Of a stretch of DNA of 34,013 nucleotides, positions 1 through 34,013 are shown one piece after another. This DNA comes from Bacteroidales bacterium (GTDB lineage Bacteria > Bacteroidota > Bacteroidia > Bacteroidales > UBA932). Where the stretch lies: assembly GCA_017626555.1 (NCBI GenBank), contig JAGAIM010000106.1, positions 1 through 34,013 on the forward strand, read 5' to 3'. Under the pieces are notes generated by a model. It saw only the letters and a list, made by a program, of their open reading frames with translations, did not search any database and was not told where the DNA came from. Within the stretch, counting starts at the first letter, position 1; each line of letters opens with the position of its first letter. The position numbers and the translations under genes were made by a program.

Positions 1-36
1 CTACCTTCGCAGACGAGCAAAGGAGATGGGCGAATG
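1..36 (+). CDS. possible C-terminal tail of a gene cut by the left edge
   Basis: The reading frame starting at base 2 is open from the edge and ends YLRRRAKEMGE at a TGA at 35-37. It could be the last residues of an upstream gene, but eleven residues cannot be identified. A second frame from base 3 stays open to about base 197 but runs through the promoter at 121-151 and reads unlike protein, so I prefer the short tail. Very weak. Confidence 0.2.
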
Positions 37-120
37 ACGGAATCGGGAAACTCATATATCGCAGATTGATGATAGACCAAATCAAATTTTATCCTGCAAT
101 AATGAAAAGTGCACCGTCCT

Positions 121-151
121 TTTGCTCGTTCATAAAAAAGTTGTACCTTTG
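121..151 (+). promoter_or_regulatory. Bacteroidetes-type promoter
   Basis: TTTG at 121-124, a 19-base spacer and TACCTTTG at 144-151 match the Bacteroidetes sigma-ABfr consensus (TTTG-N19-21-TAnnTTTG) exactly. Transcription would begin near 157 and give a leader of about 180 bases before the first gene at 340. I see no other clear gene between 37 and 339. The leader holds a loose inverted repeat (GGTTGC 207-212, GCAACC 235-240) of unknown meaning. Confidence 0.7.
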
Positions 152-339
152 TGTATCAGTAGTTATCTCATTGGTGCAAAACAATAAAGAACTCTGAAAT
201 AGGAACGGTTGCCATCTCGTTACCCAATTTTCAAGCAACCCGAATAACCGTTTAATTCTAAGATAATTGCAAATTCTGCGATTTTTTTGTATAAAAGTGA
301 GTAATTTTACTTGCTTTTTGGCCTTGTGTGTACCGTAGG

Positions 340-744
340 ATGAAAGATTTCCTGACCATAATTATAACATTTTTAGGACTGATAACCACTGCCTCCGCTG
401 CCTCCGGCTCCGAGGGAAATTATGGTACCCCCCCCCAAGACATATCTGAAAAAGAGCAATTCCACATATACTATATCTGCGACAGTCCAGACATCGACAC
501 AAGTTATCTTGACAACAGGCAGCAGATAGCCAGAATCAGATATTATCTTCAGAATTCACCTCGCATCGACAGCATAACCATCTATTCCTGGTCATCCCCG
601 GAAGGAAGTTACAGGCGCAACAGTTGGCTGGCACGGGAAAGAGGAAAATCTGCCAGAAAGTTTCTCCTGGCGAACTCTCCTGACAGCAGCAGACTTTCCA
701 GCGACAAGATAAAGATCAGTCCATACGCCGAAAACTGGCCGTAA
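340..744 (+). pseudogene. truncated OmpA-like half of a DUF3575-type fimbrial protein
   Basis: The ATG at 340 opens MKDFLTIIITFLGLITTASA, a clear Sec signal peptide; a GTG at 328 in frame is less likely. The body has the OmpA-like fold seen in the N-terminal half of long DUF3575-family pilus proteins: a stretch around IARIRYYLQ, then ITIYSWSSPEG, where family members usually have 'ASPEG', then RNSWLARERGKSARKFL, and finally ENW. In the family this domain is followed by a DUF3575 beta-barrel domain of roughly 200 residues. Here the frame stops three bases after ENW and no barrel follows. The sequence downstream (740-877) reads as protein only on the other strand, so the gene was cut by a rearrangement. 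A C9 tract at 428-436 lies just after the signal peptide. The 135-residue product could still be exported, so a functional short protein is not excluded. Confidence 0.6.
428..436 (+). repeat. poly-C tract (C9) inside coding sequence
   Basis: Nine consecutive C bases encode the TPP of GTPPQ, just after the predicted signal peptide of the 340-744 gene. A change of one or two bases would put the rest of the protein out of frame. The tract is the longest G/C homopolymer I noticed in the window. A C8 tract sits at the matching place in the DUF3575 gene at 8488-9123. Confidence 0.85.
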
Positions 745-877
745 GTACCCTCGTCATCTTCGCCTTTGTTTCGGAAGAATCTTTCTTCTTTTACGGCACC
801 AGTCTGAGGGTCGGCCAGAATGACTCTCAGGATCTCAGGACTATAATATTCAGGTCTTTCATTATCTTCATAACGGA
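740..877 (-). pseudogene. antisense gene fragment of unknown family
   Basis: On the plus strand this stretch is broken by stops (for example TGA at 821-823). On the minus strand it reads as protein-like sequence: LRYEDNERPEYYSPEI, then VILADPQTGAVKEERFF, then RNKGEDDEGTYG, ending near base 740, where the plus-strand OmpA-like reading ends. No start codon or stop belongs to it, so it is an internal piece of a gene placed in reverse between two plus-strand fragments. I do not recognise the family. The open minus frame continues to 609 and 965, but outside this interval it is only a shadow of the plus-strand genes. Codon use alone could mislead me here, so a search of the 46-residue piece would be decisive. 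Confidence 0.4.
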
Positions 878-1729
878 GGAGGAATCTATATCGGAGAAAA
901 CGGCACAATGGCTTTCGGAAAAGGACTGATACGTAACAATTCAGCCGTATCCGGAGGTGCTGCAAAGAATTTCACAACCGCCTATCACCTGACAGCAGAC
1001 GAACTGATCGGTATCGGAGGCGGCATATTCCTGGATTCCGGCGCAACATTGGACTTTACAGATGACAAAACCCTCGGACTTTACGGCAATCTGGCCGACT
1101 ACGGCGCCGATGACATCTTTGCCAATGGAAACGGGACAACCATCGACCTCCCGGACATAAGCAAGATGCAACTGTCCGGCTTTGACGTACCGACGGATGA
1201 ATTGTACTGGGTCGAAGACTATCCGACAAAAGACACCGAATACGATCAAGGCACCAACATAAACACCAGCGACACTGCAACTGACGAACTTCCTGAAAGA
1301 TACAGAGATGCCATAAATGCACTGCATCAGGTATATACCATACCCGGAGGTCAGTCACTCAAATGCTACACCTGCCTTGCATTGGGATATGAACTGATTT
1401 TCATCACCATACGGAAAGCAGGGCTTGAGAATGGCGACAGCGCCATCTTCGAGATCGCTGATGCACAGCACCCGGAGCAGATCTATATGATGCTCAGACT
1501 GACAGGAGACGGCAACCCGGAAGTCAGCAGAAGGGTGGCAATATATTCAGGAGAATGGGTCGTATCCGAAAGCGGATGGAGTTGGACATACGAAGGCACA
1601 GCGGCTATCACAAGAGATATCAACGGAACATCGCCTGAGCAGGACAGGATATTCACATTCACAAACACTCCTAAGAACAATACACCATTGAATGACGAAG
1701 CAATAGTTGTGAATACGATGACTTTATAA
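866..1729 (+). pseudogene. headless C-terminal part of a repeat-rich adhesin
   Basis: Protein-like sequence begins upstream of the first ATG (908) in the same frame: HNGGGIYIGENGT, then MAFGKGLIRNNSAVSGGAAKN. The pattern of NxGGGIY and NNSAVSGGAA resembles the short beta-helix repeats of polymorphic outer-membrane adhesins and autotransporter-like passengers, and a GIGGGIFLDSGATLDF repeat follows. The last third holds FTFTNTPKNNTP and a short tail ending VVNTMTL, like the end of large surface proteins found beside Bacteroidales fimbrial loci. There is no signal peptide and the frame is closed by a TGA at 821-823, so the secreted N-terminus is missing. It is either a dead remnant or a silent cassette that needs joining to an expressed head. 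It converges on the pilus operon with only 13 bases between the stops. Confidence 0.55.
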
Positions 1730-1742
1730 TATATGGATTCCC

Positions 1743-4208
1743 CTACTTAGGCTTGTAAACGCAGCGTACGCGGTTCATCTGCGATCTGCTCATATTGCCT
1801 TCTTCATACATCTGACTGTCGGTGTACTGCCCGGTAGTCGGTGAGTAGGTATCATACCAGGTTCCTCCATAACCCCAGAATCCACCTTCCTGATCCAAAG
1901 TCAGATTTCCTGATGAATATGATCCTGGAACACCGCTATATGCATTGGTGAAATCTCCATTTCCGTCATAGTTGACCTTGGTAGCACGGGCTCTGAACGT
2001 ATTTTCCGTCATATAGATTCCAGATCTGTTATATGCGGTCGAAGGTTTGATAGTTGCAGTATGCCTGTAATATGAAGGCTGAGACGACCAGAAATATTTA
2101 TTCTGGAAAACCTGGAACACTTCATAACCACCCTTAGTTATTTCCTCTATTTCATCGACTGCAGGCAGATACCAGCAGGTATCTGCAACATTACCATTAT
2201 TGTCTCTCTTGTTTTTGTTCAGACAATATTCGACAGCGCTTTTAGGATCCTCATCCAATGTAAGTTTTCCGATATGCAAGGATGAATCCGGACTTTTATT
2301 TGCTCCTCTTATCAGATAACGAGAAAACAGATGTCCTTTGAAGGCTCTTCCCCCCACATCGATGGTCTCATTGTTCAAGACATAATTATCTCGCGGCAGA
2401 TAGAAATCATAGTATGGGGAATATTTAGGAACGATATTATTATTCACCACGCCGGTTATGAAATCAAATATACCACCGGAAACTTCTATGGCAATATTGT
2501 ATCTGTTGGTGTTGGAGATATCAAGTCCGTCCAATCCCCAGGCCATTCCTTCGAATTCGGTATTTCCGAACGAGTCCTTCGGGTCATAATTATAGAGGTA
2601 TTCCTCGTGATACTCAATATTATATATAGTGTCGCGCGCCGGTGAAGAACTGGTGAATCTGACCGGATACAGATAGCGCTGGGCAATTGTATATTCAAGG
2701 ATTTCTGTCGGCTGTCCTGATGCAGAGGTGGGGAAATATGAAAAATTGATTACAGCATAACGTACGCCATCCCTACCAATCTGTATATTCTTTCCATTGA
2801 CAGATGCCGCAGTCGTCTCCACATTCTCATCCACATACAACCATATACAATGCTCACCCGAGCCAAGATCGCAACTGAAACTACCATTCAGATCCGTCAG
2901 AAGATCAGAAGTGAAATACTTTCGTTTAGGCGCGTTTTCTAATCTGAGCCATTGGGTGGAATTTGGATCCGTTATGCTCACTCTTACGGTTCCGGTAGTT
3001 ACATTTACATAGATAGGAAGAACCTCGAAATGGGCATCCAGCAAGGTTTCTCTTTCCATCAGGACAGTATATGCCGGCTGTCCGGTAAATGACACACGAC
3101 CATCGTATGAAATCTCATTCAATATCTCGGGATCGGAATAATTGGTCGCAGACAGAATTGTCACATCGTTGGTATATTCGATATTCCTCCTTACATTGAA
3201 ATCATCGTAATTGTTCTCTCCTATATAAATGTCATATTTCACATCCTTTCTATGCCCCTGATGATTGACGAATCTTCCATATATGCTGACATAGGTAGCC
3301 TTCTGGGCCTCTGTGACAAGAGATGGCTTATATCTCTGTCTCAGGTCTTCATCTTCTGGTCTGAGCACTCCTCCGTTGGCTTCGACAAAAGGATAGACAA
3401 AGTCACCCTTGTGGGCAGGATCTATCAGTCGTTCCGGAACATAGAATGAGAAAGACACAGAACTTGAAGATGTCGCCTGTGAGCCCTTGAATGATGAGTA
3501 TGAGAATACATCCTCCAGAACAGAGGCTGAGGTCTCGACATTTTCATCAAAATCAACCTCAGATGCAACATTATGCACTTCCCAACTACTAGGAATAAAA
3601 TATGAAGAATGCCCCGATGCCAGGTCAAGCGGCGAATTGACTCCTATATTGACGGTTATCTTCGCATAGGAGCAGTACATTTCCAGACTTACGAGATATT
3701 CGAGAGTGCCGTCCGGATCAAGATTGACTCCGGTCCGGCCTCCCATCATCGGAAAGCCCTCATCCGGAACCAGGACACCGGTAACGTCTGTATCCAATGC
3801 CGTAAAGTAAGATAGCGACCGTCCCAGGCAGTCAGACTCGGACAAGGAGGCCAGTCCCGGCATATTCGCAAAGGCATAGACCGAACACGAGGTCAGATCA
3901 TCGGACGGATATCGTTCCTTCAGGTTGTCAGGATCGACCAGGAATGAAATGTCCGATCCGATGGAATGCCGAAAATATATACATTTGCCTGATGCATCAA
4001 ATATGACCATAGCCATAGATGTGACTTTCTGTTCCTCCGCTGTCTTGTTAGCCTTGGTTTCAATATCACCGAAAGGCATTATTCGAGGAACGAACTGCAC
4101 TTTTCCATCACTTCCGATCTTAGCGGACGGTTCCATTTCTGCAAAGGAACAAGACCAGAGTGTAAAAAATGCAACTATGGCAAATATATATGTGTATATC
4201 TTCATCAT
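1743..4208 (-). CDS. DUF4906 lipoprotein, likely pilus tip/adhesin subunit
   Basis: An 821-residue lipoprotein: the signal MMKIYTYIFAIVAFFTLWSC places the lipidated Cys at residue 20. The long middle is beta-rich with no motif I can name. The C-terminal third carries features of DUF4906 proteins of Bacteroidales pilus operons: GMAWGLDGLDISN, a DTCWYLPAVDEIEEI segment near residue 675, FWSSQPSYY, and an Arg-Cys rich end (RVRCVYKPK). In type V pili the large last gene of the operon commonly encodes a tip or adhesin, and I infer that role from size and position. Its start codon overlaps the stop of the preceding fimbrillin gene by four bases (4205-4208), so the two are translationally coupled. 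It is the last gene of the operon, and no terminator is visible in the 13 bases before the converging adhesin remnant. Confidence 0.75.
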   Translation of the reverse strand: MMKIYTYIFAIVAFFTLWSCSFAEMEPSAKIGSDGKVQFVPRIMPFGDIETKANKTAEEQKVTSMAMVIFDASGKCIYFRHSIGSDISFLVDPDNLKERYPSDDLTSCSVYAFANMPGLASLSESDCLGRSLSYFTALDTDVTGVLVPDEGFPMMGGRTGVNLDPDGTLEYLVSLEMYCSYAKITVNIGVNSPLDLASGHSSYFIPSSWEVHNVASEVDFDENVETSASVLEDVFSYSSFKGSQATSSSSVSFSFYVPERLIDPAHKGDFVYPFVEANGGVLRPEDEDLRQRYKPSLVTEAQKATYVSIYGRFVNHQGHRKDVKYDIYIGENNYDDFNVRRNIEYTNDVTILSATNYSDPEILNEISYDGRVSFTGQPAYTVLMERETLLDAHFEVLPIYVNVTTGTVRVSITDPNSTQWLRLENAPKRKYFTSDLLTDLNGSFSCDLGSGEHCIWLYVDENVETTAASVNGKNIQIGRDGVRYAVINFSYFPTSASGQPTEILEYTIAQRYLYPVRFTSSSPARDTIYNIEYHEEYLYNYDPKDSFGNTEFEGMAWGLDGLDISNTNRYNIAIEVSGGIFDFITGVVNNNIVPKYSPYYDFYLPRDNYVLNNETIDVGGRAFKGHLFSRYLIRGANKSPDSSLHIGKLTLDEDPKSAVEYCLNKNKRDNNGNVADTCWYLPAVDEIEEITKGGYEVFQVFQNKYFWSSQPSYYRHTATIKPSTAYNRSGIYMTENTFRARATKVNYDGNGDFTNAYSGVPGSYSSGNLTLDQEGGFWGYGGTWYDTYSPTTGQYTDSQMYEEGNMSRSQMNRVRCVYKPK

Positions 4209-5323
4209 TCAAATTCTATATTGATGTTCTTGTCATCCCAGTAAGTTCCCGAGGTAGCATTCATCGTAACCAAGCCGTTCATAAAGATCAACTGAAGATA
4301 ATATTTCTGCCCCTCAGCGATATCCTTCTGCATATCGAAAGAGATATTGTTTCTGGTTCCGGATGAAACATCAATCATACCTTCTCCATCAGGATTGAGA
4401 AGCGGAACAGCAATTGGATTTCCATCATCGTCTGTAAACGAGAACTTGAATGAAGCCTTTCCCTTAAGATATTCTCCATTGGTCTTTTTCTGCGGTATTA
4501 TGATCAGAGTCTTGCCCTTATCTCCCGTTATATTTACCCTTTGGTCTTTTGACACAGACGCAGTCTGCGAACCGGAAAGAAGCGTGAAGGACGCAGAAGG
4601 CGAAGAGGCTGCAGTCAATGACTTTACTCCCGGATCAAGAGTCGATTCCTCGTGACTATACTCAGGATCCATCCAAAGAGATACTCCGCTATACAAGAGA
4701 TTGTCAAATGTAATGGTAAGATCGCTGATGCTGACAGTCACAGCCTTGCCATTCACATCATTGATATAATTTCCAATATGCACATCTACCGCAGACAGTC
4801 TGTGCTTCATAGTGAATCCGACAGAGTTTGAAATTGAATTGTCAACGTCCTTTACTTTATAGGAGGTCATAACATCCACCATATCGGAATGATTGAGGGT
4901 ATAATCGATATAAGGCTCGCCGTCCACATCAATACCGCTCGCCGTCACTCTATCGTACGGATAATATGCAAAGAATGAATACAGGGTTCCGTCACCCTCC
5001 CAAGGCATCAGAGATGTTCCTGACGGATTGAGGGCAGATCCGCTTGCATCATACTGATGGGAATTTCCTTTCCACTGGACAAGTTGCTTATGGAAGACGT
5101 TCGGCCTGATCTGACCGGCACTCACAATGTCCCAATATCCTTTATACTTGAAGGCCGTTACCCCGAAGTCCTTTCCTTCCATATCCGAAACAAGTTCTCC
5201 TCTGGTATCTACCTGCGAATCGAAGAAAATATAAGAAAGCGGTCGTTCAGGAGACAGAACTCCCCTGTCGCAACCTGTCAGTGCAACAAGGAATAAAGTC
5301 AATATGCAGAATAATCTTTTCAT
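4205..5323 (-). CDS. fimbrillin family lipoprotein (minor subunit)
   Basis: I start the gene at MKRLFCILTLFLVALTGC (base 5323) rather than at an in-frame ATG 48 bases upstream. This start gives a clean lipoprotein signal with Cys18 and leaves five bases after the previous gene, whereas the longer form would overlap it. The 372-residue protein has the fimbrillin layout: lipid anchor, a VDTRGEL segment, FFAYYPYD and VGFTMKHRLSAVDVHI in the middle (the typical 'F.H.L..v.v.i' signature), and a C-terminal strand NNISFDMQKDIAEGQKYYLQ. Type V pilins are exported as lipoproteins and polymerise by strand exchange after proteolytic trimming. Whether this is a shaft or an accessory subunit cannot be read from sequence. 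It is the fifth gene of the operon. Confidence 0.75.
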   Translation of the reverse strand: MKRLFCILTLFLVALTGCDRGVLSPERPLSYIFFDSQVDTRGELVSDMEGKDFGVTAFKYKGYWDIVSAGQIRPNVFHKQLVQWKGNSHQYDASGSALNPSGTSLMPWEGDGTLYSFFAYYPYDRVTASGIDVDGEPYIDYTLNHSDMVDVMTSYKVKDVDNSISNSVGFTMKHRLSAVDVHIGNYINDVNGKAVTVSISDLTITFDNLLYSGVSLWMDPEYSHEESTLDPGVKSLTAASSPSASFTLLSGSQTASVSKDQRVNITGDKGKTLIIIPQKKTNGEYLKGKASFKFSFTDDDGNPIAVPLLNPDGEGMIDVSSGTRNNISFDMQKDIAEGQKYYLQLIFMNGLVTMNATSGTYWDDKNINIEFE

Positions 5324-5328
5324 TTCCC

Positions 5329-6294
5329 TCACCTGATGATTATCGTTCCTCCTACCTGCTCCGTACCCCAAGGTTCGACCACAGGGGTATCGAACCTTAT
5401 GTCCTGCTCGACAAAAAGAACCGCCGAATATGTGTAATTGTTGCCCTCAGACCACTCCGAGACCACATCAACCGGCAGAACTGCACTTAGAATCCTTGAA
5501 GAAGTATTTGTACCGTGAGAATATGTGTACTCCACAAGCAGGTTGACCTGGTCGGCGGAAAGAGCCTGAGGAACGGCATATATTCCTCCTATCGTGACCG
5601 GTACGGCATTGGCCGGAAGTTCCAGATCTATGTCCGTAAGCGATACAGCACCGGCTTCATCCGAAGTAGTCCATCCGGAAGCGAATCTATATGTTCCGCT
5701 CTTCTTCATACCCCAAAGGTAAATGTTCTTAACCTTCATAGTATGGCTGTTGTTCAAGGCAGACTTGCTGAGATTTATGCTGATTCTAGCCAACTTATGC
5801 CCGAACTCCAGATTTACATCGGGAGGATTTTGTGTCATCGCCCCGGTACGGCGTCTATGATGAGCAGCAATCACATCTATATGACCGTTGTCCTGCTCCA
5901 GATCGGTAGAAATATTATCGGGCATCGCATATTCAAAGCCATAGTCTCCCGATGCATATTCAACAGGAATATCCAGAGGGGCTACCGCATAGAAGTCATA
6001 GGTTTTCTCCGGCAGCCAGTATTTGTCTCCCTCATATTCCCAGTTGTCCATCCTGCCGTATTCATCAGGATCGACTCCGGTCACCTCTGCTCCATCAAAG
6101 ACATCTGCCGCTCCGGGGGAGGTCTCTCCCCACACCCGGAAGGCGGTCAGATTGAAATCTGTCATCAATGTCTTTGTCCTTACATCCTCAAATACTATAG
6201 GATATGCGTCATCCTGTGGCTGTACATCGACAGGAGTCTTTGTACAGCCGCTCAGAATGAGAAAATAAATGAGGACTAAAGGAAGTTTCTTCAT
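5329..6294 (-). CDS. fimbrillin family lipoprotein (minor subunit)
   Basis: A 321-residue lipoprotein (MKKLPLVLIYFLILSGC, Cys17). The fimbrillin pattern is clear: a VRTKTLMTDFNLTAFRVWG strand, YDFYAVAPLD, the core VNLEFGHKLARISINLSKS near residue 170, a second domain around PANAVPVTIGGIYAVPQ, and a last strand with NNYTYSAVLF. It lies six bases after the major fimbrillin-like gene and five bases before the next, within one transcript. Bacteroidales pilus operons often hold several diverged pilins, and this shorter one is probably an accessory or adaptor subunit. That is inference from size and order. Confidence 0.75.
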   Translation of the reverse strand: MKKLPLVLIYFLILSGCTKTPVDVQPQDDAYPIVFEDVRTKTLMTDFNLTAFRVWGETSPGAADVFDGAEVTGVDPDEYGRMDNWEYEGDKYWLPEKTYDFYAVAPLDIPVEYASGDYGFEYAMPDNISTDLEQDNGHIDVIAAHHRRRTGAMTQNPPDVNLEFGHKLARISINLSKSALNNSHTMKVKNIYLWGMKKSGTYRFASGWTTSDEAGAVSLTDIDLELPANAVPVTIGGIYAVPQALSADQVNLLVEYTYSHGTNTSSRILSAVLPVDVVSEWSEGNNYTYSAVLFVEQDIRFDTPVVEPWGTEQVGGTIIIR

Positions 6295-6300
6295 TTTATG

Positions 6301-7440
6301 CTAATTGTTTGTCATCGGGATATCATCAGCGGAATTAGAACTATTATCACCGTTGATATCAAAATTCCAGGAAGCCACATTTGCATCGAAGCGGATATAA
6401 CTTGTCGTTCCGACGAGTGTCACTGTGTACTGATAAACCTTTCCAGGATGCCAGTTATAATCTACTTCGGCAGTATTATCGTTATCATACTTCAATGGGA
6501 AAGTATAGTCCTGGCTGTCAGTTCTCGTATAGGTATAGTTTCCTGGAGTTCCTTCCCTGTGATAGGTAACCAGTGTGAAAGTTACCTCTTTGTCCTCACT
6601 TGACTGAGGAATCACAAAATGTCCGAAAGACTTGTTGCTTGATGGAGTTATCACATACTCTTCATTTACAGCAGGATCTACAATAGGTACCGTATATTCA
6701 TATTCAGCATCACTGCCAAAATCACCCCAAGAAATTGTATGAGTATTAGGAGCCGTAAGTTTATATGTACAATCTCCTTTCTTCGCTCCTGAAAACTTGA
6801 GATCCTGGACCGCTACAATCTGATTCGAACCGACAGCATCGCCATTATTTATAACAAAACGCACACGTGTCAGAATATGTCTGAAATCAAAGGTTACAGT
6901 TTCCTTGCCTACCATAGATTCGCCTGTCTCGATCGGGTCTGCTATATCGACAATCAGGTCTTTATCCGTTATAGTATAATCATTAATGGTGATCTGATTG
7001 TCTCCCGTTTCAGAATATACATAACTGAAATCCACCACATCACCAGGATTAAAAACTTCCGGAGCGATTACATCTTCAGCCCTGAAGGCTGCATTACCAT
7101 TGGATACTGCTGCAAAATAATATTTCTTGTCTGCTTTCCACATTGTCGAAACACCACCATTGTATTCATAGTGTCCGTTCTGGGCAGAAGTTCCAGACCA
7201 CACCACGTCTTCACTATTGAAAACCGACTCTGGCTCTGTGTCATCAGCATTGGTCATATTCCCATAAACATAGAACCTAGACAAATCGGTTCTACCATTG
7301 ATAACCACAGCGCGCGTGTGTTTGCCGACATAGGTATCAAATGAGATTTCTCCACTGTCAGACACATCCATAACTTCATTCTTGACACAGCCTGTCATAG
7401 TTGCTACAAGTGCTGCAAAAATTAAAAAATGCTTTTTCAT
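6301..7440 (-). CDS. fimbrillin family lipoprotein (likely major pilin)
   Basis: A 379-residue lipoprotein with signal MKKHFLIFAALVATMTGC and Cys18. Soon after follows GEISFDTYVGKHTRAVV. The Arg43-Ala44 site lies where FimA/Mfa1-type pilins of Porphyromonas are trimmed by an Arg protease before polymerising; use of that site here is inference. Fimbrillin features include YYFAAVSNGNA, a TFDFRHILTRVRFVINNGD core, and VTLVGTTSYIRFDANVASW near the C-terminus. It is the first of three fimbrillin genes, a position often held by the major shaft subunit. It follows the DUF5119 gene by 37 bases and precedes the next pilin by six. No separate promoter is obvious in the 37-base gap. Confidence 0.8.
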   Translation of the reverse strand: MKKHFLIFAALVATMTGCVKNEVMDVSDSGEISFDTYVGKHTRAVVINGRTDLSRFYVYGNMTNADDTEPESVFNSEDVVWSGTSAQNGHYEYNGGVSTMWKADKKYYFAAVSNGNAAFRAEDVIAPEVFNPGDVVDFSYVYSETGDNQITINDYTITDKDLIVDIADPIETGESMVGKETVTFDFRHILTRVRFVINNGDAVGSNQIVAVQDLKFSGAKKGDCTYKLTAPNTHTISWGDFGSDAEYEYTVPIVDPAVNEEYVITPSSNKSFGHFVIPQSSEDKEVTFTLVTYHREGTPGNYTYTRTDSQDYTFPLKYDNDNTAEVDYNWHPGKVYQYTVTLVGTTSYIRFDANVASWNFDINGDNSSNSADDIPMTNN

Positions 7441-7477
7441 AAATGTAATTTTTAAAATTATAATTATTGTTAATATT

Positions 7478-8491
7478 CTATTTCAACGGAATATTTATCG
7501 TATCTCCCCAAGGATCCACCCCGACTCCGAATCCTCCTCCTTCAAAAACGCCTCCCTCTTCATCCGTAATACACAATCCTTCAATAAGTATCACTCCCCC
7601 TCGGGGCTGATTCTTCATCTGTGCAGACACATCGATATCGAATGTCTTGTACAGACCGTTTGTCATCAGTACATCCAATCTTATCATATAATCTTCCTTT
7701 CCGTCCTCCTCACCCTTGCTGTAATGATCGCCAGGATAGTCAGGCACGCCGAAGGTCATCACTTTGGCAGACAGAAAATCCTCACCTTCTTCGCAGTCAA
7801 ACATAATGGATGCAGACTCTGTCCCGGTATGTCCGTCATAGAGATAGACCTTCTCGGCCATTCCTGCAAAAAGCCCTTGAGCCTTGGACAGATATTCATA
7901 ACCTTGGCTGAATTCCATACGTACGAAGTATGTATAAACCAATGGCCTCATTTCAAGTTGCACGACTTCCGTCTCCATCTTCCTTTCCACCAGCATAGTT
8001 TCAATATACCTTCCAAACAGCATATCGGGCTGATTAATGACGCGCTCCCCCTCATTCGGAGACTTGAATTCAGCACGCGAGGTCGTTCGGGTTGTAGCCG
8101 AAGCCTCTTTGGAAGAGGACAGATCACTATACACAAGATACTCTGTATCATTATTATACAGCAGGAATGAATATTCACCTTCAGTTCCCAGTGTCACCCT
8201 CTTTCCCTGCGGATCGATATTGAAATCCTTATATCCATCAGTCTTATGATATGCTATCAGGCGTATTCCCTCCGGAATACCTGGAGATAAATCTTCATAT
8301 CCGCATCCCCATTCCGGATTCCAGCAGCCTTCCCATCCGCAACCATAATCTCTTTCCCACACGAGTTCCCAATCCGTACGCAAATCAATCCTTACTCCGA
8401 AAGAATGTTCGTCGTGATTATAGCATAGTTCCTTTCTGCACCCGCACAATGACAGTATGAGGATGCACATATATATCAATCTCCCCCTCAT
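7478..8491 (-). CDS. DUF5119 family lipoprotein of the pilus operon
   Basis: A 337-residue lipoprotein: MRGRLIYMCILILSLCGC gives Cys18, followed by RKELCYNHDEH, a hallmark of the DUF5119 family. The family is found between a DUF3575 outer-membrane protein and the fimbrillins in Bacteroidales pilus operons and is thought to serve in anchoring or assembly; no activity is established. The N-terminal part contains an unusual Trp/Cys/Gly-rich stretch (RDYGCGWEGCWNPEWGCGYE, around residues 48-67). The C-terminus holds GGVILIEGLCITDEEGG, then a Gly-rich run ending in DPWGDTINIPLK, which matches the usual end of family members ('W.d..v.ipi'). Its start overlaps the DUF3575 stop by four bases. Confidence 0.8.
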   Translation of the reverse strand: MRGRLIYMCILILSLCGCRKELCYNHDEHSFGVRIDLRTDWELVWERDYGCGWEGCWNPEWGCGYEDLSPGIPEGIRLIAYHKTDGYKDFNIDPQGKRVTLGTEGEYSFLLYNNDTEYLVYSDLSSSKEASATTRTTSRAEFKSPNEGERVINQPDMLFGRYIETMLVERKMETEVVQLEMRPLVYTYFVRMEFSQGYEYLSKAQGLFAGMAEKVYLYDGHTGTESASIMFDCEEGEDFLSAKVMTFGVPDYPGDHYSKGEEDGKEDYMIRLDVLMTNGLYKTFDIDVSAQMKNQPRGGVILIEGLCITDEEGGVFEGGGFGVGVDPWGDTINIPLK

Positions 8492-9123
8492 TCCGTTCCC
8501 TTTCTATCCTTTTTTCCAAGATGCCAGACAATAGCCAGTTTTACCTTCACCGGCCCCAGGTAATTTGTCCGGATTCTTCGCACATATACATAATGATCCT
8601 CATACGGAATATATTCATCATACTGGGTATGAAGCCATCCCAGACCAAGACCAGCCTCCAGAGAAAGTTTTTTCCCTATCGGAAACATATAACCATAACT
8701 CAAACCTGCAGTCAGGAATTCCCCTTGATAGCCTTCCTTGCCGTTTTCCAGATCATAAAGTCCGGCACCGGCAAAGGCTCCGAAATAGTGCCCGTGCCAT
8801 TTTCTGTCAGGATTGAGCCAGTATCTGATCTCGGGGCTGAACTGCATCAACTGATAATATTTGTGATCGGTCTTACGGCTCCACCAGGCAATCGAGTATT
8901 CCGCATTCACTGACCAGTGAGGTGCGAATACATATTCAGCCTCTATGGACGGACACAGAGCAGCGTCATAAAGCAGATTGGTCTTTAAAGAAAAGGGGGT
9001 ATGTCTGGATTCGGGGGGGGTATGTCTGGATTCGGAATGAGAAGTGGCTGTGGCGGCAGAAACTGTCGTCAGAAAAACAAGAAAAATCGTGATTATCCTT
9101 ACTTGCACTTCCGAATAAGCCAT
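8488..9123 (-). CDS. DUF3575 outer-membrane beta-barrel protein
   Basis: I place the start at MAYSEVQVRIITIFLVFLTT (base 9123); the frame is open 26 codons further up, but that part is not signal-like. After the signal peptide comes a short linker of two ESRHTP units, then the DUF3575 domain: FSLKTNLLYDAALCPSIEAE, HWSVNAEYSIAWW, PEIRYWLNP, HYFGAFAGAGLYD, GYQGEFLTAGLSYGYMFPIG and LGLGWLHTQYDEY. These alternating strands indicate a small outer-membrane barrel. Long family members carry an OmpA-like domain before the barrel. Here it is absent, and a matching OmpA-like half stands alone at 340-744. The linker contains a C8 tract (9013-9020). This is the first gene of the pilus operon. Confidence 0.8.
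   Translation of the reverse strand: MAYSEVQVRIITIFLVFLTTVSAATATSHSESRHTPPESRHTPFSLKTNLLYDAALCPSIEAEYVFAPHWSVNAEYSIAWWSRKTDHKYYQLMQFSPEIRYWLNPDRKWHGHYFGAFAGAGLYDLENGKEGYQGEFLTAGLSYGYMFPIGKKLSLEAGLGLGWLHTQYDEYIPYEDHYVYVRRIRTNYLGPVKVKLAIVWHLGKKDRKGTE
8995..9033 (-). repeat. two-copy 21-base repeat with C8 tract
   Basis: The 18-base sequence GGGGGTATGTCTGGATTC (plus strand) occurs at 8995-9012 and 9016-9033, a period of 21 bases or seven codons, encoding ESRHTPP and ESRHTPF on the minus strand. The junction of the copies makes eight consecutive G bases (9013-9020; C8 in the coding strand). Copy-number change would keep the frame; slippage in the C8 tract would break it just after the signal peptide. 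Confidence 0.85.
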
Positions 9124-9133
9124 ATTTGAATTA

Positions 9134-9141
9134 CAAAGATA
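9134..9141 (-). promoter_or_regulatory. -7 element of the pilus operon promoter
   Basis: Read on the minus strand this is TATCTTTG, a perfect TAnnTTTG. No TTTG is found 19-21 bases upstream (nearest AT-rich sequence only). Transcription would start about five bases before the ATG at 9123, giving an extremely short leader. A missing -33 box suggests dependence on an activator. Confidence 0.45.
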
Positions 9142-9256
9142 GAGAATTATTCGCAATAAACCGTACTGAGCACAAGTTCTTTTAAAAATGTCTGGCAACA
9201 ATCCGAATTCCAGTTCAGGAAGGTAAATATAATGAGGAGGCAGCCATAATCAATTA

Positions 9257-9287
9257 TTTGTGTTTGCTTGAAAATTTATTACCTTTG
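9257..9287 (+). promoter_or_regulatory. Bacteroidetes-type promoter
   Basis: TTTG at 9257-9260, 19 bases, TACCTTTG at 9280-9287: a full consensus match. It serves the small gene at 9320, with a leader of about 25 bases. The 9124-9256 interval otherwise shows only the divergent pilus-operon promoter element. Confidence 0.8.
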
Positions 9288-9319
9288 CGACGTTATAACA
9301 ATTTTAATACGTATTTACT

Positions 9320-9595
9320 ATGAACCTTAGAGTTTTTAAGAAAGACATCGAGTATTTCGTTGGTGAATTCATTGATGATTGCGCTCTCTTCGTAGCGCTC
9401 AACCCGCACAAGGATGCTGACGAGATCGCACAGATAATTGACGAGGCAGTTGACCTCTACAACGACCTCAAGCAGCGCGCAAACCAGCCTGAAGGAGCAA
9501 AGAAGGCATTCTACAACGGCCTCACTAAAGAGATGTTCGAGAAACTTGACACTCTCTGCGAGAAACTCAGCGCAGTGGTTTCAAAGCAGGCGTAA
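9320..9595 (+). CDS. small conserved cytoplasmic protein of unknown function
   Basis: A 91-residue protein beginning MNLRVFKKDIEYFVGEFIDD. It looks entirely helical, acidic, with no signal peptide, membrane segment or catalytic motif; heptad-like spacing (VDLYNDLKQR, MFEKLDTLCEKL) suggests a helical bundle or short coiled coil. I believe similar small proteins are widespread in Bacteroidales but know of no function. It has its own consensus promoter 30 bases upstream and a strong hairpin terminator 17 bases downstream, so it is monocistronic and probably well expressed. Its codon choice (ctc, cgc, aac, gac) resembles that of highly expressed genes. Confidence 0.8.
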   Translation: MNLRVFKKDIEYFVGEFIDDCALFVALNPHKDADEIAQIIDEAVDLYNDLKQRANQPEGAKKAFYNGLTKEMFEKLDTLCEKLSAVVSKQA

Positions 9596-9612
9596 TTATC
9601 GTGAAACAAATC

Positions 9613-9651
9613 AGAACCGGTTTCAGAATTTCTGGAGCCGGTTCTTTTTTT
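9613..9651 (+). terminator. intrinsic terminator
   Basis: AGAACCGG (9613-9620) pairs with CCGGTTCT (9638-9645), with an inner CAGAA/TTCTG pairing in the loop, followed by seven T bases (9645-9651). It ends the small gene at 9320-9595. Confidence 0.85.
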
Positions 9652-9665
9652 ATTGCCGACGTAGT

Positions 9666-9773
9666 CCATTGAGCGGAAAAATGGCCATAGGAGGCACTCC
9701 AGCCGCTCAATGGGTCTGGAATGAATACCATTGAGCGGCCAGAAGACTGTCAGAGAGGGATTTTCCGCTCAAC
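9666..9773. repeat. nested inverted repeats, four alternating copies of TTGAGCGG
   Basis: CCATTGAGCGG occurs at 9666-9676 and 9728-9738; its complement occurs as CCGCTCAATGG at 9703-9713 and as CCGCTCAA at 9765-9772. The orientation alternates plus, minus, plus, minus. The outermost pair matches over 12 bases (TTGAGCGGAAAA 9669-9680, TTTTCCGCTCAA 9761-9772), the inner pair over 11. The element could form two hairpins or one large cruciform. It lies between a terminator and dacB, with no gene inside. It could be a small mobile palindromic element, a structured RNA or a protein-binding array. Confidence 0.7.
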
Positions 9774-9813
9774 ATTCAGTTAAAGTTATTATTTTTGCTG
9801 AAATTAACATAGT

Positions 9814-11292
9814 ATGAAAAAGAATTTCATAATCATCTTCCTCATATCCTCGTTGCATATTTGCGCGACTTCTTCCGCCCAATCCCTTCAGGAATCAATA
9901 AATGCCATCATCAGTGACAAGGCATTGACATCCGCCACGGTAGGAATCTGTGCAAGAACCGGTGACGGAAGAACCCTTATTGACATTGAGGCCGACAACC
10001 CGATCATTCCGGCATCGAATATGAAACTTATCTCCACCGGAGCGGCACTGCACCTGTTAAGCCCTGATTATCAATTCGCTACACGTATAGGGTATAGCGG
10101 GAGCATCTGTAACGGAGTCCTTCAAGGTGACCTTTACATCATCGGAGGAGGAGACCCGACCACAGGCTCAAAAGACTCCATAGCCACATCTCTTGACAGG
10201 CTTTTCTGCAGTTGGGAGAAATTCATCCGGGATGCAGGAATCAGACGCATAGAAGGAAAAATCATAGGCGACGGACGATATTTTGAAGGTATGCCCGAAC
10301 ATCCGAGTTGGTTGTGGAGCGACATAGGAACATATTACGGATCGGGAGCCACAGGGCTTATGTTCTATGAGAACACTCAGTCCTTCCTCGCTTGTGCAGG
10401 CAAACAAGTCGGAGATCCAGTAGAAATCGCACCTTCATATCCCGAGGCTCCCTGGATGGAATTCAGATACAATTGCACCACAGGCAAGACCGGCACAGGA
10501 GACCAATTGTATATGTATGCCAGCGATCTTGCACCAGTCGCAGAAATCAGGGGCACTTTCGGCATTGACCGTGGAAAGAAAAGAGTCGATTGCACCAACA
10601 AATTTCCTGAATATACGATTGCGAGCATATTCGCCGACTTTCTGAAAGGCAAAGGAATGACCTCAGAGGGTCCGGCTGATTTCAGACTATGCACCTCGAC
10701 AAAGATAGTTCCTGCCGAACAGATCACAATCATCGGAACCACACTCTCCCCGACCCTCAGGCAGATTGCCTTCGAGACCAATCATAAAAGCAACAATCTC
10801 TACGCAGAGACCTTGTTCAGAAGCATAGGAAAGAGTGTCACCGGCAGTGCCTGCTACGATTCCACATACGTAGCCGTAAATGGCACATTGCAGAGTCTGG
10901 GCATCGACACATCATACGGAGCGGTGATGGCAGACGGAAGCGGCTTGTCAAGGCAGAATCACATTTCGCCGGATTTCTTCTGCAGATTCCTGACTGCGAT
11001 GATGTCCTCTCCATATTTCGAGGACTATGTATATACCCTTCCATCACCCGGATCCAACGGTACATTGGCAGCCAATATGAAAAACTGCCCGGAAGATGTA
11101 AAGACCCGTATCAAGGTCAAGAGCGGCTCGATGACCGGAGTCAGATGCTACAGCGGATACATCATTCCGACAGAAGGTTGCAAGGAAGAAACCATAGTCT
11201 TTTCGATTATGGTGAACAACTGTACTGCACCGACCTGGAAAGTACGTCAACTTATGGATAAAATAATGGCAGCCTTAGCGGCTGCCAATTAA
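9814..11292 (+). CDS. dacB: D-alanyl-D-alanine carboxypeptidase/endopeptidase (PBP4, S13 family)
   Basis: A 492-residue periplasmic penicillin-binding protein that trims or opens peptidoglycan crosslinks. MKKNFIIIFLISSLHICATSSAQ is a signal peptide. The three S13 catalytic motifs are present: SNMK at residues 68-71 (IIPASNMKL), SNN near 327 (KSNNLYAET) and KSG near 436 (IKVKSGSMTG). Family signatures GDLYIIGGGDPT and MADGSGLSRQNHISP are also clear. The large insertion between SxxK and SxN typical of PBP4 is present, and the length matches the family. It is preceded by the palindromic element and a possible -7 box (TATTTTTG, 9790-9797) and is convergent with the DUF5723 gene. The function is confident; which crosslinks it cleaves in this organism is not known. 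Confidence 0.93.
   Translation: MKKNFIIIFLISSLHICATSSAQSLQESINAIISDKALTSATVGICARTGDGRTLIDIEADNPIIPASNMKLISTGAALHLLSPDYQFATRIGYSGSICNGVLQGDLYIIGGGDPTTGSKDSIATSLDRLFCSWEKFIRDAGIRRIEGKIIGDGRYFEGMPEHPSWLWSDIGTYYGSGATGLMFYENTQSFLACAGKQVGDPVEIAPSYPEAPWMEFRYNCTTGKTGTGDQLYMYASDLAPVAEIRGTFGIDRGKKRVDCTNKFPEYTIASIFADFLKGKGMTSEGPADFRLCTSTKIVPAEQITIIGTTLSPTLRQIAFETNHKSNNLYAETLFRSIGKSVTGSACYDSTYVAVNGTLQSLGIDTSYGAVMADGSGLSRQNHISPDFFCRFLTAMMSSPYFEDYVYTLPSPGSNGTLAANMKNCPEDVKTRIKVKSGSMTGVRCYSGYIIPTEGCKEETIVFSIMVNNCTAPTWKVRQLMDKIMAALAAAN
11267..11287. terminator. hairpin at convergent gene ends
   Basis: TGGCAGCC (11267-11274) pairs with GGCTGCCA (11280-11287) around a five-base loop, overlapping the last codons of dacB. 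AT-rich sequence flanks it on both sides, but there is no long T run. It may end transcription from both dacB and the converging DUF5723 gene. Confidence 0.45.
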
Positions 11293-11311
11293 TAATTTCC
11301 AGAGCGGATCC

Positions 11312-12700
11312 TTACAATGCTACGGCAAGTCCGAAGTGGAGATTGAAACGCCACTGGGTCGGGATAGCACCGATTCCAAGACTTTCAGGTGCCTTAGCCA
11401 TCTCGAGGAACATATAGTCACTTCCTATATAGAAGCAAGGTCCCTTGTTCGGTGTGAATTCCAATATCCATCCGAGAGTCTTCGCTACATTCAGGAATGA
11501 ATAGTTTATACCGCAGGCAAACCAGTTGACCGGATTGACATTATATGAAAGTGTCAGTTCGTTTCTGGTATGTGCGAAACTTCTGCGAGCGGAATAGAGG
11601 GCCCCCACACTCATCTTTTCATTCAGGAAAGGCATCTCTGCTCCTACATAGAAACTTGGAAGAGTAGAACGTGTGAATGAAGACGAACCGTTATCCTTGA
11701 GTTTGATCATATCCTTTGCGGCATTACCCAATTCCTCGAATGCGGCATCCATCGCACCCTCGTCCATCGACACCTGGAAACCTGTCCACTCAAGGCTGCC
11801 GCCGGCATTATATGACTTGGCTGCAGATGCACTATAATGGATCAGACCCAGATCGGTTACAGCAGCAGAAACTGACACTCCATTGATGAATCCGTCAAAC
11901 TTGAGATTGTATTCCGCTCCGAGATCGAATGAATATCCGAATCCTGAAAGCGCGCCACCAAATTCATATCCGAAATCAAGGCTGCCATCCGGGCCAGCGA
12001 CATTGAGCCCTTTTGCTGCAGTATTGACACTTCCCTGAGCATCTATCACCCATTTGTCAAGACCTGTGACGAGATTGACTTTATCCAACTGCACTCCCAT
12101 ATAAGCCACTGGGAAAATCATACGAGCCTTTGCTCCGACTCTCAATCCCTCCAGGACATCAGACATATCCCTGGAATAGCCCACAGAAGCCTGCAGAGAC
12201 GCAGCGGCATTCATATTGAGCGAACCAAGGTCGAAAGTACTGCCCTCTGTTCCAGTTCCCTTCTTCAGGAACCTGAACAGATCGCCAGGTATATCCACAT
12301 CCGCATTTACGCGCACCCCGAGATCGACAGTCCAGAAACTGTTACGCTGGGTTTTCCATCCGAAGTTGATAAGGTTGACATCAGTCTGCACATCCATATA
12401 AGGTTTATTAGGAAGAGCGGCATCAAAGTCGGCCAATGACACATTCTGATTGAGGAACGTGTAGAGTTGACCATTCATCGGATACATAAATGTCTGAAGA
12501 TCGAGGTTGGACAAAAGACCAACTGAGGTGTTACCGATCACAGGTATCTGGAAATAGCCGGAACTTGGAGCGAACGCCGGATTCAACTTATTTCTGTTCA
12601 GAGAGTTATCCAGAAAATAACTACCCTTCAAAGCCTGTGCACCCATTATGAGTGGCATAAACAGCATAAATGCTGCAACTGCTATATTCTTTCTGTTCAT
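11312..12700 (-). CDS. DUF5723 family outer-membrane protein
   Basis: I choose MNRKNIAVAAFMLFMPLIMG at base 12700 as start, because it begins the signal peptide directly and leaves 13 bases after the upstream stop; an ATG at 12724 would overlap that gene. The 462-residue product begins its mature part with ALKGSYFLDNSLNRNKLNPA and continues as many aromatic-ended beta-strands (FGWKTQRNSFWTVDLGVRV, FGYSFDLGAEYNLKF, LTLSYNVNPVNWFACGINY), ending NLHFGLAVAL. This pattern and the 'LNPAFAPS.GY..IP..GN' opening fit the DUF5723 family of FadL-like barrels in Bacteroidetes. It is co-transcribed with the giant lipoprotein upstream, suggesting a joint role at the outer membrane. Its substrate is unknown. 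Confidence 0.75.
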   Translation of the reverse strand: MNRKNIAVAAFMLFMPLIMGAQALKGSYFLDNSLNRNKLNPAFAPSSGYFQIPVIGNTSVGLLSNLDLQTFMYPMNGQLYTFLNQNVSLADFDAALPNKPYMDVQTDVNLINFGWKTQRNSFWTVDLGVRVNADVDIPGDLFRFLKKGTGTEGSTFDLGSLNMNAAASLQASVGYSRDMSDVLEGLRVGAKARMIFPVAYMGVQLDKVNLVTGLDKWVIDAQGSVNTAAKGLNVAGPDGSLDFGYEFGGALSGFGYSFDLGAEYNLKFDGFINGVSVSAAVTDLGLIHYSASAAKSYNAGGSLEWTGFQVSMDEGAMDAAFEELGNAAKDMIKLKDNGSSSFTRSTLPSFYVGAEMPFLNEKMSVGALYSARRSFAHTRNELTLSYNVNPVNWFACGINYSFLNVAKTLGWILEFTPNKGPCFYIGSDYMFLEMAKAPESLGIGAIPTQWRFNLHFGLAVAL

Positions 12701-12713
12701 AATTCTCTGCTTT

Positions 12714-15700
12714 TTACTGTTCATCTTCTTTTTCCATCAAATCGCCCAGATCCAGGGTGAGTCCTTCAGGAAGCACCGCCTTGAGTTCCGCGTGGAGGAA
12801 TGACTCCTCAGTCACAGGCACTCCGGACACTCCTGCCGACGTAGCCTTGAACACAAGTTCCATCGCTGCCACATCAGCCTTGGCTGCACCTCCGGCAAGT
12901 CCGAGCATAAGTTCCAGTTCAGTTTTCTGAGCAGAGCCGTCGCTGTTGCAAGGCTTGATCTTCTGCTTTCCGCACTCTTCAGCCAGAGGAACGATATTTC
13001 CTTCAGAGTCAAGCATATTGATGCTGAGATCCAAGCCAAGCGGAAGCGAACTTGTAATATTTCCTGCAAGTTTGATTCGTCCGTTGGATATTGCCTGACC
13101 GAGGAAATCCGGTAATCCCTGAAGAGTATCCTTCAGAACGATATTGAAGTCTTCACCAAACTCAAGAGGAAGTTCGAACGCATAGTCTGCGGTAAGAACA
13201 TAATCAGCAGAAGGCTCCAGAACAGATTCCTTAGACGAATCCGTAGCGGCATCAAGCCTGAATTCGAGTTTCTCAGGAATGTCTCTGAGAAGGCTGAGAA
13301 TATCTGCCTCGACGAATTCATATCCTGCAGGACATCTGTCTTCACTGCCTGGGTTCGCAAGCCAGTACTTGGTAACAGCCGTCTTATCTGCAGATTCAGC
13401 ATATTTGAGAGCCAGTACCGGAACAGATACCGCTTTCTTTTCGTCAGGTGCACCATTGTAATATGGTACGAGAGAAATCTCTGCATTTACAGGAACTCCG
13501 AGATTGGTGTTTACCTCAAGTGCAAGATGAACGTGGTTGAAGTCGAGTTCTGCCTCTTCAGCAGCACTTCCGAGACTTTCAGCGAACTCTGACAGATCGA
13601 CAGCCTCCACCACAGGATCGACTTTATAATCAACCTTTCCAGTAACCTTGGCAATATCTATATCCTTAATATCAGCCTTGAACTCCACTTCGAGTTCCTT
13701 TCCGAGCCATTCGTTCACATCAAGCGACGCATCAGTAAGAGTCACTGAGCCGGCAAGGTCAATTACATCCTTGATACCGTTCTCGATATTGACACCTTCA
13801 AGATTGAGAGCCTCGATCTTCACAGGATCCACCTTGATCTGACCGTCCTTATTTACAGTTCCATTCAATTTGATGTTGCCTGCCTCGTCTGTTTCAACTC
13901 CGCTCACTTCTATCATATCTGGGAATCCGACTGTGAAGTCAAGCGAAAGTTTTGTCGAGCCGAGATCCGGCAGCGATGAAGCATCAAGCATAAGATTGAG
14001 ATAGACATCATCCAGTTCGATCCTTCCGATGGAAACAATCTCTTTCGGCATATCTTCCGCAGGCATAAGGTCGATGTCAATCTTCTCGCTGATTCTTGTC
14101 TCGAACTTGTCAAGAGCAACCTTTGACGGAATAAGTTCAGGAATATGAGCCTTGACAGACACCTTCATTCCCGGAGCCGTGATCTGCTCGACCTGCTCCT
14201 TATTCATCAGAGATGCATCAACAGAGAGACCGCCAGTGAGGCTTACTTCACCTTTTGCATACACCTTTCCATCAGTCTCGTCCTTCTGAGGAACAAGCCA
14301 AAGTTTTTCAACAGGAAGGGTTATCTGCTCAGGGAATGATCCGCGCAGGGTTATGGAATTATCTGTTGCATTGAAATTATATTCAGCAGGGAGAGGTGTC
14401 TTGAATACGAACATATCAGGGAAATCAAGACAAAGTCCGCCAGCATCGGATGGAATGAGATCCATATCCATCTCCGGCATCTGAATATCGATAGAGATTT
14501 CAGGATTGCCTTCCGGAGTAATGAGAACATCTCCAAGATCAAGCATATCCTCAGGGAGTTCGACAGAAATCACTTCCGGCTCTATATCGAGTTCGTACTC
14601 GAAGCCTTTGACCTTCACCTCATAATCCTTGACAACAAGATCGGAACGTACATCTACAAGAACCTTGACATCATCTGCATCACGTGCAGGAAGATCTGCA
14701 CTGTGGATTGTACCATCTGCCTTTGCAACAGCCTCCACCTTTATGTTTTCAGAGAAAACTATCTTGCCGCCAACCGGTGCAGGCATCTCGATTCCTGTGA
14801 TCCTGACATTGTCAGACAAGCCCTTTGACAGGTCCACATTGCTATAAATCACCTGATTACGAGCATTTGCGCCTTCTACCTGGATTTCTTCAGGGAAAGT
14901 AAGAACCAGGCTTTCAAGATCAGCCTTGAGTCCGCGGATACGAGACACATTCTCAGCCTTGATATCAATATTGAAACCTGAATCCTCTGTGAATATAACC
15001 TCAGTGAATTCCTCTACCTCCTCAGGAAGTTCGAGATCATCCATAGTCAGAGACACTTCATCTGACTGAGACACAGTCACAGGATCAACGGTCATAATGA
15101 CATCATCGATCTGAAGATCGACAAACTCAATCTGCATATACAGGTCGATCTGCCTGTTGTTTTGCAAAAGACGAGTGGTGGTATGAAGATCTTCAAGCAG
15201 AATACCTCCCTTTGCAGGCAGCGTATAATCCTTATCAAGTACACAAGGACTGTCGGCATTCTTTCTTTCCCAATCCTTAGGATTTATGGCAAGAGAAGTG
15301 ATGCTGTACTCCACTGTCTGCTTGTAATTATTTTTCTCGGAAAGCACGAAATCATCATTAAGATGAGCGTGGTCGTCTGAGTGATTCTTATCGAGATGGA
15401 ATATATTATGGAGATCCACATCAATCTGAGGGATCAGTCTTCCCGAAAGAAGGAAAGAATTCCTCAATTCGAGAGTAACCTTCATCTTGGCTCCGGAATG
15501 GAGGACGATATCCTCAACGGAACTGATACCCTTAGGAAGTTCTATATACAAATGTATGTTCTGCGTTCCATCAAATTCATCTGTGATATGTATGTTCTGC
15601 GCGAGCAAAGCACCGTCAACTGCAACCGGATTATCATTGATCATTGCATCAGGAATATGGAACGAGTCGTTCAGAGACATAAGATGGGTCTCGTGGCTGA

Positions 15701-16235
15701 CACTTGGGAATTCCTTCAACGCCATCTGATCAGGATCCGGAGCATAACGAGCCAGACCTGCAGAAATCTGAAGATTTTCCGATACAGAAGGCAATGTCAG
15801 TTCTGGAGCCTTGAAAGAAGAAGATATATCGTAATCGAATGAATAATCCATTTCTTCCACCTTGACATCGGACACATCTGCGCTGTTAAGTTCGAAGTTC
15901 ACCTTACGCGAAAACTCCACATCATCAATCTTGACTATATCGGTCAGCGAAGCCAATTCCTCCGACATATTGAATGAATCATTGAATCTGACAGCGTATG
16001 CTCCGTTTTCAAGCGTCTGAAGCACATCTGCATCCAGATCTTTCAGGAGTTCCTTGAGTTTCAACGTGTCAGTGTTTCCGATCGGAAGAACAAGACCGTC
16101 CTGGAAAGGAGTAACCTCAAGATTGAGATTATCCTCGGACATATCGTACTTTTCATTGACGCAGGATGTGACTGACATCAATGCAAAAGAAGTGAAGGCA
16201 AATGCCATCACCTTAAGGTTAGAATGTTTCACCAT
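12714..16235 (-). CDS. giant multi-domain surface lipoprotein, function unknown
   Basis: A 1173-residue lipoprotein with signal ending SVTSC (Cys25), then NEKYDMSEDNLNLEVTPFQD and LVLPIGNTDTLKLKELL. The mature protein is acidic and almost all beta-strand, made of repeated modules in which phrases such as 'PE.I.V.G.....G.I...', 'VDLSKGLSDNVRITGIEMP' and 'LNLEGVNIENGIKDVIDLAG' recur at loose intervals. No enzyme motif is visible. The fold may be a string of immunoglobulin-like or LEA/AsmA-like beta domains; I cannot decide. A full promoter lies 21 bases upstream and the DUF5723 barrel follows 13 bases downstream, so the two form a dedicated operon. I recall similar lipoproteins beside DUF5723 genes in other Bacteroidales but know of no assigned function. 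Confidence 0.75.
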   Translation of the reverse strand: MVKHSNLKVMAFAFTSFALMSVTSCVNEKYDMSEDNLNLEVTPFQDGLVLPIGNTDTLKLKELLKDLDADVLQTLENGAYAVRFNDSFNMSEELASLTDIVKIDDVEFSRKVNFELNSADVSDVKVEEMDYSFDYDISSSFKAPELTLPSVSENLQISAGLARYAPDPDQMALKEFPSVSHETHLMSLNDSFHIPDAMINDNPVAVDGALLAQNIHITDEFDGTQNIHLYIELPKGISSVEDIVLHSGAKMKVTLELRNSFLLSGRLIPQIDVDLHNIFHLDKNHSDDHAHLNDDFVLSEKNNYKQTVEYSITSLAINPKDWERKNADSPCVLDKDYTLPAKGGILLEDLHTTTRLLQNNRQIDLYMQIEFVDLQIDDVIMTVDPVTVSQSDEVSLTMDDLELPEEVEEFTEVIFTEDSGFNIDIKAENVSRIRGLKADLESLVLTFPEEIQVEGANARNQVIYSNVDLSKGLSDNVRITGIEMPAPVGGKIVFSENIKVEAVAKADGTIHSADLPARDADDVKVLVDVRSDLVVKDYEVKVKGFEYELDIEPEVISVELPEDMLDLGDVLITPEGNPEISIDIQMPEMDMDLIPSDAGGLCLDFPDMFVFKTPLPAEYNFNATDNSITLRGSFPEQITLPVEKLWLVPQKDETDGKVYAKGEVSLTGGLSVDASLMNKEQVEQITAPGMKVSVKAHIPELIPSKVALDKFETRISEKIDIDLMPAEDMPKEIVSIGRIELDDVYLNLMLDASSLPDLGSTKLSLDFTVGFPDMIEVSGVETDEAGNIKLNGTVNKDGQIKVDPVKIEALNLEGVNIENGIKDVIDLAGSVTLTDASLDVNEWLGKELEVEFKADIKDIDIAKVTGKVDYKVDPVVEAVDLSEFAESLGSAAEEAELDFNHVHLALEVNTNLGVPVNAEISLVPYYNGAPDEKKAVSVPVLALKYAESADKTAVTKYWLANPGSEDRCPAGYEFVEADILSLLRDIPEKLEFRLDAATDSSKESVLEPSADYVLTADYAFELPLEFGEDFNIVLKDTLQGLPDFLGQAISNGRIKLAGNITSSLPLGLDLSINMLDSEGNIVPLAEECGKQKIKPCNSDGSAQKTELELMLGLAGGAAKADVAAMELVFKATSAGVSGVPVTEESFLHAELKAVLPEGLTLDLGDLMEKEDEQ

Positions 16236-16255
16236 AGTTGATTAAATAAGATATG

Positions 16256-16286
16256 CAAAGGTATTCATATTATTGAAAATACCAAA
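16256..16286 (-). promoter_or_regulatory. Bacteroidetes-type promoter
   Basis: Read on the minus strand: TTTG (16286-16283), 19 bases, TACCTTTG (16263-16256). This perfect match drives the giant lipoprotein and DUF5723 pair, with a leader of about 15 bases. It sits directly after the radA stop, making the pair independent of radA. Confidence 0.8.
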
Positions 16287-16293
16287 CAAACAT

Positions 16294-17679
16294 TTACTCT
16301 GATTTGAATAGAGAACGGCATAGAGCAGGAACATCGGCCACCTTGACAACATCGATATTCTTTAATCCCTGAGGATCAATCCCTTCCAGATTTGTGAAAG
16401 ATGACACATATATCCTGCGGAAGCCAAGACGTGCAGCCTCTATGATGCGGCGCTCGGTCTGAGCCACCGGACGGATCTCACCACTGAGCCCGACTTCACC
16501 GGCAAAGCAGATATCAGACGGTACGGCAAAATCGAAATTTGAAGAAAGTACGGCTGCTATGACGGCAAGATCGCAGGCCGGATCACTCACCTTAAGCCCA
16601 CCTGCCATATTGAGAAAGACATCCTTGACACTGAGTCGGAAACCGGCTCTTTTCTCAAGCACGGCAAGAAGCATATTCAAACGGCGGACATCAAAACCTG
16701 TGGCACTACGCTGAGGCGTACCGTACGCCGCGGAACTCACAAGCGACTGAACCTCAATAAGGAACGGTCTCGTCCCGTCAAGCATAGCACTTACCGCAAC
16801 GCCGCTCAATCCATCTTCGTGCATAGGTATGAGCATCTCTGAAGGGTTGCTGACCTCCCTGAGACCTTTGCCGGTCATCTCGAACACCGCAAGTTCGGAA
16901 GTCGATCCGAAACGGTTCTTTATGCTTCGGAGAAGTCTGTATGTGCCTCTGTTGTCACCCTCGAACTGAAGGACCACATCGACAATATGCTCCAATATCT
17001 TCGGTCCTGCTATGCTACCTTCTTTCGTGATATGTCCGATCAGGATAACAGGTACTCCTGTTTCCTTCGCAAACCTGAGAAGCATAGACGCGGTCTCCTT
17101 GATCTGCGTCACTGAACCGGGAGATGACTCCACATTCTGCGAGAACATCGTCTGTACAGAATCCACCACCATCAGGTCCGGCATCACAGAACGAGCCTGG
17201 GCAATTATGTTCTCCATCTGTGTCTCGCTGTATATCAGACAATTGGAATCATCGCCTCCGATACGGGCAGTCCTGAGTTTTACCTGCCTGGCGCTTTCTT
17301 CACCAGTCACATACAATGTCTTGAGAGCAGGACAATGCAGAGGAATCTGCAGAGAAAGAGTTGACTTTCCTATTCCAGGCTCTCCCCCGACCAGCACAAG
17401 CGAGCCTTCCACCAGACCGCCTCCAAGTATCCTGTCCACTTCTCCGTTATTGAGGGATATACGGTTCTCCACTGAAGAATCTATCTCTGACAAAGGCATC
17501 GGGTTATGTCCGGAACCTGGCACAGACACCGCTGCAGAGGCATTTTTCTTACCTGTCGCCACCGTCTCTTCCACCATCGTGTTCCATTCCCCGCACGCCG
17601 GACATCTGCCCATCCACTTCGAACTCTCATTTCCGCACTCCTTGCAGAACCAAACCGTCTTTGTCTTAACCGTTGCCAT
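16294..17679 (-). CDS. radA: DNA repair protein RadA/Sms
   Basis: A 461-residue RecA-like ATPase that promotes branch migration of recombination intermediates. The N-terminal zinc finger has Cys12, Cys15, Cys26 and Cys29. Walker A GGEPGIGKST lies at residues 98-107, the Walker B region at LMVVDSVQTM (about 169-178) and the RadA-specific KNRFG motif at 254-258. The C-terminal part is the Lon-protease-like domain (FLNMAGGLKVSDPACDLAVI, ICFAGEVGLSGEIRPV) without a catalytic role in this family. Length is normal. A -7 element lies at 17700-17707. It is a single gene between two promoters. Confidence 0.96.
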   Translation of the reverse strand: MATVKTKTVWFCKECGNESSKWMGRCPACGEWNTMVEETVATGKKNASAAVSVPGSGHNPMPLSEIDSSVENRISLNNGEVDRILGGGLVEGSLVLVGGEPGIGKSTLSLQIPLHCPALKTLYVTGEESARQVKLRTARIGGDDSNCLIYSETQMENIIAQARSVMPDLMVVDSVQTMFSQNVESSPGSVTQIKETASMLLRFAKETGVPVILIGHITKEGSIAGPKILEHIVDVVLQFEGDNRGTYRLLRSIKNRFGSTSELAVFEMTGKGLREVSNPSEMLIPMHEDGLSGVAVSAMLDGTRPFLIEVQSLVSSAAYGTPQRSATGFDVRRLNMLLAVLEKRAGFRLSVKDVFLNMAGGLKVSDPACDLAVIAAVLSSNFDFAVPSDICFAGEVGLSGEIRPVAQTERRIIEAARLGFRRIYVSSFTNLEGIDPQGLKNIDVVKVADVPALCRSLFKSE

Positions 17680-17699
17680 CTTTCTTATATTTTATACCG

Positions 17700-17707
17700 C
17701 AAATTTA
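17700..17707 (-). promoter_or_regulatory. -7 element for radA
   Basis: TAAATTTG on the minus strand matches TAnnTTTG; the leader to the radA ATG would be about 15 bases. The expected TTTG is not at the right distance (only TTTC at a 15-base spacing), so this is a weaker promoter call. Confidence 0.4.
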
Positions 17708-17750
17708 CATAGTTTCCTGATTGAAACGTCATTTTGAGACCCTTATATAC

Positions 17751-17785
17751 AAAAAAAAGATATTGTTCTTTACAGGACAATATCT
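17751..17785 (-). terminator. intrinsic terminator
   Basis: On the minus strand AGATATTGTCC (17785-17775) pairs with GAACAATATCT (17768-17758), with one wobble pair and a short loop, followed by eight T bases (plus-strand A run 17751-17758). It ends the cysteine-rich lipoprotein gene 40 bases after its stop. Confidence 0.85.
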
Positions 17786-17824
17786 CAGCAGAACGGAATA
17801 AACCGTCTGTTATGGCAGGAATGA

Positions 17825-18052
17825 TTACTCAGCCTTGTTGCAGTCAACGCAAGTGCTGTCGCACTGAGCGCACTTTGCTGAATCACAGCACTCCTTTGCG
17901 CAAGAATCTGCCTTCTGGCATCCATCGCACTCTGTGCATTCTGTGCACTCTGTTGCTGCACACTCCTCAGCAGCCTTCTGATTATTGCAAGCGCAAGATG
18001 CAGCAGCAAACATTGCAGCAATCACTGCCATAGACATAAATACCTTCTTCAT
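17825..18052 (-). CDS. small cysteine-rich lipoprotein
   Basis: The start is set at MKKVFMSMAVIAAMFAAASC (base 18052), which gives a perfect lipoprotein signal with Cys20; the frame is open 14 codons further but those are not signal-like. The mature part is only 56 residues and contains 14 cysteines including the lipidated one, many as CxxC units (TECTECTECDGC, then KECC, KCAQC, STCVDC), mixed with Asp, Glu and Lys. It has no aromatic residues or fold-forming hydrophobic core. The composition resembles metal-binding, metallothionein-like or Fe-S-type peptides, but held on a membrane. A full promoter and a strong terminator make it a single-gene unit, probably highly expressed. Function unknown; metal capture or redox buffering is a guess from composition. 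Confidence 0.8.
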   Translation of the reverse strand: MKKVFMSMAVIAAMFAAASCACNNQKAAEECAATECTECTECDGCQKADSCAKECCDSAKCAQCDSTCVDCNKAE

Positions 18053-18091
18053 AGTCACTTTAATTAAAGGGTTAAACAAAACACTATTCGG

Positions 18092-18123
18092 CAAATTTAC
18101 AACTTACATTTTGAAATCACAAA
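18092..18123 (-). promoter_or_regulatory. Bacteroidetes-type promoter
   Basis: Minus strand: TTTG (18123-18120), 20 bases, TAAATTTG (18099-18092), a full consensus match for the cysteine-rich lipoprotein gene. The leader would be about 35 bases. Confidence 0.75.
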
Positions 18124-18154
18124 TAATTATTCGAAAAACTCCCATAAGTCGTTT

Positions 18155-18646
18155 CTATCTATCCACTTCAAAGACTTCCATATCTTTCAGAGTGCCATTT
18201 TCGATATGAAATCTCAGCGCTGTCCTTACAATATGAAAGCCCTGTATTCCGGCCGCTCCGGGATTGATTACAAGCATATTCCTGCGCGTATCACGAACCA
18301 CTTTCAATATATGTGAATGACCGCACACGAATATGTCGGGACGAAACTCATCGATAAGTTTCCGTGCCCTGGGATCATATTTCCCGGGATATCCCCCTAT
18401 ATGTGTCATCAGAATCTTCATCCCCTCGCACTCAAAGAAACGATGAAGGGGATGGGTATAACGGAGGTCATAGTTATCACAATTGCCGGCGACACCGACC
18501 AGCGGCTTGAAAGCGGCAATTCCGGCTGCCAGGTCAAGGCCTCCCCCGAAGTCTCCGGCGTGCCAGATCTGATCGACCGGGGCGAGAAAATCACGGAATG
18601 GTTCGTCAAACACACCGTGAGTGTCAGAAATAAGTCCAATGAACAT
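18155..18646 (-). CDS. YfcE/MJ0936-type metallophosphoesterase
   Basis: A 163-residue cytoplasmic calcineurin-like phosphodiesterase. The metal-site motifs are all visible: DTH (Asp8, His10), GDFGG (Asp32), GNCDN (Asn55), MTHIGG and the closing GHSH. The compact size and motif order match the YfcE/MJ0936 family, whose members cleave phosphodiesters in vitro but mostly lack a known substrate. It follows the DUF5009 membrane protein by four bases and is co-transcribed with it. Substrate cannot be predicted from sequence. Confidence 0.9.
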   Translation of the reverse strand: MFIGLISDTHGVFDEPFRDFLAPVDQIWHAGDFGGGLDLAAGIAAFKPLVGVAGNCDNYDLRYTHPLHRFFECEGMKILMTHIGGYPGKYDPRARKLIDEFRPDIFVCGHSHILKVVRDTRRNMLVINPGAAGIQGFHIVRTALRFHIENGTLKDMEVFEVDR

Positions 18647-18650
18647 CCCG

Positions 18651-19790
18651 CTAAAGTTTTATGAATATCTTTCTTCTGTACAGTATCACGGCAAGTATAA
18701 GATGCACAAGCACGAACAGCAATGCATACAGAAGCGACATCCATTCGTTCGCGCCGAATACTGAAGCACTGTCCCAATGAAGGAAAGCGGAGAGGGACTT
18801 GGCCAGAAGCCCGGAAAATATGTATATTGCCAACGGATTCATACCCAAGGCCTGGAAAGGGAAGAATGGCTTGCGGATGCTCTTGATGTCGATGCAATAG
18901 ATAAGAAAAGCCATCACAAACATAGCCCAGCCCGCTGTGTAGAACACGTATGAGACAGACCATAGAGGCTTGTTTATCGGAATGATGATATTAAGCGCCA
19001 ATGCAAAAGCAAGGGAAAGAGCAGCGTATGTGTAGAATCTTGACACGAGTCTGAATCCCGAAGCAGCATCATCAGGGTGACCCGACATTTGTCTAATCAT
19101 TCCGCCTGCAAGATAACCGATCAGAACCGTACAGGAGCCTGTCAGCACTCCAAGGACACCTTCCGGGTCGAACGCAACTCTCTCACCTGCAGCATTATGA
19201 TAGCCGTGATATATATGATCCGCGCCGAACAGAGCGATATCCAGCCTACGTCCGAAGTTACCTTCAAGCGAGAATGCCCCTTCAGGACCTGCAAACAGAA
19301 GAAGAAGACCAACGTGAAGCAAGGACAGAACCGCTATCGCTCCCCATATCTTCCTCGGTTTCTTAAGCCATAACGCAAGGACAGAAGCAAGGACATAGCA
19401 CATAGCGATACGCGCAAGCACACCCACAAGTCTCAGATTACCAAGCCATTGAGCATAATTCTGCCACAGTGTGAGATCAGGATCCATCCTGTACGGATAG
19501 AACGGATAGGCAGTCAACAGAAGACCTGCAAGATATAGCAGCACTCCCCTTTTCAGAATCTTTTTCAGAGCCTGGCCATCAAGTGCATTATAGCGCGACA
19601 AGGCAAATGCCATAGATACACCGACGCAGAAAAGGAAGAAAGGAAAAACAAGGTCGCAAGGCGTACAGCCATCCCACGCAGAGTGTCTCAATGGAGGGAA
19701 AATCCTGCTCCAGGATCCCGGATTATTAACCAGAATCATCATTGCGACAGTCAGTCCGCGGAATACATCAAGTGAAAGATATCTTTTCAT
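18651..19790 (-). CDS. DUF5009/NagX-like multi-pass membrane acyltransferase
   Basis: A protein of about 379 residues with about ten membrane spans. The N-terminus KRYLSLDVFRGLTVAMMILV and the following NNPGSW, DLVFPFFLFCVGVSMAFAL are the signature of the COG4299 group, bacterial relatives of the heparan-alpha-glucosaminide N-acetyltransferase, annotated as DUF5009. The C-terminal half carries PFFPFQALGMNPLAIYIFSG. Members are thought to move acetyl groups across the inner membrane onto sugars, which would suit growth on host glycans, though this protein's acceptor is unknown. I start at MKRYLSL (base 19790) rather than three codons earlier, because a -7 element overlaps the earlier ATG. The metallophosphoesterase follows four bases downstream. 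Confidence 0.85.
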   Translation of the reverse strand: MKRYLSLDVFRGLTVAMMILVNNPGSWSRIFPPLRHSAWDGCTPCDLVFPFFLFCVGVSMAFALSRYNALDGQALKKILKRGVLLYLAGLLLTAYPFYPYRMDPDLTLWQNYAQWLGNLRLVGVLARIAMCYVLASVLALWLKKPRKIWGAIAVLSLLHVGLLLLFAGPEGAFSLEGNFGRRLDIALFGADHIYHGYHNAAGERVAFDPEGVLGVLTGSCTVLIGYLAGGMIRQMSGHPDDAASGFRLVSRFYTYAALSLAFALALNIIIPINKPLWSVSYVFYTAGWAMFVMAFLIYCIDIKSIRKPFFPFQALGMNPLAIYIFSGLLAKSLSAFLHWDSASVFGANEWMSLLYALLFVLVHLILAVILYRRKIFIKL

Positions 19791-19796
19791 AATCCG

Positions 19797-19804
19797 CAAA
19801 TTTA
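19797..19804 (-). promoter_or_regulatory. -7 element next to the DUF5009 start
   Basis: TAAATTTG on the minus strand ends six bases before the ATG at 19790, so transcription would begin almost at the start codon. No TTTG lies at the normal -33 distance. It suggests a leaderless or near-leaderless message. Confidence 0.4.
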
Positions 19805-19857
19805 AGCATAACTTATCAGAATCGATACATATTTATGATTTGCATCTGTTTTTTGTA

Positions 19858-19865
19858 TATATTTG
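19858..19865 (+). promoter_or_regulatory. -7 element for the BACON lipoprotein gene
   Basis: TATATTTG matches TAnnTTTG 25 bases before the ATG at 19891. A TTTG at 19839-19842 is only 15 bases upstream, closer than the consensus, so the promoter is imperfect. Confidence 0.4.
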
Positions 19866-19890
19866 CAATCATCATATATCCACCAGCCCT

Positions 19891-21759
19891 ATGAAAAACC
19901 GAATACTGATACTCACAGGGATACTTCTTACCGTGTTATCGCTTACTATGTGCTCGAAACATATTTCGAAAGATTTCAACGATGACGAAGCCATAAAGCT
20001 GGAAGTCGTTATCCTTCTGGGATGCGACACAGTCCAATCTCCTGTAGCACGACAGATCATCAATTTTCTGGACTTTTCCCTTATCGAAATCTACGATCCG
20101 GACAATCAGGATGTGCTTACATACCATTATATGGACAGCTTTACAGGTGAAAGTCTGCTCCTTATGGTATCAGAGGACAACATCATCATAACCGAGTATG
20201 ATCCGATAACGGGAAGAAAGGGAGATGAAGCTCTTGTCTCATCTGCCGCTGCAGGATTTGACAGGCTTGTTCTGAGTAAGGTGGATTGGAAGACGGGCAG
20301 TTTTGAGACAATAGCTTCAATCGATCTTCCGGAATCTTCAAAAGCAGTTACTAAGGCCGATGATTTTTATAATGAGGTAAGGGAGCTTCTCGTAAAGCAC
20401 CTTGATGAGTTTTCCTCAAAAATATCAGATTTGGGAAGTTCAATCAGTTTTCTCGGACCGATATCGGAAGGGGCCGGCATGGTATGCGACCTGTATACAA
20501 ACCTGGCTATCCCCAAGATAAAGTCTTTCCTGTATTATGATGACCCCAAGAAACAGGAGGAGATAGCAAATGAAACTCTGAAATCACTTCTTACGGGTTT
20601 TATCACCGACCGAATAAAGATCAAAGGTTTGACAGGATCCCAGTACCTGTTCATTGGCAAGAAATCATATAAGGTTTCCGGGTATCTTACCGAAACAATA
20701 CTCAAACATATTCCTGATTTCGGATCTGATGAACATAATACCGAATACTATCTGTCATACGCAAGTTCAAGCGTAAGCAGCTCTATGAAGGCTTTAACCT
20801 CGACACAGTACAGTCAGAAGAAGCCGTTCACCCTCACAGTGGCTGTCAGCAACATATCAGAGACTTCAGCCAAGCTGTCTGGAACCTATAAGCTCAACAG
20901 TTCTTCAGGTGGTCACTATGCAAGTATGGGATTCAGCTACAGCGGAGGCGGGACGAGTGAAACCATAGTGACTTCCGATCAGCTCAAATCTGTCAGCATC
21001 AATGGACTGGAAGAGGCGACGACATATTATGCAATGTCATACATACAGACCATTTTCGAGACATATTACAGCACACCTGTCGCATTCACGACAAAGGGCA
21101 TCCGGTTTGAGACAAGCGAATCGTCTATCTCCTTCGACAAGAAGGGCGGCACCGCCCAGGTGGGAATAACAATAGGAGATGAATCTGTCTGGGAGGTGTC
21201 ATCAAGTCCGGATTGGTGCAACACATCCGCCAATGGCAACACATTGACAATCACAGTCAAGGAAAGTACGAAGGAAAGAAAAGGCCAGATAGTCCTTAGT
21301 TGTACGAATATGTATGGGGAAAGTCAGACCCGTACCATAAGCGTAAGTCAGAACAGTGTCAGCTGGAACGGCACATCATGGCTATTCAGCGGAAATCTTG
21401 AGTACTCGTCATCATTTGCCGGGGAAAACCTGAGCGGCAATGCTCCTCTTGAATATATGCTTGTCGAAATATATGACTGTGAAAACGGAGATGTCTCCAT
21501 TGACTATGGAGACTCCGAGAACTACCATAATGAAGTATCTGTTGATAAAGATGGAAATCTGATCCTGAAACAGACCCTCAATGGGATGAATAGTGGAGTC
21601 AATATGAACGGAGAGATAAAATACATACTCTCAAGGACAGGGACAGATACGGCTACAGGCACGTTCTCCGGAAAAATAACAATCGACTTACAGCAGGGTT
21701 TGGGAAATATGACATTTAAATTCAACGGTACCCTGAACGGAAGAAGAATTGAACAATAG
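19891..21759 (+). CDS. BACON-domain lipoprotein, secreted
   Basis: I start at MKNRILILTGILLTVLSLTMC (base 19891; Cys21 of a lipobox), not the in-frame ATG 51 bases upstream. The 622-residue protein has an N-terminal unknown region with helical parts (about 150-280), an FN3-like domain (VAVSNISETSAKLSGTYKL to YYSTPVAFTTKG, about 320-410), then a BACON domain (ETSESSISFDKKGGTAQVGI, SSSPDWCNTS, RKGQIVLSCTN, TRTISVSQN, about 410-490) and a C-terminal beta domain. BACON modules in Bacteroidales surface proteins bind carbohydrate or mucin, but no glycosidase motif is visible here. The rsmE start lies one base after its stop, an odd pairing with a housekeeping gene that may simply share the message. 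Confidence 0.8.
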   Translation: MKNRILILTGILLTVLSLTMCSKHISKDFNDDEAIKLEVVILLGCDTVQSPVARQIINFLDFSLIEIYDPDNQDVLTYHYMDSFTGESLLLMVSEDNIIITEYDPITGRKGDEALVSSAAAGFDRLVLSKVDWKTGSFETIASIDLPESSKAVTKADDFYNEVRELLVKHLDEFSSKISDLGSSISFLGPISEGAGMVCDLYTNLAIPKIKSFLYYDDPKKQEEIANETLKSLLTGFITDRIKIKGLTGSQYLFIGKKSYKVSGYLTETILKHIPDFGSDEHNTEYYLSYASSSVSSSMKALTSTQYSQKKPFTLTVAVSNISETSAKLSGTYKLNSSSGGHYASMGFSYSGGGTSETIVTSDQLKSVSINGLEEATTYYAMSYIQTIFETYYSTPVAFTTKGIRFETSESSISFDKKGGTAQVGITIGDESVWEVSSSPDWCNTSANGNTLTITVKESTKERKGQIVLSCTNMYGESQTRTISVSQNSVSWNGTSWLFSGNLEYSSSFAGENLSGNAPLEYMLVEIYDCENGDVSIDYGDSENYHNEVSVDKDGNLILKQTLNGMNSGVNMNGEIKYILSRTGTDTATGTFSGKITIDLQQGLGNMTFKFNGTLNGRRIEQ

Positions 21760-21760
21760 A

Positions 21761-22480
21761 ATGGAACTATTTTACAGCAGAGACATACAGGGAGGAATAT
21801 GCAGGCTTGATCAGGACGAGTCCGGCCACTGTGTCAAGGTACTCAGGCACAGGGCAGGAGATGAGATTTCCGTAATCGACGGATGCGGAACACTTTACCG
21901 CTGCCGGATCATTTCCGACAGTCCGAAAGGTGTGGAAGCAGCAGTCATTTCACACGAGAGCAATTGGGGTGGACATCCGTACAGACTTCATCTGGCAGTA
22001 TGCCCGACAAAGAACAACGACAGGTACGAGTGGTTTGCAGAAAAGGCCTGCGAGATAGGTCTGGACGAGTTATCTCCCGTCATAGGGGAGCATTCAGAAA
22101 GACGTGTGCTCAAGACCGCCCGTATAGAAAAGGTTCTTATCAGTGCTGCCAAGCAGTCTCTCAAGGCATCTGTCCCTTCTGTCAATGAACCTGTCTCCGT
22201 CAAGGAATTCATCCGCAACGCCTCCAAGGATGCACTCCGTCTGATCGCCTATTGCTTTGAAGACGAGAGAGTTCCCAGAAGAAGCATAAAGGAAGTGCTT
22301 GACAGCAGCGAGGCAAAGGAAATCATAGTGATGATCGGCCCGGAAGGTGACTTTTCAAAAGCGGAAGCCGAACTGGCTCTCGAGCAAGGCTTCATTCCGG
22401 TTCATCTGGGAGCATCACGCCTGCGCACTGAGACCGCTGCCATTACAGCCGCCTCCGCAGCGTACTTCCGATATATGTAG
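21761..22480 (+). CDS. rsmE: 16S rRNA (uracil-1498-N3)-methyltransferase RsmE
   Basis: A 239-residue SPOUT-class enzyme that methylates U1498 of 16S rRNA with S-adenosylmethionine. It opens MELFYSRDI, followed by the PUA-like RNA-binding part (HCVKVLRHRAGDEISVIDG). The SPOUT knot follows: MIGPEGDFSKAEAELA (about 190-205) and HLGASRLRTETAAITA (about 213-228). I use the ATG at 21761, one base after the upstream stop, as the family starts here; a TTG at 21749 is in frame but unlikely. Confidence 0.94.
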   Translation: MELFYSRDIQGGICRLDQDESGHCVKVLRHRAGDEISVIDGCGTLYRCRIISDSPKGVEAAVISHESNWGGHPYRLHLAVCPTKNNDRYEWFAEKACEIGLDELSPVIGEHSERRVLKTARIEKVLISAAKQSLKASVPSVNEPVSVKEFIRNASKDALRLIAYCFEDERVPRRSIKEVLDSSEAKEIIVMIGPEGDFSKAEAELALEQGFIPVHLGASRLRTETAAITAASAAYFRYM

Positions 22481-22510
22481 GAGAAATATAACCTACTGAC
22501 TATCTGCAAC

Positions 22511-22557
22511 TTACCGTTTCTACGTGCCGCACAATGGGGAGCACGCAGAAACGGTAA
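22511..22557. terminator. 17-base inverted repeat between convergent genes
   Basis: TTACCGTTTCTACGTGC (22511-22527) pairs with GCACGCAGAAACGGTAA (22541-22557) with a single mismatch and a 13-base loop. It lies between the converging ends of rsmE and the tsaC-like gene and could stop transcription from both sides. It lacks a T run, so it may instead be a dispersed palindromic element. Confidence 0.55.
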
Positions 22558-22586
22558 ATTACTGAAGGACAGGAATTTACCCCCTG

Positions 22587-23195
22587 CTATTTTCTGATGA
22601 TTTCGATGGAGTAGTCGAGGCCTACCTTGATGATAGATGAGGAACGGCCTGTGGAACCGCGCTCCAAAGAAGAATCGACTATATGATCCACTGCTGAGCG
22701 TATCGGCTCGGAAATGTCCTGGAACGACTTCGGAGTAGGTTCGCCGGATATGTTTGCAGAAGTGGAAACAAGAGGGCGACCCAACTTTGCGACAAGTTGC
22801 TGACAGAAATCCATCATCGGTATGCGTATGCCCACGGTACCATCCTCTGCAACGGTATTGAAGGCCAGACAGCGGCGGTCGGATTTCATATTGCCTTTCT
22901 CCCCGGCAACGGCATCGGGATATATGATCGTCATCGGCTTGTCATTGACCTCGATAAGTTGCACCGCCATCTCCGGAATCTCCTTCACATAGCGGCATAT
23001 CATATCTATGTCGCTCGCAAGAAGCACAAGCGACTTGCTGTCCTCACGCTTCTTTATCGAATATACTTTAGCAACGGCCTCCGGATCAGTAGCATCGCAA
23101 CCGATTCCCCACACTGTGTCGGTAGGATAGAGTATTATGCCTCCGTTTCGGAGGACTTCAAGTGCTTTCTGTATTTCCTGATTCATTTCATTCAC
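22587..23195 (-). CDS. tsaC: L-threonylcarbamoyladenylate synthase (TsaC/YrdC)
   Basis: A 202-residue YrdC-fold enzyme that makes threonylcarbamoyl-AMP from threonine, bicarbonate and ATP for the t6A modification of tRNAs reading ANN codons. The characteristic sequence is GGIILYPTDTVWGIGCDAT at the N-terminus, followed by KKREDSKSLVLL, GIRIPMMDF and PLVSTSANISGEPTP. It is the short TsaC form, without the Sua5 extension. It is the last gene of a five-gene operon beginning at 27147 and lies two bases after the EEP-family gene. Confidence 0.93.
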   Translation of the reverse strand: MNEMNQEIQKALEVLRNGGIILYPTDTVWGIGCDATDPEAVAKVYSIKKREDSKSLVLLASDIDMICRYVKEIPEMAVQLIEVNDKPMTIIYPDAVAGEKGNMKSDRRCLAFNTVAEDGTVGIRIPMMDFCQQLVAKLGRPLVSTSANISGEPTPKSFQDISEPIRSAVDHIVDSSLERGSTGRSSSIIKVGLDYSIEIIRK

Positions 23196-23197
23196 GT

Positions 23198-24289
23198 TTA
23201 TAATTCTATTTCCGTCACGACAGGATAGTGGTCTGAGTATGAGACGCGCGGAATGTCGTGCTCCACGGCTCTGTAACCATCCGGATATAGTACATAATCT
23301 ATCCTCAACATCGGCCAGAGCAAAGAATACGTGGCACCAAAGCCATCACCTGCCTCTACAAAGGCATCCTTGCGGTTTCTGGTCATACGGTAGTAGGTAT
23401 AGGACATCGGATTATCGTTGAAATCTCCGCATACGAATGCATCAAAAGGGCATTCCTCTATATCCTCAAACACACGGTCCACCTGCTTTGGACGACGGGT
23501 TATGGAACGTTTCACTCTCGTGCCTGTCTCTGCCATCGCTGTACTGTCGCGCCTTGCCACGGCTCTTATCAGACCGGTAAGAGACACATTGTAACTCTCG
23601 AAATGACAATTATACACACGGAATTTCCTATCCCCTGCCAGATGATCGGTATATATAGCAAGGTTGGCGCTTTCCTCAAACCTGATCTTTCCTTTACCTT
23701 CTACAGGAAGACGGCTCAATGTGACATTGCCGAAAGAGCGTCCCCTATCTGGGAAGAGATAATATTCCGCATCATACCCTTTGAATCTGCGCTGAAGATA
23801 TTCCTTTACCCTCTCCTTGTTGCCTATCGAAAACTCCTGCAAACAGATTAAATCGGGATTCTGCTCCTTTATGAAACGGAACACGGAATCGATGCACTGT
23901 TCCCTTCCCGATATCCCGGAGTCCTTATCCTGCAGATTGAAACGTCCTACATTCCAAGTGAGTATCTTCACTGTGTTTCCCGCAACCGGCTCATCTATAG
24001 CCTCATCCGAATTGAACTGAACATATCGTCCGATGAAGAAGAACGACGGGATCAGGGCAAGGAGCGGAATAAGAAAAGACCTGGAACGCCGTTTCAAAGC
24101 CCATAAAAGAAGGATAAGGTTGAGAGTCATCAGAGGGACATAGAATATTCCCGAGAGCGACACAAGCCAGATCCTGGCAGGATTGATGACAATCGACAGG
24201 TATGACAGCGCAAGAAGCGCCGCCACAATCAGCATCAGCACACGGGAGGTGATGCCGAATATCCTGAACTTCTTCTTCCTGGCCATCAA
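23198..24289 (-). CDS. membrane-anchored endonuclease/exonuclease/phosphatase family protein
   Basis: A 363-residue protein with three N-terminal membrane spans (about 15-36, 43-65, 71-90) and a C-terminal EEP domain facing out of the cytoplasm by topology prediction. Catalytic motifs are present: TWNVGRFN (Asn113), DLICLQEFS (Glu near 149), YNCHFESYN, VCGDFNDNP and YSDHYPVVTE (the final His). The EEP fold includes nucleases, phosphodiesterases and lipid phosphatases; the substrate cannot be told. The start overlaps the stop of the upstream rhomboid gene by four bases. Confidence 0.88.
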   Translation of the reverse strand: MMARKKKFRIFGITSRVLMLIVAALLALSYLSIVINPARIWLVSLSGIFYVPLMTLNLILLLWALKRRSRSFLIPLLALIPSFFFIGRYVQFNSDEAIDEPVAGNTVKILTWNVGRFNLQDKDSGISGREQCIDSVFRFIKEQNPDLICLQEFSIGNKERVKEYLQRRFKGYDAEYYLFPDRGRSFGNVTLSRLPVEGKGKIRFEESANLAIYTDHLAGDRKFRVYNCHFESYNVSLTGLIRAVARRDSTAMAETGTRVKRSITRRPKQVDRVFEDIEECPFDAFVCGDFNDNPMSYTYYRMTRNRKDAFVEAGDGFGATYSLLWPMLRIDYVLYPDGYRAVEHDIPRVSYSDHYPVVTEIEL

Positions 24290-24984
24290 TCCATCCTGCT
24301 GTATAATTTATGATTCTTCTTCCAGTACCATATCAGGAGGAAGCCGAAGATCAGACCTCCAAGATGCGCGAAATGAGCGATTCCGCCACCTGTTCCAGTC
24401 ACACCGGTGAGAAGTTCTATGGCCGCGAATATAAGTACGAACCATTTGGCTTTCATAGAGATCGGAGGGAAGATAAGGGTCAGTACCGAATCAGGATAAA
24501 GCATAGCATATCCCATCAGTACACCATATATTGCACCGGAGGCTCCCACTGTAGGGGTCATCTTCAGGGCGTGGATTGATGCCTGGGCTGCATAGGAGCC
24601 TTGTGCGGCTTCCGTCAGCCAATTCTGCATCTGGATCCATTCCACACCTGTATGGATAAGGGCGGCACCGAGACCTGTGATGAAATAGAACACCAGGAAT
24701 TTCTTTGCACCCCATACTCTTTCCAGCACACTTCCGAAAATCCATAAAGTGTACATATTGAAAAGGAGATGCCAGAATCCTCCGTGCATAAACATATGCG
24801 TCAGAGGCTGCCACCAATGAAAAAACGGAGAGGTCGGGTAGAAAAGTGCGAACTTCTCGTACATAAAATTCTCGTTCAGCGCTGTCATAATCATCACAAG
24901 CACATTGATTATGATTATGTTCTTGACAGCCGTCGGCACATTCGACATAAAGCCGCCTCTGTTTTCGTATGAATAATAACTCAT
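24286..24984 (-). CDS. rhomboid family intramembrane serine protease
   Basis: I start at MSYYSYENRGGFMSN (base 24984), four bases after the mutL stop; an earlier ATG (25005) would overlap mutL. The 232-residue protein has about six membrane spans. The rhomboid landmarks are intact: HMFMHGGFWHLLFNMYTLW in the second span, the catalytic serine in VGASGAIYG (Ser150) and the catalytic histidine in HFAHLGGLIFG (His207). It cleaves membrane-spanning segments of unknown targets. The neighbouring mutL, EEP and tsaC genes give no hint of a substrate; this order recurs in Bacteroidales as I recall. Confidence 0.9.
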   Translation of the reverse strand: MSYYSYENRGGFMSNVPTAVKNIIIINVLVMIMTALNENFMYEKFALFYPTSPFFHWWQPLTHMFMHGGFWHLLFNMYTLWIFGSVLERVWGAKKFLVFYFITGLGAALIHTGVEWIQMQNWLTEAAQGSYAAQASIHALKMTPTVGASGAIYGVLMGYAMLYPDSVLTLIFPPISMKAKWFVLIFAAIELLTGVTGTGGGIAHFAHLGGLIFGFLLIWYWKKNHKLYSRMD

Positions 24985-24988
24985 CTCT

Positions 24989-26812
24989 TTAGAATTTCTT
25001 GTCAATATCTTCGACCGGCATCAGGGCCATAACCCTGCGACCTGCGCTTGTATATTCCGGATTCTCGCAGGCGAAGAGTTGTTCAATCAACCTCTGTGCC
25101 TCCATCGGATTTGTGACAGGATCGCCGCTGAATGCGCCCAATCTGGCGAAACGTGATGCCATATTGGCAGTCATCATCTCCGGAAGGGCACTGTGATCCT
25201 CAGCCAATATGAGAAGCAGGTCACCGACCATAGTCTGCACCTTGCCTGCCTCCGCGCTATACCCCTCTGGAACACCGTTCACCACAATGGTATCAGTTCC
25301 GAATGGAGCGATATCGAATCCCAGATCCGCAAGCATCTGAGAATGCTCGCTGATGATACACATATTCTCCACACCTACCTGAACCGTAACAGGGAAAAGC
25401 GCCGTCTGGGTCAGATGTTCATTCTTTGACAAAGCGTTCAGGAAACGATCGTAAAGTATGCGCTCCATAGCCCTGCGGATATTGATCATCATCAATCCCG
25501 ACCGTCCGGTTGTTATAATATACTTATCCTGAAGAATGAGCACGGATCTGGTGGGAGAAATCTTGTCCTCGAAAAGTTTTCCATAATCATCCCTCTTCTC
25601 CACAAAGGCTGAAGCAGGATATACGAACGAAGGCTTGTCACTTCCTGACACTATTGTATTCGCAATATGTGACTCCTCGGACGGATAACCGTCATTGTCG
25701 AAAGGATTATATGAAACATCAAGCCCCAACTGAGGCTCACTGACAGGACGGAACTCATCGAAATTCCTTCCGAATGCCGGAATGTCCGGTACGCCTTCCC
25801 TATCGAAATCTATACTCTCTCCGAATGAGTTCTTGCCCAGAACTTCCTTAATGCAGGCATAAAGTATCTGAAAGACCACACTGTCGTCCTCGAACTTTAT
25901 TTCAGTCTTTGTCGGATGTATGTTCACATCTATCGACTGCGGATCTATTTCAAGATAGATTATATATGGAGGCGTATATCCTTCCGGTATGAGATTCTCG
26001 TATGCCTTCATCACCGCCTTATGCAGATAAGGACTCCTGAAATATCTCCCGTTGACAAAGAAGTACTGATTGCCCAGCCCTTTTCTAGCCGCATCCGGAC
26101 GGCCTGTGAAGCCATATACCCCGACTACGGATGTCTCGGCCTTTATATCGACCACATCATTGGCAATGTTGGCTCCCAGCACATCCTGTATCCTGAATTT
26201 CAACGACTTGGCAGGCCTCAGAACATATACATCCTTACCGTTGTGGGTGAGCGTGAAGCCTATATCAGGACGAGTCAGGGCGACGCGGATGAATTCCGTC
26301 ACTATATGCTTAAACTCGACATTGTCCGATTTGAGGAACTTGCGCCTTGCCGGCACATTGTAGAAAAGATTGCGGACGCTGAAACTGGCGCCACGCGGGG
26401 TCGCTATCTCATTGGTGGCTATATGTCGGGAATCAGCGAAATCCACCTGGCATCCCACCTCATCATCTTCACGACGGGTCTTGAGAGTGACCTCGGCCAC
26501 TGCCGCAATGGAAGCAAGTGCCTCACCGCGGAAACCGAAGGTGAGAATGTTGCTGAGGTCTTCAGCGGTATGGAGTTTCGATGTCGCGTGACGCTCGAAG
26601 CAAAGCACAGCCTGATCCGGAGACATACCGCATCCGTTGTCGATGACCTGGATGAGCGTCCTTCCGGCATCCTGTATCACCACAGTCACCTGATCCGCCC
26701 CGGCATCCACCGCATTCTCCATAAGTTCCTTCACCACGGATGCAGGCCTCTGCACGACCTCTCCCGCAGCGATCATATTCGCTATATTGCTTGGTAATAT
26801 CCTAATATCCAT
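24989..26812 (-). CDS. mutL: DNA mismatch repair protein MutL
   Basis: A 607-residue GHKL ATPase that couples mismatch recognition to strand removal. The start MDIRILPSNIANMIAAGEVV (base 26812) matches the family; an in-frame ATG at 26842 overlaps the upstream stop as TAATG and would add ten residues. N-terminal motifs are intact: ELMENAVDAGA, DNGCGM and FGFRGEALASIAAV. The C-terminal dimerisation domain is shorter. Where endonuclease-type MutL proteins have DQHA(x)2E(x)4E, this one reads NIRRAMERILYDRF, losing the Asp and His; the CPHGRP-type motif is also not recognisable (YTSAGRRVM). Nicking activity is therefore doubtful. It is the second gene of the operon. Confidence 0.94.
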   Translation of the reverse strand: MDIRILPSNIANMIAAGEVVQRPASVVKELMENAVDAGADQVTVVIQDAGRTLIQVIDNGCGMSPDQAVLCFERHATSKLHTAEDLSNILTFGFRGEALASIAAVAEVTLKTRREDDEVGCQVDFADSRHIATNEIATPRGASFSVRNLFYNVPARRKFLKSDNVEFKHIVTEFIRVALTRPDIGFTLTHNGKDVYVLRPAKSLKFRIQDVLGANIANDVVDIKAETSVVGVYGFTGRPDAARKGLGNQYFFVNGRYFRSPYLHKAVMKAYENLIPEGYTPPYIIYLEIDPQSIDVNIHPTKTEIKFEDDSVVFQILYACIKEVLGKNSFGESIDFDREGVPDIPAFGRNFDEFRPVSEPQLGLDVSYNPFDNDGYPSEESHIANTIVSGSDKPSFVYPASAFVEKRDDYGKLFEDKISPTRSVLILQDKYIITTGRSGLMMINIRRAMERILYDRFLNALSKNEHLTQTALFPVTVQVGVENMCIISEHSQMLADLGFDIAPFGTDTIVVNGVPEGYSAEAGKVQTMVGDLLLILAEDHSALPEMMTANMASRFARLGAFSGDPVTNPMEAQRLIEQLFACENPEYTSAGRRVMALMPVEDIDKKF

Positions 26813-26841
26813 ATTCTTTTCAGAAAAGGGATCCGAATCCA

Positions 26842-27147
26842 TTATTGTGAAAGGGAATCGATCAGAATAGGGAAATACTTATAGATCAGATACACCACGG
26901 TAAAGAGCAGAATCATAGTAATGATCCCCACAACCTTCTGATTCCTTCCTATTTCCTTGGTTCTCTGATAGTTTCCGTCACGAAGACTTCCCTTTATGAC
27001 AGTGCCGGGAACATATTTCTCATCCTTCGGCTTGGTGAAATCTCCATACTTCTTTCTTCTTTCCTCTGTCTCAGGATCATAGAAACGCGGCCTGTAATTG
27101 AACTTGCGCACTTCCTGTGTTCCGAAAAAGTTGAAACTGAATCCCAT
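26842..27147 (-). CDS. small single-span membrane protein, function unknown
   Basis: A 101-residue protein starting MGFSFNFFGTQEVRKFNYRP. The first 70 residues are basic and aromatic-rich (FYDPETEERRKKYGDF), followed by one membrane span near the C-terminus (VVGIITMILLFTVVYLIYKY, about 72-91). With no signal peptide it should be tail-anchored with the basic part in the cytoplasm. I recall similar small proteins encoded just before mutL in Bacteroidales. Its stop overlaps an in-frame upstream ATG of mutL (TAATG). It is the first gene of the operon and has a -7 element at 27207-27214. Confidence 0.8.
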   Translation of the reverse strand: MGFSFNFFGTQEVRKFNYRPRFYDPETEERRKKYGDFTKPKDEKYVPGTVIKGSLRDGNYQRTKEIGRNQKVVGIITMILLFTVVYLIYKYFPILIDSLSQ

Positions 27148-27206
27148 ATAACTTTTATCTTGTGCATTTTCAGTGTGAAAATGCTGGTGGCACTTTGTGT
27201 AAAAAG

Positions 27207-27234
27207 CAAATTTAAGGTTTTTTATTTAAATTTG
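27207..27234. promoter_or_regulatory. mirrored divergent -7 elements (mutL operon and ispF)
   Basis: CAAATTTAA (27207-27215) and TTAAATTTG (27226-27234) form a perfect nine-base inverted repeat ten bases apart. Each arm contains a TAAATTTG -7 element, the left for the minus-strand mutL operon, the right for ispF. Neither has a TTTG at the usual -33 distance. The two promoters lie within 28 bases and point outward. Confidence 0.55.
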
Positions 27235-27250
27235 TGGAAATTATTTTGAT

Positions 27251-27730
27251 ATGGACATAAGAATAGGTAACGGATATGATGTCCACGCCCTTGCAGAGGG
27301 ACTTCCTCTGTGGCTTGGAGGAGTGAAGGTGGATAGCCCGATCGGGTGCATAGCGCACTCTGACGGTGATGTGGCAATACACGCGCTCTGTGACGCGCTT
27401 CTCGGTGCACTGGCACTCGGAGACATCGGAAAGCATTTTCCCGACACATCAGACGAATTCAAGGGGATCGACAGCAAGATACTCCTGGATCGAGTGATGG
27501 AACTGATCGAAAAGGAGGGATGGCACGTGGTAAATGTTGATATAACCATAGCGATGCAGAGGCCGAAACTGGCGCCATACATTGTGCCTATGCGCGAATG
27601 CCTCGCGGAAATTATGGAGATTTCCCCGGCTCGTGTATCTGTCAAGGCCACCACAACCGAGAAACTGGGATTTGTGGGCCGCAGCGAAGGATGCGAGGTG
27701 TATGCAGTGGCTCTGCTGGGACGCGAGTAA
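27251..27730 (+). CDS. ispF: 2-C-methyl-D-erythritol 2,4-cyclodiphosphate synthase
   Basis: A 159-residue enzyme of the MEP isoprenoid pathway; it cyclises CDP-methylerythritol 2-phosphate, releasing CMP. Motifs: RIGNGYDVH with the metal ligands Asp10 and His12, the HSDGDVAIHALCDALLGA segment with the third ligand His, GDIGKHFPDT, and the closing VSVKATTTEKLGFVGRSEG. Length and order match the trimeric IspF family exactly. It is followed after 17 bases by the deformylase-like lipoprotein. Confidence 0.96.
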   Translation: MDIRIGNGYDVHALAEGLPLWLGGVKVDSPIGCIAHSDGDVAIHALCDALLGALALGDIGKHFPDTSDEFKGIDSKILLDRVMELIEKEGWHVVNVDITIAMQRPKLAPYIVPMRECLAEIMEISPARVSVKATTTEKLGFVGRSEGCEVYAVALLGRE

Positions 27731-27747
27731 GATATTTTTGAATTAAT

Positions 27748-28404
27748 ATGATGAATTACAAAGCACTGACAGCGATTATGGCTTCTGTCGTTATAGCAGC
27801 ATCCTGCCACAGAACATCAGAAGGATTCACACCGGAGGAACTGTCGTTAATTAACGGAGCCGACAGCATTATGCGCGTACTCACCATCGAAGACAGCCTC
27901 GATAATGCAGTCCTGCGCTCAATCAGTACGGATATGTCCGCAGAGGCATTGCTCGCGCCCGAGTATGAACGCCTCTCCTGTCTGATGGTAGCGACCGTGA
28001 CACACCCCTCGCAGGACGGAGTCGGCATTGCCGGGCCGCAAGTGGGCCTCAACCGCCGGATCGTTGCTGTACAGAGATTCGACAAAGCCGGAGAACCTTT
28101 CGAAGTCTATCCGAACATCCGCATCGTATGGACTTCGGACTCCACGGCATCAGGACCTGAAGGCTGTCTCTCCGTACCGGGACGACGCGGCGACGTCCTC
28201 CGATCTCAACAAATCGTCATTGAATACACCGACCTTAGCGCTCTTGGGGAGTTGACAGCAACAAGGTCCCCTCGTCAGATCCGCCACCATTTCAGCAGGA
28301 ATCCCCTGCCGACAGTCAGAGACACGATCAACGGATTCACCGCTGTCATTTTCCAACACGAATGTGACCACCTGGATGGAGTTCTATACATTGACAGACT
28401 GTGA
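27748..28404 (+). CDS. peptide-deformylase-like lipoprotein
   Basis: A 218-residue protein with a lipoprotein signal (MMNYKALTAIMASVVIAASC, Cys20) followed by a deformylase domain. The three motifs are GVGIAGPQVG (residues 91-100; usually GxGLAAPQ), EGCLSVPG (138-145) and QHECDHLDG (203-211). The metal ligands Cys140, His204 and His208 and the catalytic Glu205 are all kept. About 30 extra residues separate the second and third motifs compared with ordinary enzymes. Normal deformylases remove formyl from nascent chains in the cytoplasm, whereas this one should be held on a membrane outside the cytoplasm, where its substrate is unclear (formylated peptides or other N-formyl groups). Forms like this are known to me in Bacteroidales but without a proven role. 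It is probably co-transcribed with ispF. Confidence 0.85.
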   Translation: MMNYKALTAIMASVVIAASCHRTSEGFTPEELSLINGADSIMRVLTIEDSLDNAVLRSISTDMSAEALLAPEYERLSCLMVATVTHPSQDGVGIAGPQVGLNRRIVAVQRFDKAGEPFEVYPNIRIVWTSDSTASGPEGCLSVPGRRGDVLRSQQIVIEYTDLSALGELTATRSPRQIRHHFSRNPLPTVRDTINGFTAVIFQHECDHLDGVLYIDRL

Positions 28405-28427
28405 TTTATACTCCCGACAGGCATCTA

Positions 28428-28464
28428 TGCTCACGGTGGTAATTTTGGCGGACCACCATCAGCA
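28428..28464 (+). terminator. hairpin after the deformylase-like gene
   Basis: TGCT and GGTGGT (28428-28431, 28435-28440) pair with ACCACC and AGCA (28452-28457, 28461-28464) around a small internal loop. There is no T run, so termination is only likely. The remaining bases up to the promoter at 28575 hold no gene I can support. Confidence 0.4.
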
Positions 28465-28574
28465 ATGATATGCCTCAGAGAGCACATAGAGCAACTTTAC
28501 TCTCACGGAGGGTACGAAAAACGCCCACCATAAGAGCCACTTCCAACAAAATTACAGGATTTAGCGCAAAAAGT

Positions 28575-28605
28575 TTTGCATTTTAACAAAACATTTGTAC
28601 TTTTG
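28575..28605 (+). promoter_or_regulatory. Bacteroidetes-type promoter for the tRNA pair
   Basis: TTTG (28575-28578), 19 bases, TACTTTTG (28598-28605): full consensus. Transcription would start about 25 bases before tRNA-Gln. Confidence 0.8.
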
Positions 28606-28635
28606 CAGTCCCAAATTAAAAAAGGGAAGCCAAAT

Positions 28636-28706
28636 TGAGATATGGTGTAATGGTAGCACTACAGATTCTGGCTCTGTCAGTGAGGGTTCGAGTCCTTCTA
28701 TCTCAA
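28636..28706 (+). tRNA. tRNA-Gln (anticodon CTG)
   Basis: The acceptor arm TGAGATA pairs with TATCTCA (28699-28705); the D arm GGTGTAATGGTAGCAC is normal. The anticodon stem ACAGA/TCTGT encloses the loop TTCTGGC with anticodon CTG, and the T arm contains GGTTCGAGTCC. U1-A72 is typical of glutamine tRNAs. The discriminator base is A28706; the CCA end is not encoded. Confidence 0.93.
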
Positions 28707-28725
28707 CAAAGTTCTAAAACATTAT

Positions 28726-28799
28726 GGCGGGATAGCTCAGCTGGTTAGAGCGCATGATTCATAATCATGAGGTCCGCAGTTCAATCCTGCGTCCCGCTA
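28726..28799 (+). tRNA. tRNA-Met (anticodon CAT)
   Basis: Acceptor GGCGGGA pairs with TCCCGCT (28792-28798; first pair a wobble). The D arm is GCTCAGCTGGTTAGAGC; the anticodon stem CATGA/TCATG holds the loop TTCATAA, anticodon CAT; the T arm contains AGTTCAATCCT. The standard first pair and D arm fit elongator methionine rather than initiator. A CAU-reading isoleucine tRNA (lysidine type) cannot be fully excluded by eye. The 3' end borders the accessory region. Confidence 0.9.
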
Positions 28800-28809
28800 C
28801 TTGAAAATC

Positions 28810-28842
28810 AAGCACTTACGAAAATTTCGTGAGTGCTTTTTT
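28810..28842 (+). terminator. intrinsic terminator of the tRNA operon
   Basis: AAGCACTTACGAAA (28810-28823) pairs with TTTCGTGAGTGCTT (28825-28838) with one wobble, followed by a run of T. The tip would open to a normal loop. Confidence 0.85.
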
Positions 28843-28849
28843 CGTTCTT

Positions 28850-28868
28850 GGGAACACTGAGGGAACAC
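28850..28868 (+). repeat. direct repeat GGGAACAC with 11-base period
   Basis: GGGAACAC at 28850-28857 and 28861-28868, one helical turn apart, about 50 bases after tRNA-Met. Such spacing suits paired sites for an integrase or excisionase. I recall similar sequence following tRNA genes at integration sites in Bacteroidales. No integrase is in the window, so this is suggestive only. The next 90 bases hold nothing recognisable. Confidence 0.4.
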
Positions 28869-28960
28869 AAACTATTTTATTTTTCAGTTTTTGAAGACTC
28901 TTTATCCCATTATATTTACTGCCAGAAGAAAATTTACAAAACATACCACATATCCTACTT

Positions 28961-29160
28961 ATGAAACTAACTAGTTTCTAAACCCTCATCGACAACGGCC
29001 GCGGCATCCAGACCAAAGGCAAACGGCAAACTCCTCTAATACGCCTACACCCGAGCCCTCGCAAGACAAATCGTCTCAATCCTCAAATCCCGAGGCTACG
29101 ACGCCCAACTCTTGATTCCTGAAGACGACGATATCCCGCTATCAGAAAGAGTTGATATAA
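28961..29160 (+). pseudogene. decayed N-acetylmuramoyl-L-alanine amidase fragment
   Basis: Reading from the ATG at 28961 gives MKLTSF, a stop at 28979-28981, then TLIDNGRGIQTKGKRQ in the same frame. A frameshift near 29030-29043 is followed by AYTRALARQIVSILKSRGYD and AQLLIPEDDDIPLSERVDI. Together these match the first 70 or so residues of amidase_3-type enzymes (family form: TLIDNGHG..TPGKRS, AYTREIA, VPEDxDIPLSERV). The zinc-binding His of DNGHG is Arg here. With a stop, a frameshift, loss of that ligand and no remainder of the enzyme, it is dead. Homology ends near 29160, inside the last codons of the minus-strand DUF4062 gene, marking an insertion or deletion boundary. Confidence 0.75.
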
Positions 29161-29984
29161 TCATATGCAGCCTTTTTTAATCTATATATTGGATGACCGT
29201 GCCGATCATATTTTTCAATATCAATAAATCCATATTGTAGCATCCTTTCAAAGAAATCATCCCATTCAACTTTCTCCTTACCTGTTTTAACCTCATATTG
29301 ATTGGTGGCTCCTAACCCATAGATACAACTTCCACCCTCAAAATGTACTTGAAAGAATTGAGGATTATCAACAGATGTCCATGCACGCAAACGCTCAAAA
29401 TCAAAATCTGATAACTCAACAATGCTATTGGAATGATTCGTTGTAGGTGAGTCGAGAATTTCTATCGAGTTACTTAACCAGTGATCATTTATGTATAATT
29501 GGATACTTTTGAATAATTGTTCTTGAAAATCTTTTGCATCAGTAAATTCAGAATATAAGCATTTATCCCTCATTTCGCTCTTAAAGGTCTTCAACTTAGT
29601 CAATTGGTTTATATCAAAGTTTTCGGGATCTATGTTTATTGATTTTTTGAAATAAATCATTACATCCTTTCCTGCTTTGAGATGTTCATCAATTTCCTCT
29701 ACAGTACCACTACTATGTGTATCTGTCTCTGTCCCTAACTTAGAACCAAATACACAAATTAATAAATCACTTTTTGCTACAACTTCGTCATTTATAATCT
29801 TTTGACCATTTCTCCCTGTTGATGGATAAGAGTGTGTACTCCAATGAATGGGTTGTAATACTATTCCACTCCTTTCTGAGTGTAAATTGTTCCACCCATG
29901 AATAATATTAATAAAGGCCTCATACTCCTCTTTTATGTCTGATGGCGCCCCAAACATTATCTTATATACTTTTGCACTATACAT
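29142..29984 (-). CDS. DUF4062 (TIR-like) protein, probable defence effector or sensor
   Basis: A 280-residue protein without signal peptide or membrane span. Residues 4-115 look like a DUF4062 domain, a TIR-like alpha/beta fold: KVYKIMFGAPSDIKEEYEAF at the start, VLQPIHWSTHSYP, then KSDLLICVFGSKLGT (71-85), GTVEEIDEHLKAGKDVMIYF (93-112). In larger immune proteins this domain often sits at the N-terminus of STAND NTPases; here it is linked instead to a 165-residue C-terminal region ending in what may be a winged helix (WDDFFERMLQYGFIDIE, IYRLKKAAYDYI). Glu96/Glu97 lie where TIR NADases have a catalytic Glu, but that comparison is inference. It follows the protease gene by 73 bases. Its last few codons overlap the amidase remnant. 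The gene is AT-richer than the chromosome to its left. Confidence 0.75.
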   Translation of the reverse strand: MYSAKVYKIMFGAPSDIKEEYEAFINIIHGWNNLHSERSGIVLQPIHWSTHSYPSTGRNGQKIINDEVVAKSDLLICVFGSKLGTETDTHSSGTVEEIDEHLKAGKDVMIYFKKSINIDPENFDINQLTKLKTFKSEMRDKCLYSEFTDAKDFQEQLFKSIQLYINDHWLSNSIEILDSPTTNHSNSIVELSDFDFERLRAWTSVDNPQFFQVHFEGGSCIYGLGATNQYEVKTGKEKVEWDDFFERMLQYGFIDIEKYDRHGHPIYRLKKAAYDYINSF

Positions 29985-30057
29985 ATGTCTTATTTTTCAA
30001 ATAACAATAGTTTATCAATGGAACAATTCTCGTTTCTCTCCTTTTATGTGTTCTAAT

Positions 30058-30918
30058 TCACTTTATTGGCACACTATTATTTAGCAAAGGTCTTATGAGG
30101 GGGATAAAATCCAATATAGTATCTGACTTAATTATATATCCTAGATTATTAGGAATATGAGATACTGACATAGCTTTTTGCTGGATATTAGGTACTGTTA
30201 CTACTTTAATTTCACCTGTTACAGTTAACTGAGGGCCTGCGTATAGTACTCCTAATAACATCAAGCGACCACTTCCCCAATTTAAGTTACCTTGTTTATC
30301 TGTGTAACCTCCCTTGTTGAATAATATAACAGGAGATCCACTGGAGCCTGGAAAACAAGCTGCATCAATCACGAATTCCCTTCTACCATTGTGGTTAAGG
30401 GTTATATTTGTAGCCATGATTCCTCGTCTTACTATAGGCATATTGTTTATGGAGTCCCATAATCCATTGGGATATCCTATCATAATAATATTTTCTGCGA
30501 CGTCTATTTCTCCAAGTTGCTCTTTCGATGGGATTAAAGAATTATCAAACGGAATAAAGAAAAACGATTTCTTAAATTGTTTCTGTGCCAATTCTATTAT
30601 CGGGTTTATAGGCATCACACATATATCAACAAGTGAATCAGGATGCATAATCCAATGTTTTTCAAATCCATCATCAATAGAAATCGTAAAATGTTTTTTA
30701 TAAATAGGTGCTCCATCTTCATCACTTTCAGTTAATAAAAAGCGTCCTTTTGCCATACCTTGTACAACATGCTTATTCGTAACAATGAGAGGTACAACTT
30801 TTCCATCAATTATAAGATTGAAGAAAAAACCTGTACCAGAATAATTATTCCCATTAGTGTCATTAGTTTCAATACGAACTGTACTGAAACACATTTTTTC
30901 CATTGTCGATAAACTCAT
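30058..30918 (-). CDS. trypsin-like serine protease without signal peptide
   Basis: A 286-residue protein with a trypsin-like (trypsin_2/S1) fold. The triad is readable: His50 in VTNKHVV, Asp98 in SLVDICVMP and Ser193 in CFPGSSGSPVI. The N-terminus MSLSTMEKMCFSTVRIET is not a signal peptide and there is no membrane span or PDZ domain, so the enzyme should act in the cytoplasm. Cytoplasmic trypsin-like domains occur in bacterial immune systems as effectors or as parts of STAND and Avs proteins. It lies 40 bases after the restriction enzyme gene and 73 before the DUF4062 gene, all on the same strand. Alternative: a housekeeping HtrA-like protease, unlikely given the missing signal and the surroundings. 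Confidence 0.8.
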   Translation of the reverse strand: MSLSTMEKMCFSTVRIETNDTNGNNYSGTGFFFNLIIDGKVVPLIVTNKHVVQGMAKGRFLLTESDEDGAPIYKKHFTISIDDGFEKHWIMHPDSLVDICVMPINPIIELAQKQFKKSFFFIPFDNSLIPSKEQLGEIDVAENIIMIGYPNGLWDSINNMPIVRRGIMATNITLNHNGRREFVIDAACFPGSSGSPVILFNKGGYTDKQGNLNWGSGRLMLLGVLYAGPQLTVTGEIKVVTVPNIQQKAMSVSHIPNNLGYIIKSDTILDFIPLIRPLLNNSVPIK

Positions 30919-30958
30919 ATTTATCTTATTGATTAGATTGTGACAAGTTTACATATTT

Positions 30959-33900
30959 CTACTCCATTGGCTTTATCTTAGATTCAATGAAGTCAATCTC
31001 TGACTGGTCAAGTCCATATTTAGCGTAGAGTTGCTGGTCGATATCTGCAACCGATTTACTCCAATCAATATCAGATGAACTGGTAAAATCCTGCATTGGA
31101 ACAAATTCATAAACGGAAGCAAAGGCGTGTTGAGTCTTTTTCTTAATGGATACCATATATCTAAAAAATCTCGTCTTAATGTACGATATCACATTTAAAC
31201 ATTGCTCCTTTGAAAGATTATGTTTAACATGATCATAGCCAATACAGATATATGTTTGGGAACAAATACTATGAGGCTCACCATAGAACGGCGTTCCTAA
31301 TATTTGCATATCTTGACCAGTGCCAGCAGCTTCTGGGATGTAAACTTTGTGTAAATCCAGCACCTCAAAACTCTTAATCATATCTTCTTTGGCGATCCAT
31401 GCATAGCCGTCACTAACGAGATTTCTGTTGAGATAATATTTAACATCGTGTACTGAATCTCTCTCCAGTACATATCCATCCCAATTTGTGTTTAATATTC
31501 CTCTTGCACAATCACAGAATAGGGTGTTTGGCGCAACTAAATCAGAGAAATTTAAGTTAGTAGTATAATCGCCCTCAACATCTATTATCTTTTGCAAAAT
31601 ATTCGTTGCTGTAGTATCTCTGATAACCACACCCATACCACTTGCATTCAAATATTCGCATTTTGAGGTAGAAATTCCATCATGATTCAAAGTGTAGTTG
31701 CATTTCCCAACATATGCGGAAGAAAACAAGAAATAATTAACACCACCTTTTATTTCCACGCCACTGAAGCAATCGGAAGCATTTAGGTAATCAAATATTG
31801 CCACAAAATGATTTGCATTCAGCATTTTGTCTACCCATTCATTAGAGATGCCGCGTCCGCTTTTGGTCATCCATCGGCTTGGTGTAATAAGCGAAATATG
31901 TGTTGGGTTAACCTTGCATGCAACATCTATAAATAATGGATATATAGCACCTGCCATTGCGCTATTACTTGAACTTTTATCTGAGCCCTGGTTTACTTGA
32001 TATGGAGGGTTACCCACTATCGCTGTAAATTTCATATCGTTATCTTCGTTTGCTTTCCAATAGTTTTTGCCCTGCTTCATTTGTGCGACAAACTTAGCAG
32101 TTTTATTTGAAATCTGGTTGATTAAATCCTCGAAATATCGAGTATTTACCTTCGCTTGGCGGAAGCCTCGCAATGTTCTGCGAGTAATACTCTTTGCCAT
32201 CTGAGTTTTGCAGAGGACAAAGATATTTTCGCGTAGCACTGCATCCCAAACTTTGAGGTGGCGTTCTGGTGTGTCTTCCATCGTATCCGCTGCATCAAGT
32301 TTCTCCGTCACTCGGGTGCGATATATGGAGTACGCCATATAGAGTGGATAGAGACCCGACTTGGAGTTAATCTCCAGAATACGGGCATCGGAGGCGAAAA
32401 CCTCGCGGGTAACATCGCCATTATCAACAAAACGAGGAACGACAATCTGTTTCTCCTTTGTCTCATCATAGAATACCCAGCCACCCAAGCAATCTCCGAG
32501 GTGCATATTGACAACACGCCAAGGAGTCAAGACGGTCTCCTTATCTGGATTGCGGAAGGTGTTGAAGATTGCTGTTATACGCTCAATGCGGTCTTCTATA
32601 TCGAGAGCATCAGCCGCCTTTGCCATAGCGCGGATGCGCTTACCTGCGGAGCAGAAGACCTCAGGGTCGTAATACTTCTTAAACTGTTCGAAGATCTCCT
32701 TCGTTACACCTTTTGGCATAAACTCATCCCAAGAGCCATCATCTATGAGTGAGGTGAAGTTGTCGAGGGTAATTTCCTTGCTCTCGTCAGTCAAATCAGC
32801 ACCATATATCATCAACGGCATACGGATAGAGATGCCGCGAAGAATCGAAACAGCTGTATCGCGATTCTTACGCTTCTCCGCCTTTTCTTCAAGCAGACGC
32901 TTTTCCTCCTCTGTTAACTCTTTCTTTTTACGCTTTTTCTCTTCTGCTTTCTCTAACTGCTCGTGCTCTTCATTAGTAAAGCCTTGGTTGTTGATATCTA
33001 TCTCACCACTTTTAGGCATAGCTTTGGTAGAGCCGATGATCTTTTTGAGTTTTGCGAACTCTTGTAGCTCAAGAGAGTCGAGGCGCATCAAATCATCATT
33101 ATATAGATAGCCATCCTCAAAACCGTTACGGACAACACGCTCAACATATACTTTCTTTAACTGCTGAAGCATATTTGGCACATCGTAGGATATCATCTTT
33201 GAGCCTTCGTATGCGATAATCGGGCAGAAGTTGATAAAGTCGCCCACAGCTTTGCGATCATCGCTCGTAGTCTTACCTGCCTTCGCTGAAATCTTGGCAG
33301 TTTCTGCAATTACCTTCAATGTACGGTCAGGAGCAAAGTCAAATACAAAGCACTCTTCTTTTACCTTACCGCCAATAGTAGCAGGAGTTTGAACGCGGAA
33401 AATGGTCTGCATATAGCTTGAAGCCGCTGTACTAAACGAGCCTGCAAGCATAAAGACTGCCGTCCACGCTTTTACACTCACGCCCGTTGTCAAGCGACCA
33501 CAAGAGAGAGTAATCGTATATGTTTCCTCTGGCTTATTGCCGATAGCCTTATTTACAAGTTCGAGAGCATCATCTCGCTCCTGGTCTTCATCACCCTCTC
33601 CAGCAACATTTACCACCTGGAATTGGCTAAATACAGCGTGAGACTGCAACATCGCGCTCAATGCCTTTGCTGCTTTTACGCCTGGTACAATCCAAAGTGA
33701 ATGTCGGAAGTTGTCTCTATACTCCTCTGTAGAATATGGATAATTGCTGTCCGAATCCTTTTTGCAAATCAGATTGAGGAACGACTCAACATCCTTCTTA
33801 TGAACAAACTCGCCAGTTTCATCTACGCGGAAAAACTCTCGGAAGTTGAACGCCAACTCTGAGTCTCCATAGCCGTCCAAAAGTTTATTGAGGTCGTAAG

Positions 33901-34013
33901 TATAGATGTTAAGACGCGGTAGACCTGCGTATGGGTTAGGATCGCCAAAGTGTGTCAAATCCCACTCTGCTTTGGCTCGTTGTTCCATCACATAGTCCCA
34001 AGTGTATATCTCA
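30959..34013 (-). CDS. helicase-methyltransferase restriction enzyme, type ISP/Eco57I-like (5' end outside window)
   Basis: The reading frame is open through the right edge (codons before the ATG at 33991 continue EIYTWDYV), so the start and N-terminal domains are missing; at least 1018 residues remain. The first part is the second RecA-like lobe of an SF2 helicase: TYTITLSCGRLTTGVSVKAW (about 33460-33520) and SSYMQTIFRVQTPA (motif VI-like). A highly charged linker with EEKKRKKKELTEEEKRLLEE follows. The methyltransferase comes next: AdoMet-motif-I equivalent ILEINSKSGLYPLYMAYSIY (about 32320-32385), and the adenine-specific NPPY at 32000-32011. The remaining 340 residues are probably the target-recognition domain. 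In one polypeptide this matches type ISP enzymes (nuclease, helicase, coupler, methylase, recognition), but the nuclease is not in view. Confidence 0.82.
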   Translation of the reverse strand, partial: EIYTWDYVMEQRAKAEWDLTHFGDPNPYAGLPRLNIYTYDLNKLLDGYGDSELAFNFREFFRVDETGEFVHKKDVESFLNLICKKDSDSNYPYSTEEYRDNFRHSLWIVPGVKAAKALSAMLQSHAVFSQFQVVNVAGEGDEDQERDDALELVNKAIGNKPEETYTITLSCGRLTTGVSVKAWTAVFMLAGSFSTAASSYMQTIFRVQTPATIGGKVKEECFVFDFAPDRTLKVIAETAKISAKAGKTTSDDRKAVGDFINFCPIIAYEGSKMISYDVPNMLQQLKKVYVERVVRNGFEDGYLYNDDLMRLDSLELQEFAKLKKIIGSTKAMPKSGEIDINNQGFTNEEHEQLEKAEEKKRKKKELTEEEKRLLEEKAEKRKNRDTAVSILRGISIRMPLMIYGADLTDESKEITLDNFTSLIDDGSWDEFMPKGVTKEIFEQFKKYYDPEVFCSAGKRIRAMAKAADALDIEDRIERITAIFNTFRNPDKETVLTPWRVVNMHLGDCLGGWVFYDETKEKQIVVPRFVDNGDVTREVFASDARILEINSKSGLYPLYMAYSIYRTRVTEKLDAADTMEDTPERHLKVWDAVLRENIFVLCKTQMAKSITRRTLRGFRQAKVNTRYFEDLINQISNKTAKFVAQMKQGKNYWKANEDNDMKFTAIVGNPPYQVNQGSDKSSSNSAMAGAIYPLFIDVACKVNPTHISLITPSRWMTKSGRGISNEWVDKMLNANHFVAIFDYLNASDCFSGVEIKGGVNYFLFSSAYVGKCNYTLNHDGISTSKCEYLNASGMGVVIRDTTATNILQKIIDVEGDYTTNLNFSDLVAPNTLFCDCARGILNTNWDGYVLERDSVHDVKYYLNRNLVSDGYAWIAKEDMIKSFEVLDLHKVYIPEAAGTGQDMQILGTPFYGEPHSICSQTYICIGYDHVKHNLSKEQCLNVISYIKTRFFRYMVSIKKKTQHAFASVYEFVPMQDFTSSSDIDWSKSVADIDQQLYAKYGLDQSEIDFIESKIKPME

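Follow-up and report, generated by a model that had tools for sequence, protein, structure and literature searches.

A restriction-modification operon beside a tRNA pair in a Bacteroidales bacterium with two candidate single-gene defences as probable exchangeable 3' cargo

Restriction-modification (R-M) enzymes of type ISP have a Mrr-type nuclease at the N-terminus of their single polypeptide and work without a separate methyltransferase. Payne et al. reportedly described, in a 2024 preprint, defence genes that are embedded within other defence operons. One such arrangement in print is DarTG2 inside a type I R-M operon (PMC12255303). DUF4062 was presented in a May 2026 preprint as a TIR-like NADase, and the accessible part of that text reports that E. 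coli is protected against phages by bacterial DUF4062 proteins that stand alone and have an auxiliary domain at the C-terminus, that a Klebsiella member requires Glu97, and that this member is triggered by the phage portal (PMC13174449). The system, a single-gene TIR-like NADase defence, was named Swarozyc (PMC13174449). As far as the accessible parts of these sources extend, the elements of the locus analysed here are already known: the NADase family is published, the protease is a listed candidate, and R-M operons with riding defence genes are in print (PMC12255303).

The window analysed is the whole of contig C46 (JAGAIM010000106.1, 34,013 nucleotides). Three open frames on its minus strand were confirmed at the positions claimed for them in a preliminary description of this DNA, namely a DUF4062 gene (29142-29984, 280 amino acids), a protease gene (30058-30918, 286 amino acids) and an R-M gene that runs from 30959 to the window end (34012/34013), where it is open with 1017 residues visible; the gaps between them are 73 and 40 bases. 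The cluster had been said to begin just after a tRNA, and tRNA-Gln (28636-28707) and tRNA-Met (28726-28800), both on the plus strand, indeed lie directly to the left and mark the island's left border. Between them and the DUF4062 gene the DNA is decayed (28980-29145), has related stretches in other genomes of the genus and is possibly the amidase remnant (about 28960-29140) of the earlier description. One terminator-like hairpin was found downstream of the tRNA, and promoter-like sites were no more frequent than in shuffled sequence.

The GC content of positions 29142-34013 is 0.389 overall, compared to 0.463 for positions 1-28400. The two small genes account for the lowest values (0.333 for DUF4062 and 0.340 for the protease), and none of the 551 windows of 860 bases in positions 1-28400 has a GC content below 0.36. 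The R-M gene is chromosome-like over positions 32001-34012 (0.451), and its last kilobase alone is low (0.372). The earlier statement that the cluster is AT-richer than the chromosome to its left was confirmed. Given their similar low GC, the DUF4062 and protease genes could have arrived together. The earlier view of a composite defence cluster with an R-M system, probably acquired laterally, is supported.

Contig C222 (locus L002) starts with 141 bases identical to the end of C46, and the R-M frame extends for 375 residues on C222, to the contig end. By arithmetic across this exact overlap the full chain has approximately 1,346 residues, as against 1,324 to 1,441 in four relatives. The 1017 residues visible in the window are the C-terminal portion, which holds the part after the helicase N-terminus, an Eco57I-type methyltransferase (Pfam Eco57I, 2.1e-28; PADLOC REase_MTase_IIG, 9.6e-54 for the visible portion) and the part that follows it. 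The portion on C222 matched the ResIII helicase (2.1e-14), DEAD and, weakly, SNF2 models, and a sub-threshold match to T5orf172 (GIY-YIG-like; 0.079) sits before the helicase. A separate methyltransferase gene lies upstream of the enzyme on C222 (PADLOC MTase_II, 6.3e-48), and an MTase_II gene precedes the R-M enzyme in related loci as well. Judged by these profile matches, the R-M locus is a predicted methyltransferase followed by a helicase-type R-M enzyme.

Matches to this R-M enzyme, some of them partial, were detected in 18 of the 199 other genomes searched, and eight related R-M loci of those 18 genomes (L272-L279) were compared for their cargo. In five of the eight, a different gene of defence type by PADLOC or Pfam lies beside the R-M gene in the same orientation: a DUF4209 gene that partially matches PDC-S39 (2.2e-11) in genome G007, PDC-M04A and B in G185, PDC-S57 in G092, two GmrSD_N genes in G016, and a GajA-like fragment in G046, where the R-M enzyme is more distant and split. 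The remaining three did not show this pattern, as no same-strand gene lies beside the R-M gene in G196, an unnamed gene separates the methyltransferase and helicase genes in the differing order of G039, and the contig of G091 ends within the R-M gene. G007 belongs to the same genus as the host, and its island occupies the same site, after a deformylase-type gene and a tRNA-Gln/tRNA-Met pair, with an R-M gene about 52% identical to that of the window. The strongest single reason to regard the two small genes as optional passengers is that a related R-M system carries different cargo at this site, and the GC contrast between the small genes and most of the R-M gene argues in the same direction. 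The best reading of these data is that the 3' end of the R-M gene is a position for exchangeable cargo, occupied here by two independent genes.

The protease matched the PADLOC model PDC-S45 over nearly its full length (9.3e-111; residues 1-277 against model positions 11-285 of 293), as well as Pfam Trypsin_2 (5.3e-11) and phrog_7688 (1.6e-74). All 32 sequences in the alignment share its triad His50/Asp98/Ser193, which agrees with the earlier proposal of Ser193 as a catalytic residue, and no export signal was recognised by eye. The protein is scarce among relatives of the host: only three of 298 genomes, the host included, gave a match, and the other two were distant (E = 1.1e-13 with 29% identity, and E = 9.1e-4). 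The family is nevertheless common elsewhere, with 274 confirmed occurrences in the collection of species genomes and 109 in viral contigs, and it is present on 26 plasmid records. Single-protein viral scans returned no relatives, and a sequence-profile comparison of the protease set with solved structures had no match at E 0.001.

Neighbourhoods were analysed for the best 80 of the 274 genome relatives and the best 80 of the 109 viral relatives of the protease. Neighbour clustering over these loci revealed no constant partner, the commonest family besides the protease itself reaching 7 of the 80 genome loci and, among the 80 viral loci, 9 (a baseplate gene). Recombinases led the annotated nearest neighbours in genomes, with resolvases at 6 and integrases at 4 of the 146 proteins. 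The near set (146 proteins) took, on either side, the closest frame of 130 residues or more, and the far set (101 proteins) the fifth such frame; frames of at least 1300 residues were left out, and loci whose flanks were short contributed none. The near set matched 207 defence models and the far set 75, numbers that are inflated by many-model families, and any single defence model matched at most 3 of 146 near and 2 of 101 far proteins. In a Bacteroides genome, a protease 59% identical to that of the window lies between PDC-M30B/M41B (gap of 9) and PDC-S04 (gap of 44) genes (L034:1059-3586). An Exiguobacterium plasmid was observed to carry two tandem, diverged PDC-S45-like proteases (L016:5089-6792).

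In seven of the 80 viral loci (L135, L138, L152, L159, L160, L162 and L171) the protease adjoins, on the opposite strand, a tail-completion gene of a P2-like tail cluster, and its other flank carries baseplate genes. These represent at most five independent cases, because L159, L160 and L162 are more than 99.9% identical. The site beside the tail-completion gene is a place for lysogenic cargo. In the accessible part of the literature PDC-S45 appeared in a prophage listing, and a search there for experiments on the family found none. Judging from where the family occurs, a role of the protease in defence is plausible. Our tentative proposal, which we hold with some reserve, is that PDC-S45 may be a genuine single-gene proteolytic immune system that R-M operons and P2-like prophage tail clusters carry as interchangeable cargo, and that would be triggered by infection to cut a phage or host protein.

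The DUF4062 protein matched the Pfam DUF4062 model at 3.2e-4, with a score (21.3) below the gathering score of 24.7, and gave an N-terminal match to PADLOC PDC-S60 (7.1e-24). Of the two residues that had been put forward as catalytic, Glu97, located in the motif SGTVEE, remains the candidate, being invariant in every DUF4062 alignment made. Glu96 shared this invariance in an alignment of the window protein with those of 15 of the 18 viral loci (16 of 16), but is replaced by Gln in L222 in a second alignment of six sequences. The C-terminal region looks winged-helix by eye and is of a type also seen in eight relatives (Bacteroidota, Synechococcus and viral contigs; low identity to the window, 10-20%). 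It gave no profile alignment with four viral-contig proteins of the enterobacterial type, a group that may be the published one. Because the region is unlike that of this group, the molecule sensed by the window protein may not be the portal, and the sensor may differ. The case for an NADase domain is good, and the earlier view of the protein as a TIR-like candidate effector without an NTPase is supported.

DUF4062 matches were obtained in 53 of 395 genomes of the phylum, the host included. Besides the host, four genomes encode homologues that cover almost the whole profile; their frames range from 268 residues, where a contig end truncates the gene, to 318. Many of the remaining matches fall in much longer frames, of approximately 1,000 residues. 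One family of the phylum (f135) was rich in such long frames, with up to five matches per genome (L194-L218). The closest relative, in viral contig L224, is 71% identical over 104 residues; it is a short frame of 106 amino acids, and a type I specificity gene precedes it at a distance of 40 bases. For the DUF4062 set, sequence profiles found no solved structure at E 1.

The adjacency of the two small genes had led to the suggestion that they form a two-gene sensor/effector module without the usual STAND ATPase. In such a module the protease would sense infection and cleave the DUF4062 protein, or the reverse, and thereby free the NADase activity. Their common strand, the 73-base gap and the similar low GC, all possible signs of joint acquisition, fit such a module, but the distribution of the genes does not. 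The DUF4062 gene was absent from the examined flanks of all 160 protease relatives (0 of 80 genome and 0 of 80 viral loci, the best 80 each), of which 121 (61 genome and 60 viral) extended 1.5 kb or more to either side; these 160 loci did not match the R-M or methyltransferase gene of the window either (blastp, 1e-3), and eight plasmid protease loci contained no DUF4062 match. In the opposite direction, none of 29 DUF4062 loci outside the host genome (7 plasmid, 18 viral and 4 genome stretches) contained the protease; 27 of them reached 1 kb or more to the 5' side, which is the side of the protease in the window, 17 reached 1.5 kb in both directions, and the viral loci L230 and L231 are near copies. 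Likewise, no protease was found in 29 short DUF4062 loci from the phylum search outside the host, four of which are the genome stretches just mentioned. Scanned over their full length with the protease profile, the four genomes that encode near full-length DUF4062 homologues gave a single weak match, in a 484-amino-acid frame (E = 3.0e-4) of one of them, and none in the other three. The idea of a module fails because in the loci examined the genes were never neighbours in either direction of search. The closest DUF4062 relative in L224, which has no protease beside it, and the Swarozyc protein, which works alone (PMC13174449), also argue against it, and we regard it as very improbable. The preliminary description had further labelled the R-M gene as a single-chain type ISP enzyme, in which case two unrelated passenger genes would accompany it. 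That a single chain combines a helicase region with an Eco57I methyltransferase region is compatible with this label. However, the R-M frame on C222, which holds the N-terminal part, gave no Mrr-type Pfam match at E 0.1, with only the weak T5orf172 match before the helicase. Owing to this result and to the separate MTase_II gene that precedes the enzyme both here and in related loci, type ISP is not supported, and we judge it improbable.

For the protease itself, the weightier alternative is that it serves the maintenance of lysogeny, of plasmids or of islands on mobile elements and is not a defence gene. Recombinases and integrases as its commonest annotated neighbours, its presence on the 26 plasmid records and at the 109 confirmed viral-contig places, and the outcome of the literature search, in which no study of protease function or test for defence was found, are in line with a maintenance gene. 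Its clustering with an R-M system and a DUF4062 gene in the window speaks against this, as do its position between the PDC-M30B/M41B and PDC-S04 genes in L034 and its place beside the tail-completion gene in seven of 80 viral loci, the site named above as a place for lysogenic cargo. We consider a maintenance role rather unlikely.

We favour, as the probable explanation of the locus, an R-M operon beside a tRNA pair whose exchangeable 3' cargo holds two independent single-gene candidate defences; the independence of the three genes is supported by the distribution data. The R-M enzyme, going by its family, would cut unmodified incoming DNA. The C-terminal region of the DUF4062 protein would sense a phage component, upon which the TIR-like domains would rearrange and hydrolyse NAD+, so that the infected cell stops before phage release, as was shown for the Klebsiella relative (PMC13174449). 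The protease, a trypsin-like enzyme, probably cuts some protein of the phage or the host in the course of infection, its proteolytic activity being suggested by the intact triad. Together, these data point to a family of R-M operons that collects unrelated candidate defences at the 3' end, and they place a predicted Swarozyc-type NADase in Bacteroidales. They also highlight a widespread protease family, which is the point of value here: if the protease is a defence gene, proteolytic immunity is present on many plasmids and prophages, and no published test of it was found.

Compared with known systems, the R-M genes correspond to a type IIG or helicase-containing R-M operon with an MTase_II gene, a two-gene core shared with relatives (62% identity in G185), whose downstream cargo is unlike that of the window. 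As in the R-M operon with DarTG2, independent defence genes appear to ride along, but the accessible description places DarTG2 between subunits, whereas the cargo of the window lies at the 3' end (PMC12255303). The protease resembles PDC-S45/phrog_7688 as a single gene with a near full-length profile match, and differs from its relatives elsewhere in lying between R-M and DUF4062 genes. The DUF4062 protein, a predicted NADase, appears to match the architecture of Swarozyc as given in the accessible part of its description: it is stand-alone, with a putative C-terminal auxiliary region, a conserved candidate catalytic Glu, defence-gene neighbours and no NTPase. It differs from the Swarozyc described there in its Bacteroidales host and in a C-terminal region of the type seen in Synechococcus and other Bacteroidota (PMC13174449).
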